64,000 nucleotides of DNA from Nitrosopumilus sp. Lineage in GTDB: Archaea; Thermoproteota; Nitrososphaeria; Nitrososphaerales; Nitrosopumilaceae. Below the pieces are notes generated by a model. That model was not told where the DNA came from. It saw only the letters and a list, made by a program, of their open reading frames with translations, and searched no databases. Shown one piece after another: positions 1 to 64,000 of the stretch; positions within the stretch are counted from its first letter, which is position 1, and each line of letters begins with the position of its first letter. Where the stretch lies: assembly GCA_029862745.1 (NCBI GenBank), contig JAOTWS010000001.1:124001-188000 (forward strand). Direction: 5' to 3'. The translations under genes were made by a program, and so were the position numbers.

Positions 1-285
1 GCAGGAACAAGTGATCTTATTGCAAAATATAATGGAGAACTATCCATAATAGATTACAAGACAAAAAGAAAACCCCAAGTTGATGATTTTATGTATGAAT
101 ATTATTTACAAACTACAACTTATGCTCAAATGTTTCATGAGGTAACAGGTCAGAAAATTAATCAAGTGGTGATTTTAGTTAGTAGTGAAAAAAATACTCG
201 ACAGGAATTCATAAAATCATGTGATGATTATATTGAACCAATCAATAAAAGAGTGGAAAAATTTTATTTGAGTAATTTACTGTGA
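1..285 (+). CDS. PD-(D/E)XK exonuclease, C-terminal part (5' end outside window)
   Basis: The open frame enters from the left edge, so only about 94 C-terminal residues are visible. Two pieces of a PD-(D/E)XK nuclease core can be read: GTSDL near visible residue 2, with the metal-binding Asp, and IIDYKT near residue 17, giving the D-x-K signature. These are followed by YYLQTTTYAQMF, a helix with the Q-x-x-x-Y pattern of the Cas4/RecB-like and MGME1-like exonucleases. The family degrades single-stranded DNA ends in repair or replication. No Cas genes or repeats lie nearby, so a housekeeping or virus-derived exonuclease is likelier than a CRISPR role. The specific subfamily is inference. Confidence 0.6.
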   Translation, partial: AGTSDLIAKYNGELSIIDYKTKRKPQVDDFMYEYYLQTTTYAQMFHEVTGQKINQVVILVSSEKNTRQEFIKSCDDYIEPINKRVEKFYLSNLL

Positions 286-328
286 ATAATTTAAACAGAA
301 ATAAATTGGATTGTATATTTGATTACTT

Positions 329-574
329 ATGGCAGATAAAATTACTGCATAGTAATTAAAATCACATGGAATAAATTTCGTGATTGTTGACATTAGAGAA
401 TCTGATGAAGGGAAAATATGATTTCTTATTCATACGCCATTAGGATTGAGAATAACAAACACAAAGAAAAAACAGGTAGAGCATCTCAGTGGGAAAGAAA
501 TATGCACATATTATGAAACTGATCATATACGAAATATTGTTGCAGATGAATTAGTAAAAAAATATTCAATCTAG
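329..574 (+). pseudogene. Decayed small protein gene with three in-frame stops
   Basis: One reading frame from ATG 329 to TAG 572 reads MADKITA, two stops (TAG, TAA), then LKSHGINFVIVDIRESDEGK, I, one stop (TGA), then FLIHTPLGLRITNTKKKQVE and a further 28 residues or so. The translated stretches look like a normal soluble protein. Each stop is one transition from a sense codon (CAG, CAA, TGG). This fits a gene of about 80 codons that has recently lost function. No family recognised. Reading the stops as lost Gln/Gln/Trp codons is inference. Confidence 0.4.
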
Positions 575-620
575 TTACGCTGGAAAGTAGATTATACTCA
601 TCTTGGATTCAATCTTAATT

Positions 621-971
621 TTACTCGTTCCATATTGATTGTTTCTTGAGCCACATAATCAGTTCCTTGTAAAGATTACTTTTTTCCATATTTAAAACTC
701 CTATCTCAAGATTTGTGGATGATTTTACTGTCTTGGTATATTTCTCGTGGACCGCAAAAATTATTTTGTCTAGAAACATTTCATTTTGCATCTCTTTTTT
801 TGCCAATTCTTCAGATTCAGTCATTGCAAAACTTGCAAATAAAACTCCATCAATCCAATATGCATGAGCTGCCTCAAGTGAAGACATCATTCCTATTAAG
901 TCATCTAGATTTAGTTTTATCATATCACGAACATAGATCTTGTCATACGGCTTATGGATGAATTGGGTCAT
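621..971 (-). CDS. Hypothetical protein, 116 aa
   Basis: Soluble, mostly helical protein with no recognised domain. The middle contains an amphipathic stretch (SSLEAAHAYWIDGVLFASFA, residues 30-49) followed by a charged helix. It has no signal peptide or membrane segment. It is transcribed away from the 1041 gene, with 69 bases between their starts. Length and composition match a real archaeal gene and the opposite strand gives only a shorter shadow frame. Function unknown. Confidence 0.6.
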   Translation of the reverse strand: MTQFIHKPYDKIYVRDMIKLNLDDLIGMMSSLEAAHAYWIDGVLFASFAMTESEELAKKEMQNEMFLDKIIFAVHEKYTKTVKSSTNLEIGVLNMEKSNLYKELIMWLKKQSIWNE

Positions 972-1040
972 GATGATGTCTTTTTGTAGAGTTTAATGAA
1001 TATTTGGAAATTTTATATCTAGTTTTGCTCAATTCACTTC

Positions 1041-1268
1041 ATGGTTGAAGATTTTTCAGATTATGATTTATTCATAACAGAATTTCCAAAAAAGGGTTAC
1101 AATCTAATAGATTATCTCCAAGGCAGGGTTCATTTTGCAGTGCTTGATCAAATGAAGTTAATGCATACTTCTGGAATGACTCCAAATAAAATTAGAGAGA
1201 CAATTATGACAAATATTGTTGAAATCATTGATCACTTTGAGTCTGAAAAAAAATCAGAAAGTTCTTGA
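1041..1268 (+). CDS. Hypothetical protein, 75 aa
   Basis: A short acidic, helical protein with no recognised motif. A TATA-like box (TTTTATATC, 1012-1020) lies about 26 bases before the ATG, so the mRNA is probably leaderless and starts at this codon. That supports the gene despite its small size. Its 3' end overlaps by 15 bases the end of a convergent Cys-rich mini gene at 1254-1379. Function unknown. Confidence 0.6.
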   Translation: MVEDFSDYDLFITEFPKKGYNLIDYLQGRVHFAVLDQMKLMHTSGMTPNKIRETIMTNIVEIIDHFESEKKSESS

Positions 1269-1379
1269 TTCTAATGTTACAGAATCTGCCAAAATTATTT
1301 TATGGCATTTACAATAGCAGTTGTAATGAGGCATATCGTTGTCCATTCGGTACTTGCATTCTTTAGTATGTTCAATCAT
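1254..1379 (-). CDS. Cys/His-rich mini protein, 41 aa
   Basis: Codes for 41 residues with C8, C21, C23, C25 and H26 grouped as HYNCYCKCHK, a likely metal (zinc) site. It lies 21 bases downstream of another small gene on the same strand (1401-1556) and may share its transcript. The size and Cys clustering resemble the other mini zinc proteins of this window. No known family; zinc binding is inference from the ligand pattern. Confidence 0.4.
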   Translation of the reverse strand: MIEHTKECKYRMDNDMPHYNCYCKCHKIILADSVTLESRTF

Positions 1380-1400
1380 AGACACTGTAAATTCTTCTCC

Positions 1401-1556
1401 CTAGGATGATTCCTTGTATTCACAATAATCGCGTATTGATTCGTTAAGATCTTTTATTAATTGAGCATCTGAAAAATCGGCATTCTTTAACATATCCCAT
1501 TTTTTCTCAATATCTTCTTTTAAAACATAGAGTGTTCTCTTATCGTCGCAATGCAT
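1401..1556 (-). CDS. Small helical hypothetical protein, 51 aa
   Basis: Reads MHCDDKRTLYVLKEDIEKKW then a charged helical remainder ending YKESS. The amino-acid make-up (charged helix, few low-complexity residues) is protein-like. A second ATG-like start overlaps just upstream in another frame. It is followed on the same strand by the 41 aa Cys-rich gene. No domain recognised. Confidence 0.4.
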   Translation of the reverse strand: MHCDDKRTLYVLKEDIEKKWDMLKNADFSDAQLIKDLNESIRDYCEYKESS

Positions 1557-1917
1557 GAATAATTCACCTTCCTGTAGAATTTATGATTATTCATAAAAAA
1601 AATAATCCTTACAACTTCATAGTACTTAATGTCTTTGTTTTAAGTCTACATCATTTTAGACCCATTGCTGAATTAAATCTGAACTTGATATCATTTGGAG
1701 ATAGACATGAAAGTAAGATTACATCTTTCATAATGATTGATCATTATTTTACACATGATAAATCTATAGAATTGCAATTTAACAAAGATAAGTAATTTAT
1801 CAGTACTATGTACAAATTAGCAGTTGATTCTTTAAATTAAATATTCATTCAATGTGGCTGCCTAGCCATATAGATGATGTAGTTCAATCTTCCATGAATT
1901 TTTAATCTAACCATTTT
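1557..1917. other. Intergenic stretch, no convincing gene
   Basis: About 360 bases between two small genes. A 70-codon plus-strand frame (1583-1795) is open but rich in Ile, Asn and His without a domain or promoter, and I did not accept it. A 17-codon frame from ATG 1852 (MWLPSHIDDVVQSSMNF) is too short to judge. Confidence 0.3.
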
Positions 1918-2409
1918 TCATTCTTGTAGGTTTGCCATTTTTTCATAATAGTACTCCTGTTTTTTAAGGTCTCTTTCGGAAATTATCCTACATTTTCTCA
2001 TAGGTACTAATCTTGAAATTTGCTCATATGTTTTCATATCTCTAACATCTGCAGCATATGCAATCTGAAGCAAGGGTGATTTTTCTTCAATCATGGGTTT
2101 TGCATTTTCATATCCCCCACTTTGTCTCATTCCTGTTCGAAATAATCCTATGTGTGTTTTGCTTTTTGATATTTGTGGATCTTGATAACAACAAATTGCA
2201 AATTCATCATTATCTTTTTCAATGATTGTTATTCTGGTAAATTTGTCGCTCCAGTCTTCAACTTCTCTAGCTATGAATGTGGCTTCTTTTTTGTCTTCAA
2301 AAACGGTTGATACTACCAATCTATCTTTTTCATATGCCCATGAAATTCCATAGAAATTTTTGCGCCAATCAATCTCAAAAGACATAGCATGTATCTGAAA
2401 AATTAACAA
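1918..2409 (-). CDS. Hypothetical protein, 163 aa (or 155 aa)
   Basis: Soluble protein with an alternating beta/alpha pattern and no recognised domain. The N-terminal half has several short beta-like strands (FYGISWAYEKDRLVVSTVF), and the C-terminal third is charged and helical (ERDLKKQEYYYEKMANLQE). The start could be the second Met at 2385, giving 155 residues beginning MSFEIDW; the first eight residues look like a chance upstream extension. The upstream 200 bases are AT-rich and hold the promoter. Confidence 0.6.
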   Translation of the reverse strand: MLIFQIHAMSFEIDWRKNFYGISWAYEKDRLVVSTVFEDKKEATFIAREVEDWSDKFTRITIIEKDNDEFAICCYQDPQISKSKTHIGLFRTGMRQSGGYENAKPMIEEKSPLLQIAYAADVRDMKTYEQISRLVPMRKCRIISERDLKKQEYYYEKMANLQE

Positions 2410-2655
2410 ATTAATGCTTTCGAATTCGAATCGTAATTTTATTTTTAAATAAAAAATATGACCAGCACATATTCTTACAAAATTTAAGAAAGAGTAAAAT
2501 CATAAATTAGAGTAATTTTAGATAATATGTGCTAGTTTTTACATATTCAAAAATTTAAACAAATTAATGCTCTAATGTTATCCTAGGACAATTTTTTAAC
2601 TAGACATGATTAAAAAACTCGTCAGATAATTCATTCAAGAACTAGATGATATTTC

Positions 2656-2769
2656 TTAGGGGCAACTGCATTTTTCTCGTTTACCACAATAGGGACAATT
2701 ACAATCACAGTACAATAATGCCTGTCCACATGGTTCACATTTTGTGTACTCTACAAAATCCTCTTTCAA
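2656..2769 (-). CDS. Cys-rich mini zinc protein, 37 aa, TTG start
   Basis: A 37-residue product beginning at TTG 2769, with eight cysteines arranged C11-x2-C14, C21-x-C23-x-C25-x2-C28 and C34-x-C36. The ordered CxxC and CxC pairs point to two zinc sites. A stop codon lies three codons upstream in frame, so TTG is the only usual start available. The plus-strand frame covering it is less protein-like. Metal binding is inferred from the ligands; role unknown. Confidence 0.45.
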   Translation of the reverse strand: MKEDFVEYTKCEPCGQALLYCDCNCPYCGKREKCSCP

Positions 2770-2973
2770 TATACATTACCTTCCATACATTTACAATGCA
2801 ATATAAAATTGATAAGTGGTTTGGCCAAATCTCTTAAAATTAGTTTTATTTTTTAATCAGGATTAAACAAATGTTTAAAATTGTGGGATAATTTTTAGAT
2901 TCAAAATGGAACTCTGATTGACTTTTTTGTTTAGGGACTAAACGTTTTACAAACAATCATTATGAGTTGTACA

Positions 2974-3198
2974 TTAGATTCGTTTTTTCAATAATGCTTC
3001 TTGAGGTGTTTTTCCTTTGTTTACTTCCCAATGCCAATTATGATGTTTTTTCCAATGAGTTTCTAATTCTTCAGTGGTGGGTTCTTTTCCAAAAGGGGTT
3101 CCACATAACTTACATTGAATCACTTTTCTCACATCATTTTTTCTTTTTTGTTTAATAATTGGATGACATTGTACTGGAAAATTCTCATCATATATCAT
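2974..3198 (-). CDS. C2H2-type zinc finger protein, 74 aa
   Basis: Contains CKLCGTPFGKEPTTEELETH followed by WKKHH: C29-x2-C32-x15-H48-x3-H52, a classical two-Cys two-His finger with a slightly long loop. Both flanks are basic or aromatic, suited to nucleic-acid contact. Small single-finger proteins of this type are common in these archaea, mostly without known targets. It ends a minus-strand run of small genes (3222, 3658). Confidence 0.65.
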   Translation of the reverse strand: MIYDENFPVQCHPIIKQKRKNDVRKVIQCKLCGTPFGKEPTTEELETHWKKHHNWHWEVNKGKTPQEALLKKRI

Positions 3199-3221
3199 AT
3201 TGTACTTTGAATTGTATAAAA

Positions 3222-3623
3222 TTAAGAGTTTCGTTTTGAATGATCATTTTTTGAACTTGATGTTTTTCTAATCTTTGTGTTTGATTTATTTTTTATGAGA
3301 TTATTTTTCTTTTTACTCCCTTGGAATTTCTCTCTTCTACGTTTTCTTTCCAAATCCATTAACGCGTAAATTTTTCCTGTTTCACATAATTTCATATTAC
3401 CAGTAATTGGATCATGAATCGACTCAAGAGTACCATCAGACAGTAATTCTCCAACAATACTCCATGCCATGCTTTCTGAAATATCAAATTTGTAAGGAAT
3501 TGTTAAAACTTTTGTAAAAAATCCATTCTTTGAATTTCTTAAAATAAATTGTTCAACTTTTTGTTCAGTTGTAAGTGACGGTTCTCTTTTTGTAAATCGT
3601 CTATAAGGTTTTCTTTCTGACAT
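3222..3623 (-). CDS. Hypothetical DNA-binding-like protein with basic tail, 133 aa
   Basis: Residues 17-80 look like a winged-helix-type fold: helix, helix (SMAWSIVGELLSDG), then a beta wing (TLESIHDPITGNMKL). The last 40 residues are dominated by Lys, Arg, Asn and Ser, a disordered nucleic-acid-binding tail. It lies 34 bases downstream of the 3658-4248 gene on the same strand and may be co-transcribed. The winged-helix call is from pattern only. Confidence 0.55.
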   Translation of the reverse strand: MSERKPYRRFTKREPSLTTEQKVEQFILRNSKNGFFTKVLTIPYKFDISESMAWSIVGELLSDGTLESIHDPITGNMKLCETGKIYALMDLERKRRREKFQGSKKKNNLIKNKSNTKIRKTSSSKNDHSKRNS

Positions 3624-3657
3624 ACTTTGTTACAAATTTTCTAGTATTTTAGGTAAA

Positions 3658-4248
3658 TCATTTAGCATGAATGGTATCAGGATCATTATTTCCTGGCAGA
3701 TATTTATCCCCTAGTTTGTTTTTCATGTTATCATCAAATTCTTCCTGTAATCTTGTAAGGTAAATTTTAGCTTCAGTCTCATCATCTGGAATGCCAGTAT
3801 CTACATCATAATTGAAACCTGTTGCTAAATGATAAAACTCTTCAAAAAATTCTTTACAATCAATTACATCTGCTTTATGATTAATTGATGCTATAAGACA
3901 ATTATTATCTATTCTAAAATTCATACAAATTTCTTCCTCAATCATGGTATCTACAATTACTGCCATGAGGTATGGAATGTATTTTTTATCCAATATGCAT
4001 TGACCTTTATTTGCTATCCAGAGTTCATGACCATCAAGCAGATAATCAAAAGTCCTGACTATGACATCTCGAATATTTGAATCAGGGTATGCAGATTTTG
4101 AATTCCATGAATCTGTTTTGAAACTATTAGGTTCTACAAAAACGACATCAAATTTTAAATGTTCATTAACTTGCTCATACTCCCAAACTTGCTTGTTGGT
4201 CCACATTGGTGAGAATTTTTCTATGGTGGTTTTTGTTCGTTGATCCAA
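3658..4248 (-). CDS. Hypothetical protein, 196 aa
   Basis: Soluble acidic protein of unknown function. Visible blocks are FDVVFVEPNSFKTDSW, a central helix pair (YIPYLMAVIVDTMIEEEICM) and an acidic C-terminal helix (EEFDDNMKNKLGDKY). There is no signal peptide, membrane segment or catalytic motif I recognise. It probably heads a minus-strand unit with 3222 and perhaps 2974. Confidence 0.65.
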   Translation of the reverse strand: MDQRTKTTIEKFSPMWTNKQVWEYEQVNEHLKFDVVFVEPNSFKTDSWNSKSAYPDSNIRDVIVRTFDYLLDGHELWIANKGQCILDKKYIPYLMAVIVDTMIEEEICMNFRIDNNCLIASINHKADVIDCKEFFEEFYHLATGFNYDVDTGIPDDETEAKIYLTRLQEEFDDNMKNKLGDKYLPGNNDPDTIHAK

Positions 4249-4288
4249 TATTTTTCTATTTTATTTCTATAGTTTAATCTTTCTTATG

Positions 4289-4495
4289 CTAGTTGTTAAT
4301 TCCTGATTTAAGAAATTCTAGTGTACATTCGGTAAGTTCGATACTAGAATGTTTTTTTATGCTATGTTTACAGTTAGGACAAGTTCCAAGATCGTCATTA
4401 GAAAATTCGTCTCCTACTTGTTTCATACAACACTCCATTAATTCATCTGTAGAGTGTGATTCCATTGCAAGTTTACATGTTGGGCATTCAGTCAA
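4289..4495 (-). CDS. Duplicated CCHC zinc-motif protein, 68 aa
   Basis: Two copies of the same motif are visible. Residues 4-22 and 39-57 both follow C-x2-C-x6-H-x7-C, with shared ends (CPTCK / CPNCK and DELMEC / IELTEC). The exact spacing shows an internal duplication giving two zinc-binding units joined by an acidic linker. No known family; it differs from the retroviral zinc knuckle (C-x2-C-x4-H-x4-C). Divergent from the 4561 gene. Confidence 0.65.
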   Translation of the reverse strand: MTECPTCKLAMESHSTDELMECCMKQVGDEFSNDDLGTCPNCKHSIKKHSSIELTECTLEFLKSGINN

Positions 4496-4560
4496 AACTA
4501 TATTCAGTTACTCTGCATGTGATTATTATAAATTATATTTGATCTTTGCATACAATTCAT

Positions 4561-4812
4561 GTGAATTTAGATAAATTTCAAAATGAGTTGGTTTGTATTT
4601 GTAAACAGCGTGTAATATTTGATGTTGTTGGAGATATAGAATGCGATTGGGGTTCTCACACTGTAATTCAATGTCCTAAATGTGAGGAACTTTTTTCAGT
4701 GGATAAACCATGCCAGGCATTCAAAAGTATTGAAGATTTGCTGAAAATTAATGATGTCTTTTATTCTCAAGAAGAATTACTCGAATACATGTCAAGTTCA
4801 CATACTTGTTAA
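4561..4812 (+). CDS. Zinc-ribbon-like protein, 83 aa, GTG start
   Basis: The coding frame is open from TTG 4546, but a TATA-like element (TTATATT, 4533-4539) puts transcription start at about 4562, so GTG 4561 is the better start. The product contains CIC (C12, C14), C28, then C38-x2-C41 (CPKCEELF), probably a zinc ribbon. The C-terminal half is acidic and helical, ending SSSHTC. Function unknown. Confidence 0.55.
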   Translation: MNLDKFQNELVCICKQRVIFDVVGDIECDWGSHTVIQCPKCEELFSVDKPCQAFKSIEDLLKINDVFYSQEELLEYMSSSHTC

Positions 4813-4916
4813 TATCACTAATTTTCTACTAGTTAAGATGTATTCTTGATGTAATGTGTAAATTAATGAAATTATGAATCAATTTATCTTTAATCTGATT
4901 TTAAATTACTCGTTTG

Positions 4917-5012
4917 CTATCCAAATAATAGTACTAAACCAACAACTAATGCTGCTACTGAAATACCCATCCAGACATAAAATTTCTTTAACACATAGTT
5001 TTCCAGTATCAT
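4917..5012 (-). CDS. Single-pass mini membrane protein, 31 aa
   Basis: Reads MILENYVLKKFYVWMGISVA followed by ALVVGLVLLFG and stop. A short polar N-terminus precedes one membrane helix of about 18 residues that ends the protein. The composition is typical of real tail-anchored mini proteins. The opposite-strand 73-codon frame over this interval is low-complexity and less credible. Role unknown. Confidence 0.35.
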   Translation of the reverse strand: MILENYVLKKFYVWMGISVAALVVGLVLLFG

Positions 5013-5225
5013 CTAAAATTAATAGGTTTGAAATCGCATCATTGTTTACAGTTGATTATATCGTGTATGAAATCAACTTTGAGCAAATTATTTAACAAGT
5101 ATTTCTCATGGTTTTCATGAGCAAGACCTCAAACAAATCTAAAAAAAGAGCAAAAAGTACAGACAATACCTAGTTTAATGATGAATTATTTACAAAATAA
5201 TTTTCTTTTAAATTAAACATTTGTA

Positions 5226-5318
5226 ATAATGAAAGCAAGCAAGTTTGATGTCTTATTTCATCGACTCTTTGGGAGTTACAGACAGACATTAACCCGCAAT
5301 CATCTTGCTTTCAATATT
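5226..5318. ncRNA. Candidate structured RNA or long hairpin
   Basis: A long inverted repeat, AATAATGAAAGCAAG (5225-5239) against CTTGCTTTCAATATT (5304-5318), pairs over 15 positions with one mismatch. Inside it GATGTCT can pair with AGACATT (one G-U), and at the tip GACTC pairs with GAGTT around a short loop. The three nested helices are consistent with a folded RNA in a gene-free stretch. Strand is undecided; a TATA-like TTTAAATTA lies just upstream on plus (5207-5215). Confidence 0.35.
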
Positions 5319-5504
5319 TCTAATGCCTAATGTTTCTAAAAATTCTTAAAATGAAACATGTCTTAAATTTTGATCAAAAAGGGTTAAAAAATTGATCCAT
5401 TTTTTCAGCATAAACAAGATTTGAGATTTAATTAGATATTATCAGATACAATCTACAAAATAATCCAAAATACAATATTAAAGCTTAAAACCAATTTTTG
5501 TAAA

Positions 5505-5714
5505 GTGAACAAGATGCTCATCTCATGCAGAGGTATACAAAAAAACCACCATGTAATAGAATGCATGTTTCTTTACGAGGGTAACTGGGGAGATAGAAAA
5601 TTAATTGAACATGAAAAGTTTCACAAATCACTTCAGAATAAAACTGATTTTTGGTTGGGTTTTGAAACATCTCAATTTTTTAAAATGAATAGTCGTTATG
5701 GAAAAAGAACATAG
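5505..5714 (+). CDS. Hypothetical protein, 69 aa, GTG start
   Basis: A small protein with Cys and aromatic residues (MLISCRGIQ, FWLGFETSQFF) and no recognised domain. A TATA-like CAATATTAAAGC (5472-5483) sits about 26 bases before GTG 5505, supporting a leaderless transcript and the GTG start. The ATG three codons in is an alternative. Function unknown. Confidence 0.4.
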   Translation: MNKMLISCRGIQKNHHVIECMFLYEGNWGDRKLIEHEKFHKSLQNKTDFWLGFETSQFFKMNSRYGKRT

Positions 5715-5816
5715 TCATTCTATTAAAAATACAACTAATTGTTAAAAGTGAACAAAAATATCATTATTTTCAAATACATCAAAATAATTTTATTCTCTTA
5801 GAAAATATCAACTGTT

Positions 5817-6353
5817 GTGAGTCAAAATCATGTATTAGAATGGAGTAAAAAAAAACTTCTCAAATGGTCTGATTTTAAGGCAGAATCAAATCCTGCTGCA
5901 TTTGAAGACGCTCATAGTACAATTAAATATCGATTTACATGGGTAATAGATTCGGATAAAAATGGCAACCAAATTATGTTTCTAATTGATGACATTCGTG
6001 TTTTTGTAGAATTTCACTCTATTCTTTCATGGGTTAGGTCCTCTCAGTCTAATGATAGTTTATTAAAACATGAGCAAGGAATTTTTGATCTAGCCGAATT
6101 GGTTAAACGTGAAAATCTAAATGCATTACAAAATATTTTTTACGGAAAACAATTTCCCACAAGAGGCAGAAATGAACAACAACAAAAACAATTTGCAAAA
6201 GAAGATTCTGGTAAAATGATTGCACAGGAAGTTGAAAAACTTGAAAATATTTATAAAAAAAAATGTCAAGAGTATGTTGAACAAACGAATTTTGGACAAA
6301 ATCAAGAAAAACAATCTGAGTATAATTTAATGTTTGAAAAATTAAGACAGTGA
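5817..6353 (+). CDS. DUF922-like protein with degenerate HExxH motif, 178 aa
   Basis: The N-terminal WSDF (17-20), the central strands, and KHEQGIFDLAELVKRE (84-99) match my memory of the DUF922 family, whose members carry HEQxHFDxAE, a putative zinc-protease motif. Here the second His is Ile89 (H85-E86-Q87-G88-I89-F90-D91), so a zinc protease is probably inactive or uses other ligands. Unlike many bacterial members there is no signal peptide, so the protein should be cytoplasmic. The C-terminal 70 residues are a Gln/Lys/Glu-rich helix. GTG start at 5817. The family call is moderate. Confidence 0.5.
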   Translation: MSQNHVLEWSKKKLLKWSDFKAESNPAAFEDAHSTIKYRFTWVIDSDKNGNQIMFLIDDIRVFVEFHSILSWVRSSQSNDSLLKHEQGIFDLAELVKRENLNALQNIFYGKQFPTRGRNEQQQKQFAKEDSGKMIAQEVEKLENIYKKKCQEYVEQTNFGQNQEKQSEYNLMFEKLRQ

Positions 6354-6539
6354 TATTACCATTCAAAATAAATTGATTTTGCACAATCAAGTTAATGATA
6401 TTATTTAATGAAGGATATGTATATTTTACCTAAATTCAAATTGTGTAAACTCTGAATTAAACTTATCATATTATTACAAATTGAATATACAAAAAGAGAA
6501 GTGTACTACAGTTAACGACATTTTGTAAGTATCTTGTAA

Positions 6540-6809
6540 TTATTGAGATGTGTTGCCAATAACTTTGTCTTCTGGAATTGAATTAATGTAGTTTACCAAA
6601 CTTCTATAATATTTTAAATGAAAATTTAGATCTTTAATTTCTGTTTGTCTTAATTCCTCAAGTTCTGGACCAAAGTCTATTTTGTCTGTATTAATGTGGT
6701 TTAACGTATTTTCATTAACTTCAATCATATGAAAAAGACTGTGAAGTACTTCTCCTTTTGTAAGACTTCTTTCACATGATTTTTTTAACAACACTTCTAC
6801 CCAATCCAT
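6540..6809 (-). CDS. Hypothetical helical protein, 89 aa
   Basis: Starts MDWVEVLLKKSCERSLTKGE and continues as two or three amphipathic helices. A minus-strand TATA-like GAATATATTG around 6833 lies about 26 bases upstream of ATG 6809, so I prefer this start to the ATG at 6839. No motif or family recognised. Confidence 0.55.
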   Translation of the reverse strand: MDWVEVLLKKSCERSLTKGEVLHSLFHMIEVNENTLNHINTDKIDFGPELEELRQTEIKDLNFHLKYYRSLVNYINSIPEDKVIGNTSQ

Positions 6810-6898
6810 GATGATTTTGAATATAATCAATATATTCACCCCTGAATTTGATAAATTCTAACCTTAGCTCTAATTTTTTTTAGTCTATTATAAACAGA

Positions 6899-7030
6899 TT
6901 ATTTTTTTTCTGCCTTCTTTTTTCTATCCATGATTTCTTGGTTTCTTTCAATATCAGAATGCACCTCAACATGATCATAGAGTTGCTCCTTAGAATCAAA
7001 TAGTTTCTCGCAATAGTAGCATTGATGCAT
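6899..7030 (-). CDS. Mini C2H2 zinc finger protein, 43 aa
   Basis: Canonical finger C4-x2-C7-x12-H20-x3-H24 (MHQCYYCEKLFDSKEQLYDH then VEVH), followed by a basic tail (MDRKKKAEKK). Spacing is that of a textbook C2H2 finger, including the Phe after the second Cys. Such single-finger proteins could bind RNA, DNA or protein. Too short for standard gene-length cut-offs, but the motif is strong. Confidence 0.65.
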   Translation of the reverse strand: MHQCYYCEKLFDSKEQLYDHVEVHSDIERNQEIMDRKKKAEKK

Positions 7031-7264
7031 TCCTATATTACGATCATCTTAGATAAATTACTTTTGGAATTTAAGTAAAATTTATTCTTAAAATATAAGA
7101 TACGGTATTATTATATTCAAATTATACTTTTATTTCGTTTTGCCTGTTTGATAAAAGAGAGTTAGGATAAATCATCTTTGCCACATACAGTTTTTTTATT
7201 TAGAGTGACTTGGCCTGTATCAGAAGAGAATCAACGTACACAATTGTAGGTGTAGTACTATTTT

Positions 7265-7363
7265 CTAAAATGTAGTTTTGTTAATTATTTGCAGCAATAA
7301 GCTGATACCAAATAATGTAACAACACCTATTGCCAAATTTGCATAATTCATTATACTTGACAT
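7265..7363 (-). CDS. Single-pass mini membrane protein, 32 aa
   Basis: Reads MSSIMNYANLAIGVVTLFGI then SLLLQIINKTTF. One central hydrophobic helix of about 17 residues is flanked by short polar ends. Similar in kind to the 31 aa product at 4917-5012. No family recognised; kept because the composition is membrane-protein-like in an otherwise non-coding interval. Confidence 0.35.
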   Translation of the reverse strand: MSSIMNYANLAIGVVTLFGISLLLQIINKTTF

Positions 7364-7417
7364 GACATTATTTTAAATTTTTGATATTAATCTAGTACGC
7401 TTAGATGTAATGTAATT

Positions 7418-7735
7418 TTAATAAGTTTCTACTTTAATCTCTGAATTACAAATAGGTATTTTCCCATTTTCTTTTCTAAAATCTTCAATTAACTGCAATT
7501 GACGTTCTTTTTGGTTATCTGTGAATTCTCTTTGATAGAATCGAGTTTTTTGTTTACATTCATTTTCTGAAAATTCGGTGTCCACATATTCGGTAAATGT
7601 TATTTCCATATTGTTTGTCTCTCCGATGAAGATCGGTTCTTTATTTCTATTATACAATACATAAACTCCAGAATGAGGTTTAACAAATTTGGCACTATCT
7701 AACCAAACTCTTAGCTTATCTTCCAATAATTCCAT
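7418..7735 (-). CDS. GIY-YIG nuclease-fold protein, 105 aa
   Basis: Residues 20-40 read PHSGVYVLYNRNKEPIFIGE, giving GVY (23-25), ten residues, then FIG-E-T (36-40), the spacing and variation expected of the GIY-YIG core. A later Arg/Glu-rich helix (FYQREFTDNQKERQLQLIED) may supply the conserved Arg and Glu. The domain fills the whole protein, so it is a stand-alone minimal GIY-YIG protein; the family includes DNA nucleases and non-catalytic members. Substrate unknown. Confidence 0.6.
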   Translation of the reverse strand: MELLEDKLRVWLDSAKFVKPHSGVYVLYNRNKEPIFIGETNNMEITFTEYVDTEFSENECKQKTRFYQREFTDNQKERQLQLIEDFRKENGKIPICNSEIKVETY

Positions 7736-8122
7736 GTTTTTGTATGATCTATGACATATTAAAACTAGTTAGCAAAAATTATGATGTTATAAGCAGATCT
7801 ATCCTTTTAATATTGGTTAGTAACTGGTAACATGGTCTTTTATTATTACTACAGCACTAAAAAAAGAGGATCAAGTGTTTTGATAATTTCACACATACAA
7901 TCAAGATAGAATCTACAAAATCAAGAAGCAAGTATTCTGAAAAATTTTCTAAAATCAAACAATACTGTGACTTAAAAAGAATCCCAATTAGACGAATAGG
8001 TATATCAACTTATACATTCTTCAAATAAATATGCTGTGTTATGATCTGAATTAAATAATTCTAATTATTTGTTTTTGAGAATCTTGACATTATTTATTAC
8101 CCATGTTTGTTTCTAAAAAGTA
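7736..8122. other. Intergenic stretch with possible gene remnant
   Basis: About 390 bases. On plus, a frame ending at TAA 8026 encodes about 55 basic residues (including KYSEKFSKIKQYCDLKRIPI) that look protein-like, but it is bounded upstream by a stop near 7858 and has no ATG, GTG or TTG before the credible part. It may be the end of a decayed DNA-binding gene. Nothing else seen. Confidence 0.25.
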
Positions 8123-8254
8123 ATGTCATTCAAGTGTCCTGTATGTCAAATACAAGATCCAATGAGATACATTACAAAACAACATCTGGAACTTCATATC
8201 AACCATCGTCATCCCGATGTATCCAAATTGGTCGGTAAAGGAATACAATTTTAA
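8123..8254 (+). CDS. Mini C2H2 zinc finger protein, 43 aa
   Basis: MSFKCPVCQIQDPMRYITKQ followed by HLELHINHRH gives C5-x2-C8-x12-H21-x3-H25, a canonical C2H2 finger with extra His at 28 and 30. The last 13 residues are basic. Fourth of the mini zinc-finger or zinc-ribbon genes in the first 8 kb. Target unknown. Confidence 0.6.
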   Translation: MSFKCPVCQIQDPMRYITKQHLELHINHRHPDVSKLVGKGIQF

Positions 8255-8490
8255 AACTAATTAATTAATTTTTTTTATTCAGATATCCCAAACGTCAATG
8301 ATGCCCTTCAAATATGCATAGTCGTTACAGATCCTACAGCATATAATATCATATTCAAACCCCTTGACCTATTTTCACAGATTGTTCATTTAAGTTAATG
8401 ATTAAATATTCCTAACCAGCACTTGGATGTTTTGGCGTGTTGTTCATTATAAAACTGAGAGTTTTGTGTGAAGAAATCAAAATGCGGGGT

Positions 8491-8498
8491 TTTAATAT
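8491..8498 (+). promoter_or_regulatory. TATA-like box of the Fe-S helicase gene
   Basis: TTTAATAT centred 26 bases before CTG 8520. The spacing predicts a transcript starting at that CTG, and is the main evidence for placing the start of the next gene there rather than at ATG 8589. Confidence 0.45.
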
Positions 8499-8519
8499 TG
8501 ATAATAAACAAGTGAAATC

Positions 8520-10199
8520 CTGTCTCTTTTAGAAAATTTTCCCGATCAATTTACTCCACGAGAAATTCAAAAAGAGATCATTTCTAAAATGGAATCTAAC
8601 TTAAAATCAGGTTTTAAAAAAATCATTCTTTGTGCACCAACAGGGGTAGGTAAATCTCTTGTTGGTGCTACCATTTCAAGATATTTTGATAGTTCTTTTA
8701 CTATTACGGCGTCAAAACATCTTCAAGATCAGTATATCAAAGATACCCCATTTCTAAAACCCATTAAGGGAAAACAAAATTTCCCATGCCCTAAACTCAT
8801 GTCTTCAGAGAAAGTAGAAAATATGGTTAGAGCAATGCGATGGGGATTGACATGCGATAAGGGAGTATGTCAAGAAAGAGTAAACAAAAATGGTAAAGAA
8901 GTCTTCGAGGTCTGTAAATTCAAGCCTACAATAAAACAAGTTGAAGAAAACACATATGATTCACAATGCTGCCCTTATTATCTACAGAAATATCAAGCTC
9001 TTACCTCAAAACACTCCCTTTGGAATTACCATGCATTTTTCACCATTATGAAATTTAACAAAAAATTGTTTGCAGATTATCTAGATAGAAAAGTCACTGT
9101 TTTTGATGAGGCTCATAAAATTGAAGACCAGATAATCCAATTTGTGGGGTTTGACATCTTTAGTGGACAAGTAGATGAATGTAATCTTAATACAAAGAAG
9201 TATGATTTTACAGATTTAGATTCTGTAATACAGCTAACTGATGACATGGCATATTCGTATGCAAATAAAATCAAAGATATTAAAGAAAGTCCTGCTTTTC
9301 AAAAAGAACCAGATTATGAATTAATTGCAGGGTTAGAACGGCGATATAATAGAACTGCACAAGCTAAAATAGACATTCTTACAGACAAAGAAAATTTTGT
9401 TGTAAATGATCCAGTTAAAGATTTTAATGGAAATTTCAAGACTATTTCTGTAAAACCAATAGATGTTTCAAAATTTGCAGAGTCATTTTTTGAAACTGAA
9501 TACCAATTATTTATGTCTGCAACAATAGATAAATCAAGTTTCTGTGAAAATATGGGTCTAAAAAAAGAGGACGTCGCATTTGTTGACACTGCAAAATCTC
9601 CATTCCCTATTGAGCATAGAAAAATTGATCTTCTTAATATCAGACGATTAAGTTATGGTTCAACTGAGGAGGATGAGATCGAGGTGATTAAAACAATTGA
9701 CAGAATTTTAGATGAGCATTCCACTGAGCGGGGATTAATATTGACATCATCTATTCCAAGGTGTCAGAAAATAATTCGTTATCTGTCTCCTAAAAATACT
9801 AAAAGAATTAGAATCTGTCATAGCAGAAACAAAGATGGAAAAACACAAGATGATATAATTACCGAACATGCATCCGATCCTACAGGAGTACTACTTTCAT
9901 CCTCATTATGGGAAGGAGTAGATTTGAAAGATGATTTATCCAGGTTTCAGATTATAGCAAAAGTTCCATATCCAAATTATACCGAAAGGAGAACCAAAGC
10001 AAAAATGAACAAATTTCCTTTGTGGTATACATCTCAAACCCTCACAAAATTGTTACAAGGATTTGGCCGCTCAATTAGGAGTGAAAATGATTGGGCAAGA
10101 ACATATGTCCTTGATACTGCTGCAAATAATGTTTTTTTTAAAGCACAGCAAATGATTCCAAATGCATACTATGATGTTTTAGGAATGGAGAATCTGTAG
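8520..10199 (+). CDS. Fe-S XPD/DinG-type DEAH helicase, apparent CTG start
   Basis: Superfamily 2 helicase of the XPD/Rad3/DinG group, an ATP-driven 5'-3' DNA unwinder. Walker A is CAPTGVGKS, the DEAH box is VFDEAHKIED, and the last motif is QGFGRSIRSENDW. Between A and B are PCPKL, CDKGVC, VCKF and CCPYY, cysteines expected to hold a 4Fe-4S cluster. The conserved N-terminal block FPDQFTPREIQKEI lies upstream of the first ATG (8589), so that ATG is too late. In frame the only plausible start is CTG 8520, reading (M)SLLENFPDQF, with a TATA-like box 26 bases before. About 559 residues. Confidence 0.85.
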   Translation: MSLLENFPDQFTPREIQKEIISKMESNLKSGFKKIILCAPTGVGKSLVGATISRYFDSSFTITASKHLQDQYIKDTPFLKPIKGKQNFPCPKLMSSEKVENMVRAMRWGLTCDKGVCQERVNKNGKEVFEVCKFKPTIKQVEENTYDSQCCPYYLQKYQALTSKHSLWNYHAFFTIMKFNKKLFADYLDRKVTVFDEAHKIEDQIIQFVGFDIFSGQVDECNLNTKKYDFTDLDSVIQLTDDMAYSYANKIKDIKESPAFQKEPDYELIAGLERRYNRTAQAKIDILTDKENFVVNDPVKDFNGNFKTISVKPIDVSKFAESFFETEYQLFMSATIDKSSFCENMGLKKEDVAFVDTAKSPFPIEHRKIDLLNIRRLSYGSTEEDEIEVIKTIDRILDEHSTERGLILTSSIPRCQKIIRYLSPKNTKRIRICHSRNKDGKTQDDIITEHASDPTGVLLSSSLWEGVDLKDDLSRFQIIAKVPYPNYTERRTKAKMNKFPLWYTSQTLTKLLQGFGRSIRSENDWARTYVLDTAANNVFFKAQQMIPNAYYDVLGMENL

Positions 10200-10226
10200 A
10201 CAGCACTAATTTGATAAAATATGGTT

Positions 10227-10376
10227 TTACTTTTTCTTCCTACCATCTCTGATGATTTTTCTGATCGTTGATCTATAAACATTATAAACACATTGATCAT
10301 TATTCTGAAAATATTCAAAATCCTTTAATTGATTGTGAGTATACTTTGATACATTACTCCAAAAATCAGACTGTAT
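10227..10376 (-). CDS. Possible small basic protein, 49 codons, no usual start codon
   Basis: A minus-strand frame bounded upstream by TAA encodes IQSDFWSNVSKYTHNQLKDF then EYFQNNDQCVYNVYRSTIRK and IIRDGRKKK. The sequence is clearly protein-like, with a basic C-terminus. There is no ATG, GTG or TTG in the frame; ATA 10374-10376 is the first codon after the stop. Either an unusual start is used or this is a 5'-truncated remnant. It lies downstream of, and convergent with, the helicase. Confidence 0.3.
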   Translation of the reverse strand: MQSDFWSNVSKYTHNQLKDFEYFQNNDQCVYNVYRSTIRKIIRDGRKKK

Positions 10377-10454
10377 TTAGTAACAAAAAACAAACATTAT
10401 TTTCTAAATGATGGTTTTATCAAAAACAGGTTTAATTCTCTTATACAACATATG

Positions 10455-12128
10455 TTACAGAATTGGTGTTGTAATAGCACCTTGTGCAGCAGAGCCCACT
10501 AGGGATGCATATTTAGCAAGTGCTCCTGTGGTGTAATTTGGTTTGGGTTTACTCCATTGTTTTCTTCTAATTTCTAACTCGTCTTCAGATACATGGAGAT
10601 CAATAGTATTAGTCTCTGTATCTATTGTGATTTCATCATCATTTTTTACCAATGCGATTGGGCCCCCAACATAAGCTTCTGGTGCAACATGACCCACCAT
10701 AAATCCACGTGTTCCTCCAGAAAATCTCCCATCAGTTACCATTGCTACTTTTTTCCCTAATCCCTGTCCTACAAGTGCAGCAGTTGTTGCTAGCATCTCT
10801 CTCATTCCAGGACCACCTTTTGGCCCTTCATATCGGATTACTACCACATGACCTTCATCTATCTCTCCTTTTGCAACAGCGTCAAATGCATATTCTTCTC
10901 TATCAAACACACGTGCCTTTCCAGTAAATCTTGTCATCTCTACCCCTGCAGTCTTGATTACTGCTCCTTCCGGAGCTAAACTTCCTTTCAAAATTACGGC
11001 AGTTCCTACTTTATGAAGAGGATTTTCAATGGATCTGACAATGTGTTGCTCAGTATCTTGTATCTTAATAGACAAAAGATTTTCTTTGATTGATTTCCCT
11101 GTAACTGTCATACAGTTTTCATTAAGCAATCCCTTCTCAAGTAATTTCTTTAAAACAAAGGGTATCCCTCCAATCTTGTCAAGGGAATTCATCACATAAT
11201 TTCCACCTGGTTTCATATCTGCTAAATGAGGTGTTTTCTTTCTAATCCTTTCAAAATCATCATAACTCAAATTGATATTTACTTCATTTGCAAGTGCAAG
11301 CAAATGTAAAATCCCATTAGTCGATCCTCCTACAGAATTTAACATCGTGATTGCATTTTCAAATGCTTCAAAACTCAAAATTTCTTTAGGTCTAATGTTC
11401 ATCTCCAATAGTTTGGCACACGCAACTCCTGTATCATATACCATCTTGTCTCGTCTGTCATCTTCTGCAGGAGGACTGGCGCTTCCGGGTAGTGCAAGTC
11501 CTATAGCCTCAGAAATTGATGCCATTGTATTTGCGGTGAACATGCCCCCACAAGAACCTGAACTTGGGCATGCAGTATTCTCAATATTTTTTAATGATTC
11601 AAGTGATAATTGTCCAGAGTCATATGCACCTACTGCTTCATATACATCCACAATTGTTAATTCCTGTCCATCTAGCATTCCTGGCATAATGGTTCCACCA
11701 TAGACAAACACTGATGGTACATTTAGTCGGGCCATTGCCATCATGGTACCAGGTAAACTTTTGTCACATCCCGCAATACCTACTAGTGCATCATATTGAT
11801 GTGCTCTGACCATTAATTCAATTGAATCTGCAATAACCTCACGAGATACAAGTGATGATTTCATTCCTTCATGTCCCATTGCAATTCCATCACTTACTGC
11901 TATTGTTGAAAATTCTCTTGGTGTTGCCCCTGTATCAGATACTCCTTGTTTAGCTTTGAGAGCTAATCTTGGCAGATGAATATTACACGGTGTGGCTTCA
12001 TTTCCGGTATGACATACGCCGATAAATTGTTTAGATAAATCATCATCATCAAGCCCCATAGCTTTGTACATTGCTCTTTGTGGTGCTCGCGATGTCCCTT
12101 CTACGACATTTTTGCTAGAAATTTCCAT
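10455..12128 (-). CDS. ilvD: Dihydroxy-acid dehydratase
   Basis: Dehydrates 2,3-dihydroxy-3-methylvalerate and -isovalerate in isoleucine and valine biosynthesis. At 557 residues it has the full family length. Signature segments are [14 protein letters not shown] near residue 39, [20 protein letters not shown] near residue 117, and [17 protein letters not shown] near residue 186, which supply the Fe-S ligands and active site. The C-terminal barrel motif [20 protein letters not shown] is intact. Monocistronic, with its own upstream region shared divergently with the cyclase gene. Confidence 0.97.
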
Positions 12129-12230
12129 GACATGTAAATTCCAGATTGCTATAATTTAGACTTTATTGAAATTGTAATAGTTTTCTTTTAGCATGAATAA
12201 GATAATATGATCATTAGTGGGGAAGAGTTA

Positions 12231-12325
12231 TTTATATCGTTAAAAGTACATACAAAAAAAATTAAAAAACTAGAATTTGGTTCTTGTAAAACCAAGTATA
12301 TGATGAAGACTCATTCAAGGAGTCT
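12231..12325 (+). promoter_or_regulatory. Distal TATA box followed by two hairpins
   Basis: TTTATATC at 12231-12238 predicts transcription from about 12260. Two small hairpins follow: TTGGTT (12277-12282) with AACCAA (12290-12295), and AGACTC (12307-12312) with GAGTCT (12320-12325). A second TATA box nearer the cyclase gene makes this either an alternative long leader or a separate small RNA. Confidence 0.3.
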
Positions 12326-12395
12326 AAAAAGAAACCAAATGATACAACAGAATTAAATCCAATCATCCAATTAAATTTCGTTTGTTGATTTGACC

Positions 12396-12403
12396 TTTAT
12401 TTA
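12396..12403 (+). promoter_or_regulatory. TATA-like box of the class III cyclase gene
   Basis: TTTATTTA centred about 26 bases before ATG 12426, predicting a leaderless mRNA for the cyclase and the phosphodiesterase-like gene behind it. Confidence 0.45.
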
Positions 12404-12425
12404 GTGGAGAATTCAATTAACTCTA

Positions 12426-13247
12426 ATGCATTCAAATAGTTCCGCAAAAGACATGGCAAAAAAAGGACTAGACAATTTACTTTCAAACAAAAGCCAAAAT
12501 ATAGTAGATGTTATGTTGGGACGAGAGAATACACAGACAGTAAGCTCGGATATGCTTGTAGAGGAAGTCCAGAAAAGAGTATGGAATGCACTCAAACAAG
12601 ATCAACAGTACTCTGATGTTATCACTGATTCTGATAGATTTCTTCGCGATAATGTTTTTTCTAGTACAACAATGATTGTAATGTATGTGGATCTGGTAGG
12701 CTCCACACAGATGGTCATGGACCTTCCACAAAAACAATTGGCCATGATAGTAAGCTCATTTGCTCAGGAAATGGGATATGTTATAAAACAACATAATGGG
12801 TATATTCTAAAATACGTAGGAGATGCAGTAATAGGTTACTTTGCAGAAAAAGGAAGTGTTGCCAACATTGCAGACAGTTCAGTTAGTTGTGCAGAATCAA
12901 TGCTTAAAGTAGTAAAAACAGGAATTAATCCAGTTTTACAGCAATATGACTACCCTGATCTTGCCATAAAAATTGGAATTGATTTTGGGGAGAACACAAT
13001 CATTCGTTATGGGGATAATGAGGAAGAATCACACGTTGATCTCCTTGGACCTTCAATGAACATGGCGGCTAAAATACAGGGTCATGCTCAACCAGACCAG
13101 ATTCTAATAGGAGATCAAGTTTACAAAAAACTAGACTCTGCCATACAGGAATATTTTGAGCAAGTCAAATGGAAAGATAGTATCTGGAATTATAGAAATA
13201 AAGTTACTGGAAAAATATATCCAGTTTATGCATATGTTGGGAAATAG
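12426..13247 (+). CDS. Class III adenylyl cyclase (cyclase homology domain)
   Basis: Predicted to make cAMP from ATP in the cytoplasm. The cyclase homology domain spans about residues 78-272. Metal-binding Asp89 is in YVDLVGST and Asp133 in YVGDAVIGYF. Adenine-selecting Lys129 (ILKYVGD) and Asp205 (VDLLGPSMN) are both present, as is Asn212; the usual catalytic Arg is Lys216 (MAAK). The N-terminal 75 residues are a helical region without a named domain. There is no membrane segment. The stop is 7 bases before the HD-domain gene, so the two form an operon. The Arg-to-Lys change is conservative, so activity is likely. Confidence 0.88.
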   Translation: MHSNSSAKDMAKKGLDNLLSNKSQNIVDVMLGRENTQTVSSDMLVEEVQKRVWNALKQDQQYSDVITDSDRFLRDNVFSSTTMIVMYVDLVGSTQMVMDLPQKQLAMIVSSFAQEMGYVIKQHNGYILKYVGDAVIGYFAEKGSVANIADSSVSCAESMLKVVKTGINPVLQQYDYPDLAIKIGIDFGENTIIRYGDNEEESHVDLLGPSMNMAAKIQGHAQPDQILIGDQVYKKLDSAIQEYFEQVKWKDSIWNYRNKVTGKIYPVYAYVGK

Positions 13248-13254
13248 ATGGTGA

Positions 13255-14580
13255 GTGATTTTGTCGCTTACAAAAATACCTAGCACACAAGAACTGCGAG
13301 AAATAATTATTGAATTATTAAAAAAAGAAAACTTAGATGATGCATGTTACGTTGACATGCTAAACTATGCATTGGGATTATTTAATGAACAGAATCTAAA
13401 GAACAGGTATTATGGATACCACAATACTAGTCACGAGATGATAGTAACTTATAACACTCTTTTGGCATCAAGAGGAAAGGAATTTCATGGTACAGTGTCT
13501 AAAGAGGACTTTAAGCATCTGTTCACAGCATCACTGTTTCATGATTATGAACCAGGCAAAATAGAAGATAAACCTCATGAAGAGAGTGCAGCAAATTTTG
13601 TGACTCAAGATAAGAAACTCTTGAATTTGTTCAAAGAATCTGAAATTGATTCTCATCTTGTAGCATCATTAATCTTGCGAACATCCTATCCATGGAGTTT
13701 AAAAAAATCAGAGTATGAGCCCTTGATATTAAGCCATTTTGTACAATCAAAATATGCCCATAATAAAACAATGCAGGAACACTATGCCAATCTAGGATGG
13801 TTCATGTCGGTTGCGGACAGAATAGGTGCATACGCACTAGGAGATTTTTTGGATGCGATGGAACTTGCAAAAAAGAATGCACATTCGCTGGGATGGGGTT
13901 CTGAATACATAATACAAAGAAGCGTAACATACTTTGAGACACTGCTAAACGAAGAACAGGAGATGACAGATAAGGTGATGCGCTCAATTCCAAAATCAAT
14001 GCGCAAGACATTCATGAATAATGTTTTGGGATTTTTCAAACTTCGTGAAAAAGAACTAGAGGTACGAGCATCAATAGTATATGATGAAATTAAATTAACA
14101 ACAAATTTGGAAAAATGTGAATTTGATGACGAACAGGCAAACAGTTTGTTTGATATCTATGACGAACTTCCAGATCCTCTTCAGTTTAAGAAAAAAACAT
14201 TCTTTGAATCCCTTAAAGATCCAGAAACCATTCTAATTACATTGAGACTAGGATCCAATACTGGAGAGATATTGGGGTTTGCCAAAGGTGGGCCACTGGA
14301 GGGTTATGGGCTTCCAGATAGCATCAATGATACGAATTATGGAAAATCCAATACTGTTTTTTTGGAACCATTAGCACTAAAGATGGGATATTGGGGTCAG
14401 GGTGGAGGCTCACAAATGAGACAACACTTCAGGAAGATTGCAAAAGAAAAAGGCTATGATTTTCTAACCAGCTTACAATTGCGTGAGGTCATACAAAGAA
14501 GAATAGAAAGAAATGACAGTATAGAGTTTGTCCAGCAACTTAATCCTGAAAAACTAGACTATTACAGGGTAATTCTTTGA
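13255..14580 (+). CDS. HD-type cyclic-nucleotide phosphodiesterase-like domain fused to GNAT-like domain
   Basis: Residues 50-200 carry a class I phosphodiesterase-style HD core: YGYHNTSHEMIV (H56, H60), SLFHDYEPG (H96-D97) and SVADRIGAY (D188), matching the YHNxxHxxxV and HDxxHPG signature except that HPG is EPG. This would hydrolyse a cyclic nucleotide, plausibly the product of the upstream cyclase. Residues 325-441 resemble a GNAT acetyltransferase: ILGFAKGGPLEGYG, then VFLEPLALKMGYWGQGGGSQ, a candidate acetyl-CoA loop. A helical linker (225-320) joins them. GTG 13255 or TTG 13261 is the start, since the ATG at 13248 is out of frame. Both enzymatic calls are inference. Confidence 0.7.
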   Translation: MILSLTKIPSTQELREIIIELLKKENLDDACYVDMLNYALGLFNEQNLKNRYYGYHNTSHEMIVTYNTLLASRGKEFHGTVSKEDFKHLFTASLFHDYEPGKIEDKPHEESAANFVTQDKKLLNLFKESEIDSHLVASLILRTSYPWSLKKSEYEPLILSHFVQSKYAHNKTMQEHYANLGWFMSVADRIGAYALGDFLDAMELAKKNAHSLGWGSEYIIQRSVTYFETLLNEEQEMTDKVMRSIPKSMRKTFMNNVLGFFKLREKELEVRASIVYDEIKLTTNLEKCEFDDEQANSLFDIYDELPDPLQFKKKTFFESLKDPETILITLRLGSNTGEILGFAKGGPLEGYGLPDSINDTNYGKSNTVFLEPLALKMGYWGQGGGSQMRQHFRKIAKEKGYDFLTSLQLREVIQRRIERNDSIEFVQQLNPEKLDYYRVIL

Positions 14581-15284
14581 GATTATTTTTAGATTTATAA
14601 TAACCTCCCTCTTGATGACATAGACTTGTGACGTCTCTTAGTAGATTTATGATTCAATTTCTAACAAACATTGTTTATCGTGATGTGAGTTTTTGGTTCT
14701 GTAATGTCTAATGCTTTTTTTTAAATCCCTATTTAAAAAATTTTGATGAATTGTATGTAATTAGAATTTGCTTAAAATCCACCTACTTGTATTCTTCATC
14801 TTATTCAGATCCTTTTTTGAGATCAAGTTGATGTTCTTCTTAATTCATTTCTCCTTGTTCTAGTTTTATCCATTTCTCTTCTAGTTCTTTGGAGGCTTTT
14901 TAGATATGAGTTAGTATTCAGTATAGGTATATGAATACTGGATCTAATTTACAAAATTGACCGCTTCTAATGTAGTGGTATAACATGAAGATATATCCAA
15001 TGTGATGAAAAAACAAGATACTCACATCGGAATTATTTTTATCCTTTGTAATTTAGACTCATCCAAATACCAGTTCAATTGACATCAGAAATCCACAGTT
15101 ACAATTGAAATGAAGAATATCAGTCATACAGATTGCCATTAATCCAGTTTCTATTTCATGTATGAATTTGGTTAACCACTATATTCTTAATCAATGCTCT
15201 TCACTGTATTACTCACACATCATCATACCCTTTTCAATCAATATTATTTTATAAAATAAAGACAAAGTAGTACTTTATTATTAG
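14581..15284. other. 700-base intergenic region, mostly featureless
   Basis: No full gene found on either strand. An 8-base perfect inverted repeat, AGTATTCA (14913-14920) and TGAATACT (14932-14939), flanks an 11-base loop. On minus, about 14890-14850, a short frame reads KASKELEEKWIKLEQGEMN before a stop, like the end of a coiled-coil protein, but it has no start and is probably a remnant. Confidence 0.3.
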
Positions 15285-16904
15285 TTAATTTACTTTAATT
15301 ATTCCTTGACTTACTAGAAACTCTATTCCTTTAACAAAATCTCGTTCAGAAATTAAATCGTCTGACCACCATCCAGCGTTACTCTTAACCCAATCAGGGA
15401 TTTTATTACTTTGATTAACTGTGTTTTGTTCTGTAATCTGGATTTTCATCAATCCCTCTTGAATTAAAAATTGAATTCCTTCGATGAATGAATTATCATC
15501 TATTTGACCATCAGACCACCATTTTGCATTGTTTTTTATCCATGTTGGAATAGGGATGATTTTTTCCTCTTGTGTTACAGATTTCGATATTATACTAAAA
15601 TCAGATACCGATGTCAAAAACTTTTCAAAGTTTTTAGAACCTTGTCCTGTTAAGATTAATTTTAATTGAAATTTGCCATCGGAAGGAATTATGATACTCT
15701 CTGTGGCAATTCCATTTGGAGCTAAAATACCAATATGTGTTTCAGTGCTACCAACATTTGACCAAATCTCTTTTCCAGAAGAATCTGTGATACTATATGC
15801 AAATAGTATATCTTTTGCGGGATTGGTATTTACATCAAAAAATGAAAATGTGAATGATGTTTTTTCACCTGCCCTTAACTTTGAATCCCATAACACTTTT
15901 GCAGTGAAGTCATTCTCAAATGTAAAATCAAGATGATTAAATTCTATTTTTTCTCCAGAAAAAATCTCAACGTTTATTGTGTCTTTTTTGTTTTCTGAAC
16001 CTAGATTACTTTCTATTAATACAAGTTCTTCATGTGAAATATTTATTCTGATAATGTTTTCATCAGGGAGGGAAGTATCAAATTCAAAGGAACTGTCGTG
16101 TAATTTTATTCCTTCAACAAATACATTTACACCATACCCTTGTTTAAAAGTTAAAAAATCTTTTTCCATAGATATTATTTGAGTGTTGCCAGAATCATGT
16201 TGTTGGTCATACTCATTATGATATGGTATTTCATATTCAATTTTTTTTAATGACTCATCATAATTAAAATTAGAGATTTTGTTGTAAGATTTTATCGATA
16301 TTGGGAATTCTTGAGCATTAGCTGTTTTGATCAGAAATGTTTCTTTTTGAGGAATGTGTAAAAAAGTCTCAAAAAGTAAATCCTTAACAGTCATTGTTTT
16401 TGGATTTGTTGCACCAACAATGGAGACTTTTACATTATATTCACCGCTTTTGTTAAAAACAGGCCCCTGAATTACAGGGATTGAGTCTCCTCGTGCATAA
16501 TAGGCACCAGCTATAGCATGTTTTTCACCAAAATATTTTGTACATTTCCAAAGATTTTGCTCTTTACATCCTGTTGTAGGTCTAATATCTAAATCGAGTT
16601 TTCCATCATCATCAAAAAAGTATTCATTGGCAACCAAATTATTTTCTTGGAAAATTTGAACGCGATATGTAACACTTTTTATGTTGGCATTAGTATCACT
16701 ATCAAAAAATCTAATTGATAGGTTTGCGTTTTTGGTTTCATTATAGTTAAAATCTGCAGGTGATAGAATCGTACTTAGTGACACTTTTAGTCCATCTAGA
16801 TCAATTGGTGGTGAAAGTGCCCCTGAATGATGCTGTGCATATGATGGAGAAAATGAGATAACAAATAGTGCCGCAAATATTATCAACATCCATTTTGGAA
16901 TCAT
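15285..16904 (-). CDS. Secreted surface protein with C-terminal WIKNNA-WWS repeats, 539 aa
   Basis: The first 23 residues are a signal peptide (hydrophobic core IIFAALFVISF, cleavage after SYA). The body is beta-rich with Ig-like blocks. Two C-terminal repeats of about 38 residues follow (IPTWIKNNAKWWSDGQIDD near 452, IPDWVKSNAGWWSDDLISE near 502), each ending in FLIQEGLMKI or FLVSQGIIKV. This repeat is widespread on exported thaumarchaeal proteins, and the same repeat ends the cupredoxin at 38820. No catalytic motif seen, so it is probably cell-surface or S-layer associated. Monocistronic. Confidence 0.8.
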   Translation of the reverse strand: MIPKWMLIIFAALFVISFSPSYAQHHSGALSPPIDLDGLKVSLSTILSPADFNYNETKNANLSIRFFDSDTNANIKSVTYRVQIFQENNLVANEYFFDDDGKLDLDIRPTTGCKEQNLWKCTKYFGEKHAIAGAYYARGDSIPVIQGPVFNKSGEYNVKVSIVGATNPKTMTVKDLLFETFLHIPQKETFLIKTANAQEFPISIKSYNKISNFNYDESLKKIEYEIPYHNEYDQQHDSGNTQIISMEKDFLTFKQGYGVNVFVEGIKLHDSSFEFDTSLPDENIIRINISHEELVLIESNLGSENKKDTINVEIFSGEKIEFNHLDFTFENDFTAKVLWDSKLRAGEKTSFTFSFFDVNTNPAKDILFAYSITDSSGKEIWSNVGSTETHIGILAPNGIATESIIIPSDGKFQLKLILTGQGSKNFEKFLTSVSDFSIISKSVTQEEKIIPIPTWIKNNAKWWSDGQIDDNSFIEGIQFLIQEGLMKIQITEQNTVNQSNKIPDWVKSNAGWWSDDLISERDFVKGIEFLVSQGIIKVN

Positions 16905-17050
16905 GACTTTAGATGTATTGAGGACATTAAAAACATTATAATCATTTTGTTCTATTTAGATAGTCTAGGCAAAACTAGAATTGAGATGTATTTCATACAG
17001 GTAAACGGAATATAATTGAATTTACAACCTGGACAGCGTCTAATTTCAGG

Positions 17051-17081
17051 TTTAATAAAATAACGAATTAATTTTATTAAA
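17051..17081. repeat. 11-base perfect inverted repeat (hairpin)
   Basis: TTTAATAAAAT (17051-17061) and ATTTTATTAAA (17071-17081) pair perfectly around a 9-base loop, in the gap between the secreted-protein gene and the 17191 gene, both on minus. It could be a terminator for the 17191 transcript or an operator. AT-only stems can arise by chance in this genome. Confidence 0.35.
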
Positions 17082-17190
17082 ATTAAATTGGAGTGTTTTT
17101 TTTTGATTTAATATAGATAATATTTATTTTCAATTTACAAGCCAAAATCAATTAAAACAAAAGTCTGCTATGAAAGGACATCATAATAAA

Positions 17191-17526
17191 CTACTTGATA
17201 GTTTGACGTAAAGATATAATTGATCGTAAGATTAGACCAGATATCCCCAAATTAGATTTAAGAAATTCGCTTACCCTCAAAAGGTAAAGCTCCCCTCTAA
17301 AACCTTCATCATAAATCATTTCAACAGAGCCTTTATCGGTATCAACAAATGAGGTAATTAATGAATACTGCCCAAGTTTTGCATCAGTTCTTTCAAGATA
17401 CAGACGTAATTCAACTTTAGATATTATAAAATCATCTTGTGTGAAATTTCCTGAAGAGAATAAAATTTGAACGTCATCAGGAGTTTTATCAACTCTAGTA
17501 GGATCATGAAGATCAATTTTATGCAT
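17191..17526 (-). CDS. Hypothetical protein, 111 aa
   Basis: Soluble beta-rich protein: an N-terminal acidic part (PTRVDKTPDDVQILFSSGNF) followed by strands and a C-terminal helix (LILRSIISLRQTIK). No motif recognised. Divergent from deoxyhypusine synthase, with 99 bases between the starts. Confidence 0.6.
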   Translation of the reverse strand: MHKIDLHDPTRVDKTPDDVQILFSSGNFTQDDFIISKVELRLYLERTDAKLGQYSLITSFVDTDKGSVEMIYDEGFRGELYLLRVSEFLKSNLGISGLILRSIISLRQTIK

Positions 17527-17625
17527 CAGATGTCATGCATCGTCATTGTTAATTAAGTGATATTTGTACGAAAATTTTCATCATCCATTGCATATTAAAG
17601 AGTATTTGCGATAGTATTATTTACC

Positions 17626-18741
17626 GTGAAAAATTATTTTGTAAATATGGACCCACATAGATTTCATGGTAAAGACATACCTCACATAAAACTAGATCCA
17701 AAAATGACCATAGAAGATTTAGTGGATGTGTTTGCAAGTTCAGGGTATAACGGTAGACAGCTTGGAGATGCAGCTAAACTTTATGCAAAAATGATTGAGG
17801 ATGATGCAATAATTTGTCTTACTGTTTCTGGAGCAATGACACCAGTAGGGTTTGGTGGAATAATCAAAACACTAATCGAACGTGGGTTTATAGATTGGAT
17901 TGTAACCACAGGTGCCAACGTATACCATGAAGATCATTTTGCATGGGGGTTACCTGTCAAACAAGGAAGTTTTGACGTAGATGATATGAAATTGTATGAA
18001 AATGAGATTGTTAGAATTAGGGATGTCTACATCAAATTTAAAGAAACGTTGGAAGCTGAAGACATGTTAATTCAAAATATGTTTGGAGAAGATTTTCCAG
18101 ATAGACCATTTACCACAGCAGAATTTTGCAATAGGATGGGAAAGATTAGTAAAGAAAAGGCAAAATATCCCGAAAAAAGTTTCATTACGACAGCTTACGA
18201 GTATGATGTTCCAGTGTACATCTCAACAATAAAAGATTCATCACTTGCACTAAATTTAGCTGTTCATAGACTAAAAGGCAAAATATACAATCTTGACTTT
18301 GTTAGAGAGATAATTGAACAAGCAGCAATCCTATATGGTTCAAAAAAATCAGGAATCTTAGAGCTTGGAGGAGGAGTTCCAAAAAATACAGCTCAACAAA
18401 CAGGTCCGATGCTAGATCAAATTTTAAAAAGGAGTGATGGAGGTCAAGATTACATTATACAAATTACAGATGCACGACCAGATACAGGAGGCTTATCAGG
18501 TGCAACATTGCAAGAAGGTAAAAGCTGGGGTAAAGTGCAAGATGCACATCATGATATGGTGACAGTTTATGCAGATACAACAATTGCTTTTCCAATTCTT
18601 GCACTGTATGTTTTAAGTAATCAAAAAAAAAGAAAACCAAAACGACTCTACAAACAATTAGACAAACTATACGAAAAACTTAGTGATGATTATTTTAAAA
18701 ATCCTGCAAACAAAGTAAAGAAGTTAAAAAAGAAAAATTAA
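17626..18741 (+). CDS. dys: Deoxyhypusine synthase, GTG start
   Basis: Transfers the aminobutyl group of spermidine to a lysine of translation factor aIF5A, the first step of hypusine formation. Family hallmarks are the NAD-binding strands, LELGGGVPKN near residue 246, and EGKSWGKV near residue 302, whose WGK lysine forms the enzyme-substrate imine. The 371-residue length is normal. It begins at GTG 17626 (VKNYFVNMDPHRFHG); no earlier start fits. The end is Lys-rich and the stop overlaps the convergent 18738 gene by 4 bases. Confidence 0.95.
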   Translation: MKNYFVNMDPHRFHGKDIPHIKLDPKMTIEDLVDVFASSGYNGRQLGDAAKLYAKMIEDDAIICLTVSGAMTPVGFGGIIKTLIERGFIDWIVTTGANVYHEDHFAWGLPVKQGSFDVDDMKLYENEIVRIRDVYIKFKETLEAEDMLIQNMFGEDFPDRPFTTAEFCNRMGKISKEKAKYPEKSFITTAYEYDVPVYISTIKDSSLALNLAVHRLKGKIYNLDFVREIIEQAAILYGSKKSGILELGGGVPKNTAQQTGPMLDQILKRSDGGQDYIIQITDARPDTGGLSGATLQEGKSWGKVQDAHHDMVTVYADTTIAFPILALYVLSNQKKRKPKRLYKQLDKLYEKLSDDYFKNPANKVKKLKKKN

Positions 18742-18950
18742 AATTTGTCATATCTTGCGCGTTCTAGATCTCTATCGTCTTTAGATTCTTTTTTCCATTC
18801 TTTGTAATGTTCTTTGCAAAGAACAGTTTTTTTACCAGCAGAGTTTACCCGTAGTCCCGCATTTTCAACTTTAGTTGTGTTAAGAGAGCGGGCACCATCA
18901 TGGTCACATCCCTCAACATTGCATTTTGCACCTTTTGATACAATGCCCAT
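18738..18950 (-). CDS. Small zinc-binding protein, 70 aa
   Basis: C10-x4-C15 (CNVEGC) and C45-x2-H48 (CKEHY) form a likely zinc site; the C-terminus is a basic, charged helix (WKKESKDDRDLERARYDKF). The protein looks like an archaeal ribosome- or RNA-associated mini protein, but no role is established from the sequence. Convergent with and overlapping the dys stop by 4 bases. Confidence 0.7.
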   Translation of the reverse strand: MGIVSKGAKCNVEGCDHDGARSLNTTKVENAGLRVNSAGKKTVLCKEHYKEWKKESKDDRDLERARYDKF

Positions 18951-19040
18951 ATAGTATAGTAATTAAGATGTTATTTATACTTGAAAATATTTTGTAAACT
19001 TTCATTTTAGTTTAGACCTAATTCATCAAATTGTTCATCG

Positions 19041-19048
19041 TTTATAAG
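19041..19048 (+). promoter_or_regulatory. TATA box of the S25e gene
   Basis: TTTATAAG centred about 26 bases before ATG 19071, predicting a leaderless ribosomal-protein mRNA. Confidence 0.5.
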
Positions 19049-19070
19049 AGGAATATTTTTTTCTTAATTT

Positions 19071-19385
19071 ATGGCCGGAGGAAAGAAATCTACAACAGCG
19101 ACCAAAGATAAATCTACAGGTACCAAAGATTCCAAAAAAAGTAAAAAGGATAAAGGAGAAAGTGGTGCAGCAAGAAAAGCAGAGATATCAGTCAAGGTTA
19201 ATGAACAACAGGCAATGAAAATTATTCAAAACTCAAAAGTAGTTACAGTACAAGATCTTGCTAGACAAACAGGAGTCAAAATTTCAGCAGCAAATAAATT
19301 TCTAAAAGAATCCGCAATCAAAGGAACAGTAAAAAGAGTGGGCGGTTATTCAGGGCATCGTTTGTATCAAGCAGTCTCTTCATAA
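19071..19385 (+). CDS. rps25e: Small ribosomal subunit protein eS25
   Basis: Component of the 30S subunit. The first 35 residues are the typical Lys/Ser/Thr-rich extension. Residues 40-104 form the winged-helix fold with signature VVTVQDLARQTGVKISAANK and GTVKRVGGYSGHRLYQ. Length 104 is normal. The 3' end overlaps the convergent 19367 gene by 19 bases. eS25 is found in Nitrososphaerota and Thermoproteota but not in Euryarchaeota, consistent with the assignment of the organism. Confidence 0.95.
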   Translation: MAGGKKSTTATKDKSTGTKDSKKSKKDKGESGAARKAEISVKVNEQQAMKIIQNSKVVTVQDLARQTGVKISAANKFLKESAIKGTVKRVGGYSGHRLYQAVSS

Positions 19386-19762
19386 ATACAAAAAACATCT
19401 CCAGATGTTACATTGTTTAATGCGTCTATGTTTTCGCCCAATTTTCCAATAGGAGTCATAGTTTTCCCAGGTGCAACATTGTTAGTAAAAAAACAGATAC
19501 TCCCAGTAGAAGGTAAAAATGCCACATCACCTTTTTTGAATTCAGATCTTGATCTTTCAATTCCAGAATCAATATTTGTTTCAAAATAAAAAATACTATT
19601 TCCTAGCTGATGAGCATGCCCTTCTAAAGGTAACGATCTCATGATTATTCCAACAGTTCTTGGCGACAGATGACGTTTAAGATCACATAAAATTTTTGAT
19701 TTTCCACGAATTTCCAAAACGAGTTGCTTTTTAGATACAGAAGATGTACTCAATTTGTACAA
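19367..19762 (-). CDS. Cyclophilin-like-fold (TM1367-type) protein, 131 aa
   Basis: Resembles the small archaeal/bacterial cyclophilin-like beta-barrel family (TM1367 type): LSPRTVGIIMRSLPLEGHAH near residue 32, FYFETN, then KGDVAFLPSTGSICFF near residue 76. The family adopts the cyclophilin barrel but lacks proven isomerase activity. It overlaps eS25 at one end and the open frame before rpoK at the other, both by a few bases. Function unknown. Confidence 0.75.
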   Translation of the reverse strand: MYKLSTSSVSKKQLVLEIRGKSKILCDLKRHLSPRTVGIIMRSLPLEGHAHQLGNSIFYFETNIDSGIERSRSEFKKGDVAFLPSTGSICFFTNNVAPGKTMTPIGKLGENIDALNNVTSGDVFCIYEETA

Positions 19763-19775
19763 TAAACTGATTAGA

Positions 19776-19783
19776 TTATATAA
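19776..19783 (+). promoter_or_regulatory. TATA box of rpoK
   Basis: TTATATAA centred 27 bases before TTG 19806. It lies downstream of the first in-frame TTG (19755), so the longer reading of rpoK cannot be translated from this promoter. Confidence 0.5.
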
Positions 19784-19805
19784 CGTTTTAAGAAAAATTT
19801 GTTAC

Positions 19806-20300
19806 TTGTCGGGTACTGAAGAAGTTGAAGTGTTAGAAGTTCCTGAATCTGAAGAACTTTTGGATGAAGAACCAGAAGAGAATACGGGGCTAAACAAAGC
19901 GCTGGACACTTATCGGAAGTTAATTGAAAAAAAGGACGGTATTGAACCACTAAGTGAAAAAGAACAAAACAATCTTGAGAAAAGAATTAAAGAAATTGAA
20001 GGAAGAGAAGTCGTTGATAAAATTGAAGAGCATGAACCAATAGAAATTCCATGTGAGAATGGAAAGATTACAATTGGCCCTCCAACATTAACTAGATTTG
20101 AAAAAGCAAGAATTATGGGAGCAAGAGCATTACAATTATCATTAGGAGCGCCACCATTCATTTCAATTCCAAAAAGTGCAAGGATATCATTAGATATTGC
20201 AATGGAGGAGTTAGAACAAAGAGTTATTCCAATTACAATTAGAAGAATGTTGCCAAATGGCGATTATCAAAACATACCAATTGACTATTTCGATAGATGA
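19806..20300 (+). CDS. rpoK: RNA polymerase subunit Rpo6 (RpoK/omega) with acidic N-terminal extension, TTG start
   Basis: Assembly subunit of archaeal RNA polymerase. The C-terminal 75 residues contain the signature LTRFEKARIMGARALQLSLG and AMEELEQRVIPITIRR. The domain alone is about 60-90 residues, whereas this protein has about 85 extra N-terminal residues rich in Glu (EVLEVPESEELLDEEPEEN). The frame stays open upstream to 19755, but the TATA box supports TTG 19806, giving 164 residues beginning (M)SGTEEVEV. Followed by the Alba gene. Confidence 0.92.
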   Translation: MSGTEEVEVLEVPESEELLDEEPEENTGLNKALDTYRKLIEKKDGIEPLSEKEQNNLEKRIKEIEGREVVDKIEEHEPIEIPCENGKITIGPPTLTRFEKARIMGARALQLSLGAPPFISIPKSARISLDIAMEELEQRVIPITIRRMLPNGDYQNIPIDYFDR

Positions 20301-20351
20301 ATGAATCGTCGATAAAACTTAAAAGAACATAAAATTGCTAGTTATTGAACA

Positions 20352-20666
20352 ATGCTCATGGAAGAATCAATTGAACCGTATGGTCAAGAGCAGACCACAA
20401 AGTCTGATGATACCATAATTACTATTGAAAATGATCCTGTAATGCAATCAGCTCTAGACATATTACCAATATTAGGAAAAAAAAATAAAGTGATTCTAAA
20501 ATCAAGAGGAAATTTTATTCCAAATGCAGTAGCAGTAGCTAACATCATAACAGAAAAAATGTTACATGGAAATTCAAAAATTGAAAAAATTAACTTAGAC
20601 ACAATGGCTGCTGCAGGAATAGGTAATATGACATCAACAATTGAGATTATATTAATTAAAACCTAG
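20352..20666 (+). CDS. albA: Alba chromatin protein
   Basis: Archaeal nucleoid and RNA-binding protein. The core motif KSRGNFIPNAVAVANIITEK (residues about 50-69) contains the DNA-contacting lysine loop region and dimer helix. About 25 extra N-terminal residues are present. The Lys acetylated in Sulfolobus Alba is not obvious here. The stop overlaps by 4 bases that of the convergent HTH gene. It lies 51 bases after rpoK and may share its transcript. Confidence 0.92.
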   Translation: MLMEESIEPYGQEQTTKSDDTIITIENDPVMQSALDILPILGKKNKVILKSRGNFIPNAVAVANIITEKMLHGNSKIEKINLDTMAAAGIGNMTSTIEIILIKT

Positions 20667-21082
20667 TAAATATTTCCAGGGCCTTTTAGAAGCATATTTT
20701 CACATTCTTTACATACTTGTTCATCTATGTTTGATTCTAGGTTATGATGAATCTCACATATTAGCAAGCTTGATTTTATGTAATTACATAATCCAATGAA
20801 TTTTGAAAGGTTTGACGGTGTATATGCCATATCTGATGAAAGACTATCACTTAACTCATCAATCATAATTGCTACTTGTTTTTCTGCTAATAGTTTTGCA
20901 ATAAGAGACGGATCCCCTCTTGTCCCTCTAATGTAATTACTAATTGCAGCTTGTGTAACACCAAGCATTTTAGAAATTTCATCTTCTCTAATATTATGCT
21001 CTTCTGCAAGTTTTTTAGCTAAAATAGCTCGTAATGCTGGAATCAGAGTTTTGGATTCTATTTCAGCAGGAAGTAACATCAA
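20663..21082 (-). CDS. HTH transcriptional regulator with C-terminal Cys/His site, 139 aa
   Basis: Residues 30-56 form a helix-turn-helix (DEISKMLGVTQAAISNYIRG). The C-terminal half is helical and ends with CEIHH and VCKECEN, a possible zinc or metal-sensing site. This layout resembles the small archaeal COG2522-type predicted regulators. Convergent with the Alba gene. Target genes unknown. Confidence 0.75.
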   Translation of the reverse strand: MMLLPAEIESKTLIPALRAILAKKLAEEHNIREDEISKMLGVTQAAISNYIRGTRGDPSLIAKLLAEKQVAIMIDELSDSLSSDMAYTPSNLSKFIGLCNYIKSSLLICEIHHNLESNIDEQVCKECENMLLKGPGNIY

Positions 21083-21187
21083 TTTTAAGAACTCTGTAAA
21101 GGATTTAAAGCTTCCAACAAAATGCCAAATTACTCAGACTTGTAATTAAGCATAGATATTTTAATTTCAAAAAAAAGTAAAAAAATA

Positions 21188-22132
21188 TTGAATGGGTTTT
21201 CCAAAGATATCTACAAAACTTTAGAAGAATCCTGTGATTATTGTAAATCAAATTTAATTGCGTTATCAGGAGGACTAGATAGTACCATAATTGCATATTT
21301 TCTAAAAAACAGAAAGCCAAAAGCTGTTGCGGTAATTACAGAGGATTTTGTGTCAACTGATTTAACATATTGCCAAATGGTTTCAAAAGAAATGAGACTA
21401 GATTTGTCAATATATACTGTAAAGACAGAAGTTATTCTGGAAGCAATTGAAGAGACAATAAAGATCTTAGAGAATTTCAATGACATAGAGATTCGCAATA
21501 ACGTTGTAATGTATCTTGCAATAAAATGGGCAAAAGATAATGGGGAAAGATCAATAATTACAGGCGATGGTGCTGATGAATTGTTTGCAGGATATAGTTT
21601 TCTGATTAACAAACCAGAAGAAGAATTAGAAACAGAGATTAAACGAGTATGTTCAGTAATGCATTTTCCCACACATGAAATTGGGAAAAAATTAGGAATA
21701 AACATAGAATCACCATTTCTAAATGAATCCGTAATTAAACTCGCAAATCAAATTTCTGCTAACCTCAAAGTAAGAGATGAAAATGGAAAAAGACATGGTA
21801 AGTGGATTTTACGTAAAACATTTGAACAATATATTCCGAAACAGATTGCATGGAGAGAGAAATCACCCATGCAAGACGGTTCTGGAACTGTAGGATTGAC
21901 AAATTTGTTTGAATCAGTAATCAATGAAGAACTATTTGTGGAGAAGAAATTGACCATAGAAAATGCAGACGGAGTGATTATCAGAAGCAGAGAGTCAATG
22001 TACTACTATGAGATTTTTAGAAAACTTTTTGGTTCGCCAGTAGACAAACGATCTGAGGACATATGCCCATATTGTAAACATGATGTTGGAAAATCAAAGT
22101 TTTGCAGAATGTGCGGAGCTTTTCCAATTTAA
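21188..22132 (+). CDS. Asparagine-synthetase-type PP-loop ATPase with zinc ribbon, no glutaminase domain, 314 aa
   Basis: N-type PP-loop ATP pyrophosphatase: ALSGGLDSTIIAYF near residue 25 and TGDGADELFAGYSFL near residue 123 are the AsnB synthetase-domain motifs, and SPFLNESVI and REKSPMQDGSG follow as in that family. The N-terminal glutaminase domain of AsnB is absent. The last 25 residues are a zinc ribbon (CPYCKH...CRMCGAF). It may aminate Asp with free ammonia, or adenylate another substrate such as tRNA. TTG start 21188; a TATA-like ATATTTTAAT lies about 26 bases upstream. Confidence 0.82.
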   Translation: MNGFSKDIYKTLEESCDYCKSNLIALSGGLDSTIIAYFLKNRKPKAVAVITEDFVSTDLTYCQMVSKEMRLDLSIYTVKTEVILEAIEETIKILENFNDIEIRNNVVMYLAIKWAKDNGERSIITGDGADELFAGYSFLINKPEEELETEIKRVCSVMHFPTHEIGKKLGINIESPFLNESVIKLANQISANLKVRDENGKRHGKWILRKTFEQYIPKQIAWREKSPMQDGSGTVGLTNLFESVINEELFVEKKLTIENADGVIIRSRESMYYYEIFRKLFGSPVDKRSEDICPYCKHDVGKSKFCRMCGAFPI

Positions 22133-22275
22133 TTTTTTATTTTGTATTTTTTAGGTTTTTTGATAAAAATTCGTCTACACCCATTGCAACAAAAATAGAA
22201 TTTCTTTCCATCATGATCATGAAGTAATGCCAATTCTTCATCAAGTTCAATTCCACAAACAGGATCTATTGGCAT
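22129..22275 (-). CDS. YHS-domain mini protein, 48 aa
   Basis: The whole protein is one YHS domain: DPVCGIELDEE near residue 4, DGKKFYFCCNGCRRIF (residues 22-37) and a basic end. YHS domains bind metals such as copper or are fused to heavy-metal ATPases and hydroxylases. Cys7, Cys29, Cys30 and Cys33 are the expected ligands. The stop overlaps the PP-loop gene by 4 bases. Metal trafficking is inference. Confidence 0.72.
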   Translation of the reverse strand: MPIDPVCGIELDEELALLHDHDGKKFYFCCNGCRRIFIKKPKKYKIKN

Positions 22276-22442
22276 AAATTTGTCAATGTTAAATTCTATT
22301 TATACATTCAGCATGAAATATATGATTAAAATGATTGGTCTAACTGCACTCAAAGTAATTCTAGTATTGTAATAATCTAATTTAATAAATCAAAATGAAA
22401 TATGTTAATTAAAAATATCCAAAACTGGAAATGGCTGTTTGG

Positions 22443-22808
22443 TTATGAATTGATTATTTCAAGGATTTTTTGAGGTAAAGTGGCATAATCACTATCAGGT
22501 TCGGCCACCACGTATAAAATATCATCATTTATTGGAACACTAATTGCAAGTGCACGTTCACGGGAAGCCATAGCAAAATTTACTAGGCCAAGCTGTTTAT
22601 CAAACTCTTTTCTCATTTTTACACGCATTGCAAGTTCCATGAATATCATTTCGTCATCCCTTTCACTTTCTAATGGTTCTACATTTTCTCTCATCCCACC
22701 TGCTACAAGACGACCTCGTTCATTAATTACACCAGAAAATCTAATCTTAGGATCAACAGATAAAACAGAATTGCAGATTTTTGCATAATCATAAATCTTT
22801 GAAGGCAT
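22443..22808 (-). CDS. DUF6659-like hypothetical protein, 121 aa
   Basis: Has the pattern CNSVLSVDPKIRFSGVINER, then GRLVAGGMRENVEPL, a long charged helix, and beta strands (ILYVVAEPDSDY). The same arrangement occurs in the 59039-59404 product (KVLNLDTSIRFAGILCKCGR), so the two are paralogues. I recall such thaumarchaeal proteins being labelled DUF6659; the fold looks roadblock-like. Function unknown. Confidence 0.65.
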   Translation of the reverse strand: MPSKIYDYAKICNSVLSVDPKIRFSGVINERGRLVAGGMRENVEPLESERDDEMIFMELAMRVKMRKEFDKQLGLVNFAMASRERALAISVPINDDILYVVAEPDSDYATLPQKILEIINS

Positions 22809-22874
22809 TTCTAATTCCTGTTAAATGCCACTCACTTATAATATATATCGACAAACGTGGAATTTATAAAATAG

Positions 22875-23975
22875 TTATGAGGTAAGTTGTTTTAACAACG
22901 TAAGAAATTCATCATCATTCATCGGAGGGATTTTCATAATGTCTAGATTTTCTGAAACGTGTTCAAGAGATTTTTGACCAATCAAAGGAGCAAGTACACC
23001 TGGTGACGAACGAATAAATTGTAAAGCACGTATAGATGGTTTCAAATCATGGAAGTCTGGCATCACTCCTGGAGCTAGTAATCTACCTTGCATGAAAGGC
23101 ACACTGGTGAATACACCTATTTTTAATTTCAGGGCGGATTCTAAAATAGATGCTTTTTGGTTTTCAACAGATTGATATTTTGCCAAAAGAGCTTGATCAT
23201 AATGCATGTTGTATGGTAATTGAATAAATCTAAAGCCATGATTCTCACCGCCAATTTTTCTTGCCATGTTAACGGTATCTTCTAATGAAAGATATTGAGG
23301 GTTATCATTTGGAACTCTAAAGCATTCCCAAGTTGCCATCCCATAGAATTTAATTTTTCCCTCATCTCGTTTTTGTTCATATAGTTCAAATACAGATTTT
23401 AAATTCTCTAAAAATTGGTCTTTTGACACATCGTTTATTTGACCTTCGACTGCGTTATGAAGATATAATAAATCTAAGCATTCAATTTCAAGATTTTTTA
23501 AGCTTCGATCTAGTTGATCAGAGAGATATGTTTGAGTCATACAATGATATCCAGAAGTAACATCACCTTCTTTTATCACCCCTTTTTTAGAATATTCTTC
23601 CTTGACATATTCCCAAAATCCTAGATTAACGTCAGCATCATTTGTGACATATCCACTTTTAGAACTGAGAAATATTTGGTCACGTGAAATTTTTTGTTCT
23701 TCAATTAATTCTAAAAGCGCCTTTCCAATCGAGCGTTCTGCCTTTTGTGCCCTGTAATTAATTGCAGTATCAACAACATTGACTCCTAATAGAATAGATT
23801 GTATTACTGCATTTGTTACTAGTTGATCAGTTCTGGTATCTGGGTCACCAAGATAAGTACCAATTCCAACATTTGATAGTAATAAATTCTGAAATTCATT
23901 AAAATTGGCTTGGTTTACGCCTGAATTTTGGGCAAATTTTCTTGTTCCATCCGAAGTTGCAAATCCAGAAATCAT
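22875..23975 (-). CDS. Aldo/keto reductase family protein, 366 aa
   Basis: NAD(P)H-dependent oxidoreductase barrel. Visible hallmarks are VVDTAINYRAQKAERSIGKA (catalytic Asp and Tyr, residues about 76-95), FLSSKSGYV (catalytic Lys), and DLLYLHNAVEGQ (His). The C-terminal part has LAPLIGQKSLEHVSENL, like the cofactor-binding loop. The N-terminus GFATSDGTRKFAQNSG is slightly long for the family. Substrate unknown. It is 36 bases downstream of the UbiA gene on the same strand. Confidence 0.88.
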   Translation of the reverse strand: MISGFATSDGTRKFAQNSGVNQANFNEFQNLLLSNVGIGTYLGDPDTRTDQLVTNAVIQSILLGVNVVDTAINYRAQKAERSIGKALLELIEEQKISRDQIFLSSKSGYVTNDADVNLGFWEYVKEEYSKKGVIKEGDVTSGYHCMTQTYLSDQLDRSLKNLEIECLDLLYLHNAVEGQINDVSKDQFLENLKSVFELYEQKRDEGKIKFYGMATWECFRVPNDNPQYLSLEDTVNMARKIGGENHGFRFIQLPYNMHYDQALLAKYQSVENQKASILESALKLKIGVFTSVPFMQGRLLAPGVMPDFHDLKPSIRALQFIRSSPGVLAPLIGQKSLEHVSENLDIMKIPPMNDDEFLTLLKQLTS

Positions 23976-24011
23976 GAATTTCTAAAGTTTTTACTAAATT
24001 TATGTCAAGTG

Positions 24012-24908
24012 TTACAATCTAATCAAAAAACCAATAATAAATAACATACCAGTAATTCTTCCAAACATCAATGTAGAAGACATGAAAGGTATTAAATTCT
24101 TAATAGAGTCATAATTTTTTTGTAATCCCAATCCAGATTTTATCATTAATGGAATGCCAAGAAAACTAATCATAGATGTTAGAGGAAACAAGTTTGAAAA
24201 GACCCCTATAATTATCGCTACATATGATATCAATGGGAAAATCCAGAATAGCTTGGCAGCTTTCTCTTTTCCAACTACAATAACCAAAGTTTTTCTACCT
24301 TTGGACTTATCTGCATCATGATCAGGAAATGATGCAATGAAAAGAACTAGGGCAGATAATGAACCAATAGTGATTCCAGCAAGAATAGATTCAAAAGATA
24401 TTTGTCCCGACTGAATAAAGAAAGTTCCAATGACAATCAAGGAACCTTTTACTGCAACAAAAAATTCACCTAGACCAGAATCAACGATTTTGGTAGAGTA
24501 AAAATAGATAGATAAAATTGCAAATCCTAAAATTATTGCAATAATTACGCCGTCAGTAAATACAAAATATCCTCCAATGATAGATCCAATTACTAAAAAA
24601 ACAATACCCATACGATATACTGATGATGGTGTGAGTAACCCCTCTGGCAATACACCTGTACCACCACTCATTTTTGTTCTAGTGGTTTTTGTATCTATAC
24701 CTCTTTTAAAATCCCAGAAATCATTTAGCAAGTCAACACTTGCATGAAGTGCCATTACTCCTGCAAAGGTCAATACAACATCAAGCCAGTTTATTGGTAA
24801 GTTTTGCCACCAAATCAAGGAGATTCCTGTGGACACTGCAATTACAGATGCAAGAAGAAATCTTACCCTGATCACTTGAAACCAATCAGAAAGCATATTG
24901 ACATTCAC
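24012..24908 (-). CDS. UbiA-family prenyltransferase (MenA-like)
   Basis: Integral membrane prenyltransferase with about eight membrane helices. The first Asp-rich motif NDFWDFKRGID (near residue 62) and the second DHDADKSKGRKT (near 195) bind the prenyl diphosphate through magnesium. Order and length (298) fit MenA-type enzymes that prenylate a naphthoquinone precursor; members of this phylum contain menaquinones. Whether the substrate is DHNA or another aromatic head group is not decidable here. Precedes an aldo/keto reductase. Confidence 0.88.
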   Translation of the reverse strand: MNVNMLSDWFQVIRVRFLLASVIAVSTGISLIWWQNLPINWLDVVLTFAGVMALHASVDLLNDFWDFKRGIDTKTTRTKMSGGTGVLPEGLLTPSSVYRMGIVFLVIGSIIGGYFVFTDGVIIAIILGFAILSIYFYSTKIVDSGLGEFFVAVKGSLIVIGTFFIQSGQISFESILAGITIGSLSALVLFIASFPDHDADKSKGRKTLVIVVGKEKAAKLFWIFPLISYVAIIIGVFSNLFPLTSMISFLGIPLMIKSGLGLQKNYDSIKNLIPFMSSTLMFGRITGMLFIIGFLIRL

Positions 24909-24982
24909 AATTTTTCAATATAATATTTATGAGATTCTAGTTTTAATATTGTTTATATCAAATCTAATAAGTAGAATAAACC

Positions 24983-25186
24983 GTGATAATTGGTAAAATA
25001 TTAGAGAATGAAAAGAGAATAAAATTCAACGCAGAGATCAAATGTACTAATTGCGGAGTACATGTTCCAGGAGGATTACAAACAGGCGAGTCATATTTTC
25101 AAACAGATGATTTTAAAATCGAGTTAGAAGAGTTTAAACAAAACTATCTTTGTGGTATCTGCAGAGACAAAAAAAGAGTCAGGTAA
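24983..25186 (+). CDS. Zinc-ribbon protein, 67 aa, GTG start
   Basis: Four cysteines, C21-x2-C24 (CTNC) and C57-x2-C60 (CGIC), make a standard zinc ribbon around a central acidic part. A TATA-like TTTATATC (24952-24959) lies about 27 bases before GTG 24983, favouring a leaderless transcript. Divergent from the UbiA gene. Role unknown. Confidence 0.65.
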   Translation: MIIGKILENEKRIKFNAEIKCTNCGVHVPGGLQTGESYFQTDDFKIELEEFKQNYLCGICRDKKRVR

Positions 25187-25388
25187 TAGAAAATAGTGTA
25201 TCTTCTTTCCAAATACAACTATGCTCATCATACACAAAAGCGATAAATGTTAGACTGCTAATGTACTAATCTCATTAATTAAACCAAAAAATAATCACTG
25301 CACATATTTAGGATCTAGATTGACATGAAAAATGTATTAGTAAAAAAATTAAAGACAAAAGATATACCACAAAACAAGCAAGGGTTAA

Positions 25389-25790
25389 TCAAACCAAGGA
25401 CTCATCATTTACCTCAATTGGTTTTCTGCCCATGAAGCCAGAATCTTTTTCATGCCAAAATTTAATTTCAGTCTCACCATATTTCCAACAAAGCCAAACT
25501 TCTTCATTAAATCGTTTTGAAGGGAAATCAAGTAATCCATTTTCAATGCTTTTGACTACTACACCGGTGCTTTCCAAAAGATCAACAGATTCATAGAATT
25601 TGGTGATTGCAGAGTTTAATTTTTGTTTGATTGGAATGTATTCCTCAAATGAATTCTTACTAGAAACACTAATCTCAAGTTCTTGTTCTAATTTTTTAAC
25701 CTCGTTTTGTTTCGCTAGTGCATATTCAAATTTTTTTATCACGTCAGAGAGAACTTCATTTGCTTCATTTGTTGTAAAATATGAGAACAT
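25389..25790 (-). CDS. DUF2203 family protein, 133 aa
   Basis: The start FSYFTTNEANEVL and the C-terminal block GVVVKSIENGLLDFP, VWLCWKYGE, IKFWHEKDSGFMGRKP are the DUF2203 pattern. The middle is a helical coiled coil. A minus-strand TATA-like TTTTTAAT around 25816 supports ATG 25790 rather than 25802. The family has no established function. Confidence 0.82.
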   Translation of the reverse strand: MFSYFTTNEANEVLSDVIKKFEYALAKQNEVKKLEQELEISVSSKNSFEEYIPIKQKLNSAITKFYESVDLLESTGVVVKSIENGLLDFPSKRFNEEVWLCWKYGETEIKFWHEKDSGFMGRKPIEVNDESLV

Positions 25791-26007
25791 GATATTTGTC
25801 ATAAAACCTTGATTAAAAATCTTAGGTGACGGTTATCCACTTCAAACAAAATCCAAGTCAAAATCAAGTTCATAAAATAAGAAATATGTCAAAAATAACT
25901 CACATTTGAAAAAGATCAGTATTTTAAAAAAAAGAGCATAATATTATGTAAATAGGTATCAAAAATTAACTTCAAACACTCTTTAATCTCCGATCAATTA
26001 ATAATAT

Positions 26008-26322
26008 ATGCAACTCACTTCAGAAGATCAAAAAGAACTTGAGACGATATTGAGTATTGTCATTCAGCAAATTCCATCTTATACCAACATGGTTAATGCA
26101 TCAATAAATAGTTGGGATGTAAATGCAGATGACTGTATTTTCGGAATGGTTTACCACTCTTTTATTACAAAATCTACAGAATATTTACAAAATAAATTAA
26201 CAGATATAGAACAAGAGGCTAATGTTGAGTTAATATTTGAAATTATGAATTCAGTATCAGATGTATTTAACAACAAAGTTGCTGAAATTAAACAAAAGAC
26301 AGTTGCATCTTCACTAGGGTAA
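26008..26322 (+). CDS. Hypothetical helical protein, 104 aa
   Basis: All-helical acidic protein beginning MQLTSEDQKELETILSIVIQ. The IPSYTNMV stretch and general layout resemble the 26675 product (SEDQLEAVIIQVINGAVATI then PSYLEE), so the two may be distant paralogues. No membrane segment or catalytic motif. Confidence 0.55.
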   Translation: MQLTSEDQKELETILSIVIQQIPSYTNMVNASINSWDVNADDCIFGMVYHSFITKSTEYLQNKLTDIEQEANVELIFEIMNSVSDVFNNKVAEIKQKTVASSLG

Positions 26323-26376
26323 ATAAATTGAATTTCATTTTACATGTATGCAGATTACACTTTAAAATTATAGAAT

Positions 26377-26454
26377 TTATAGCAATAAAGCACCAAGGGA
26401 TTGAATAAGAATTGCCACGATACCAACTATTACAAGGTTTTTACCAAGACTCAC
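26377..26454 (-). CDS. Mini membrane protein, 25 aa, GTG start
   Basis: A 25-codon frame reads (M)SLGKNLVIVGIVAILIQSL then GALLL. One membrane helix makes up nearly the whole product. It sits in a 350-base gap with no other gene. No promoter is clear; kept because of the coherent hydrophobic pattern. Low confidence. Confidence 0.25.
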   Translation of the reverse strand: MSLGKNLVIVGIVAILIQSLGALLL

Positions 26455-26674
26455 AAATCACAATTATGGATTTGGTGTATAGGTGATTCAAGAAATTTTC
26501 GATGTAGCATACAGAAAAAATATCAAGAAACAAATACAGAGTTCAATTTTACTCAAAAAACATTTATCTAAAAATTAGACAATAGAAAAACCATAATCAA
26601 TACATTGATTTTTAAAATCATTTATCAACTTCATTAAGATGTAAATTTATTAAGAAACATCAAAGAGGAAAATC

Positions 26675-26953
26675 ATGAGTGAAGATCAGTTAGAGGCAGT
26701 AATTATTCAAGTAATTAATGGTGCAGTAGCAACAATTCCATCATATTTAGAAGAAATCAAAGAAAACAAAGAAACACTCAAGGTTGAAAATCCTCAAGAA
26801 TTTGTATATGGGATAGTATTAGGTATGGCCCTTGGAATAGGGGGTGCAATACTGAGTTCACAAAAAGAAGTACCAACTACAGAGGATCAGATAAAGATAA
26901 GAGATGTTGTGTATAAGCACATTCCAGATATAAGAGAACGAATTTTCAATTGA
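26675..26953 (+). CDS. Hypothetical protein, 92 aa
   Basis: Acidic N- and C-terminal helices flank a Gly/Ala-rich hydrophobic helix (VLGMALGIGGAIL, residues about 49-61) that could be a membrane or packing helix. Its stop overlaps the start of the flavin split-barrel gene by 4 bases, so the two are translationally linked. Function unknown. Confidence 0.6.
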   Translation: MSEDQLEAVIIQVINGAVATIPSYLEEIKENKETLKVENPQEFVYGIVLGMALGIGGAILSSQKEVPTTEDQIKIRDVVYKHIPDIRERIFN

Positions 26954-27348
26954 AAAAATTTAATAAAAAAGAAATAAAATTCCTAGAGTCATTAGAGGAG
27001 GCAAGAATTGCCACATCTCATGAAAACATTCCTCATGTCAAACCAGTATCCTTCGTATTTGATGATGATGTAGTTATAATTGCAACAGACTACAAAACAA
27101 GGACGTACACTAACATCAAATCCAACCCAAATGTGGGAATTGTAATTGATATTTACAAATCAGGAGGACATAAGGCAGTGTGTATTCAAGGAAAAGCAGA
27201 TATTGTTGAAAAAGGTCCAGAGTTCAAGAAATTTTATAATATTTTTCATCAAAAATTTGATTGGGTAAGAAAAGATCCATGGAAAGAAAACGAAGCACCA
27301 TTTTTAAAGATTATTCCAAAAAATAAAACAAGTTGGGGTTTGAATTAG
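26950..27348 (+). CDS. Pyridoxamine 5'-phosphate oxidase-like split-barrel flavoprotein, TTG start
   Basis: Small FMN- or F420-binding split-barrel fold. Pattern: FLESLEEARIATSHENIPHV (14-33), VSFVFDDDVVIIATDYKTR, NIKSNPNVGIVIDIY and GKADIV. Homologues reduce or bind flavin or heme; the exact activity cannot be read. TTG 26950 overlaps the stop of the gene before it (TTGA), indicating coupled translation. Length 132 is normal. Confidence 0.8.
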   Translation: MKKFNKKEIKFLESLEEARIATSHENIPHVKPVSFVFDDDVVIIATDYKTRTYTNIKSNPNVGIVIDIYKSGGHKAVCIQGKADIVEKGPEFKKFYNIFHQKFDWVRKDPWKENEAPFLKIIPKNKTSWGLN

Positions 27349-27769
27349 GAAGTAATTAATCAACATATATAAAAATAAATTCTAGAATTTGCTTAGTTAT
27401 TTTTGTACATATCATTTTGGAGATTAACGTCAAAATGTAATAGTATGAGAACTTAATCAATACAAATATCAAAAAAATATATTTCTTGTATTTGAAAATC
27501 ATGACAAGAAATAATGATTTTTCTAGATGTGACACAATATCTTTAGTCATTTTTCAATTAAGAAATATCACAAAATAATTAAGTACAAACTTTGATTGTT
27601 TAATTAGAAAACAGGTGTACGGGCAGGCCAAAAATATGAATTGTTATTTTTAGTGTTCACCATAGACGCAATCAGTAATCAAAGAAATCAACTATACATA
27701 GGATTATAATTTCTCGTGTCATAGTTCAAATTTTACATGATGTTTTAAAAAATTATTATTCACCTACAA
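27349..27769. other. 420-base gap with a possible microprotein
   Basis: Mostly AT-rich non-coding DNA. On minus, 27604-27663 encodes a 19-residue product, MVNTKNNNSYFWPARTPVF, from an ATG. It sits on a slightly GC-richer patch, unlike its surroundings. The 64-codon minus frame at 27356-27550 is low-complexity and was not accepted. Confidence 0.25.
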
Positions 27770-29551
27770 TCACATATCTTTTTCATCTTCTTTGAGCAAA
27801 CTATCCATTATATGACTGCGAGATATTTTTTGAAATACAAATATGCTATCCGTAATTAGTATAATTGCAATTCCAAACCCAATTACAGATATTGCCAGAG
27901 ACAAAATCTCAATTTCAGAAATTTCTGCAATATAGGGGTCAATTAAGGCAACCAAAACCAAGACAACTCCTATAAAAAAGATATTTCTGATTAATCTATG
28001 CATGGGCTTGCGTTCAATTTCATCTGTATTTCCTGGAATTAGCTTTGTAGATATAGCATCTGAAATATTAGAGACTATCTTTTCTACTCTTCCCAAAAGT
28101 GAGATAATTGGATAAATGATTAGAATGATACTCACTATGGTCAATAATAATTCAGGTTCAACAAATAAAGGAATTCCAGTATTTACAATTAATCCAATCA
28201 TGTCTTTTTTGAAATAGTCAATAACGGCCAAAATTGCAATTACAATTACAGTATTTATGAATAGTTTCGGACCATGTTGCTTTAACATAATATTCAGTTT
28301 ACTATCATCCTCGGAGGATTGCATTAGTTGGTTGAAAAATTGTCCAACTATGAATATTGGGTTTAATACTTTTAATGGAATAAGGCTGTTCTTATCAGCA
28401 AGTGTTGGGAGGATTTTTAATAATAAGGGCATACAAAGCATGGTGGCTAGAGTTACTAACATCGTAACTGGATAAAGTGAATCACGTACTGCACCACTGT
28501 CAACTGCCTGTTTTGCCATGATAAATGAAAATTCTCCTCGCGGCACCATAACAGATCCAACAGTTGATGCACCTACAAAATTATGTCCAGACATTGTAGA
28601 GCCAAAGAAATTTCCAACAAACTTACCAACCACTGCCAATATTATTATCGGGATTGAGATCAATACCACTTCAGGTATTTCCTTAATGTTTACCAGCATT
28701 CCAATAGACACAAAAAATATCACTCCAAAAAAATCACGTAAAGGTAATACCTTTTTAATTATGGGCTCTGAGTGCTTTGATGATGCAATAATCATTCCCA
28801 TGATAAAAGCACCAATTGCTGAACTTTGTCCAAGAAAATGTGCAAGTACAGCCAAGCCAAACCCCAAAGCCAAAGCTGTAATAAATGGACCTTCAGGGAT
28901 ATCCAGACCGTGTATCTTATCCAATAGTTTTGGCACTAGTTTTATTCCAGCAGCTATTGCAATAACAAAAAATGTTAGACTCTGAAGTATTAAAATTCCA
29001 ACATCCAATAGTGCAATATCTTCTCCTGTTGAAGCATTGCCCAAAATTACAAGTAACAAAACAGCCGCAAGATCTTCTACAATCAAAATCGTAATGATCG
29101 TATTGAATTCCTTAGTCTTTACAAGTTTCATGTCACGCATTAGTCTAAGGGATATCGCAGTACTGCTTATCGACAATATTCCTGCAAGATATAATGCCTC
29201 AATATGCGACCACCCAAATGAAAAGGCCCCAACATATGCCAAAAAGAACATGATGGATAATTCAGTCATTCCAACAATGATTGCCTTTATCCCTGCTTGT
29301 CGCAGTTTTTGAAGACTAAATTCAAGACCTACAACAAAAAGCAGTATAATTATTCCAAGTTCAGCTAAAAGATTGATTAATTCAACATCATCCACAATCC
29401 CAAGACCATATGGCCCTGCAATCATTCCAATTATGATAAACCCAATAATAGTTGGAAATTTTATCTTCTTCATTATTCCTGCACCAATCATACCACCTCC
29501 TAACAGTAATGCAAGTAATGCCAAAAATTCTGTAACTTCAACTTCGGTCAA
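27770..29551 (-). CDS. CPA2-family (Kef/NapA-like) cation/H+ antiporter, 593 aa
   Basis: Multi-pass membrane transporter. The N-terminal 400 residues show the Na+/H+ exchanger domain: FPTIIGFIIIGMIAGPYGLG, LLAELGIIILLFVVGLEFSL (the usual KefB signature), VEDLAAVLLLVILG, and VMVPRGEFSFIMAKQA. The last 150 residues carry additional membrane helices and no RCK/TrkA-N nucleotide domain, so gating differs from KefB/C. First gene of an ion-homeostasis block on minus. Confidence 0.9.
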   Translation of the reverse strand: MTEVEVTEFLALLALLLGGGMIGAGIMKKIKFPTIIGFIIIGMIAGPYGLGIVDDVELINLLAELGIIILLFVVGLEFSLQKLRQAGIKAIIVGMTELSIMFFLAYVGAFSFGWSHIEALYLAGILSISSTAISLRLMRDMKLVKTKEFNTIITILIVEDLAAVLLLVILGNASTGEDIALLDVGILILQSLTFFVIAIAAGIKLVPKLLDKIHGLDIPEGPFITALALGFGLAVLAHFLGQSSAIGAFIMGMIIASSKHSEPIIKKVLPLRDFFGVIFFVSIGMLVNIKEIPEVVLISIPIIILAVVGKFVGNFFGSTMSGHNFVGASTVGSVMVPRGEFSFIMAKQAVDSGAVRDSLYPVTMLVTLATMLCMPLLLKILPTLADKNSLIPLKVLNPIFIVGQFFNQLMQSSEDDSKLNIMLKQHGPKLFINTVIVIAILAVIDYFKKDMIGLIVNTGIPLFVEPELLLTIVSIILIIYPIISLLGRVEKIVSNISDAISTKLIPGNTDEIERKPMHRLIRNIFFIGVVLVLVALIDPYIAEISEIEILSLAISVIGFGIAIILITDSIFVFQKISRSHIMDSLLKEDEKDM

Positions 29552-29651
29552 TATTTTTGACTCTCAAAAAATTTGGAGCAACTTGAATTATTAAAAAAGA
29601 AAATATTTTTTGAAGTGGATAGAATTTGTAGGAATGCCAACGAATTCATTA

Positions 29652-30911
29652 TTAATTTATTGGTTCTTTAATTTTTTCGATTCTTATTTTGGTAGGTCTA
29701 TTATGCTCTATTTTTTCTACAACTATCTGTAGTGAGTTAATTTTTAGTTTACTTCCTTCTTTTGGCAGATCGTGCAGTTTATCATGCAATAAACCATTAA
29801 GCGTGGAATAATCATCTCCTTGCGTAATAGACGTTTTGAATATATCATTGATTATATCAATTTCAATATCTCCATTAGTTACAATTGTGTTATCATTTAT
29901 TTTCTCATATGATGCTCGTTTGGAATCTGTTTCATCATAAATTTCTCCCACTATCTCTTCTATGAGGTCCTCCATAGTTACACAACCTTCAAACCCTCCA
30001 AATTCATCTACCACTATTGCCATGTGGGTATTTTTTGCCTGCATCTCTTTGAGAAGAGAGTTCATTCTTTTTTCTTGAGATACAAATATGGGATCACGTA
30101 CAAGATCACCTAATTTCTCTTTTAGTAGTTCTGGATCTTGTAAATGTTTTAGTATGTCCCTCACATGTAAAACCCCTACAATATCATCTAGATTTTTTCC
30201 ATAAATTGGGATTCTGGAATGCCCACTCTTATCTAGCAAATCTGCTGCATCATTCAAACTCATTTGTGAATTAAGCGCAAACACACGTGTCCTAGGAGTC
30301 ATGACAGAACGAACTACAGTATTATCAAAGTTTAGTGCACCATGTATCAAGCCAATTTCGTGTTTATCCAAAGCTTCATCTCTGTGTCCTTGATCTATTA
30401 TACCCCCAAGATCCTCTTTTGTTAGAGCAGGAGGATTATAATCACTGCCAGTTATCTTAATTATTCCTCGGGTTATTTTTTCCAGTATCCATACTGCAGG
30501 GTAAAACACGTAGCTAAATGCTATCAGAATACGACTACATCTTAATGAAACTTTTGTAGCATTTGCATTGCAATATGTCTTTGGAGTTACCTCTCCAAAA
30601 ATGATGATCAAAAATGTCATAATACCAACTGCTATACCCAAACCATTTTCTCCAAATATTTCAATAGCAACAACTGTAGCCAAAGATGCAGAACCAATGT
30701 TTACCAAGTTATTTCCAAGATTTACACTAGACATCATCCATCCAGGATTTGATTTTAACTTCTGCAATGCTTTTGCACCCTTTACATTGTCTTTCACCAA
30801 TCGTTCCACTGTTGCTTGTGTGGTTCCAACCAATGCAACTTCAAGCCCACTAAAGAATCCAGATAAACCAATCAATGCAGCTAATGCAGCAAGCTCAAAT
30901 TCTAAGGCCAT
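29652..30911 (-). CDS. CNNM/CorC-type protein: DUF21, CBS pair, transporter-associated domain
   Basis: 419 residues. Residues 1-190 are the DUF21 membrane domain with three to four helices (start [20 protein letters not shown]). Residues about 200-325 are paired CBS domains ([38 protein letters not shown]). The last 75 residues are the CorC_HlyC domain. The family handles Mg2+ or Na+ efflux and senses ATP/Mg through the CBS pair. Lies between two antiporter/stress genes. Confidence 0.92.
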
Positions 30912-31028
30912 TTAGAATACCCCATATTAAAGGTGAAATAACATTTAGAATATTCCATACTACTATTCAAAACACAACACAGTTCAAATGGCCTTTGAGA
31001 TAGATCATATTTACTGTACATTTTTTTG

Positions 31029-31475
31029 TTATTTAAGAGTCAACATATTACAATTAACTTCGGCATGAATTGCATTTACCACATCATTGTAGTGTGTTTC
31101 TTCAGAATGAGACATGTGAGGATGATCAACTATGAGTAGGTCTATTTTATGAGATTCAACATACTGGATTATACTATCAACTAATGTTTCTGTAGATTTG
31201 AATGATGTTTTTAGCATAACGTTTTCTTGTTTTGCTTTTTCTTCGAATTTTTTCAATGTCTCTAAGACAATATGTTTTTGTTCTGACACCTCATCTTTTT
31301 CCTGCTTTGTTCTAAAAAACAAGAAATCAGGTGGTTCTGGCTGCAAAAACTCCACAACAGACAATTTGGCATTGTTAGTTTTTGCCATAGTTAGTCCCAT
31401 GTTAAACGCAGTTTCCTTGTTTGTTGGCTTTACGTAAGTTACAAGAATATTACTAAAAATGTGGTCATTAACCAT
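31029..31475 (-). CDS. Universal stress protein (UspA) family, 148 aa
   Basis: UspA Rossmann-like fold: FSNILVTYVKPTNKETAFNM at the start, LSVVEFLQ, and IDLLIVDHPHMSH near residue 115. The ATP-binding G-x2-G-x9-G(S/T) loop of ATP-binding Usps is not evident (VDHPHMSHSEETHYNDVV), so it may not bind ATP. ATG 31475 lies 8 bases inside the end of the mscS gene, indicating a two-gene operon; upstream GTG and TTG starts are possible. Confidence 0.82.
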   Translation of the reverse strand: MVNDHIFSNILVTYVKPTNKETAFNMGLTMAKTNNAKLSVVEFLQPEPPDFLFFRTKQEKDEVSEQKHIVLETLKKFEEKAKQENVMLKTSFKSTETLVDSIIQYVESHKIDLLIVDHPHMSHSEETHYNDVVNAIHAEVNCNMLTLK

Positions 31476-32439
31476 GTGTTTCACCAATTATGGTTATACT
31501 AGAGTTGCTTATATTTTTAGTTGGAATGATGACACTTTCATTGTTTTCAGTTGCAATGATTATGTGCAGTAATTCTACTGCAGTAATTGTTCCAGATATT
31601 TCACCAATTCGTACCTTTTGACCTATCTTCAACACAGAACGTTGCTTTGCAGCAGTGTTAATTGCAGCTGGAAGTATGTCTTTTAGTGCAAATCCCAAGC
31701 CTATTGCGATTGCAGCACCAACACCTATTGCAATGCTCCATGCAAATGCAGATATTAGAATTGGAATTATTGTATCACCTATTCCCAATTGAGTGAGTGC
31801 AATTGCAAAGATAATTGCATATATGACTGTCTTGACTCCAATTATTACATATTTAGAACCACCAAACTCTTTTTTGATTAGTTCTTGATCTAACCATTTC
31901 CCAATAAAGTTGGCAATAATCAAGCCGATAACTACTATCAGTATGAATGCTAGAAGGTTTGGAACCCATAACCACAAGTCAGTTAATGCTGTGGATAGCT
32001 GCTCAAACTCTAATGCATTTATTGCAGCAATAATGAAGAAGAGATAAACAAACCATCTTACACTTGTTGCAATGAGTTTTGAAGAATCTCGTGAGGATGT
32101 GCTTCGAGTGACAACATCATCACTGTTGTCATCCTTGTTCTTAGTTACCTTTTGAAGCAGTTTGGATGCAGATTTTTCAATTACTCTGCCAATTATTTTT
32201 CCAGCAACAAGGCCAATTATCAACAATATAACTGCAGCAATAACTTTTGGTGCAGATTCTGCAACGACAGTTACAAACGCAGTTAGTGCTTCAATTCCGG
32301 GCTCATATAGAAATCCTACCGGATTTTCCTGAGCATATGCAGTATGAAAAATTATGTTGGTTGAAAGAAGCACAGAAAATAGTGCAAATGTGGCTAATGT
32401 TGGAACCCCTCTGAAACTAGATGATCTGGTTTTTGCCAT
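31468..32439 (-). CDS. MscS-type mechanosensitive channel, 323 aa
   Basis: Opens under membrane tension to release solutes. An apparent signal peptide (cleavage after AYA, residue about 36) is followed by three to five membrane helices; the pore-lining region is GVGAAIAIGLGFALKDILPA (about 245), then the beta domain (VLKIGQKVRIGEISGTITAV). The cytosolic C-terminal domain of E. coli MscS is truncated after IIATENNESVIIPTKNI. Overlaps the Usp gene, so both respond together. Confidence 0.9.
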   Translation of the reverse strand: MAKTRSSSFRGVPTLATFALFSVLLSTNIIFHTAYAQENPVGFLYEPGIEALTAFVTVVAESAPKVIAAVILLIIGLVAGKIIGRVIEKSASKLLQKVTKNKDDNSDDVVTRSTSSRDSSKLIATSVRWFVYLFFIIAAINALEFEQLSTALTDLWLWVPNLLAFILIVVIGLIIANFIGKWLDQELIKKEFGGSKYVIIGVKTVIYAIIFAIALTQLGIGDTIIPILISAFAWSIAIGVGAAIAIGLGFALKDILPAAINTAAKQRSVLKIGQKVRIGEISGTITAVELLHIIIATENNESVIIPTKNISNSSITIIGETHG

Positions 32440-32615
32440 TTTTTTTATTGTACTTGTATATTTATTCTATTATATAAACTTGTATGACTTTGTAAGACAA
32501 AATATGACAGAGTAATTAAATAAATATAAAGAAAGCATTTAACAATAAAATCGATCCAGATTGATCAAATTGTTTTACTCTTTACTATAAGATGAAATTT
32601 CAAGAGTATCTAAAA

Positions 32616-33260
32616 ATGGCAAATTTTGAAAAATCCTGGTCATCAAAACCAACTGTAAGTGTTACAGAAAGAATCGGTGGCGCAATACACAAGGAAGGAC
32701 CATTAAAGCCAAGAGTTGAAGGAGCTACAAGAACACTCAACCAGCCAATCTCAAAGCTTGATTCTATAGCACATAAACTTGCTGAGAAAGATGTAAAACT
32801 ATTTCAAAGAATAGTCAAGGCACAGCAAAATCATGATATGACAAAAGCAAAGATACTTGCAAACGAGTTATCAGAATTGAGAAAAAATGAGAAGATGATT
32901 GGAAATATGAGATTATCCATTGAACAAGTCCAGATGAGATTATCAACTGTTGGTCAACTTGGCGATACCATGGCAGTATTAGGACCTGCAATGGCTACAA
33001 TGAGGACAATGGGACCGGCACTTGCAAGATTCATGCCAGAAGCAGATGCTGAATTTGCAGCAATGGGCGATATATTAGGTGGACTCACCTCAAATTCATT
33101 TGAAGGAAGCTTTGAGAACAGTGTAGGATCCAATGAGGAAACAGATTTGATCTTGCAGGAAGCCTCAACAATTGCAGGAAGTCAGATTGGGGAGAAATTC
33201 CCATCAGTACCTACAGGACTACCTTCAAACACATCATCAACTTCTGTAGAACAGTACTAG
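32616..33260 (+). CDS. cdvB: CdvB / ESCRT-III (Snf7-like) division protein
   Basis: Membrane-remodelling filament protein used in archaeal cell division with CdvA and the CdvC ATPase. Basic N-terminal helix (GPLKPRVEGATRTLNQPISK), long hairpin helices (KDVKLFQRIVKAQQNHDM, MRLSIEQVQMRLSTV) and a C-terminal acidic helix (ETDLILQEASTIAG) match the Snf7 core. No obvious MIM2 proline motif is seen, so this may be a paralogue not recruited by CdvC. A TATA-like CTATAAG near 32588 favours ATG 32616 over 32592. A broken paralogue lies 750 bases away. Confidence 0.88.
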   Translation: MANFEKSWSSKPTVSVTERIGGAIHKEGPLKPRVEGATRTLNQPISKLDSIAHKLAEKDVKLFQRIVKAQQNHDMTKAKILANELSELRKNEKMIGNMRLSIEQVQMRLSTVGQLGDTMAVLGPAMATMRTMGPALARFMPEADAEFAAMGDILGGLTSNSFEGSFENSVGSNEETDLILQEASTIAGSQIGEKFPSVPTGLPSNTSSTSVEQY

Positions 33261-33269
33261 AGTAACACT

Positions 33270-33824
33270 CTATTTCTTTTTCTTTTTTGTTTTCAATGCA
33301 AAGGTGATCTCTACTGTGTGATCTTCTATATCTTCCTCTATGAATGGATTTTTGAGTTCAGAGAATAATTCTTTTAGGAGGGTTACAAAGTATATTGACC
33401 ATTTTTTACCAAGGTTGTGCTGTACGATAAATTCTATAGAGTTATCTTTTTCAATTACTCGGATGGGTATTTTTGATGACGTAAGCCACAATTTCACAAC
33501 ATGAACAATTGTCTTTACACTAACCTTACCACCTATGAACAGTATCGCATCACGAGTCCTAGCATAGCCTATCGTCTTTGAGATTTGCGCAATATCCTTG
33601 TCGGAAATTTTGTCAAACAAGGCACGAAGTAACGGCTTTTGCATGTACATAAAGCCAACATCACTTACAAACATATCCCATGTAGCATATTTTCTTAGAA
33701 TGTTGTTGATAACAGTAGAGATATGGGAATTGTTAGATGATGCATCAAATTCTATTTTTTCATAAACATCTTTGGGGATTCTGATTGTAGTACTAATGCT
33801 TCCAACATTATCGCTTTTAGACAC
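33270..33824 (-). CDS. Ribbon-helix-helix-like regulator with C-terminal domain, 184 aa
   Basis: Residues 9-47 look like a ribbon-helix-helix fold (STTIRIPKDVYEKIEFDASS then STVINNILRKY). The rest is an alpha/beta domain of unknown type ending in a lysine run. Such thaumarchaeal proteins often carry an RHH domain plus sensory part. It is convergent with cdvB, 9 bases from its stop. Target unknown. Confidence 0.68.
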   Translation of the reverse strand: MSKSDNVGSISTTIRIPKDVYEKIEFDASSNNSHISTVINNILRKYATWDMFVSDVGFMYMQKPLLRALFDKISDKDIAQISKTIGYARTRDAILFIGGKVSVKTIVHVVKLWLTSSKIPIRVIEKDNSIEFIVQHNLGKKWSIYFVTLLKELFSELKNPFIEEDIEDHTVEITFALKTKKKKK

Positions 33825-34011
33825 AACACGGGTTTGATATTTTCATGGTTATGAGGATTGCTATTAAATGTCATACATTGTAATGCTTTGAACATATTTT
33901 ATTACAATAGATAAAAATCTCTTGTTCTACTTTCCATACTTTTTTTGATTTGATTTTATGAAAGTTAAAAAAGATCATCATCCATATTCTGCATCATCGT
34001 AGTCTTTTCAC

Positions 34012-34619
34012 TCACTCTTGATGCTGGGCCTGTGGAAATTTACTCTCTATTTCACAGGCAATAACAGAACTGGCTTCATCTAGAATCAATTCAGTATCCA
34101 TACTCGATGGTGCAGAATCAACATTGAAATCACTTTCAATTGAGTTTGACATGAATCCATTTAATTCCTGATTAATAGAGTCAATTTCATTTCTAGTCTC
34201 ATGCACCATTTTACCTAGCATAGGGCTCATTGAATTCATCATTACAGACGCAGGCTCTAATACCATCATGGCATCCCAAGTTAATCACAGTTGTCAGTAG
34301 TAATCTAATTTGTTCAGTTGCCAATCTTGTGTTATCCATAATTTTCTTGTTTTTTTAGATCACCAAGCTCTATCACATACATAGAGGCAGTTCTACAATC
34401 ATTGTTTTTCTGAGAGTTCACAATTTTATTAAAAATATAGTCATCTTTTTGCTGTAATTTTGCAGCCATAGAATCAAGTTTTGATATTGAGATCCCTATT
34501 TGTCTTAGCGCAGAATCAATCTTGAGTTTTAATGGTCCTCCTTTATGTATTGTGTCACGTAACTTGTCCTTGTTACTTTTTACCAGGGATTTATCCCAAG
34601 ATTTTCCAAAAAAATTCAT
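34012..34619 (-). pseudogene. CdvB paralogue broken by two frameshifts
   Basis: Three frames line up with the intact CdvB at 32616. Residues from ATG 34619 (MNFFGKSWDKS...LKKQENYG then stop) match the N-terminal half; a +1 frame gives NTRLATEQIRLLLTTVINLG, matching the middle (MRLSIEQVQMRLSTVGQLG); another +1 frame from 34269 region (AMMVLEPASVMMNSMSPMLG to KFPQAQHQE) matches the C-terminal half. All segments are collinear, total about 200 residues. Either a recent pseudogene or two sequencing errors. Confidence 0.7.
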
Positions 34620-34722
34620 ACTACAATTTGTTTGATTTTAATCAATCCCACAAAGTGAAATTAATTTAATGCATATGATCTTAATTATTAATCAATGTAA
34701 GATAATGTAGGGCAACCAAAAA

Positions 34723-36183
34723 TTATGATTTATCTTGTATTGGAATCGGATCAATTGCTTCATTTACAAACCCTCCCTTCTGACTTTCAGGTGACGGAAT
34801 TTTCTTTGCCTTACCCATACCAAGAGTGGTAATAACAACAGACATCATAATTATGACAAATACAATTTGTGGATATGCCTCTGCATTGGGCAGTCCCATG
34901 GTAAGCGGAAATGTTGCAAGCACTGCAGCTGCCAAACCTCTTGGAATCATAACAGATGTCACTTTTCTGTCCAGTTTGGAAAATCTTTTGGTTAGAGTAG
35001 TTTTGGTGAGAATAACTCGTCCTACATAAATTAACACAGTTGCAACTATGCCAAATATGATATATTCTACATTTCCGAAACTTGCAAGCAACCCTACAAA
35101 CACAAAGAAGAATGTCCTTACAAGAAATGTCAGTTGGTTGTGCATGGAATCATCCAAATCCACCTTTGGTAACTTGAATCTCAGATATCGTGAGAGGTGT
35201 TTCTTGTTTCCAAGCATTAGACCAAATACCAAAGCTGTTAGAGCACCTGATTCACCAAATGCATTTGCCATAAAGTAAAGCACAAACAAAATTCCAAGAG
35301 TTAACATGTATGCGTGTTGGCTGTTAGATAGTTTTGTTGTAAGATACATCCAGGGAATCCCTACACCAAATCCAAGAATAAGTCCAACTGCAATGGCCCT
35401 TCCAATCGTGTCACCTAAAGTGTTAATATTCAAATTACCTGTCAATACAGCCTCAAAAAGAACAAATGCAACAATTGTTGCCAAGATGTCAGTCAATGCA
35501 GATTCAAAGCTCAGCATTGATTTTGCATCTCCGGAAATACGAAGATTTCTTACCAAACCAAATACTATAGCAGAACTACTTCCACCCACTATAGACCCAA
35601 GTAATATGCTTTCAATCCAACCCCATTCCAGCCAATAGTGAGCAAGACTTGTTACTATTACAACGGATATGACAAATCCAATTATGGATAAAATAGATGC
35701 AAAGTGAGCTGTCTTTACCATGCTCTTGATCTCAAGATTCAGACCTCCATCAAACATGATAATTATTAATGCCAATGCTGCAAAATAGGGTACCACCTCT
35801 AGAACAACTTCGGGTTGAATTATACCAAATACAGGCCCAATTAACACACCAAGTATCATAATGAATGCAACATCTGGGATTCCAGTTTTTTTGAAGAAAG
35901 ATTCTCCAATCACCCCAAAGAAAATGACAACACCGGCTGCCAATAATAACACAGGCGCAGATACTAGAGAGGATTCAGAGGAAGACAGAGATACCATTGT
36001 ATCATGCATATTTGCAAGACCATTGATGAGGAAATTTGATGTATCATCATCAGACAAATTAAATGACGGAAACATAGAAAATAATCTTAATTTTAATTCT
36101 TGAAAGTCTGATGACAAAATAGAGAAATCGCGAAAATAATTTTTCAGTGTATCTACCATGCTAAAGAGAAAGAATATTTCCAT
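34723..36183 (-). CDS. CPA1-family (NhaP-like) Na+/H+ antiporter, 486 aa
   Basis: Twelve or so membrane helices. Signature segments are FKKTGIPDVAFIMILGVLIG, ALALIIIMFDGGLNLEIKSM (FDGG is the CPA1 hallmark) and GSIVGGSSSAIVFGLVRNL with SFESALTDILAT (acidic transport residues). MIPRGLAAAVLATFPL follows. The extra N-terminal 50 residues are polar. It is a cytoplasmic pH and Na+ regulator, near the CPA2 antiporter and mechanosensitive channel. Confidence 0.92.
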   Translation of the reverse strand: MEIFFLFSMVDTLKNYFRDFSILSSDFQELKLRLFSMFPSFNLSDDDTSNFLINGLANMHDTMVSLSSSESSLVSAPVLLLAAGVVIFFGVIGESFFKKTGIPDVAFIMILGVLIGPVFGIIQPEVVLEVVPYFAALALIIIMFDGGLNLEIKSMVKTAHFASILSIIGFVISVVIVTSLAHYWLEWGWIESILLGSIVGGSSSAIVFGLVRNLRISGDAKSMLSFESALTDILATIVAFVLFEAVLTGNLNINTLGDTIGRAIAVGLILGFGVGIPWMYLTTKLSNSQHAYMLTLGILFVLYFMANAFGESGALTALVFGLMLGNKKHLSRYLRFKLPKVDLDDSMHNQLTFLVRTFFFVFVGLLASFGNVEYIIFGIVATVLIYVGRVILTKTTLTKRFSKLDRKVTSVMIPRGLAAAVLATFPLTMGLPNAEAYPQIVFVIIMMSVVITTLGMGKAKKIPSPESQKGGFVNEAIDPIPIQDKS

Positions 36184-36494
36184 GTAAGATAGACTTTATT
36201 TTAAATAAGCTTAATAGAATTACAAGTCAAGCAAAATTGATTAACAGAGATATGAAAAAAGCTGTTCTTCTCATACACAGTTAGTTTAATTTAGAATTAT
36301 TCATGGGTTATAGTTTTAAGGAAATTTTGTAATTGGTTGTAATTCAAATTATGATCAGACTATGTTTTTATAAATATACCCAATAACTTGAAATTTATCA
36401 AAAGTCTTTCTAAAGGTAAATAGACCACAAGCCACTTCATTTACCTTTGTTCAAATCTTTATTATATACAAAAAATGACGATCAATGTATTAGT

Positions 36495-37073
36495 ATGAAA
36501 TATGTTTTGATAGTTCCAGTATTAGTCTTATTGACCACTACATTATCTCCAGACGTTTTGGCCGAGAGCGTTGACAAAGAGTGGATAATGTCTGCAGGAG
36601 AAAAACCACTTGCAAATATTGATAAAGAAATCAAAGTTTCCATGATAAAATCTCAAACAGTGTCTCCTGATGGAAGTACTTGGATATTTCTTACAACTTC
36701 AAAGCCAGCAGAAGGCAAACAAATGACGATCAATGTAAGATTTACAGACAAGGATGGGAAAGAGTTAGAGCACATCAATTATGACATCAATGTTTCTCAG
36801 AATGGCAAAGTTGTGTTGTCAGAAAAGATGATACATCAGCATATAGGTATTGACGATCATAGAACAAAAATACTGTCTACAGATGACAAGGTAGATATCA
36901 ATATAACATTACAGGGAATAGGAATGAGCAAGCCATTTACTGGTCCACAGGGAGAGTCCATCGTTGTTACGGTAGTACCCGAATTTGGGGCAATTGTCAT
37001 GATGATCCTTGGCATATCGCTTCTGAGTATTATTATAGTAAGCACAAAAAATAAAATTATGATCAAACCATAA
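36495..37073 (+). CDS. Exported protein with PEFG-CTERM sorting signal, 192 aa
   Basis: Starts at ATG 36495: signal peptide MKYVLIVPVLVLLTTTLSP with cleavage after VLA. The body is a beta-rich domain (GSTWIFLTTSKPAEGKQMTI, HINYDINVSQNGKV). It ends VPEFGAIVMMILGISLLSII followed by IVSTKNK: the PEFG motif, membrane helix and basic tail form the archaeosortase/PEFG-CTERM signal found in these archaea. The protein should be anchored or processed at the cell surface. Function of the body unknown. Confidence 0.85.
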   Translation: MKYVLIVPVLVLLTTTLSPDVLAESVDKEWIMSAGEKPLANIDKEIKVSMIKSQTVSPDGSTWIFLTTSKPAEGKQMTINVRFTDKDGKELEHINYDINVSQNGKVVLSEKMIHQHIGIDDHRTKILSTDDKVDINITLQGIGMSKPFTGPQGESIVVTVVPEFGAIVMMILGISLLSIIIVSTKNKIMIKP

Positions 37074-37125
37074 AGCCTCTTGAAGGAAAAAAGATTATTT
37101 TATAAATTATAATTTACGTAATAGT

Positions 37126-37187
37126 TCCACGTGGACATGATGAATCACATACGAGATACATTCCATGCATGTTACATTGTGATTACA
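37126..37187. promoter_or_regulatory. Bipartite intergenic element A
   Basis: Contains TCCACGTGGA (perfect palindrome, 37126-37135) and, 36 bases from CCACGTGG to CCATGCATGTT (37163-37173). The same two blocks with the same spacing occur at 41243 (element B), followed in both by GTTAG. A TATA-like GATACATT lies between. Looks like a promoter with an upstream operator, but no gene follows directly on plus. Confidence 0.4.
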
Positions 37188-37318
37188 GTTAGTGATAAAA
37201 GTAAAAGACTCAAGTGGAAGTGATTAAAGATTTATGCTCTAATTATTAATAAAAAAAATAACGAATGAGTAAGATGGGAATACAAATAATCTTTTCCCCA
37301 TAATGGTTTTACTCCTAA

Positions 37319-37675
37319 TCACTCCAGATTCTTTTCAATCTTTTCTGTGATCGCATTGGCTAATTCTTTGCTTTTTTCTGACTCTATTATTATCTTGGAG
37401 TAAAAGTTAGTCTTTAACATCAAGACCAGATAATCATACTTTCTTTTCTTGACATACCAGAATTGTTTTTGTGTTCCTGCAAGATAAGTTCCAAGCTCCA
37501 AAATCTTTGGCATATTAGTTCCTGCAACCCTGAATCCAGATAAATTGTGAGGAGGTTCAGAAAACGCAGAAACAATGTTACGGTATGGAATGTAAAATGA
37601 TCCTTTAGCAGCACCGATCTTTTCCAAAATATTGAGTTTGATTCTTAAATGATCATAGTAAAGGAGTATTTTCAT
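37319..37675 (-). CDS. Hypothetical PH-like-fold protein, 118 aa
   Basis: Seven short beta strands and a C-terminal amphipathic helix (EKSKELANAITEKIEKNLE) are laid out as in bacterial PH-like domains. Stretches include LNILEKIGAAKGSFYIPYRN, GFRVAGTNMPKILELGTYLA and QKQFWYVKKRKYDYLVLML. No membrane segment. The PH-like assignment is from pattern only. Confidence 0.6.
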   Translation of the reverse strand: MKILLYYDHLRIKLNILEKIGAAKGSFYIPYRNIVSAFSEPPHNLSGFRVAGTNMPKILELGTYLAGTQKQFWYVKKRKYDYLVLMLKTNFYSKIIIESEKSKELANAITEKIEKNLE

Positions 37676-37788
37676 TTTCTAACTCTCCAATTGTTGTGTT
37701 TGATCTAAGTTGTCACTGGAATATATTTTTGACAAGTGTGAATTCTATATGCTATCTTTGATTTTATTGGTGCAAAAGGAGTTATGAT

Positions 37789-37938
37789 TTACGGATACAC
37801 TTTTGGCCAGTCTGAGTATTCTTTACCGTATTTGTAGGACAATATGTTTTTCTTCATAACTTTAAGATAATCATCGGTAATGGTGATGGATATCCCTCTA
37901 GACCATTTTGTGTTTCCACATTTGAGACATTTGACCAT
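37789..37938 (-). CDS. CxxC mini protein, 49 aa
   Basis: Starts MVKCLKCGNTKWSRGISITI, with a single C4-x2-C7 pair and then a basic helix and KYGKEYSDWPKVYP. A half zinc ribbon that might dimerise around one metal. Lies between the PH-like gene and msrA. No named family. Confidence 0.5.
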   Translation of the reverse strand: MVKCLKCGNTKWSRGISITITDDYLKVMKKNILSYKYGKEYSDWPKVYP

Positions 37939-38100
37939 GTCTAAACAAAAGATAAAGATTTGAAAAATCTTCTGTTTTTAAATTATTATCTGTGCAACTA
38001 GGAAACATAGCAAGATCACCAACAAGTAAAATGTAATCTTAACATTCTGAAAAAATCTTTATCGGTAAAAACAATATAACCTCATTTTTCTAGTTATCTC

Positions 38101-38640
38101 ATGCAAGCAACGTTTGCCAATGGGTGTTTTTGGTGTACTGAAGCTATTTTTACAAGAGTAGATGGGATAAAATCCACAATTCCAGGGTATTCTGGAGGTA
38201 CAATTGAAAATCCATCATATGAACAGGTATGTACCGGGACAACAGGACATGCAGAAGTTGCTCAAATAGAGTTTGATCCCATAGTCATACCCTTTGAAAA
38301 ACTATTGGATATTTTCTGGCATACACATGATCCCACTACACTTAACAGACAAGGAAATGATGTTGGAACACAATATAGATCTGCAATATTTTATCACAAT
38401 GAGGAACAAAAACAGATTGCAGAAAAATCAAAAAAAAGACTTGAGGAAAGTCATGTTTTTGGCGATCCCATTGTGACTGAAATTGTGCCATTGATCAAGT
38501 TTTATGCAGCAGAAGATTATCACAAAAAGTATTATGATTTGAATAAGGATGTACCATATTGCAAGTTTGTCATTGAACCCAAAATTGGAAAGATGTTAAA
38601 ACAGTACAGAAATGAATTGAAAACAGAATATGTAAACTAA
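38101..38640 (+). CDS. msrA: Peptide methionine sulfoxide reductase MsrA
   Basis: Repairs methionine-S-sulfoxide in proteins. The active site GCFWC at residues 8-12 with the catalytic Cys9 is intact, as are GYSGGTIENPSYEQVCTGTTGHAE (as pattern, residues about 29-50) and FWHTHDPTT. Length 179 is normal. The single-domain enzyme begins directly at the core, with no signal peptide, so it acts in the cytoplasm. No MsrB nearby. Confidence 0.96.
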   Translation: MQATFANGCFWCTEAIFTRVDGIKSTIPGYSGGTIENPSYEQVCTGTTGHAEVAQIEFDPIVIPFEKLLDIFWHTHDPTTLNRQGNDVGTQYRSAIFYHNEEQKQIAEKSKKRLEESHVFGDPIVTEIVPLIKFYAAEDYHKKYYDLNKDVPYCKFVIEPKIGKMLKQYRNELKTEYVN

Positions 38641-38710
38641 TTCTGCAGACTTGTTTTACTTCGTTGCATAATCCATAACATTTACTGTCGTAATTGACTA
38701 CATTCCAAAC

Positions 38711-38863
38711 ATGCCTGTATTAATATCGATAATTGGATTATTTGTCTATGTTCCTCTAATATTAGATACAATCCTAACAGTGCAAAAAATAACGAACTCA
38801 AACATGAATGCGTTGCTAGATGAAGATATACAAGATAACGATAGAGATGATCAGCATAAATGA
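38711..38863 (+). pseudogene. Out-of-frame membrane/signal segment before the cupredoxin gene
   Basis: From ATG 38711 the frame reads MPVLISIIGLFVYVPLILDT then ILTVQKITNSNMNALLDEDI and a polar end. The first 25 residues form a membrane or signal helix. It overlaps the start of the cupredoxin gene (38820) in a different frame. Exported cupredoxins normally carry such a segment in frame, so this may be the displaced signal region of the cupredoxin. Confidence 0.3.
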
Positions 38864-39365
38864 TGAAATCATGTGGATTAATGAGGATTCAGATTTTCAT
38901 TCTGCGACAAGCGGAAAACCAGGTATGACAGATGATATATTTAACAGTGGACTTTTCCCATCTGAAGAGTCTTGGACATTTACATTTACCACTCCAGAAA
39001 AATATGATTATTTTTGCACCATACATCCGTGGATGATAGGAAAGATTACAGTGCTTCCAATTCAACAAAGTGACAAAAACAAATACAGTGCATTAAACAT
39101 TGCAGAATGGATCAAAACCAATGCAAAATGGTGGTCCACAAACCAGATATCTAACTCTGATTTTGCAAAAGGTCTGGAACATCTAATCAAGACTGGTGTG
39201 ATCACGCTTCCTCACAATACCAATCCAGAGCAGACAGAAGATGAAATGCAGATTCCCGAATGGCTAAAAAAGAATGCTGGCTGGTGGTCACAAGGTTTGC
39301 TCTCTGACGAGGAATTTGCACAGAACATCCAATATTTGGCAATAAACTGCATGATCAGGATTTAA
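38820..39365 (+). CDS. Type 1 copper cupredoxin with two WWS repeats, lacking an in-frame signal peptide
   Basis: Residues 1-80 are a plastocyanin-like domain with the full type 1 copper set: His27 (DFHSA) and the loop CTIHPWM (Cys, His, Met near residues 66-72). Two C-terminal repeats (AEWIKTNAKWWSTNQISNSD, PEWLKKNAGWWSQGLLSDEE) match the exported-protein repeat of 15285. The domain begins abruptly at strand 2 and no signal peptide is in frame; see 38711. It would act in electron transfer outside the membrane. Such proteins are numerous in ammonia oxidisers, where copper replaces heme carriers. Confidence 0.75.
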   Translation: MKIYKITIEMISINDEIMWINEDSDFHSATSGKPGMTDDIFNSGLFPSEESWTFTFTTPEKYDYFCTIHPWMIGKITVLPIQQSDKNKYSALNIAEWIKTNAKWWSTNQISNSDFAKGLEHLIKTGVITLPHNTNPEQTEDEMQIPEWLKKNAGWWSQGLLSDEEFAQNIQYLAINCMIRI

Positions 39366-39397
39366 AGAATTCTTTTGAAATAAAATAAATAAAAAAA

Positions 39398-39685
39398 TTA
39401 GCTTGTTGGATTCATCAACGCTGCACGTTCTTTGAGTTTTTGGTCTATTGGCGCAATTATGTACTCATTTGGTTCAAAATCACATGGTCCAATATTAATT
39501 GCATATCCATCAAGTGTTTCTACTATACAACCCTCACCCGTATTTGCAATCACCTTTACTCTTTCTTCAATCTGATCTGGAGATGTATACCACATCAGAT
39601 ATACAAACAAAGAAACTGCAACAACTGCAATTACTCCACCCACAATTAAGATAGATTTTTTGTTATTTTTTGTCGCGGTAGACAT
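39398..39685 (-). CDS. Membrane-anchored hypothetical protein, 95 aa
   Basis: Begins at ATG 39685 (MSTATKNNKKSILIVGGVIA) rather than the upstream ATG, giving a basic N-terminus and one membrane helix (ILIVGGVIAVVAVSLFVYLM). The extracellular part has two Cys and a compact beta-rich fold (GEGCIVETLDGYAINIGPCD). No family recognised; the two Cys may form a disulfide. Confidence 0.6.
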   Translation of the reverse strand: MSTATKNNKKSILIVGGVIAVVAVSLFVYLMWYTSPDQIEERVKVIANTGEGCIVETLDGYAINIGPCDFEPNEYIIAPIDQKLKERAALMNPTS

Positions 39686-39796
39686 AAAACAGATTTTTTT
39701 GAATTTAATTAAAAGAGGACAGATATTTTCCAAATGTGGAATTCAGTCATGAAAAATGACATTTATCTTATATTGAATTATTTGTTTTCTTAAACA

Positions 39797-40440
39797 ATGA
39801 AAAAATACGACACCCGTGCTAGGAGTTTCTGAAGACTATGAAAGTTGTACTGTTTATGAAAATCTAGAAGCAAAAATACTAGACATTAGACCAAGAGATT
39901 CTCACAAGTTTGGAATATCAAAGAGCAACTTGATTGCAATCCAAAAGAGAATCAGAAGCAAAGACTCTCAAGTGAAACTCCAGAAAGGCACCGTCAAAAA
40001 ACTCCAAAAGGCGTTTTCGAGCATAGTTTCGGGAAACTTCCGGAAAGATAGAGAACACTTTCGGAATGATAAATCAAGATACCAGAATGATAGATGGCAA
40101 CACCGGATTGACAGAAGATAATACTGGATTGATAACTGAAACTAATGAGGTAGAACGTACTACAAGCGGAAGAAAAAGGCGCAGTAAAGAACGAGGCAAG
40201 GACAGAAAACCTAGAAACTTTCCCTTACCTACAATCAAAAACTTGCCACAGTTCAGAGACAAATCTCATGAAGAAGTTAGACAATACATCATACAGAAAA
40301 AAGGAGTTGATATTGGAGGTAACTTTAATCTTGGAAGTATAATCATACCAATCTTAATCGTGTCTGCAATAGCGGCAGGAGGATACGGATTGTACTGGTT
40401 GATAAAGCAACTACAGAAACGAAGAGAAGTAATTACAAAT
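39797..40440 (+). pseudogene. Frameshifted gene (about 200 codons) with lost downstream end
   Basis: ATG 39797 reads MKKYDTRARSF then stop; removing one T restores EDYESCTVYENLEAKILDIR and on through FGISKSNLIAIQKRIRSKD. Near 40020-40045 the credible coding moves one frame again (GKIENTFGMINQDTRMIDGN, TGLTEDNTGLITETNEVERT), a heptad-like repeat region, followed by a basic region and a membrane helix (IIIPILIVSAIAAGGYGLYW). After about 40440 the frame runs antisense through the ArsB pseudogene. At least two frameshifts; original family unknown. Confidence 0.55.
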
Positions 40441-40485
40441 ATCGAAATGCAGTTTGATTTAGCTGCTTTTCAAATGTTTTGCTAC

Positions 40486-41217
40486 CTATGGCATCAGAGG
40501 CATCTGAATGTACACAAGTATGGTTGCAACAATCATCGTGGGAATCGAGATTACCGCACCTGGCTTTATCCATTCCTTCAGCTAGATGTTTCCACGTTTT
40601 CTCCTCTCAAGCATTCCAATTGCTACTATGTTTGCAGTGCTGCCAATGAGTGTAAGGTTGCCAAAGAACGTCCCACCAAACAGTATTGCCCATCAGAACG
40701 GATAGTTATCCACTCCAATATCTCCAAACTCGTGAACCACTGGAATGAATGTTGCCACTGCAAGCACGTTGTCCATCAGTGCGCTGAGTATGCTGACCAC
40801 AGGTACAAAGATGAAGAATAGGTTCGTCTCATCGTTTCCGCTGATATCATACATGCCCTCTGCCAGTACTGTAGTGACACCAAGCATCTTCATTGTACCC
40901 ACTGATGCAAACAAAAAGATGAAGAATGCCAATGTCCACCAATCCACCCGCTTTTCTACCATCTCTCGTGCCTTGTTGTGGTTTAGAAATAACACTATTC
41001 CTGCTGCCGCAAACGCAACTCCGGGTAATAATACATTTTTTTCAAGACCCAAGACTTCTTCCATTGGACTATGAGCTACAAGGGCAGCGATTGTACCTAT
41101 GAAAATGATCCATGGAACCTTGAAGCTCTCTTTTTGTGATGTCACATCTACTCCGGATGCCGTACTGTTTTCCACCAATATCTCCTCTGTCTTTTGAGAA
41201 CGTAATGCATCTCCCAT
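40486..41217 (-). pseudogene. ArsB/NhaD-type transporter remnant (C-terminal half, two nonsense codons)
   Basis: The minus frame reads KVPWIIFIGTIAALVAHSPM, RVDWWTLAFFIFLFASVGTM and LSALMDNVLAVATFIPVVHE, typical of the second half of ArsB/NhaD (SLC13-like) permeases. After VDNYPF a TGA stop (probably a former TGG) precedes WAILFGGTFFGNLTLIGSTA, and TAG interrupts again after KRGNI before LKEWIKPGAVISIPTMIVAT. The N-terminal half (about 200 residues) is missing. A decayed arsenite or Na+/H+ transporter. Confidence 0.75.
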
Positions 41218-41242
41218 CTACCATGTTATGATTCCAATAGTA

Positions 41243-41340
41243 TCCACGTGGGTCTGAAATGACACTGCATAACTATATCCCATGCATGTTTTACTGGGGA
41301 ATAGTTAGAGCGATTTATTTTGTACTAATTTAAGAAATTT
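41243..41340 (+). promoter_or_regulatory. Bipartite intergenic element B, with transcript-like 3' part
   Basis: CCACGTGG at 41244-41251 and CCATGCATGTT at 41280-41290 repeat element A (37126) with identical 36-base spacing. A TATA-like CTATATC lies around 41275, and about 26 bases later is ATAGTTAGAGCG (41301-41312), which recurs at 42899 (element C). From there 27 of 40 bases match C. It lies just 5' of the broken transporter and outside any gene. Confidence 0.45.
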
Positions 41341-41477
41341 TAGATATTGACCTTCAAATCAATATATCATATTTTACCAAACTGAAATTGGGAATTGATT
41401 TATTTTTTATACTAAGATAAAATGAAATATCGGCTAGGAATTAAGTTATGAGGACTCGTAATAGAATTTTTCAAATC

Positions 41478-41978
41478 TCAAATATTTTTGGAATCTTTTT
41501 TGTATAGTTTGGTAAAGTAAACTCCAACGTTAACAGCTAGAACAAACAAAGTTGCCGCAATTACGTGGGAGATTATCGATGCCAAATAAGGTTCTTGTTC
41601 CATACTCAAAAAATGATAATGTAAAAACCATCTTGACGAAAGATAAATAATTTCAGCAGCCCCTACCGAAGTAACAATTTTGACGAAATCTTTTCGAAGT
41701 TTCTTTCTATCTATTGTACCTGTGCCTGTAACGTATTTTTCTTTGTTGTCCCTATAGTAGAGAATGCCAAAAACAAGATAGTAAATTGCATAACTTACTA
41801 TGACGGTCATGGTTGCATTGATGTATTCTGTTTGTCCCTTGATAGATTGTGAAAACAAAGCCGAAACAAACATTGCAGAGGCAATTGAAACAATCAGATT
41901 TCGATTTAATATGGCATAATCTCTGTAGTTCCCAATAACGGATTTTATTCTAAACTGCAAATTTTTTGTAAAATCCAT
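41478..41978 (-). CDS. Four-helix membrane protein, 166 aa
   Basis: Four membrane segments: NLIVSIASAMFVSALF, ATMTVIVSYAIYYLVFGILY, FVKIVTSVGAAEIIYLSSRW and SIISHVIAATLFVLAVNVGV. A basic loop lies between helices 2 and 3. No motif identifies a transporter or enzyme; it could be a GtrA-like or sensor-type protein. Only 12 bases downstream of the methyltransferase gene, so probably co-transcribed. Confidence 0.65.
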   Translation of the reverse strand: MDFTKNLQFRIKSVIGNYRDYAILNRNLIVSIASAMFVSALFSQSIKGQTEYINATMTVIVSYAIYYLVFGILYYRDNKEKYVTGTGTIDRKKLRKDFVKIVTSVGAAEIIYLSSRWFLHYHFLSMEQEPYLASIISHVIAATLFVLAVNVGVYFTKLYKKDSKNI

Positions 41979-41990
41979 GATGATAACCTG

Positions 41991-42743
41991 TTAGATCTCT
42001 TTACTTGGAAACACGTTACCAAATGTCTGAATTTTACCCTCCACTTTAACTTCAATAGGAATTGGTCTGACGTTTTCTGAATTCAATATTGATTTGAGCT
42101 GAGTTTTAGTAAACCATTGACTCCTAAATCCCAAACTGTTGTGGAAAACCCGATTCTCTTCATCAAAAGAATCATCATCTATTCTTCTTATCATAGGTAT
42201 CATGAGTCTGTAGAGTCGTGGTGCGACAAAACCGAAATTATCTCCATTAAATGCAGTAATTATGACCAAACCCTCCTTTCCAGCAATTTTTCTCATATTG
42301 TCTACAAATGATTGTCTTTTCTCAGATGGGATCACTCCAAGCGTGTTATACAGGCACATCACGATGTTAGTACGTTCTGAATTGAAATGGTCCGAAAGAT
42401 TAGGGTCTGTTAGATCTAGTTGTAAAAATTTGATATTGTTTGGGTTTCGACTGTGATTTTCTTTTTTTTGGTTGGCACGCCTTATCATGGGTTTTGATAC
42501 CTCTACCCCTACAAACTCGACAGAATCTTTCTCAAGCATTTTATCTAGTGCAAATATTGCCCTGCCAGTACCTGCACCCATATCTATGATTGAGCAGTTT
42601 TTGTTAGATTGACAAATATTTCTGCATAGATTGGAGAGAATTTCTATTTCTCTATCAAGATATCTGACGATTGTAGGATCTTGATTGGATTCAACACTTT
42701 TGTCATAATCTGACGCCATATCGTCCCAGAGACCATCCTTCAT
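41991..42743 (-). CDS. Class I SAM-dependent methyltransferase, 250 aa
   Basis: Motif I is IIDMGAGTGRAIFAL (about residues 52-66), the acidic motif II follows at VEFVGVEVSKPMI, and motif IV-like LQLDLTDP and IVMCLYNTLGVIP are present. No domain indicates the substrate; the MKDGLWDDMASDYDKSVES start resembles small-molecule (UbiE/lipid type) methyltransferases. Likely co-expressed with the downstream membrane protein at 41478. Confidence 0.85.
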   Translation of the reverse strand: MKDGLWDDMASDYDKSVESNQDPTIVRYLDREIEILSNLCRNICQSNKNCSIIDMGAGTGRAIFALDKMLEKDSVEFVGVEVSKPMIRRANQKKENHSRNPNNIKFLQLDLTDPNLSDHFNSERTNIVMCLYNTLGVIPSEKRQSFVDNMRKIAGKEGLVIITAFNGDNFGFVAPRLYRLMIPMIRRIDDDSFDEENRVFHNSLGFRSQWFTKTQLKSILNSENVRPIPIEVKVEGKIQTFGNVFPSKEI

Positions 42744-42898
42744 TGTTTGAACTTTTTAGAATTTGTATATGGGTTTTGTTGTTGTTATTGATTGCTAGAA
42801 TCTCTAAAAAGAAATTACTACAGTAACTTGACGTTTCTAGATGATTTTTTTATCTAACATCTTTGTTGATTTGAATATTCGATAACCTGTATGGTGAT

Positions 42899-42938
42899 AT
42901 AGTTAGAGCGGAAGATTTTGCACTTTCTAAAAGAGTTC
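42899..42938 (+). promoter_or_regulatory. Element C: repeat of the AGTTAGAGCG region
   Basis: ATAGTTAGAGCG at 42899-42910 is identical to 41301-41312, and the following 28 bases are partly similar (27 of 40 matches overall). A TATA-like GAATATTCG around 42876 lies about 25 bases upstream, as in element B. It is divergent from the methyltransferase gene and 105 bases ahead of the parvulin. It may mark a small RNA or a leader with a start site at AGTTAG. Confidence 0.4.
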
Positions 42939-43013
42939 AAATTTGAATTGAGAGTTTTGACTGAAATTGAACCATGTAAGAATTATTAGGATGTAGAAAA
43001 AACAAGAGTTAGA

Positions 43014-43292
43014 ATGGTAATCAAGATTAAATGTTCTCACATACTAGTAGCAAAGCAAAGTGAATCATTAGCCATATTAGAGAAGATCAAAAACGGTGAA
43101 AAATTTGGAAAGTTGGCAAAAGAGTTCTCAATTGATAAAGGTAGTGGAAAAAAAGATGGCAATCTAGGTTATTTTACAAAAGGCATGATGGTTAAACCAT
43201 TTGAAGATGCAGCATTTAAACTACATATCGGTGAAATATCAGAACCAATAAAAACTGAATTTGGATATCATATCATCAAAAGACTCGAGTAA
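43014..43292 (+). CDS. Parvulin peptidyl-prolyl isomerase (NmPin-like)
   Basis: Single-domain parvulin of 92 residues, close to NmPin described from Nitrosopumilus maritimus. Signature parts: KCSHILVAKQSE (His9), FGKLAKEFSIDKGSGKKDGN, LGYFTKGMMVKPFEDAAFKL and TEFGYHIIKRLE with the second catalytic His. No signal peptide. It catalyses cis-trans isomerisation before proline; NmPin has been reported associated with the membrane surface. The N-terminal MVIKI is shorter than in bacterial PpiC. Confidence 0.95.
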   Translation: MVIKIKCSHILVAKQSESLAILEKIKNGEKFGKLAKEFSIDKGSGKKDGNLGYFTKGMMVKPFEDAAFKLHIGEISEPIKTEFGYHIIKRLE

Positions 43293-43531
43293 CTTACCCA
43301 GAGTCTAAATATTTGATTTTATTGAAATCGTCAATTGGATTTTTCATCGATGTTATTAAAAGATACACATAATGATTCCGGTAACTCCTCTTTTTGAAGT
43401 AACAACGTGTAGAGAGTTTGTAAAATGTAGTTATCACACAACAACTCCAGAATAAATCCAGAAAACTATTATCCATTTACATATGTGAATAAAAAAACAC
43501 AACATTTTTTGCTACTTTATAGACATGTATT

Positions 43532-43807
43532 GTGATGGTATTGACACAACAAATTCTAGACGATATTTTAGAATACATGGAGAATGCCATGAAGAATTTG
43601 GCAAAAGACGCATTTGGGAATTTGGAGATAGAAGGAGGTATGAAAGGAATAGAAAACTTTCTTCAGAATCAATTTGATGTAAGGTTAGAGAATTTACTCA
43701 AAACAAGAAATAGCAGTATTCATCATTTAGAATCAGGGATGAAAAATTCAATAATACAAAGAAAACAAAAGATATTTGAAGAAGTTTTCAATCAGTACAA
43801 AAACTAA
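43532..43807 (+). CDS. Hypothetical helical protein, 91 aa
   Basis: Acidic amphipathic helices throughout (ILDDILEYMENAMKNLAKDA, MKNSIIQRKQKIFEEVF). GTG 43532 or ATG 43535 is the start. The stop overlaps the convergent Hef helicase stop by 4 bases. No recognised motif. Confidence 0.55.
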   Translation: MMVLTQQILDDILEYMENAMKNLAKDAFGNLEIEGGMKGIENFLQNQFDVRLENLLKTRNSSIHHLESGMKNSIIQRKQKIFEEVFNQYKN

Positions 43808-45321
43808 AGGAATGCATCAAGCCCCTTTTTGGGCGATTCCATCTCTTGGTTTTTCTCCAAAATCTTAGACATTTTATCCCCCATAGATTTAGCAGAAGTC
43901 ATCTTCCGCTTTCCAATCCAATAGTATGTTTCATCTATAGTATTTTTAGCAATTAATACTACTAGTTTACCAGCATCTTTTCTTCCAGTTCTACCTCTTC
44001 TTTGGATATATCTCACTGAGCTTGGAACATTGTCATAGAAAATTACTTGGTTGACTTCTGCAATGTCTAATCCTTCCTCACCCACACGGGTTGCAATCAA
44101 CACTCTAAAGAGCCCATCTCGGAATTTTTGTACAATCTCTATTTGCTTTTTTTGTTTTAATCCTGTTTCACCTGCTTTTCCAATTAAAATTCCTGCAGAA
44201 ATTCCCTGTTCAGTTAGTTTATTGTAAATCAAGTCAACTGAATCCCTATAACTCGTAAAGATTAGTGCTTTACCAGGAACAGATTCAAGAATCTCTTTTA
44301 GTTTTGGGATCTTTGAATGCTCAACACCTTTGGATTGTGCTTCTTTTGCCAGGTAGATTGCCCTGGTAAAGTTTGGATCAATCTCAAAGAGATCCCTTAC
44401 ACCAACACCCTTTTTTGCTTGTGCACGCTCACAGAACTTCAGAAAAGGAGTAATCCCGTGGGCCTCAAGAATATTTAGTGCATAATGAATTCGAATTGCG
44501 GTAAATAATGGTTTTGCAGAACGTCTATTTTGATTCAAGACAAACTGTCGAATTCTAAGTAAGGCTGAAAGGGACTGTTGCTCTGCTAGTTTTATGCCAT
44601 TTTTTCTTAGTACATCATATCTTTCATCTAATGCTAATTTCAACAAAGTTTGGATTATTTTAAGTTCAGGTGGAAGTTCTACGTTAATCCATTCAGTGTG
44701 AGTTTCTTGCGTGTATGGTTTTACATCAGGACTATCTTCTCTTCTCTCTGCTACACATGAGATTTTCAGTCTTGTTAGGATTTCACTTGCCTTTTCTTTT
44801 TCACTTGGAAGTGTAGCAGTCATTCCAACAATTCTGATGTTGGAATTTTCAAATCTTTCGGCAATTCCAGAATAAGCATAATCGCCAATTGTTCTGTGTA
44901 CCTCATCAAAAATAACGAGACTGAAATGATCAGGAGATATGATTTGTCGGTTTAGATCATTTCTAGCAATTTCAGGAGTAGCACAAATTACACTATTACT
45001 CCAAAGTTTTACTCTTTTCTGAATAGAGTCTTCACCAGTAATTAAGGAGATATCATCCAATGTAAGGTGTGTTTTTAAAAATTCATAATGTTGGTTAACT
45101 AAAACCTTGGTCGGAGCTAAAAATAAAATTCCTCCTTTCTCTTTTGAGAGGTATTCTGCGATTACTTGCAACGCTATTGCTGTTTTTCCAAGGCCGGTGG
45201 GTAAAACTACAATACAATTTTCCTTGATTGCTTGATTGGCAAGACTTACTTGATAGTCTCTTTCCTCTATAGAGTTTTTTTTCACATATTTTTTCTCAAA
45301 ATATTGCATCAATCTACTCAA
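43804..45321 (-). CDS. hef: Hef/FANCM-type DEAH helicase without nuclease domain
   Basis: 505-residue superfamily 2 helicase. Walker A is LPTGLGKTAIAL near residue 40, DEVH in VIFDEVHRTIG near 138, GMTATLPSEKEKA, and the C-terminal motifs VATRVGEEGLDIAEVNQVIF and SVRYIQRRGRTGRKDAGK. These match Hef, which unwinds stalled forks; the XPF-like nuclease half found in Euryarchaea is absent, as in other thaumarchaeal relatives. The C-terminus ends KKGLDAFL, close to a PCNA-binding motif. No neighbour suggests another task. Confidence 0.93.
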   Translation of the reverse strand: MSRLMQYFEKKYVKKNSIEERDYQVSLANQAIKENCIVVLPTGLGKTAIALQVIAEYLSKEKGGILFLAPTKVLVNQHYEFLKTHLTLDDISLITGEDSIQKRVKLWSNSVICATPEIARNDLNRQIISPDHFSLVIFDEVHRTIGDYAYSGIAERFENSNIRIVGMTATLPSEKEKASEILTRLKISCVAERREDSPDVKPYTQETHTEWINVELPPELKIIQTLLKLALDERYDVLRKNGIKLAEQQSLSALLRIRQFVLNQNRRSAKPLFTAIRIHYALNILEAHGITPFLKFCERAQAKKGVGVRDLFEIDPNFTRAIYLAKEAQSKGVEHSKIPKLKEILESVPGKALIFTSYRDSVDLIYNKLTEQGISAGILIGKAGETGLKQKKQIEIVQKFRDGLFRVLIATRVGEEGLDIAEVNQVIFYDNVPSSVRYIQRRGRTGRKDAGKLVVLIAKNTIDETYYWIGKRKMTSAKSMGDKMSKILEKNQEMESPKKGLDAFL

Positions 45322-45486
45322 AAAAATGGAATGAATTGATTTAATGTTTTTGTAATGTAAATTACTATCTAATCGTTAACGAATTATGATTATTTAGAAA
45401 ATTCATAGCCAGACTTTAAAGATTCTATGTCAGAGTAGAAGGGTATTTTGATAATCCTTTATTTATTAAAATTATGGACATAATAC

Positions 45487-45579
45487 ATGAGTGTTATCTT
45501 TGTGTGCCATAACTGTGGAGAGCACATAGATATTCAAAGTATTGAAAAACATGTTAAAGAAATGCATTTTTATGAATAA
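45487..45579 (+). CDS. Mini C2H2 zinc finger protein, 30 aa
   Basis: MSVIFVCHNCGEHIDIQSIE then KHVKEMHFYE: C7-x2-C10-x11-H22-x4-H27 in only 30 residues, essentially a lone finger. The pattern is strong although the gene is tiny. Lies between hef and a cyclase gene. Target unknown. Confidence 0.55.
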   Translation: MSVIFVCHNCGEHIDIQSIEKHVKEMHFYE

Positions 45580-45673
45580 CGTTCATTTTTACAATTTATT
45601 TTAACTAGATTTAAAAATTATTACAACATTAGCTAATTAATCTATAAGTAATTTTTTAGGATAATATTATTTA

Positions 45674-46390
45674 ATGTATAGTAAACAAATAGAATTTAAA
45701 AATCTAATTAATTCAAAGGATTTTTTTGATTATTCAAAAAAGGTTAAATTTAGCCAAGAGTTAGCCCAGATACACCAGAAATCAGAAAACACAGATTCAA
45801 CTCCTTCGACATCGGATTATTTGATAGCATTTTCAACTCGGCCTCAAAAGTTTTGTGTAGGATATGTAGACATCATTAATTCAACAAAGATTTCTGCAAG
45901 TATTATACCAGAAAAGGTATCAACATACTACGAGATATTTTTAAATTCAATGGCTAAAATTGTTGGAATGTATGGCGGAAGGGTAATTAAAAATATTGGT
46001 GACTGTTTATTATTTTATTTTCCAAATTCAACCCAGTCATCAGAAAAAGGTATGAAAAATTGCTTACAATGCGGAACAAAAATGATAGAGGCTCAACCAA
46101 TCATTTCAAAAGTGATAAAATCAAAAAAACTTCCAAGTCTAAATTTTAGAATAAGTGCAGACTATGGATCAGTGGTCATTATGAATACAAACACTTCCGA
46201 TCAAATAGATTTAATCGGACCACCAGTAAATATGTGTGCCAAGATAAATCATTGTGCAGGATACAATGAATTCGTCATTGGTAGTGATTTAGTACAGTAT
46301 GTCAAAAAATTTGAAGAATACAAATTTCATGAGATAAAGAGTTGTAATATTGGGTTTAGACAATCATATCCTGTTTATCGTGTGAACTAA
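45674..46390 (+). CDS. Class III adenylyl cyclase-like protein, 238 aa
   Basis: Second cyclase homology domain of the window. Metal Asp66 (GYVDIINSTK) and Asp110 (KNIGDCLLFYF), Lys106, Asp179 (QIDLIGPPVN), Asn186 and Lys190 occupy the expected sites, the same set as the 12426 protein including Arg-to-Lys. About 55 N-terminal residues have no named domain. Soluble and probably cAMP-producing. TATA-like TCTATAAG near 45644 suggests a leaderless start at ATG 45674. Convergent with a FilR1-type regulator. Confidence 0.82.
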   Translation: MYSKQIEFKNLINSKDFFDYSKKVKFSQELAQIHQKSENTDSTPSTSDYLIAFSTRPQKFCVGYVDIINSTKISASIIPEKVSTYYEIFLNSMAKIVGMYGGRVIKNIGDCLLFYFPNSTQSSEKGMKNCLQCGTKMIEAQPIISKVIKSKKLPSLNFRISADYGSVVIMNTNTSDQIDLIGPPVNMCAKINHCAGYNEFVIGSDLVQYVKKFEEYKFHEIKSCNIGFRQSYPVYRVN

Positions 46391-46402
46391 CAAGATCATC
46401 AT

Positions 46403-47209
46403 TCATTCTTTTAATTTTGATTCTTGAAAACTTGTGGAATTCTTCCAGGATTCTTCAAAATAATCCAAACACCATTCCCTGAATTCCTCATCAACACTTG
46501 ATAGCATCTCACTAAGATCTGGATCTCCTTCTTTATTTTGGAAAAGTATTCCCGCCTCTTTGTCAGTAACCAGCAACCCTAAAATTTTTTTGCTATGCAT
46601 TTTTCTTTCAAGAACTCCTGCTATAACATATTTTTGAAATTGTTTTTTTTCAAAAATCTTTTTTCTGTCTTCTGAAATAATAGCATTTTCCAAAAATATT
46701 GATTTAATATAGATATTGTTCTGAAGTCTATCAGAAATAACATCAACAATATCATTAGAATATGGGACTTCAGATAAAATATTGTAAATAAACTTCTCAG
46801 AATTCTCATGGATTTTCTTCCATTGCTCTAATACCTTAACATAACCTTTAATTTTTTTGTGGTTTTGAAGAGACCCAATTCTTTGAATGAATTTTTTTTC
46901 GATATTTTCAAGCATGTGTGTATTAAAGAAATGCTTGTTATCAGAAAGAAAGGAAATGGAGGGAATTAATTTCAAGACTAATTGACCAAATGTTGTTAAT
47001 TCATAATTCCCATCAGGAATTTTAATGATTAATCCATTCTTAGATAATCTACCCACATTTCTATGAATTTCAGGGTTTGTAGCTTCAAGAAGTTTTGCTA
47101 ACTTTGAGATGTTAAGTTTTTTTTTGGATAAATTATTCAAAATATTCAATCGCTGTTCACTTGCCAATTCTAAAAAATCACTAGCAGTTTTTGTGGAATC
47201 CATATCCAC
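46403..47209 (-). CDS. ArsR-like HTH regulator with FilR1-type middle domain, 268 aa
   Basis: Residues 10-80 form a winged helix (ASEQRLNILNNLSKKKLNIS, PEIHRNVGRLSKNGLII). Residues 100-240 match the FilR1-like domain of archaeal regulators (helical region, then KKILGLLVTDKEAGILFQNK). FilR1 proteins control motility or methanogenesis genes elsewhere; this one is flanked by two cyclase genes, so it may regulate them. Ligand unknown. Confidence 0.78.
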   Translation of the reverse strand: MDMDSTKTASDFLELASEQRLNILNNLSKKKLNISKLAKLLEATNPEIHRNVGRLSKNGLIIKIPDGNYELTTFGQLVLKLIPSISFLSDNKHFFNTHMLENIEKKFIQRIGSLQNHKKIKGYVKVLEQWKKIHENSEKFIYNILSEVPYSNDIVDVISDRLQNNIYIKSIFLENAIISEDRKKIFEKKQFQKYVIAGVLERKMHSKKILGLLVTDKEAGILFQNKEGDPDLSEMLSSVDEEFREWCLDYFEESWKNSTSFQESKLKE

Positions 47210-47251
47210 TAAAAAATTAATCTGATACTATCTAAGGTTTCTTAAAAAAAT

Positions 47252-47377
47252 CTAGGATTCGGGCCAATTTCCACCACAATTTAAACAAACACCTCTTAAT
47301 CCATTGTATCTTTTAACTTCAACTATAGTTGCTTGTGAATTACATGCCAAACATACTATAGAATTATCAACGCTCAT
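47252..47377 (-). CDS. Mini zinc-ribbon protein, 41 aa
   Basis: Four-Cys ribbon C9-x2-C12 (CLAC) and C31-x2-C34 (CLNCGGNW). The ribbon fills the protein. Lies upstream of the FilR1-type gene on the same strand; divergent from the third cyclase gene, with about 108 bases between starts. No named family. Confidence 0.55.
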   Translation of the reverse strand: MSVDNSIVCLACNSQATIVEVKRYNGLRGVCLNCGGNWPES

Positions 47378-47485
47378 ACTTACTACCAGCATCTCAAAGT
47401 TATTAACTAATATTCAAAAAGATGCTAATTTATTTGAATTCTAGCTAATTATCACATATTTAATCAAATATCTAAAATCTAATAA

Positions 47486-48688
47486 ATGAATTATTATTAC
47501 AAAACATTCTTGAGTACAGAAATTCCAAATGATCTTATTTATGCATCATTTTTTTTCATTGATATTGTGGGATTATCAAACCCAATTTTATCTACTGAAA
47601 CACAACGAACAAAAATCAAAATCCTAAATGAGTTAATATATGATTGCAACACTTTTGTTGAAACCCCTAAAAATAATCTACTGATACTACCTACAGGAGA
47701 TGGGATGTTAATAGGGTTCAAAAATGGGTTGGAGCAACCTCTAAAGTTATCAATAGAATTTCATAAAAAATTGTCAATTTACAACAAGAATGCAACTGGT
47801 TCTGAAAAAATTAAAACGCGTATTGGTTGTCACATAGGCCATGTTTTTGTTGTTCGTGACATTTATGGGAATGTTAACTTGTGGGGACCTGGGGCTATTT
47901 TATCTAGACGGATAATGGACATGGGAGATACGGATCATATTTTATTAAGTAATGAAATTGTTGAAGATTTATTTGAAATTTCAGATGATTATAAAAAATT
48001 CATCCACCTTCTTCATAATTTTGGAATAAAACATGGGGATAATTTATTAATTTATTCAGCATATGGAGAAGGATTTGGAAATTCATCATTGCCAAAAGAA
48101 AAAATAAAAATAAAAACCAAAGATGTAGATATTGAAAGTAATACAATTTGTGACAGGATTGTATTTGATGTTATCCCTAAAGACACCACTGGAATGACAA
48201 GGTTTAGAAGAACGTATTATTTTTTAAACCAATCGTCTGAACCAGTATATGAATTTGCGACAAATTTCATAGCAAATTCTAAAGAAGAATTACTAGGGTT
48301 AAATTTTAAAGCCTATGATGAAAAAGATAATGAATTAAAGATTTCAAAAGTTTTAGCCTCAACACCATATTCTAAAAAAATTATTATAAAATTACTAAAA
48401 CCAATTTTCAGGGGAGATTCTGGAAAATTATTAATAATTTACGACATAAAACTGACAAAAAATAACTTTGAAAACATTTTTACAACAGATGCTCAAAGTT
48501 TTGAGATTAATTTTAAACATTATGCTAACATTGAATTTTTCCCAGTATTATATTATATGGATGCCGAAATTGGAAGTAAGGATATAATTGAAAAATCTTC
48601 AGAAATAAGAAAAGGAATGTTCAAAGAACTTATGTGGAGTAGATCACATGGACTCAAAATTAAGGATAGTATTCGTTTAGAGTGGTGA
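47486..48688 (+). CDS. Divergent class III cyclase homologue with unknown C-terminal domain, 400 aa
   Basis: Residues 18-200 are a cyclase homology domain: Asp26 (FFFIDIVGL) and Asp72 (LPTGDGMLIGF) keep the two metal ligands. The adenine-selecting Lys is Leu68, the Asp is Asn131 (VNLWGPG), and Asn is Ile138, while Arg142 is kept, so an altered substrate or loss of activity is possible. Residues about 215-400 form a beta-rich domain (YYFLNQSSEPVYEFATNFIA, FRGDSGKLLIIYDIKLTKNN) that I cannot name. TATA-like CATATTTAATC about 26 bases before ATG 47486 suggests a leaderless mRNA. Confidence 0.72.
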   Translation: MNYYYKTFLSTEIPNDLIYASFFFIDIVGLSNPILSTETQRTKIKILNELIYDCNTFVETPKNNLLILPTGDGMLIGFKNGLEQPLKLSIEFHKKLSIYNKNATGSEKIKTRIGCHIGHVFVVRDIYGNVNLWGPGAILSRRIMDMGDTDHILLSNEIVEDLFEISDDYKKFIHLLHNFGIKHGDNLLIYSAYGEGFGNSSLPKEKIKIKTKDVDIESNTICDRIVFDVIPKDTTGMTRFRRTYYFLNQSSEPVYEFATNFIANSKEELLGLNFKAYDEKDNELKISKVLASTPYSKKIIIKLLKPIFRGDSGKLLIIYDIKLTKNNFENIFTTDAQSFEINFKHYANIEFFPVLYYMDAEIGSKDIIEKSSEIRKGMFKELMWSRSHGLKIKDSIRLEW

Positions 48689-48697
48689 TTTTTTAAA

Positions 48698-49414
48698 TTA
48701 AATATCCAATGGACCTATAATCATTCTAAATTGTTTATCATTTGAGATAATTTTAAAATCTTCATCCAATCGTAATTTTTCTTTGTTGTTTGGTTCAATT
48801 GTACAAATTCTTTGCAAAATTTTAAATGATTTATCTGTATTGCCTGCATAAAGCTCTGCTTTAGCTAGTTGATACAGAATTTTTGTATTATCTTTATTTG
48901 ATTCCAATATAGAATTAAAACAAGATATTGCATTTTCAAATTTTTTTAATTTGAATAATACCATTCCACGTAGATGCCAGTATTTTTCACCTAAAGGATG
49001 CTCTTGTTTCACCTTATCAGAATAGACTATAGCCTCTTCAAATTTATGAACATTTTTCATCTGTTCAACTTTGTGAATATTTTTTAAAATTTGGCTGTTG
49101 TGTACTTCAGATGCCTTATTCAAACATTCTAGGGATTTGTCATACATACTTAATTCAAAGAGAATTTGTCCCAAAAGAAAAAATGAGTTATAATTTTTTG
49201 GATTAGATTCTAATTCTTTAAACAATGCATCTTTTGCCTGATCATACTCCCCAATTTCATAAAGATATTGAGCTTTTTTGTACCAATAATCTTCAGATTT
49301 TTCAGATTTTGTTATTTCTTTCAATTTATCAAAAATCTCAACAGCCTCTTCAAATCGTCGTTCTTTTTTTAATTCTGCAGCCTTAGATTTCCAATGTTCT
49401 TTTGGATTAACCAT
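48698..49414 (-). CDS. TPR-repeat protein, 238 aa
   Basis: Five or more tetratricopeptide repeats: W-x-K-A near the start (KEHWKSKAAELKKERRFEEA), DYWYKKAQYLYEIGEYDQAK, NSFFLLGQILFELSMYDKSL, KYWHLRGMVLFKLKKFENAI and ILYQLAKAELYAGNTDKSFK. Repeat scaffold for protein contacts. Cytoplasmic. Convergent with the divergent cyclase (9 bases apart), which suggests, but does not show, a shared pathway. Confidence 0.85.
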   Translation of the reverse strand: MVNPKEHWKSKAAELKKERRFEEAVEIFDKLKEITKSEKSEDYWYKKAQYLYEIGEYDQAKDALFKELESNPKNYNSFFLLGQILFELSMYDKSLECLNKASEVHNSQILKNIHKVEQMKNVHKFEEAIVYSDKVKQEHPLGEKYWHLRGMVLFKLKKFENAISCFNSILESNKDNTKILYQLAKAELYAGNTDKSFKILQRICTIEPNNKEKLRLDEDFKIISNDKQFRMIIGPLDI

Positions 49415-49485
49415 GCTTAATTATAGAACAATTTTTAAAAAATGTTTTTGTATATGCTTTTAAGATATGTATGAAAATTTAATGC

Positions 49486-50256
49486 GTGTCTAAATCCATG
49501 CATATATTTACGAAGAATGAGATTGGGTTAAAAGCACTGATAATAATAGCTGCTATAGGTATCGGATATCAAATTTATCTGGATAATTTTGTAGATGTGG
49601 ATCAGATTTCATTTGCTCATTTTTCATACGGAATTAGTTCACTCGCAGTAGGTGTTGTTGCAATGCTTGTGGCAAGACGTTACAAGGGTTCTCCAGTATT
49701 TGGAAAAACATACCTTGCTTTAGCATTAGGTTTTATCATATTGTTTGCAGGGGATTTGATTTACAATTATTATGTAATAGTTCTAGATGAAGACCCTTAC
49801 CCTTCCATAGCTGATGTGTTTTTTTTAGTATTTTACTTGTTCACTGGATACCATCTTGTAAAAAATATAAAATATTTCAAAAAGAATTTGAGTGTCACTT
49901 CAAAAATTGGAATTCCTGTATTGGCATTAGTTATGATTATTTTATTTGGGTTATTTACAATTGAAACTTTAAACGAATACCCCCGAGTCTTTTTTATGGG
50001 AATTCTTTATGTTTCAGCTTCTGCAGCCATACTATCACTTGCAATATTTGGTGTGACAATTTTTCGTAACAGTGTTTTGGGCATTGCGTGGTTTATGTTG
50101 GTTGTTGGAATATTCTTTTATGCAGTTGCAGATGTTTGGTATTATTATCTTGAAGAAGTTGAAGAATTTACAATAACACATCCAGTCAACACATTATGGC
50201 TAATATCAGATATGTTTATTATATATGCATTATACAAACATAAGAAAATTATTTAG
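49486..50256 (+). CDS. Seven- or eight-helix membrane sensor-like protein, 256 aa, GTG start
   Basis: Seven or eight membrane helices in a regular series. The loop VLDEDPYPSIADVFFLVFYL resembles the PYPSLADV motif seen in bacterial membrane sensor modules fused to GGDEF or kinase domains, but here the module stands alone. GTG 49486 has a TATA-like CTTTTAAGAT about 26 bases before. It sits in the cyclase island and might act as a receptor with an unlinked partner. Ligand unknown. Confidence 0.68.
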   Translation: MSKSMHIFTKNEIGLKALIIIAAIGIGYQIYLDNFVDVDQISFAHFSYGISSLAVGVVAMLVARRYKGSPVFGKTYLALALGFIILFAGDLIYNYYVIVLDEDPYPSIADVFFLVFYLFTGYHLVKNIKYFKKNLSVTSKIGIPVLALVMIILFGLFTIETLNEYPRVFFMGILYVSASAAILSLAIFGVTIFRNSVLGIAWFMLVVGIFFYAVADVWYYYLEEVEEFTITHPVNTLWLISDMFIIYALYKHKKII

Positions 50257-50294
50257 TTTGAAACAAATTCTACTTCAGACTATTCTTCTAAATA

Positions 50295-50903
50295 TTATAA
50301 CCTAAGATACCCCAATTTTGGAATCTTGCTTGTAAAATCACGCTGTAGTAATATTATTTCATTTGTTTTTTTAAATCGAATTAATTTTTCATTAGTTTCC
50401 TCCAAGAATAATTTTATTTGTGTAAAACAATTTGTTAACTCTTTTTTTAGTTTACCATCACCGCTATTCTCTTTAATTCTAAGAATAGATGATGATAATT
50501 CAAACATGCCAGACATTCCTTCAAGTAGCAATTCATAATCATTCTTTGTGAATTTATTTAATTTGAAGGAATTAAGATTCTTGGATATATCTACAAATAT
50601 GTTCCTATTTTCAAGTTTTTTTAATGCATTATTAATTTTGGACTCATACGTGAAAATCAAGTTATTGGTAAATCCAATGATATCTTCAAATGTTTGCAGG
50701 GGTATTTTTTTATAATATGCATCATTCTTGTGACCACATTTTTTGATGTACCCCAAGGTCTCCATTTTTTCCAGAGCATTTCTAAACTTGACTCTATTGT
50801 ATCGTTTTTTGTTAGCATCTACACATCTTTCCCACACATCGCCAAAATAATTTTTTTCTTCAGACATACAATTCAAAATATCATCTATTGATATCATTTG
50901 CAT
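50295..50903 (-). CDS. Hypothetical protein with winged-helix-like start, 202 aa
   Basis: Residues 1-70 look like a winged helix (KKRYNRVKFRNALEKMETLG, YIKKCGHKNDAYYKKIP). The rest is a helical bundle (LLEGMSGMFELSSSILRIKE, FTQIKLFLEETNEKLIRFKK). It could be a regulator of the neighbouring signalling genes. No catalytic motif. Start ATG 50903 or 50897. Confidence 0.58.
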   Translation of the reverse strand: MQMISIDDILNCMSEEKNYFGDVWERCVDANKKRYNRVKFRNALEKMETLGYIKKCGHKNDAYYKKIPLQTFEDIIGFTNNLIFTYESKINNALKKLENRNIFVDISKNLNSFKLNKFTKNDYELLLEGMSGMFELSSSILRIKENSGDGKLKKELTNCFTQIKLFLEETNEKLIRFKKTNEIILLQRDFTSKIPKLGYLRL

Positions 50904-51058
50904 AGCAACCAGTTTAATTTCAATTATTTATTGTTGATGTACTAAGTGAAATACTCAATAACCGGGATTATTTTATTTTAAACTCAGACTAAATCAAATA
51001 AAGTAAAAAAAACTATTTTTCACCATTACTGATTAGAAAAAAGAAAGTATGTGAACGG

Positions 51059-51247
51059 CTATTCAAGACTTTTCTTTGCTTTGTTTATCATAGCCGTTTC
51101 TTCACGAAGATGTTTTTTCAATAAGCGTTCATGATCTTTTTTGTGAACACTGTATGCTTTATTGAGAGATTGCTTTGACTTTGCTCTTTTTACAGCATTT
51201 TGAAATTTTTTATGAATGACGTTTACTTCAGATGTATAATTTGCCAT
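51059..51247 (-). CDS. Small basic coiled-coil protein, 62 aa
   Basis: Starts MANYTSEVNVIHKKFQNAVK and continues as one long basic helix (KDHERLLKKHLREETAMINK). The ATG at 51247 is preferred to the one at 51265, because the six residues before it are hydrophobic and look like chance. Upstream-divergent from the dCMP-deaminase-family gene. Function unknown. Confidence 0.55.
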   Translation of the reverse strand: MANYTSEVNVIHKKFQNAVKRAKSKQSLNKAYSVHKKDHERLLKKHLREETAMINKAKKSLE

Positions 51248-51376
51248 CAAAATTATTAGAGCCATGAAATTAAAGAACTTTGTGTAGACATATCAGTGAA
51301 GTGATCATATACAAAGTGATCGCATATCAATATCAATCAACGTGATCCATATATTGAACAGATAAAGGAGATTTGT

Positions 51377-51904
51377 ATGAATGGTTCTTTTGAAAGACCT
51401 GATTGGGATGAATATTTTATGCTTCAGGCTGAGTTGGCAAAGCTTCGCTCAAACTGCATGACAAGGCAAGTGGGAGCAGTGATTGTTAGAAATCATAGGC
51501 AATTAGCAACAGGATATAATGGAACCCCTCCTGGAATTAAAAATTGTTTTGAAGGTGGATGTAAAAGATGTCAATTAAGAATAGAGGGAAAGATAGAATC
51601 AGGTGCATCTCTTGATAGATGTCTTTGTAATCATGCAGAAGCAAATGCAATAATGCATTGTGCTATTTTAGGAATTGAGGCAGGAATAGCAGGTGCAGTG
51701 ATGTATACAACATTTGTCCCATGCCTAGAATGCACAAAAATGGCAATTACAATTGGAATAAAAAGAATTGTTTGTCTTGACTCTTATCCTGAGACAGATT
51801 ATGATTTGCTAAGAGAAGCAGGAGTAAACATAGTACAGTTAGATAAAGGCAGAATTTCAAGATGGGCAAAAGAACTAGTCACCAATTACAAAGATCCAGT
51901 GTAA
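51377..51904 (+). CDS. dCMP deaminase-family protein (ComE-like zinc deaminase)
   Basis: The zinc-deaminase signature is complete: CNHAEANAIMHCAILG (His and catalytic Glu) and TTFVPCLECTKMAIT (the Cys pair). An additional Cys-rich stretch (CFEGGCKRCQL) is as in ComEB/dCMP deaminases. Likely converts dCMP to dUMP for dTTP supply. Its stop is 4 bases before polB, so it heads a DNA-synthesis operon. Length 175 is normal for the family. Confidence 0.93.
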   Translation: MNGSFERPDWDEYFMLQAELAKLRSNCMTRQVGAVIVRNHRQLATGYNGTPPGIKNCFEGGCKRCQLRIEGKIESGASLDRCLCNHAEANAIMHCAILGIEAGIAGAVMYTTFVPCLECTKMAITIGIKRIVCLDSYPETDYDLLREAGVNIVQLDKGRISRWAKELVTNYKDPV

Positions 51905-51908
51905 TAAA

Positions 51909-54467
51909 ATGCAAGTAAACATAGAAGAGGTTAAAAAAATTGAAACAATGCCACCGTCAATGTTGGTATCTGCTACATATGAAAACAATTCTAAATCTGC
52001 AGTACTCAAATTTTATGAACCAAAATCACAGAAATTAATTTTATGGAAAGACGAGACAAATCACAAACCCTATTGTTATTCAAGACTATCACCAGATGAA
52101 TTAGACTTTCTTCAAGAAAGAGATGACGTCATAGAAATCAAAACTGTTCAAAAATATGATTTGCTAAAAGATGAGGAGATAGATATATCAAAAATCACAG
52201 TAGAAGATCCTTTAGCAATTGGAGGTACTGCAGGAGACAAAAGTATCAGAAACATAATTGAAACATGGGAATCTGACATCAAATATTATGAAAATTATCT
52301 TTATGACAGGAAATTAATTGTTGGAAGATATTATGAAGTGGTAGATGGGAATATCCGACCACATGATTTGGAAATTTCCGATGAAGTAAAGATTGCACTG
52401 AAAAGTTTGCTGTGGGATAAGGTTGACAGTGAAAGTATGGTAAATGAGGGTGAATTTAAAAAATACATTACAGAATGGGCAGATTTGTTAAATCAACCAA
52501 TCCCCAAAATTAAAAGACTCAGTCTAGATATTGAAGTTGAAGCAGAGATTGGAAGAATCCCAGATCCAAAAATTGCTGAAAAGAAAGTCACCGCGATTGG
52601 ATTGAAAGGATCAAATGAGTTTGATCAGATTTTTGTTCTCAAAACAGAGGGAACAGAAGAGGGAATAAACGAACTTGAACAAAATGTCAAAATTACATTC
52701 TATGATTCAGATAAAGAAAAAGAAATGATACAAGATGCGTTTGAGTTAATCAAGGAATTTCCATTTGTTGTAACATACAACGGAGATGAATTCGATTTAC
52801 CATATTTATATAACAGAGCAGAAAGACTTGGAATTAAAAATTCAGAAAATCCATTTTACATGATGAGAAATTCAGCAACACTGAAGAAAGGTGTACATCT
52901 TGATTTGTATAGAACACTTTCAAACCGTTCATTTCAAATCTATGCTTTTAGTCAAAAATACACAGACTTTTCATTAAACAGCGTTTCAAAGGCCTTACTT
53001 GGAAAAGAAAAAATAGATTATGGTTTAGAGTTTGACGAATTATCCCTCTATCAAACTGCGAATTATTGTTACAATGATGCTCTTTTGACGTATGAACTTA
53101 CCAGTTTTAATAGAGATTTACTAATGGATTTACTTGTAATCATTGCAAGAATTGGCAGAATGCCAATTGATGATATTGCAAGAATGGGTGTTTCTCAATG
53201 GATAAGGAGCCTACTATACTATGAGCACAGAAGAAGAAATTGTCTAATTCCAAAAAGAGAGGAGCTTGAAAGAAGATCAGAAGGAGTGATGTCTGATGCA
53301 GTGATAAAAGATAAGAAATACCGAGGAGGTCTAGTTGTTGAACCTAAAGAAGGGATTCATTTTGATGTAGTAGTTATGGATTTTGCAAGTCTATATCCAA
53401 GTATCATCAAAGTGAGAAATCTATCTTATGAGACAGTAAGATGTGTTCACGAAGAATGCAAGAAGAATACAATTCCAGAAACAAACCATTGGGCATGTAC
53501 AAAGAAAAATGGCCTAACCTCAATGATAATTGGTTCACTTAGAGATTTGAGGGTAAACTACTACAAAAGTCTCTCAAAGAAATCAACACTTACAGATGAT
53601 CAAAGACAGCAATACACAGTAGTAAGCCAAGCACTTAAGGTAATTCTCAATGCCAGTTATGGTGTGATGGGTGCAGAGATATTTCCTTTGTATTTCCTTC
53701 CAGTAGCAGAAGCAACAACCGCAATAGGTAGATACACAATCCTAGAGACAATTAAGAATTGTGAAAAAACTGGAATTGAAGTACTCTACGGTGACACAGA
53801 TTCATTATTTATCAAAAAACCAAATGAAGATCAAATTCACAAAGTAATAGAGCAAGCAAAAAAGAATCACGGAGTAGATTTAGAGATTGACAAAGTGTAT
53901 AGATATTGTGTATTAAGTAACAGAAAGAAAAACTATCTAGGAGTAACTACAGATGGAAAAGTGGATGTCAAAGGATTAACAGGAAAAAAATCGCATACAC
54001 CTCCATTTATCAAAAAATTATTTTATGAATTATTGGATGTGTTATCTAAAGTTCAAACAATAGAAGATTTTGTAAAAGCAAAAAAAGACATATCAGAAAA
54101 AATTTCAACATGTGGCAAAAAAGTAGAGGCTAAAGAAATACCATTAAAAGACCTGACATTTAATGTGATGTTAAGCAAAGCGCCTTCAGAGTATGTCAAA
54201 ACAATTCCACAACACATTAGAGCAGCAAGACAGCTTGAAACAATAAGAGAGGTAAAAAGAGGAGACAAGATATCATTTGTCAAAATTCTAAACAAACCAG
54301 GTGTAAAGCCAGTAGAGATGGCAAAAAAAGAAGAGATTGATTCAAAAAAATACATGGAGTTTATGGAGGCAACACTAGAACAGATTACATCATCAATGGA
54401 TTTAGATTTTGATGTAATACTTGGGAAACCAAAACAGACTGGAATGGATCAATTTTTTTGGAGTTAG
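51909..54467 (+). CDS. polB: Family B DNA polymerase (PolB)
   Basis: 852-residue replicative-type polymerase. The 3'-5' exonuclease starts at RLSLDIEVEAEIGRIPDPK (DIE, near residue 204); Exo II and III are TYNGDEFDLPYLYNR and YCYNDALLTYEL. Polymerase motifs are DFASLYPSIIKVRN (A, about 491), KVILNASYGVMGAE (B, about 577) and YGDTDSLFI (C, about 627). The last residues KQTGMDQFFWS contain QTGMDQFF, a standard PCNA-interacting (PIP) box. No intein. Second gene of the 51377-55453 operon. Confidence 0.97.
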   Translation: MQVNIEEVKKIETMPPSMLVSATYENNSKSAVLKFYEPKSQKLILWKDETNHKPYCYSRLSPDELDFLQERDDVIEIKTVQKYDLLKDEEIDISKITVEDPLAIGGTAGDKSIRNIIETWESDIKYYENYLYDRKLIVGRYYEVVDGNIRPHDLEISDEVKIALKSLLWDKVDSESMVNEGEFKKYITEWADLLNQPIPKIKRLSLDIEVEAEIGRIPDPKIAEKKVTAIGLKGSNEFDQIFVLKTEGTEEGINELEQNVKITFYDSDKEKEMIQDAFELIKEFPFVVTYNGDEFDLPYLYNRAERLGIKNSENPFYMMRNSATLKKGVHLDLYRTLSNRSFQIYAFSQKYTDFSLNSVSKALLGKEKIDYGLEFDELSLYQTANYCYNDALLTYELTSFNRDLLMDLLVIIARIGRMPIDDIARMGVSQWIRSLLYYEHRRRNCLIPKREELERRSEGVMSDAVIKDKKYRGGLVVEPKEGIHFDVVVMDFASLYPSIIKVRNLSYETVRCVHEECKKNTIPETNHWACTKKNGLTSMIIGSLRDLRVNYYKSLSKKSTLTDDQRQQYTVVSQALKVILNASYGVMGAEIFPLYFLPVAEATTAIGRYTILETIKNCEKTGIEVLYGDTDSLFIKKPNEDQIHKVIEQAKKNHGVDLEIDKVYRYCVLSNRKKNYLGVTTDGKVDVKGLTGKKSHTPPFIKKLFYELLDVLSKVQTIEDFVKAKKDISEKISTCGKKVEAKEIPLKDLTFNVMLSKAPSEYVKTIPQHIRAARQLETIREVKRGDKISFVKILNKPGVKPVEMAKKEEIDSKKYMEFMEATLEQITSSMDLDFDVILGKPKQTGMDQFFWS

Positions 54468-54475
54468 TGTAATAC

Positions 54476-54763
54476 ATGGAAGTTAATGGAATGCTACTTA
54501 CTATATTAGGAATTTCTGCAGGAGTGCTCATCCTAACAGGATGGGTAGAACAAATTTACAAAGGATATAAAACAAAGAGCATGAAAGACATTTCAAAATT
54601 CTTAATGATATTCATATCAGCTGGTGCAATTTTATGGCTGATTTATGGATTAATAATTTTAGACGTGTTCATTATTGGGACAAATATTGCAGCAATAATT
54701 CTAATGTTGATAGTTCTTTTAATGAAAAGGAGATATGATGAGATGCTGCAAAGAAAACAATAA
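54476..54763 (+). CDS. SemiSWEET / PQ-loop transporter subunit, 95 aa
   Basis: Three membrane helices: LLTILGISAGVLILTGWVEQ, DISKFLMIFISAGAILWLIY and IIGTNIAAIILMLIVLLM. The first helix ends GWVEQIYKGYKTKSMKDIS, a PQ-loop variant typical of MtN3/SemiSWEET half-transporters that dimerise to move sugars or small solutes. Eight bases after polB and 33 before the isomerase, so part of the operon. Confidence 0.88.
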   Translation: MEVNGMLLTILGISAGVLILTGWVEQIYKGYKTKSMKDISKFLMIFISAGAILWLIYGLIILDVFIIGTNIAAIILMLIVLLMKRRYDEMLQRKQ

Positions 54764-54796
54764 AGAATTAAATAGAATGCAAGAAGATTCACGAGG

Positions 54797-55453
54797 ATGT
54801 TTGTAATTAACTGTAAAAATTATGATGAGATTGCAGGAGAAAAGATAATTAAATTTGTAAAGATAGCTGAAAAGATTTCCAAAAAATACAAAGTAAAAAT
54901 CGCAATATCTCCACCTCAGCATTTAATTGGACTAGTTGCAAATAGTTCAATTCTAATTTTTGCACAACACATTGATGACTATAAGGTTGGAAGCACTACA
55001 GGCTATATCATTCCAGAATTGCTAAAAAAGTCCAAAGTTAAAGGATCACTGATCAACCACAGTGAGCACAGAATCTCAAGTAGTGAAATTCAAAAATTGG
55101 TTTTGAAATTAAAAGAATTAAAGATGATATCGATTGTTTGTGTAAAAGACGTTACAGAAGTGAAAAAGTATTCAAAATTAAACCCAGATTATATTGCTAT
55201 AGAGCCCCCAGAATTAATTGGATCTGGTAAAGCAGTGTCCAAAGAAAAACCAGAATTAATTGAAAAAGCTGCTAAGGCAGTAGAAAGTGCAAAAAACAAC
55301 ACGAAATTACTTTGTGGTGCAGGAATTGTATCAGGTCAGGATGTTGCAAAGGCATTAGAGTTAGGATCAAAAGGAATACTAGTAGCAAGTGGGATAGTCA
55401 AGGCAAAAGATTGGAGTAAGATAATGTCTGAATTTGCCAAATCAATGACTTGA
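54797..55453 (+). CDS. tpiA: Triosephosphate isomerase, archaeal short form
   Basis: Interconverts glyceraldehyde-3-phosphate and dihydroxyacetone phosphate in gluconeogenesis. Conserved residues: Lys in INCKNY (near residue 7), His in INHSEHRISS (catalytic, near 91), and Glu in YIAIEPPELIG (near 138); the C-terminal phosphate loop LCGAGIVSG is present. 218 residues is the short archaeal length. Last gene of the polB operon, which is an unusual pairing of replication and central metabolism. Confidence 0.96.
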   Translation: MFVINCKNYDEIAGEKIIKFVKIAEKISKKYKVKIAISPPQHLIGLVANSSILIFAQHIDDYKVGSTTGYIIPELLKKSKVKGSLINHSEHRISSSEIQKLVLKLKELKMISIVCVKDVTEVKKYSKLNPDYIAIEPPELIGSGKAVSKEKPELIEKAAKAVESAKNNTKLLCGAGIVSGQDVAKALELGSKGILVASGIVKAKDWSKIMSEFAKSMT

Positions 55454-55534
55454 TATGAATTCTCATTTGTAATTTATCAGATAAATGTCAGGTAAAACAT
55501 TGTTACGTATCACTTGATAACAACATCTTTTGTT

Positions 55535-55681
55535 CTAATATTCAGAATTTTTAATTATGTCAGTAATCGTTAGTTCAACTTCTTTAGGCCTTCTACGTTC
55601 TTCAGACATGTAAAAAGACTGTAATTGCTTTACTTGATCAAAAAAAGAGGAACTCCCATAGTTAGAAAGAAGTACATTTAT
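55535..55681 (-). CDS. Small hypothetical protein, atypical or internal start
   Basis: The frame after a stop at 55688-55690 reads VINVLLSNYGSSSFFDQVKQ then LQSFYMSEERRRPKEVELTI and TDIIKNSEY. It is protein-like but its upper part has no ATG, GTG or TTG; the first good codon is ATA 55679-55681. The only ATG (55607-55609) would give 24 residues. Lies after the convergent tpiA gene. Either an ATA start or a short protein from the internal ATG. Confidence 0.3.
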   Translation of the reverse strand: MNVLLSNYGSSSFFDQVKQLQSFYMSEERRRPKEVELTITDIIKNSEY

Positions 55682-55697
55682 TACTTATAATTAAGAT

Positions 55698-55841
55698 CTA
55701 AACTCTTACTTTCAATGCAAACGCCCCACATTTTGGACACCGATGTTTTTTCAAATATTCTGCATGAGTTTCAGTACGTTTTTTAGAATACGTGATGTGC
55801 TCTCCACAATCTTCACATATACCAAGTAAATCGCCCTTCAT
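55698..55841 (-). CDS. Mini zinc-binding protein, 47 aa
   Basis: C9-x2-C12 (CEDCGEH) and C35-x2-C38 (CPKCGAF) surround a basic helix with His26 and His33. A typical four-Cys zinc ribbon with a finger-like helical insert. The whole protein is the domain. No named family, probably nucleic-acid or protein binding. Confidence 0.6.
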   Translation of the reverse strand: MKGDLLGICEDCGEHITYSKKRTETHAEYLKKHRCPKCGAFALKVRV

Positions 55842-56294
55842 AGATTAATTGTGAAATACTAGTACAAATAATTTCATAATTGTAAAAAACAAAGAAAAAG
55901 TAATCAGGTGTTATTTTGACCATTTAGAGTATCTATACGTCTACTAGATTAAAGAGTGGTTTTCCAGAGGCCGATTTTTATTAGATATATTTGACTGAGC
56001 CAAGAATCTCTTTGCCTGAATTAACATTAAATATTTTTTAAATAATCTGTTGCCTACAAAAGGTATTTAGTTTTAAAAGGATTCAAATTGGTTTTTCTAC
56101 GGGTGCTACAATCACTATAACAAACACCTCTTTTCTCGATTTTGTTAAATTTTAGTCAGTATTAAAATCAATGATTAGGATCATAAGAATAAGGAGGAGT
56201 TCATAACCAAAGCTGCTCAAAGTAGTAATTTTGTGTATTATTAGTGTTGAATTAGTTTAATACCCCCTTTTTTTGATTGATTAATCGTAAAAAA
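55842..56294. other. Intergenic region upstream of ppdK
   Basis: About 450 bases with no confident gene. A minus frame (KIEKRGVCYSDCSTRRKTNL) has a CxxxC pair but no start. TTTAATAC at 56254-56261 is a TATA-like box about 26 bases before position 56284, serving ppdK. Confidence 0.3.
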
Positions 56295-59021
56295 ATGAAA
56301 CAAGTATATTTTTATGATGAAGGGGATGGTAAAAACAAAAAACTCCTAGGAGGAAAAGGAGCTGGTCTATGTGAGATGACCAAACTAAAATTACCAGTAC
56401 CGCCAGGATTTACAATTACTACAGAAGTTTGCAATAGATATTATGAAAATAACAAGAAATTGCCAAAAACACTCATGGCAGAGGTAAAAAAGAACATTGG
56501 AAAGATTGAAAAAAGAACAGGAAAGAAATGGAATTCAAAATTAAATCCTTTACTAGTATCAGTAAGATCAGGGGCTGCAATTTCTATGCCTGGCATGATG
56601 GATACAATATTAAATTTAGGATTAAATGATCAAACCGTATTAGGATTAGCTGAAAAAAGTAACAATCCTAGATTTGCATGGGATTCCTATAGAAGATTTA
56701 TCCAGTTATTTGGCAAGGTAGTATTTGGAGTAGATGACAAGAAATTTGATGATGTGTTAAATGATGCAAAAAGAAAACAAAATGTTGAAGTTGATAGTGA
56801 TTTAAACGAAGAATCACTAAAAGAGATAGTTTCACAATATAAACAAATTTGTGACAATCATACAGGTAGGAAATTTCCAACAGACCCAACAGAACAAGTA
56901 GAGCTTGCAATTAAAGCAGTATTTGGTAGCTGGATGGGAGAAAGAGCAATTGTTTACAGAGAGAAGAATAACATTACAAAAGACATTGCAGATGGAACCG
57001 CAGTAAATATTGTATCAATGGCATTTGGAAATATGGGTGATGATTGTGCTACAGGTGTTGTGTTTACAAGAAGTCCAGAAGATGGAACACGTAAGATCTA
57101 TGGCGAATATCTGATCAACGCCCAAGGCGAAGACGTAGTGGCCGGAGTAAGAACCGGAAAACAAATTGATGGAATGAAAAAAGAGATGCCGGAATCATAT
57201 AACCAATTAGTAAAAACATGTGAAAGATTAGAGAAACATTACAAAGAACCGCAAGATATTGAATTTACAATTGAGCAAGGGAAGTTCTATTTGTTACAGA
57301 CAAGAAATGCAAAGATGAATGCAGTTGGAATGGTAAAAACATCAGTAGATATGGTAAAAGAGAAACTAATTGATAAAAATAGAGCAATTACAAGACTACA
57401 GGCAGAGCAATTAGAGCAATTATTACACAAGAGAATTGATCCTGAAGAAATTAAAAATTACACACAATTAGCAAAAGGCATTGCAGCATCACCAGGAGCT
57501 GCCAGTGGGATTGCAGTATTGGATGTAAAAAGAGCAACCGCAATGGGAGAAAACGGTGCTAAAGTAATTCTAATCAGAGAGGAGACAAAACCTGAAGATG
57601 TTCCAGCATTCTTTGAATCAGTTGGAATTTTAACTAGCAGAGGCGGTAAAACATCTCATGCAGCAGTAGTTGCTAGGGGAATGGGCAAACCATGTATTGT
57701 TGGATGTTCTGAATTAAAGATCGATGTAGATAACAAGCAATGTAGTGTAGATGGTAAAGTAGTCAGAGAAGGAGATTCAATTACAATAGATGGGAGCACA
57801 GGCATTGTGTATATTGGAGACATTCCAACAATAGAGCCAAAAGTTAATGCAGATTTTAAACAGATTCTAGAATGGGCTAAAAATGCAAAAAAGATTGGAA
57901 TAAGAGCAAATGCAGATACCCCAGAAGGAGCAAAACTTGCAAGAGAATTTGGAGGTCAAGGAATTGGATTGTGTAGAACAGAGAGAATGTTCAATGGAAG
58001 TGACAGAATTAATTTATTTGTAGAAATGATCATGGCTGAGAATATTGAGGAGCGAAGTAAAATTCTCAAGAAACTAGGAGAATTACAAAAGAGTGATTTT
58101 ATTGAAATTTTACAAGCAATGGAAGGTTATGAGGTCACAATTAGATTATTAGATCCTCCATTACATGAATTCTTACCAAACCCAGAAGAGTTATCAGAAA
58201 AAATTCGTAAATTAGAATCAAGAAATGAAACAAGTGAAGCCAATGCAGCAAAAACTATCCTAAAGAGAGCAAGGGATCTTGCAGAAATCAATCCAATGAT
58301 GGGACATAGAGGAGTCAGAGTTGGAATTACTTATCCTGAAATTTATGAAATGCAAATCCGTGCAGTCTTTGAAGCATTAGTGGAGTTAACAAAGAAAAAG
58401 GTAAAGGCCCATCCACAGATCATGATTCCACAGATTAGCAGTGTTGCTGAACTGAACCACGTCAAGAGGATTTATGATTCCGTCAAGAAAGAGATTGAAA
58501 CTACGCATAAAATGAAACTAAAAATCAATTTTGGAACAATGATCGAAGTTGTTAGAGCAGCACTAACTGCAAACGAACTTGCAGATACTGCAGAATTCTT
58601 TAGTTTTGGAACCAATGATTTGACACAGGGGACATTTAGTTTTAGCAGAGAAGATGTTGAAGGGAAATTCCTTCCAGAATATATGGAAAAGGAGTTGTTA
58701 GAGAGAAACCCATTCCAATCAATTGATGTTAATGGAGTAGGCAGTTTGATAAAGATAGGAATTGATGCAGGTCGTAGAGTCAGGCAGGGTATGGAAATAG
58801 GAATATGTGGAGAGCATGGAGGAGATCCAAGTTCAATAAAATTTTGCCATGACGCAGGTCTTAGTTATGTGAGTGCATCACCACATAGAATCCCCATAGC
58901 AATAGTAGCTGCAGCTCAAGCCGCAATTGAACAATCTAAACCAAAATCTAAACCAAAATCTAAACCAAAATCTAAACCAAAATCTAAACCAAAATCTAAA
59001 CCAAAATCTAAAAAAAAGTAA
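56295..59021 (+). CDS. ppdK: Pyruvate phosphate dikinase with KPKS-repeat tail
   Basis: Interconverts pyruvate, ATP and phosphate with PEP, AMP and pyrophosphate. N-terminal ATP-grasp part (LLGGKGAGLCEMTKLKLPVP), catalytic phospho-His in GGKTSHAAVVARGMGKPC (about residue 455), PEP/pyruvate barrel with SFGTNDLTQGTFSF and the catalytic Cys in GICGEHGGDP (about 838). Start is ATG 56295 (MKQVYFYDEGDG); the TTG at 56277 adds six basic residues. After IEQSKPKSK the protein ends in six KPKS units and KKK, unusual for PPDK. Likely gluconeogenic here. Confidence 0.96.
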   Translation: MKQVYFYDEGDGKNKKLLGGKGAGLCEMTKLKLPVPPGFTITTEVCNRYYENNKKLPKTLMAEVKKNIGKIEKRTGKKWNSKLNPLLVSVRSGAAISMPGMMDTILNLGLNDQTVLGLAEKSNNPRFAWDSYRRFIQLFGKVVFGVDDKKFDDVLNDAKRKQNVEVDSDLNEESLKEIVSQYKQICDNHTGRKFPTDPTEQVELAIKAVFGSWMGERAIVYREKNNITKDIADGTAVNIVSMAFGNMGDDCATGVVFTRSPEDGTRKIYGEYLINAQGEDVVAGVRTGKQIDGMKKEMPESYNQLVKTCERLEKHYKEPQDIEFTIEQGKFYLLQTRNAKMNAVGMVKTSVDMVKEKLIDKNRAITRLQAEQLEQLLHKRIDPEEIKNYTQLAKGIAASPGAASGIAVLDVKRATAMGENGAKVILIREETKPEDVPAFFESVGILTSRGGKTSHAAVVARGMGKPCIVGCSELKIDVDNKQCSVDGKVVREGDSITIDGSTGIVYIGDIPTIEPKVNADFKQILEWAKNAKKIGIRANADTPEGAKLAREFGGQGIGLCRTERMFNGSDRINLFVEMIMAENIEERSKILKKLGELQKSDFIEILQAMEGYEVTIRLLDPPLHEFLPNPEELSEKIRKLESRNETSEANAAKTILKRARDLAEINPMMGHRGVRVGITYPEIYEMQIRAVFEALVELTKKKVKAHPQIMIPQISSVAELNHVKRIYDSVKKEIETTHKMKLKINFGTMIEVVRAALTANELADTAEFFSFGTNDLTQGTFSFSREDVEGKFLPEYMEKELLERNPFQSIDVNGVGSLIKIGIDAGRRVRQGMEIGICGEHGGDPSSIKFCHDAGLSYVSASPHRIPIAIVAAAQAAIEQSKPKSKPKSKPKSKPKSKPKSKPKSKKK
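58933..59012 (+). repeat. 12-base tandem repeat coding KPKS
   Basis: The unit AAATCTAAACCA is repeated about six times in frame at the 3' end of ppdK, adding (SKPK)n then a lysine run. Near-identical copies at the DNA level point to recent slippage expansion. Confidence 0.85.
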
Positions 59022-59038
59022 AATAAATTATTAGAAAA

Positions 59039-59404
59039 TTACAATAAAGAAATAATCTTTTGTATTATTTCATCATGGTTTGATATGATTTCTGTAGAAA
59101 CCAGTATGATATCCTTTTCATGATAAACATTAATCCATTTCACATGGTCACGTGATTCTACAGACCAATTTGTTTTTCCAAGATTTTTATCAAAAATCCG
59201 ATTCATTTTTGCCTTCAGTAATGCTTCACGATGCAGTAATTTTGTTTCATAAACATTCAGTTGTGGAATCATTCCTTTTTTTCTATGGTATGCTTTTAAT
59301 CTACCACATTTACACAAAATCCCGGCAAATCGTATTGACGTATCTAGATTCAAAACTTTGTTACAAAACTTGCTTTCAGGACTAGGTTCTTCTAATTTTT
59401 GCAC
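59039..59404 (-). CDS. DUF6659-like paralogue, 121 aa
   Basis: Paralogue of the 22443 product: CNKVLNLDTSIRFAGILCKC aligns with CNSVLSVDPKIRFSGVINER, and the long helix and C-terminal strands (WINVYHEKDIILVSTEI) follow. The short polar stretch GRLKAYHRKKGM replaces GRLVAGGMREN. Convergent with ppdK, 17 bases from its stop. Function unknown. Confidence 0.6.
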   Translation of the reverse strand: MQKLEEPSPESKFCNKVLNLDTSIRFAGILCKCGRLKAYHRKKGMIPQLNVYETKLLHREALLKAKMNRIFDKNLGKTNWSVESRDHVKWINVYHEKDIILVSTEIISNHDEIIQKIISLL

Positions 59405-59548
59405 GACTATTATTATTATTTTTAAAAAATAGAAGACAAAAATTAGTTTTGTTGACTAAAGAGTAAAATGCAAAACGTCAGTGTTAGTTACAAACTCATT
59501 TTTGATTAAATACAGGTAACCAAAAATACATGATTTTTCTATTTAAGT

Positions 59549-59905
59549 CTACAAAGATATCTGCATTATCATTCCAAGTTTTGACATTTTTTTCCCAGAT
59601 TCAATGGTAGTGATGATAATTTTATTACACAATGATCTGTACTTTGTAGTTTCTTCACCCATGGTCTCAACGAGGGTTTTAAAAGATTCAGGAAAAGTAA
59701 AATTAAACTGAGAATTACTCATAAATTCTTTTTGTAGTGAAAGGTTTGCGTTTACTATATTTTTCCATGTTTCATAAGATTCATTTTGGAGATCAAATAA
59801 TATTTGTTGAATATGAGGAACTGAATTTTCGATTTCAGAGAAATATTTCTTATAGATTTGCTCAATAACGCTAAAATGATCTTGATTGTCTTTATTTTCA
59901 GCCAT
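59549..59905 (-). CDS. Hypothetical helical protein (phasin-like), 118 aa
   Basis: Amphipathic helices throughout (EQIYKKYFSEIENSVPHIQQ, YETWKNIVNANLSLQKEF), with the general look of phasins that coat storage granules; some members of this phylum have polyhydroxyalkanoate genes, but no such gene is in the window. ATG 59905 (MAENKDNQ) is preferred to 59926. Family assignment is weak. Confidence 0.5.
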   Translation of the reverse strand: MAENKDNQDHFSVIEQIYKKYFSEIENSVPHIQQILFDLQNESYETWKNIVNANLSLQKEFMSNSQFNFTFPESFKTLVETMGEETTKYRSLCNKIIITTIESGKKMSKLGMIMQISL

Positions 59906-60036
59906 AATTTTTCTAGAAAACATCAAAACTTAAACATATTGGCAAAAAATCAAACCAAACCACATTGTCTTATTTTTGAGTATTACTTTCACTATAACCT
60001 AGACCTTTAAACTAAATGTAGCATAAAATTAATTCC

Positions 60037-60120
60037 ATGAGTTACAAGTGCCTGATTTGCAACATAGTTTTAGAAGATCCAAGAGAACTAGAGATGCATT
60101 TGAAAATAGAGCACAAATAG
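60037..60120 (+). CDS. Mini C2H2 zinc finger protein, 27 aa
   Basis: MSYKCLICNIVLEDPRELEM then HLKIEHK: C5-x2-C8-x12-H21-x4-H26. A complete finger in 27 residues, the smallest of the group in this window. The coherent pattern and ATG support it despite its length. Confidence 0.55.
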   Translation: MSYKCLICNIVLEDPRELEMHLKIEHK

Positions 60121-60393
60121 GGTGTGAAAAGAGAATCCAAGTAATCATATACACAAACATGATTTACAATATTTTAGGGTGTAATGCAGAGAGTTTTATA
60201 AAATTAATGCGCTGTTAGTTTTATTCAAATTCTCAAAGACAATCAGGTAAAAAAATTATGCAAGTCTGTTAGAATCATGCAACAAAAATTACGTCAAAAG
60301 ACACAAACATCAAAGTTCAAACATATCTTAGATTGAAATTAACTTAACGTATCCCAAATATTGATAAACTAACTGAACATAATTTCAAATGAG

Positions 60394-60951
60394 TTGTTAC
60401 CAAGAATTGATTCAATAAAGCAAATTAGACAAAAAATAGGAATTACACAAAAAAAACTGGCCACTATGACAGGAGTCAGCACTTCAATGATAAATCAGAT
60501 AGAGTCAGGACGAAGTCAACCAAGTTACGAAACCGCAAAGAAAATTTTTGAGAGTCTGGCAAAATTAGAAGGTGAATCATCATCTCACACAGCTGGAGAT
60601 TTTTGTAGTAAGGATATTGTAAAGTTAAAACCAACAAATACACTTCACGATGCGATCAAAAAAATGCATCAATCATCAATTAGCCAAATTCCAATTTTTG
60701 ATAACATAGATGTAGTTGGAATGATATCTGAAGACGGAATTGTGAAGCACCTGGCAGATTTGGGAGAGGCTGAATTGAAAAAGGCAAAGCTTGCAGATAC
60801 CATGGACCCTGTTCCACCAATTGTGGATTTTGATACACCTGCAAATGTACTAGTACCTCTAATTAGATACTCAAAATGTATTCTAGTTTCAAAGAAATCA
60901 AAAATTGTTGGAATAATCACTGCTTCTGATACTCTAAAAATGATGGAATAA
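60394..60951 (+). CDS. HTH-CBS transcriptional regulator, TTG start, 185 aa
   Basis: Residues 5-60 are an XRE-type helix-turn-helix (QIRQKIGITQKKLATMTGVS, QIESGRSQPSYETAKKIF). Residues about 68-185 are two CBS domains (SSISQIPIFDNIDVVGMISE and KCILVSKKSKIVGIITASDT), which usually bind adenine nucleotides and report energy state. TTG 60394 is used since no ATG precedes the HTH. Convergent with the epimerase gene, with adjacent stops. Confidence 0.88.
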   Translation: MLPRIDSIKQIRQKIGITQKKLATMTGVSTSMINQIESGRSQPSYETAKKIFESLAKLEGESSSHTAGDFCSKDIVKLKPTNTLHDAIKKMHQSSISQIPIFDNIDVVGMISEDGIVKHLADLGEAELKKAKLADTMDPVPPIVDFDTPANVLVPLIRYSKCILVSKKSKIVGIITASDTLKMME

Positions 60952-61347
60952 TTATTTTGGATGAGAACAGAGCTCAGCTAAAACTCCATGCAAGGACTTT
61001 GGATGAATAAAAGTCACTTTAGTTCCAGCAGAGCCAGGTCTGATTTGTCCTAGAAACTGAACACCACAGCCCTCCATTCGATCTACTTCTCCTTCTATAT
61101 TATCAGTTTCTAATGCCATGTGGTGTAAACCTGGACCTTTTTTGTCAAGAAATTTTTTAATTGGGCTTGAGTCATTTGTTGGTTGCATTAATTCCACTCG
61201 ACCATTTTCCAAATGAATAATTGCAACTTTAACACCTTCAGACTCTACTGTTTCAAACTCAACACTATCAACTCCTAATGCTTTCTGGTACACTTTGGCA
61301 GATTCTTCAACATTATTTACTGCAATTGCAATATGATCAATTTTCAT
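60952..61347 (-). CDS. mce: Methylmalonyl-CoA epimerase
   Basis: VOC-fold enzyme converting (S)- to (R)-methylmalonyl-CoA. Signature start KIDHIAIAVNNVEESAKVYQ (metal His), ENGRVELMQPTND and GPGLHHMALETDN (second His and Glu), ending KSLHGVLAELCSH (metal Glu). 131 residues, normal length. In this phylum it serves the 3-hydroxypropionate/4-hydroxybutyrate CO2-fixation cycle. Monocistronic here. Confidence 0.94.
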   Translation of the reverse strand: MKIDHIAIAVNNVEESAKVYQKALGVDSVEFETVESEGVKVAIIHLENGRVELMQPTNDSSPIKKFLDKKGPGLHHMALETDNIEGEVDRMEGCGVQFLGQIRPGSAGTKVTFIHPKSLHGVLAELCSHPK

Positions 61348-61381
61348 CTAAATTACTCATAATTATTTAGTATTAAGGGTT

Positions 61382-61555
61382 TTATCTTTTAATTTTTAGA
61401 TATATTAAAAGACATAGAGAAATGATACCACCTAAAATTATACTTAGCCCGATCAACCACTCTTGCGAGAACCAACCATAATTTGTAAGGATTAAAAATC
61501 CAATCAGAATGGCAATCACAATTGCCAGACCATAAATTATTATATTTTTAGACAT
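61382..61555 (-). CDS. Two-helix membrane protein, 57 aa
   Basis: Starts MSKNIIIYGLAIVIAILIGF and has two membrane helices joined by NYGWFSQEWL, then ends LCLLIYLKIKR with a basic tail. It has a coherent membrane topology and an ATG. Lies downstream of the region around 61600. No family recognised. Confidence 0.5.
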   Translation of the reverse strand: MSKNIIIYGLAIVIAILIGFLILTNYGWFSQEWLIGLSIILGGIISLCLLIYLKIKR

Positions 61556-61795
61556 GTTTAGATCATATCCAAAATTTTCTTCTTTTTTGGGATAATTGTT
61601 TTATAATCATCATCAGATTGTTCATTAGTTACAGTCATAAATTTAGAATCCACATTCTTTGTATAAACGTGTTATTTTAACATCGATGCTTTTAAGATAT
61701 TTCCAATCCAATTGCAACGGTATTACTATTAGTTATAAATAGTGGCCCAAAAAATCAATCAGAGTTAATTAGTTATTAGTCAACTCGCAGAAAAT

Positions 61796-62089
61796 TTGGA
61801 TTCAGTTATTCCTACTCCAGAAGAACTAGAAAAAACCAATGGAACTAGTGTGATAGTTTCAATATATCATAAATCAGAGGATGGAATACATGGGGAAAAT
61901 TTGTCTATAACATATCCTGCTACAAAAGAACCTGAAAATATTGTAATGACGATTCCATACCAACCCAAAAGGATTGGCAATTCCAAAATTAATACAATTT
62001 TTGAAGAACACTTAATCCAACCTGTGCATAAAACGAACAAAATAAACGAAAAAAGTTCAAAAGTTTATCAGGTCAGCATTTTTACTTAA
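61796..62089 (+). CDS. Hypothetical protein, 97 aa, TTG start
   Basis: Beta-rich soluble protein, start (M)DSVIPTPEELEKTNGTSVI then GENLSITYPATKEPENIVMT. Polar C-terminal part. TTG 61796 is the only start before the conserved-looking region; a TATA-like TTATAAATAG lies about 60 bases upstream. Convergent with the 62086 gene, overlapping 4 bases. Function unknown. Confidence 0.5.
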   Translation: MDSVIPTPEELEKTNGTSVIVSIYHKSEDGIHGENLSITYPATKEPENIVMTIPYQPKRIGNSKINTIFEEHLIQPVHKTNKINEKSSKVYQVSIFT

Positions 62090-62394
62090 TAATCGATCTT
62101 TTTTATTCTAACAGAACTACCTTTGCCTTCTAGATAATGCCCAATAAAATTAGTCATTTGTTCTCCAATTTTATGTCCCAATGCACCCTTCATCATACCT
62201 GATTTTTCAATGATTTGTGTCAATTCCTCACTGATCTGAATATTAAAAAAGGTCCAACCAAATTTTTCAAAAGGTTTTTCAATCACATACCCGTTTTGCA
62301 CATTACATTCTGTTTCTAAATCAGTTAATGCTTGTATTACTATAGAGATTTCTTTCTCATAACTTCTTGTACTTAGTTGAAATAATGGATTCAA
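62086..62394 (-). CDS. Hypothetical protein, 102 aa
   Basis: Alpha/beta protein: RSYEKEISIVIQALTDLETE, then FGWTFFNIQISEELTQIIEK and KIGEQMTNFIGHYLEGKG. No catalytic motif or membrane segment. Ends with KIKKIDY type basic strand. Function unknown. Confidence 0.58.
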   Translation of the reverse strand: MNPLFQLSTRSYEKEISIVIQALTDLETECNVQNGYVIEKPFEKFGWTFFNIQISEELTQIIEKSGMMKGALGHKIGEQMTNFIGHYLEGKGSSVRIKKIDY

Positions 62395-63026
62395 TTAACT
62401 ATATTCCAAACAACTTATGTTTTATATTAAATGAACCAAATATGATGTAAGAATTCTTGTTTTAGATGGAAAATCAAAAAAGAACTGAGAATCTAACTTT
62501 TAAAGTCAATCATAAATAATACTGCGTCTGATTTTTACCCCTGTGAGGTAGTCGTAGCCCATCCGGTTTGAACCTAAAAATATTTTAAAAAAATAAATCA
62601 TCCCAAGAAATGTATCTTAATTAAATGAGTGAGGTACTGTTCTCAATCTTTTTGACATGTACAAATCCCTACAATCTGTACATTAAACCCAAGATTTCCT
62701 CTCTTTAAAATCTGATTTTATACTATACCATTCAAAGCACCTTCAGATTGGATCTATCTTAGAGCTGTAAAATATGATGAAATCGAAGAGACTTGAACAC
62801 TACTAATAAGATGGATCGTATAATGTTATTTTCTAAATTTTAGATATTTGTGAACTTTAAATCCTATAATTGTGAGTATTACAATATACATTTCCAAGTT
62901 TAATGCAGTGATTAGTGCACCTATGAATCATTGTGATGTAAAATTTCTCAAATATTTCAACTGCCAGTTAGTCGTTTGTTAAAGTGCATATTAATATTAA
63001 AAAACCACACCATCATTTTTAGAATA
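62395..63026. other. 630-base intergenic region with a GC-rich island
   Basis: Mostly AT-rich. At 62537-62574, 22 of 38 bases are G or C, and the patch ends in the palindrome GGTTTGAACC (62565-62574), with GAGGTAGTCGTAGCCC before it. That resembles tRNA-type sequence but no cloverleaf closes. On minus the patch reads MGYDYLTGVKIRRSIIYD then stop. The rest holds no accepted gene; CATATTAATATTAAAA near 62990 is the promoter of the next gene. Confidence 0.35.
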
Positions 63027-64000
63027 ATGAACTCATATCATACATTCAAAAACATATCGCCTTCAGTTTATCAAGAAATTAAAGATTTCATCAAATTAAA
63101 ATATAAAATCAAAGTTTTGGAAAAAACTTCACCAGGACTAAAGGAGTCTTTTGACATTTTATCTGAATCTATTAAAGTACACTATTATACAAAGGAGAAA
63201 TTACTTTTTCAATCTAGTCCAACAAACAAAACATATACAAAATTGATTTTTGACATAGATAAGAAATTTTCACTAAATACACTTGATGAAATAGAACAAA
63301 AAATAACTACGATTCCATCAGATGTAAAATTTTTTGTAGGTTGTGATGAGGCAGGTGCAGGTGAAACTTTTGGATCCATGTTTTTAGGATGTGTAATTAT
63401 TGACGTTAAGAATTTAAAAAACATTGAACAAATTTTTGATACTCAAAACATCAAGGAGCTCAACGAGTCTGAAATACTCGAAAAATACAATAAAATCAAA
63501 GAATATTGTAAAATTTTTAAAATAAAATGTGAAGCATCAGAAATTGATGAGAACAGTAAAAATATGCTTCTTGATCAAAAATATGAGGAATTACTAAGCG
63601 AAGCGATTTCTGAAAAAGAAAAATTGTGCGTAATAATTGATGATTATGGAATTAAAAGAGACTTAAAATTATTTTTAGAAAATCTTGAATCTAGAGGAAA
63701 TACCGTAATTGTTGAAAACAAGGCTGATGAAAAGTATCTTGCATGTCAGGCAGCTTCTGTTGTTGCAAGAAAGGAAAGATTTGAGGAAATACAAAACCTT
63801 AACAAAAAATTCAATGTGCAAAATGAATCTGGAAAAATAATTTATCCTGGATCTGGTAACGCTGCAAACTCACAAACTGCAGAATATTTAGAAACATTCA
63901 TGAGACTATATCCTTCTAAAGATCTTCCTCCTTTTGTAAGAAGAAAATGGAATAATGTTAAAAAAATTATTACAAAAAAAAATGGTCAAAAAATTTCACG
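63027..64000 (+). CDS. RNase HIII-like ribonuclease (3' end outside window)
   Basis: Open from ATG 63027 to the window edge (324 codons). Residues 1-100 resemble the N-terminal substrate-binding domain of RNase HIII. The catalytic part starts at FVGCDEAGAGETFGSMFLGC (D107, E108; the usual Arg of DEAGRG is Ala), with IIDDYGIKRD near 205 and NKADEKYLACQAASVVARKE near 234, the third acidic residue and HIII-type helix. YPGSGNAANSQTAEYL follows. It would cut RNA in RNA-DNA hybrids. HIII-type layout is chosen over HII by the N-terminal domain and KADEKYLA motif. Confidence 0.75.
   Translation, partial: MNSYHTFKNISPSVYQEIKDFIKLKYKIKVLEKTSPGLKESFDILSESIKVHYYTKEKLLFQSSPTNKTYTKLIFDIDKKFSLNTLDEIEQKITTIPSDVKFFVGCDEAGAGETFGSMFLGCVIIDVKNLKNIEQIFDTQNIKELNESEILEKYNKIKEYCKIFKIKCEASEIDENSKNMLLDQKYEELLSEAISEKEKLCVIIDDYGIKRDLKLFLENLESRGNTVIVENKADEKYLACQAASVVARKERFEEIQNLNKKFNVQNESGKIIYPGSGNAANSQTAEYLETFMRLYPSKDLPPFVRRKWNNVKKIITKKNGQKIS

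Follow-up and report, generated by a model that had tools for sequence, protein, structure and literature searches.

A predicted fusion of a phosphodiesterase-fold HD domain with a GNAT domain, encoded next to a class III cyclase in an ammonia-oxidizing archaeon

Analysis of a 64,000-nucleotide stretch of a Nitrosopumilus sp. genome (the whole of which is here called the window) uncovered a class III nucleotide cyclase gene followed by a gene for a two-domain protein, termed the HD-GNAT protein. Its N-terminal half is predicted to adopt the fold of the class I cyclic-nucleotide phosphodiesterases (PDEs) and its C-terminal half that of the GNAT acetyltransferases, while no membrane segment was recognised in it. 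The first of these folds is known chiefly from the cAMP/cGMP phosphodiesterases of eukaryotes, and here it is joined to an acyltransferase-like domain. Our preferred reading, advanced tentatively and at somewhat less than an even chance, is that the PDE-fold HD domain binds, and probably hydrolyses, the 3',5'-cyclic nucleotide made by a cyclase, thereby switching the fused GNAT acyltransferase. The HD-GNAT protein and the cyclase gene suggest a so far undescribed route in the ammonia-oxidizing archaea (AOA), an abundant group, from a cyclic-nucleotide signal to the acylation of proteins or metabolites. The hosts encode many cyclases yet, in this genus, have no known cAMP receptor; the HD-GNAT protein is a concrete candidate for this missing receptor, and the question can be approached with one purified protein.

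Both open reading frames proposed in an earlier, sequence-only reading of this DNA are present on the same strand, a 273-aa frame at 12426-13247 being followed by a 441-aa frame at 13255-14580 (Table 1). The latter is not a chance frame, because relatives with 36-67% identity to it are found across ammonia-oxidizing archaea. Homologues of 439 aa, and likewise those in genomes G007 and G035, have a start codon that corresponds to TTG 13261, and a GGTGA stands at the usual distance ahead of this codon. These observations, together with the 13-nt gap common to the window, G035 and G213, make TTG 13261 the better start; it is likely, on comparative grounds, that translation begins there and that the cyclase stop is separated from it by 13 nt rather than by the 7 bases read earlier. 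Residues of the HD-GNAT protein are numbered below from GTG 13255. The whole genome encodes four HD-GNAT genes and nine cyclases.

Table 1. Features of the cyclase and HD-GNAT genes, with positions in the window
Feature	Position	Strand	Basis
Class III nucleotide cyclase, 273 aa	12426..13247	+	PF00211 50.7 bits; CyaC and CyaB the best PDB relatives
Cyclase metal Asp89	12690-12692	+	Alignment of 39 archaeal cyclases
Cyclase base-selecting Lys129	12810-12812	+	Alignment of 39 archaeal cyclases
Cyclase metal Asp133	12822-12824	+	Alignment of 39 archaeal cyclases
Cyclase base-selecting Asp205, transition-state Asn212, Lys216 replacing transition-state Arg	13038..13073	+	Alignment of 39 archaeal cyclases
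Intergenic spacer, 13 nt	13248..13260	+	Sequence; G035 and G213 spaced identically at 13 nt
GGTGA, possible ribosome-binding site inside the spacer	13250-13254	+	Sequence
HD-GNAT protein from likely TTG start	13261..14580	+	Equivalent codon starts homologues; longest frame from GTG 13255
Predicted HD domain, class I PDE fold, residues 8-280	13276..14094	+	AlphaFold2 pLDDT 92; Foldseek best 50 all class I PDEs
YHNTSH motif, residues 55-60, His56 and His60 invariant	13417..13434	+	29/29 sequences
His96-Asp97 (FHD motif, 95-97)	13540..13545	+	29/29 sequences
Asp188 of ADR motif (187-189), fourth metal ligand	13816..13818	+	Asp 24/29, Glu 5/29; aligns with PDE metal Asp
Predicted GNAT domain, residues 281-441	14095..14577	+	Foldseek to GNATs probability 1.00; PF00583 E 1e-5
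Divergent GNAT motif A YWGQGGGS, residues 379-386	14389..14412	+	Trp380 and Gly381 invariant, Gly383 variable

An alignment of 29 HD-GNAT relatives served as input to AlphaFold2, which returned a full-length model with a mean pLDDT of 87. When the HD half was folded alone, its best 50 Foldseek matches in the PDB were without exception class I cyclic-nucleotide PDEs, among them PDE8A, TcrPDEC1, PDE5A and PDE10A (E 9e-4 to 3e-2, TM up to 0.64), and no other HD family ranked above them within these 50, although the many PDE entries in the PDB mean that such an unbroken run overstates the case. At the profile level, Pfam PDEase_I was matched by 24 of the 29 members (best 4.5e-4, all below the Pfam cut-off) and Pfam HD by 23, with weak matches of a few members to YfbR-like 5'-deoxynucleotidase (best 0.0028). 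A search of the PDB with the HD profile gave PDE5 as the best chains (E 0.11), and hhalign of the HD family against a two-sequence PDE profile gave a probability of 57% over 48 columns. The PDE link was missed by single-sequence searches of the PDB and NCBIfam, and was revealed by profiles and structure. Taken together, the models support a class I cyclic-nucleotide PDE fold for the HD half rather than another HD fold, which agrees with the nucleotide-type HD core proposed earlier. The likeness to the class I PDEs (PDE1-11; Pfam PDEase_I) extends over about 280-310 alignment columns and includes the YHNxxH acid and metal motif, the HD dyad, the Thr and the late Asp; the HD-GNAT protein differs from them in its 12-16% identity, its C-terminal GNAT domain and its archaeal host.

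The pocket residues were placed by an alignment of the family with sequences of PDE4D and PDE5A that are identical to PDB chains, with reference to the published list of eight PDE pocket residues and the base-binding Gln, and to the HD-x-x-H signature of PROSITE PS00126 (PMC5617230). The YHNxxH, FHD and ADR motifs noticed earlier are all present in the protein. Six residues, namely His56 (the acid), His60, His96, Asp97, Glu109 and Thr143, are invariant in 29/29 sequences, and the members with Glu in place of Asp188 are five distant ones. Of the class I PDE signature previously ascribed to the protein (YHNxxHxxxV/HDxxHPG), the YHNxxH half stands; the HDxxHPG half is absent, the family having HD[FY][DE]P at this site, and the PS00126 signature is broken by Pro100 at the His position in all 29 sequences. 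The base-binding Gln of the PDEs is likewise absent from all 29, its place being taken, by sequence alignment and not superposition, by Ser/Ala223 or, one register on, by Val224. In PDE9 a Gln-to-Glu change lowered cGMP affinity 25-fold (PMC3069055). By model and alignment the HD domain is thus PDE-like, with the predicted PDE fold and the first-metal residues, and not a demonstrated PDE. Since it has neither the HDxxH His nor the base-binding Gln of the class I PDEs, whether it can hydrolyse cAMP is uncertain, and it could serve purely as a sensor; the previous suggestion that one operon both makes and destroys the messenger goes further than these residues allow.

Two alternatives bear directly on this pocket. 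In the first, the HD domain is a degenerate PDE, a non-hydrolysing sensor of the cyclic nucleotide through which the GNAT domain is gated, as the two losses, the Glu in place of Asp188 in distant members and the failure to find a receptor with a cyclic-nucleotide-binding (CNB) domain in the genus would all suggest. We consider it distinctly unlikely, as in all families compared the acid and the first-metal ligands either do not vary or change conservatively, and a pure sensor would not be expected to show this. In the second, the HD domain is a nucleotidase-like metal phosphohydrolase acting on a non-cyclic or other nucleotide, the cyclase neighbour is incidental, and nucleotide clean-up is tied to acylation. 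The missing base-reading and second-metal-shell PDE features and the YfbR-like matches point in this direction, whereas the best 50 fold matches include no non-PDE HD structure; together with the gene linkage considered below, this makes it a serious contender, if on balance an unlikely one.

For the C-terminal half, the full HD-GNAT model was matched by Foldseek to GNATs with a best TM by target of about 0.6-0.67, and the GNAT-like fold read earlier is thereby borne out at the level of models (Table 1). Malonyl-CoA decarboxylase matches in the same full-length search were dropped, since an rmsd of 18 A and a TM of 0.25 indicate that these proteins have no two-domain arrangement in common with the HD-GNAT protein. 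The sequence signal is faint, Acetyltransf_1 (PF00583) being reached at E 1 by 12 of the 29 members, and motif A has the form W-G-x-x-G-G in the family, as against the canonical R/Q-x-x-G-x-G/A, with Gly383 present in 7/29. In principle, therefore, the domain might be catalytically dead or binding-only, and the protein simply a divergent PDE to which an accessory domain is attached, as the Trp at the Arg/Gln position, the variable first Gly and the limited reach of PF00583 would suggest. Against this, Glu349, Glu371, Trp380-Gly381, Arg389 and Tyr436-Tyr437-Arg438 are invariant in 29/29 sequences, which suggests a working site and renders a dead domain improbable. The models support a GNAT fold, whose acyl-CoA binding is putative.

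The cyclase matches Pfam Guanylate_cyc (PF00211) at 50.7 bits (cut-off 21.9), and its nearest solved structures are the class III adenylyl cyclases CyaC and CyaB, with which its catalytic domain shares the two metal Asp residues and the base pair of Lys plus Asp/Thr. The class III adenylyl cyclase set is present as Asp89, Asp133, Lys129, Asp205 and Asn212, so that the earlier assignment of both metal Asp residues and the Lys/Asp pair was correct. Lys129/Asp205 form the adenylate pair and argue, by alignment, for ATP as substrate and cAMP as product. The archaeal members differ from CyaC and CyaB in carrying Lys for the transition-state Arg, which is absent from 39/39 archaeal cyclases aligned (Lys216 in the window), and because of this replacement even cyclase activity is unproven. 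The transition-state Asn is replaced by Ser in 3/39 cyclases, including that adjoining HD-GNAT in G213. A further difference from CyaC and CyaB is an N-terminal region of 80 residues without an assigned family. Few archaeal cyclases are of class III (PMC8646023), and class III cyclases have been noted in sponge-associated Thaumarchaeota (PMC9289680). Elsewhere in the window, two cyclase-domain genes at 45674-46390 and 47486-48688 lie about 1.1 kb apart with a FilR1-like regulator gene on the opposite strand between them; in the second of these (400 aa) the C-terminal half, about 230 aa, has no Pfam match.

The window copy of HD-GNAT belongs to a six-member clade with an SH-aLRT of 100. Within it, the cyclase lies 13 nt upstream of HD-GNAT in three genomes (the window, G035 and G213), and at the same place in G007 there is a frameshifted relic of the cyclase's last codons, whose alignment score of 36 compares with 20 for the best of 500 shuffles and 16 for the best of 45 other HD-GNAT loci. 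The small gene upstream of this relic is common to G035. Apparent relics in L042 and G225 were not counted, as their scores were reached by 4/500 and 13/500 shuffles respectively. The three intact pairs and the relic imply that the pair was present in an ancestor within the clade; sequence comparison thus supports an ancestral pair in the window's paralogue clade, in which, judging by the relic, HD-GNAT has outlived at least one loss of the cyclase. As a generally conserved operon the pair is rejected, most HD-GNAT genes in related genomes being without a neighbouring cyclase, and evidently the protein does not need an adjacent one. The gene linkage expected earlier therefore holds for one clade and fails for most of the family. 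The scarcity of cyclase neighbours favors the nucleotidase-like alternative, while the pair kept at identical spacing in three genomes, with a relic in a fourth, speaks against it. The 90%-complete genome G027 has a window-type cyclase, 79% identical to that of the window, and no HD-GNAT was found in it. The core HD-GNAT copy has a conserved synteny of its own, with a DnaJ-domain gene, a small gene without an assigned family and a FAD-linked oxidase. In another paralogue clade (L044, L057, L078, L152 and L153) a divergently transcribed CBS-domain gene always stands ahead of HD-GNAT, and a cyclase is found within 1-4 kb in three of the five.

In a phylum sample of 398 genomes, of which 73 have archaeal AmoA and 325 do not, the HD domain is present in 72 of the 73 amoA-positive genomes and in none of the others, and its restriction to the former is established within this sample. 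HD-GNAT proper is present in 70/73, and two of the 72 HD-domain genomes have a membrane-anchored HD-methyltransferase fusion alone. The sole exception is G089, a 99%-complete AmoA genome of the same family with four cyclase matches, in which no HD-GNAT was found; HD-GNAT also occurs in two additional AmoA genomes belonging to a different family (f3). Class III cyclases occur in 72/72 HD-domain genomes, and four genomes of the sample have cyclases without HD-GNAT. A scan of genome contigs returned one relative. The distribution resembles that of a marker and is not an independent statistical test, as the amoA-positive genomes may form a single clade, and the co-occurrence of HD-GNAT, cyclases and AmoA may reflect one event.

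A further possibility is that the two genes constitute a Pycsar-like antiviral module, in which a pyrimidine cyclase is coupled to an effector. They resemble Pycsar (PycC plus effector) in having a class III cyclase first and a putative effector gene second, and PADLOC PycC models match the window cyclase at 5e-29; this call was rejected as evidence because the ordinary adenylyl cyclases CyaC and CyaB match the same models equally well (93 and 103 bits). The base-selecting residues are, moreover, an adenylate pair, and the known Pycsar effectors combine a cNMP-binding domain with a TIR or TM domain, whereas HD-GNAT, which has no PADLOC match, has neither. HD-GNAT is also a conserved chromosomal gene, near-universal in amoA-positive genomes and with its core copy in conserved synteny; no relatives were found in phages, plasmids or viral contigs. 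An antiviral role of this kind appears very improbable.

The closest functional parallel is offered by MtPat (Rv0998) and MsPat (MSMEG_5458), the type III GNATs regulated by cAMP (PMC8556138), in which a domain of a cyclic-nucleotide-handling fold likewise precedes the GNAT domain. They differ in that their sensor is a CRP-type cNMP-binding domain, in place of which the HD-GNAT models have an N-terminal HD domain of the PDE fold, and in that cNMP control is proven for them and inferred for HD-GNAT. By analogy, HD-GNAT is best read as a variation on the same cAMP-GNAT theme. The CRP-type cNMP-binding domain (PF00027) has no match in the whole source genome and was found in 0/37 genomes of the genus, though most of these have class III cyclases; the same search detected it in several further families of the order and in 11 of the 14 genomes used as controls.

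On the preferred reading, a class III cyclase, which in the window's clade is or was encoded just upstream, would make the 3',5'-cyclic nucleotide, and the HD domain would bind this product and probably hydrolyse it. The nucleotide-bound HD domain would switch the GNAT domain, as the cNMP-binding domain does in MtPat and MsPat (PMC8556138), and the GNAT domain would use acyl-CoA to acylate a protein or a small molecule, hydrolysis making the switch self-limiting. Three points here are inferred: the identity of the ligand with the cyclase product (cAMP, going by the Lys/Asp pair), its hydrolysis by the HD domain and the control of the GNAT half by this domain. The open-access literature yielded no paper joining an HD domain, an acetyltransferase and ammonia-oxidizing archaea, and the main text of two comparative AOA genome papers mentions neither acetyltransferases nor cyclases; as supplements and most subscription papers lay outside this survey, the novelty of HD-GNAT is provisional.

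A broader and more speculative version, which we hold to be unlikely, is an AOA-specific pathway in which a PDE-fold receptor is fused to a transferase, GNAT in most genomes and a methyltransferase in Nitrososphaeraceae-like ones, with the genus covered here having no CRP-type receptor, so that hydrolysis of the messenger would act as a timer for covalent modification. That a related HD domain is also fused to a methyltransferase is a hint of a more general module.

As a separate observation, six proteins of family f8 (L144, L145, L146, L147, L148 and L149; about 790-860 aa) contain a PDE-like HD domain with the motifs YHNFHH ... LLHDYDP. On its N-terminal side lie what appear to be membrane helices and on its C-terminal side a methyltransferase domain (PF02390, E about 6e-7), which makes this a second fusion of the related HD type to a group-transfer enzyme.

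Follow-up and report, generated by a model that had tools for sequence, protein, structure and literature searches.

Pycsar, an anti-virus system, produces cCMP or cUMP with a class III cyclase, next to which its effector (PycTIR or PycTM) is encoded. Bacterial cAMP–CRP circuits combine a cyclase with a regulator, a spaced-repeat operator and autoregulation. In archaea, FilR1 of Methanosaeta harundinacea is described with an HTH-DUF1724-REC architecture (PMC5847659). Here, we describe a locus of Nitrosopumilaceae, set in marine ammonia-oxidising archaea, in which two class III cyclases (P1 and P3) accompany a regulator (P2) and a small zinc ribbon protein (ZNR). The locus has a class III cyclase in common with Pycsar, and some PycC models match; no CNB, TIR or TM-pore effector was seen here, and the operator points to gene control. 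It appears to share the general layout of a cAMP–CRP circuit, from cyclase and regulator to operator and predicted autoregulation, whereas its regulator comes from another family and no CNB domain was found in 101 genomes. P2 resembles FilR1 in its winged helix and FilR1_middle/DUF1724 domain and differs in having no receiver domain and in lying beside cyclases and a zinc ribbon instead of a histidine kinase (PMC5847659). The window's genome encodes nine or ten class III cyclases (nine PF00211 matches in a profile search, plus one additional P3-like protein found by profile). The genome is rich in cyclases, yet no CNB domain was found in its family; to the question of what these cyclic nucleotides act on, the module contributes a specific regulator together with a mini-protein partner and a site on the DNA, which makes the question testable. 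The best reading of our data is a unit of P1, ZNR-P2 and P3 with a common operator, acting as a transcriptional circuit rather than an effector system.

Gene content of the locus

The window is the whole 64,000-nucleotide stretch of Nitrosopumilus sp. DNA that was analysed, and its relevant features are collected in Table 1. The seven genes that the initial annotation had assigned to a signalling island were all present as open reading frames at the positions given there. The three cyclase homologues it had placed within 36 kb were likewise recovered, the protein at 12426 also scoring above the PF00211 cut-off.

Table 1 Features of the cyclase–regulator locus, in window coordinates.
Feature	Position	Strand	Basis or remark
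Degenerate operator upstream of P1	45603..45636	+	AACTAG at 45603; TTAGCTAA at 45629-45636
P1, class III cyclase	45674..46390	+	238 aa; PF00211 38.8 bits (cut-off 21.9)
P2, regulator, ArsR-like winged helix + FilR1_middle	46403..47209	-	Pfam domain scores
ZNR, 41-aa zinc ribbon ending NWPES	47252..47377	-	ORF sequence
Operator TGCTAA-N14-AGCTAA	47423..47448	+	between divergent ZNR-P2 and P3; one mismatch to AGCTAA-N14-AGCTAA
P3, divergent class III cyclase	47486..48688	+	PF00211 24.7 bits (cut-off 21.9)
P3 residues 214-400, putative beta domain	48125..48685	+	low-confidence model; Pfam matches below cut-off
P4, TPR protein, accessory	48698..49414	-	convergent with P3
P5, 8-helix membrane protein, DEDPYPSIADV loop, accessory	49486..50256	+	model
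P6, winged-helix-like protein	50295..50903	-	ORF

Four core genes are co-conserved despite rearrangement

Gene-neighbourhood comparison showed that P1, P2, ZNR and P3 are co-conserved despite repeated rearrangement: they form a cluster in many members of the Nitrosopumilaceae, and the 36 loci show 16 different gene orders. The initial annotation had named scattering of the genes in relatives as grounds against its proposal; this objection did not hold for the core P1, ZNR-P2 and P3. The 5.2-kb stretch as a whole was not supported as one island. Searches with P1 and P2 each returned at least 150 matches. Among the 150 P2 matches listed, 45 had P1 or P3 no more than 6 kb away, against 2.8 expected; expected numbers are those for genes spread uniformly over 1.65-Mb genomes, and the genomes, being related, do not count as independent samples. 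Linkage of the four genes is far above chance, though cyclases are common in the genome. Among the 69 P3 matches listed (one weak match in the window's own genome, C4:72701 at 25% identity, was left out), 35 were near P2 and 27 near both P1 and P2, while 32, some at contig ends, had neither P1 nor P2 nearby. On the P2 tree, linkage changed seven times compared with 16.5 times after shuffling, and linked genes occurred in several deep clades; labels were assigned by locus, such that both P2 genes of L083 counted as linked and L106 as unlinked, even though it has a module less than 6 kb away. Twelve stretches were hand-picked from the many matches for inspection.

ZNR lies directly upstream of P2 in an operon-like arrangement, about 45 bp away and on the same strand. 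This orientation was found in 34 of 41 ZNR copies among the matches listed. Moreover, among the 150 P2 matches listed, ZNR was within 1.5 kb of 34 of the 45 cyclase-linked genes and of 7 of the 105 others (odds ratio 43). ZNR was also seen fused to an ArsR-type HTH, and a second locus in the window's genome combines ZNR, a FilR-like gene and a P3-like cyclase with a TM segment.

Core genes have a direct-repeat operator in common

The upstream regions of P1, ZNR-P2 and P3 have an AGCTAA direct repeat spaced by 20 bp in common, with the consensus AGCTAA-N14-AGCTAA. The window's genome itself carries a degenerate operator; upstream of P1, an AGCT lies 43 bp before the start within the degenerate site, and near relatives (L038-L040 and L046) carry two AGCT sites 28 bp apart at the same place. 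Across loci, AGCT-N16-AGCT was present upstream of P1 in 18 of 38 cases, ZNR in 24 of 38 and P3 in 6 of 37 (shuffles: 0.19, 0.13 and 0.12, respectively), and upstream of 8 of 351 other genes in the same loci, where a divergent intergenic region can count for both flanking genes. The exact form gave 75 sites in 151 genomes against three for a reversed control; 53 of the 75 lay within 3 kb of module genes, and 28 of 39 module-bearing genomes had a site compared with 9 of 112 others. The operator was first counted on the loci where it was discovered, which makes those counts post hoc, and the fairer comparison is 22 sites outside modules against three control matches. For site-to-gene distances, 141 listed rows were used after dropping opposite-strand repeats of palindromic sites; of the 22 sites outside modules, 18 were inspected, spread over 17 regions, and three further regions close to modules were added. 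In the window's genome, a one-mismatch search yielded eight sites versus seven for the control, giving no regulon wider than the module. A sigma-70 promoter scan gave 46 matches versus 39 in shuffles and is not informative for archaea.

P2 and ZNR as candidate regulators of both cyclases

P2 scored 37.4 bits for HVO_A0261_N and 28.5 bits for FilR1_middle, each over its cut-off; 20 and 15 of 21 P2 members, respectively, matched these domains at E ≤ 0.01. Domain searches of the window P2 and its members gave no receiver domain match. Against the PDB, the P2 profile matched only in the N-terminal HTH region (best 60 of 81 matches), revealing no solved FilR1_middle relative by sequence, and no P2 was found in viral contigs.

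Taken together, P1, ZNR-P2 and P3 probably form an autoregulated cyclic-nucleotide signalling circuit run by P2/ZNR. P2, probably with ZNR, would bind the AGCTAA repeat as an activator or repressor, thereby controlling its own gene and both cyclases and, in some relatives, possibly genes for MEDS, NitrOD5-like, AsnC-type and surface proteins. At least six ZNR genes with no P1, P2 or P3 nearby have a site 42–64 bp away, and thus P2 need not be the binder. How the circuit might be read out is the least certain step. Searching 101 genomes of the family for a CNB domain (PF00027) gave no match, the same search being positive in 10 of 14 control genomes. With this receptor apparently absent from these archaea, we tentatively propose that FilR1_middle of P2 may bind the cyclase product and stand in for CRP/CNB, at roughly one-in-three confidence. 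A response of P2 to the product would make this kind of archaeal regulator home to a new class of receptor. Of the claim of a cyclic-nucleotide response locus, the co-conserved signalling locus is supported, and the response to a cyclic nucleotide is what we infer.

A competing explanation, to which we give roughly a one-in-three chance, is that P2/ZNR senses some other ligand and controls only cyclase transcription, so that the cyclases are outputs of P2 and not its input, and the nucleotide has other targets, such as MEDS, KaiC-like or kinase proteins. The position of the operator before the cyclase genes is compatible with this explanation, as are orphan P2 paralogues (among the sites listed) and the lone ZNR genes, which have sites with no cyclase nearby, and MEDS genes, which carry sites and adjoin P3. 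By itself, however, it leaves unexplained why two dissimilar cyclases stay with the regulator through rearrangements, although co-regulation could account for this.

P1 and P3 differ in their active sites

Both cyclases pass the PF00211 cut-off and retain both metal-binding Asp residues of class III cyclases. P1, whose nearest solved sequence is CyaB (3r5g), has metal Asp 66 and Asp 110, an adenine-type pair (Lys 106 and Asp 179) and Asn 186, and differs from class III cyclases in having Lys 190 in place of the usual catalytic Arg. All 27 P1-type proteins in the alignment have these same six residues, the Lys-for-Arg replacement included. Because the Lys/Asp pair is kept, the cyclic nucleotide made by P1 would most likely be cAMP.

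In P3, the metal Asp 26 and Asp 72, together with Arg 142 and Lys 182, were invariant in 29 of 29 proteins. By alignment, its base-selecting positions are Leu 68 and Asn 131, in place of the adenine-type Lys/Asp pair; the catalytic Arg is kept, but the catalytic Asn is not. It also appears to differ from class III cyclases in a fused beta domain: the modelled C-terminal half resembles the beta domain of Ost1/ribophorin I and the M1-aminopeptidase N-domain (VIA Z 12.1 to 8agb_E, rmsd 3.5, 157 aligned; Z 11.1 to ERAP1, rmsd 5.1, 163 aligned; mean pLDDT of the model only 51.6). Ribophorin_I matches occurred in 5 of 29 P3 members (best E = 2.9e-4), below cut-off in the three with scores shown, and the beta-domain profile matched no PDB sequence. 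If true, a cyclase fused to an Ost1/M1-like domain would be an unusual architecture. P3 may be a cyclase whose substrate range differs, or it may serve as a regulatory partner; either way, this domain would tune it.

The stronger form of the latter option, a catalytically dead P3 that serves P1 as a pseudo-heterodimer while its beta domain senses or anchors, seems unlikely to us. The missing Lys/Asp pair and Asn speak for it, as does the presence of P1 and P2 beside 27 of the 69 P3 matches listed; in contrast, the invariant metal Asp pair, Arg and Lys suggest selection for chemistry, and P3-type domains occur in fusions in loci where no P1 was seen. Such domains were also found in 33 viral-contig loci, indicating that the P3 cyclase domain is part of a wider subfamily and not restricted to archaea; in all 15 of these loci whose proteins were inspected, the domain was joined to ankyrin repeats and kept an Asn. 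On plasmids, P3 gave a single weak match.

Within the signalling circuit favoured here, a fuller version would be a CRP-independent system comprising FilR1_middle (DUF1724) as nucleotide receptor assisted by ZNR, AGCTAA-N14-AGCTAA operators and a second cyclase of new specificity tuned by an Ost1/M1-like sensor; we regard this full combination as doubtful.

Module not recognisable as a defence system

A Pycsar-type anti-virus system is very improbable. P1 did match PADLOC PycC models (best E = 3e-19); however, the 12426 cyclase scored higher on them (E = 5e-29), indicating that PycC models score class III domains generally. Moreover, PADLOC gave no effector match for the neighbours among the nine proteins scanned, which comprised the six main island proteins and not ZNR, in agreement with the earlier remark that typical effectors such as TIR or nuclease were not seen. 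Its other matches were a TPR model for P4 and HTH-bearing models, such as Csa3 and CARF, for P2. The lack of CNB matches in the 101 family genomes and the common upstream sites also argue against this explanation, the latter pointing to transcriptional control. Chance grouping of common gene families is hardly credible: cyclases and FilR-like regulators abound in the family, which would favour it, but the excess of linked P2 genes among the matches listed and the operator common to the core genes speak against it.

Neighbouring genes beyond the core

The remaining genes did not fit a single island. P4 (TPR) and P5 (8-TM) accompany P3 only in near relatives and are accessories of these. P6, the last winged-helix gene, is unrelated to the module: it is confined to a single genus, occurring in 17 of the 151 genomes, and lies far from the module in the related module-bearing genome G074. 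The structural model of P5 has eight helices, with no Foldseek match in the PDB at E ≤ 0.001 (best, proteorhodopsin at 0.12), and P5 was not found on plasmids. P5-related domains head proteins of about 600 aa, one of which, when checked, was a histidine kinase.

A co-conserved cyclase–regulator core

The genome carrying the window measures 1.81 Mb, and its closest relatives with a name are Nitrosopumilus and Nitrosopumilaceae MAGs. The initial annotation had read P1–P6 and ZNR (Table) as a signalling island, possibly a cyclic-nucleotide response locus, and every gene it named was found. P1 and P3, described as canonical and divergent cyclases, each exceeded the class III cyclase model threshold and share scant likeness (20% over 101 aligned positions, E = 0.087). 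P2, the proposed FilR1-type HTH protein, carries an ArsR-like winged helix and a FilR1_middle domain; P4 is indeed a TPR protein; and P5, credited with 7–8 transmembrane segments, has eight helices in its predicted structure. The island claim was borne out for a linked core of P1, P2, ZNR and P3, which form a real, co-conserved cyclase–regulator circuit; P6 fell outside the unit and was rejected as a member.

Table. Features of the island and related loci
Feature	Location	Strand	Remark
P1, class III cyclase	45674-46390	+	
P2, FilR1-type regulator	46403-47209	-	
ZNR, zinc ribbon	47252-47377	-	41 aa
Predicted P3/ZNR operator	47423-47448		TGCTAA-N14-AGCTAA; window sequence
P3, divergent cyclase	47486-48688	+	
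P4, TPR protein	48698-49414	-	
P5, membrane protein	49486-50256	+	
P6, winged-helix-like protein	50295-50903	-	
Mini zinc finger ORF	45487-45579	+	30 aa, CxxC...HxxxxxH-like; upstream of P1
Third cyclase and next gene	12426-14580		
Membrane sensor-cyclase	L036:2772-4538		588 aa; window's own genome
Second ZNR row	L130:4103-6764		contig C4, window's own genome
HTH–ZNR fusion	L140:4414-4866		150 aa
P5-related histidine kinase	L091:802-2601		
P3-type cyclase C-terminal to P-loop ATPase-like part	L132, L133, L135, L136		PF06745 (KaiC) passed by L132, the one scanned
P3-type cyclase with MG2/Ig-like front	L134		another family of the order

P3 was found in 50 of 151 Nitrosopumilaceae genomes (12 of 22 genera), and it and its relatives recurrently keep company with a P1-type cyclase and P2, plus P4 and P5 in near relatives. 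Among the P1 and P2 matches listed, 27 of the 69 P3 matches had both within 6 kb, 8 only P2, 2 only P1 and 32 neither. Likewise, 45 of the 150 P2 matches listed had P1 or P3 less than 6 kb away, against 2.8 predicted under uniform placement, and at least 34 of 151 genomes held P1–P2 pairs. Because the 36 loci holding P1 and P2 displayed 16 gene orders and orientations, this linkage has survived repeated rearrangement. In a tree of 60 P2 proteins, linkage to a cyclase changed 7 times, compared with 16.5 in shuffles, indicating several old linked clades rather than a single cassette of recent origin.

The mini zinc ribbon ZNR, found once in the window by motif scan and in most module loci, is a core member of the module. 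Across the 151 genomes, 41 ZNR matches lay within 1.5 kb of a listed P2 match, in 34 cases directly upstream in the same orientation, mostly 41–66 bp apart; among P2 matches listed, ZNR stood beside 34 of 45 cyclase-linked genes versus 7 of 105 others. At one locus the ribbon forms the C-terminus of a protein with an ArsR-type HTH in front, which suggests that ZNR and the winged helix work jointly. Further ZNR matches also fell within frames of ~150 aa. The genome's second ZNR precedes a FilR-like gene and a P3-like cyclase that overlap by 4 bp, the latter with a hydrophobic, probably transmembrane segment and a further domain; this row is a second, distant version of the module.

At L043, the P2 of genome G129 occupies two reading frames beside P3 and is probably a broken copy. 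A ~186-aa, single-TM, beta-looking protein often adjoins P3 convergently (L047, L050, L054, L056, L057, L064, L065, L067 and others); the one scanned matched no Pfam family.

A predicted operator makes the circuit testable

The palindromic 8-mer most enriched upstream of P1, ZNR and P3 genes was TTAGCTAA (28 of 113 regions, 1.5 expected), and the spacing of AGCT pairs peaked sharply at 20 bp, about two helical turns (48 pairs; runner-up spacing, 7). Predicted sites lie near -62/-42 of P1 and, in reverse, near -93/-73 of ZNR, so that a single site would often serve the divergent pair. AGCT-N16-AGCT occurred upstream of 18/38 P1, 24/38 ZNR and 6/37 P3 genes (shuffles: 0.19, 0.13 and 0.12, respectively) and of 8/351 other genes in those loci. 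The exact pattern AGCTAA-N4-TT-N8-AGCTAA had 75 sites in 151 genomes versus 3 for the reversed pattern; 53 had a module gene no more than 3 kb away (expectation, 2.2 at most), and 28 of 39 genomes with a P2–cyclase module carried one, versus 9 of 112 without, among P2 matches listed. Since the pattern was first noticed in the same loci, these counts are post hoc, and the fairer test is that of sites outside modules, 22 against 3 control matches. In the window, the P1 site is more degenerate than the P3/ZNR site. The circuit is probably autoregulated through this predicted operator, which makes it testable.

P2 is indicated as the binder by sites within 1 kb of 5 of 105 cyclase-free P2 genes among the matches listed (0.2 expected; one at a contig end). 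Six lone ZNR genes, again among matches listed, have a site 42–64 bp away, making ZNR or another factor a possible binder too. Beyond modules or at their edges, sites stand near candidate targets encoding MEDS, NitrOD5-like (a weak match, 16.9 bits versus 27), AsnC-ligand-domain, small winged-helix-like, and secreted or surface proteins. Some have no plausible gene, two standing 430–480 bp from the nearest start found. A census of two-component systems in archaea counts MEDS and NitrOD among the signalling domains of thaumarchaea (PMC5847659).

Cyclase chemistry and candidate roles

All 27 P1-type proteins kept both metal Asp residues, Lys, Asp and Asn, with Lys in place of the usual Arg, a position displayed by the CyaB alignment. 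In known enzymes of the family, the Lys and Asp pair selects adenine. Across 29 P3 proteins, Asp26, Asp72, Arg142 and Lys182 were invariant; in the Ma1120 alignment, Leu68 and Asn131 occupy the places of Lys and Asp. Because published pyrimidine cyclases use other residues (PMC11224242), substrate specificity is not readable from these positions.

A low-confidence model gives P3 residues 214–400 a fold like Ost1 and the M1-aminopeptidase N-domain, and Ribophorin_I weakly matches this region in 5 of 29 members (places shown for three). Another family of the order joins the P3-type domain to a KaiC-like ATPase and other parts (Table); it therefore behaves as a modular signalling domain. Viral-contig loci L142–L174 also hold P3-type cyclase domains, with ankyrin repeats in front in 15 of 15 proteins read.

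As the CNB domain PF00027 was absent from all 101 family genomes examined, the co-located P2 is, by location only, the leading candidate receptor. As such, P2 may read the product of the cyclases. Published work describes thaumarchaeal class III cyclases as enriched in sponge symbionts (PMC9289680), and they also figure in an acidophile's gene list (PMC4836417). The families are known; the open-access literature searched gave no description of this combination and yielded no such module, operator or receptor.

All eight P5 matches of at least 51% identity lay <1 kb from P3. Remoter relatives include ~600-aa frames, and the one scanned carries HisKA and HATPase_c after a P5-related membrane domain, which makes it a histidine kinase; P5 is thus plausibly a stand-alone membrane sensor.

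A reading frame resembling the window's mini zinc finger ORF likewise lies upstream of P1 at L038. A gap of 7 bp separates the window's third cyclase from the next gene, whose protein has a match to GNAT acetyltransferases. The cyclase part of the membrane sensor-cyclase resembles P1 (39%), and the protein has a presumably HAMP-like stretch; the genome's other cyclases at L033 and L034 adjoin small, presumably roadblock-like proteins.
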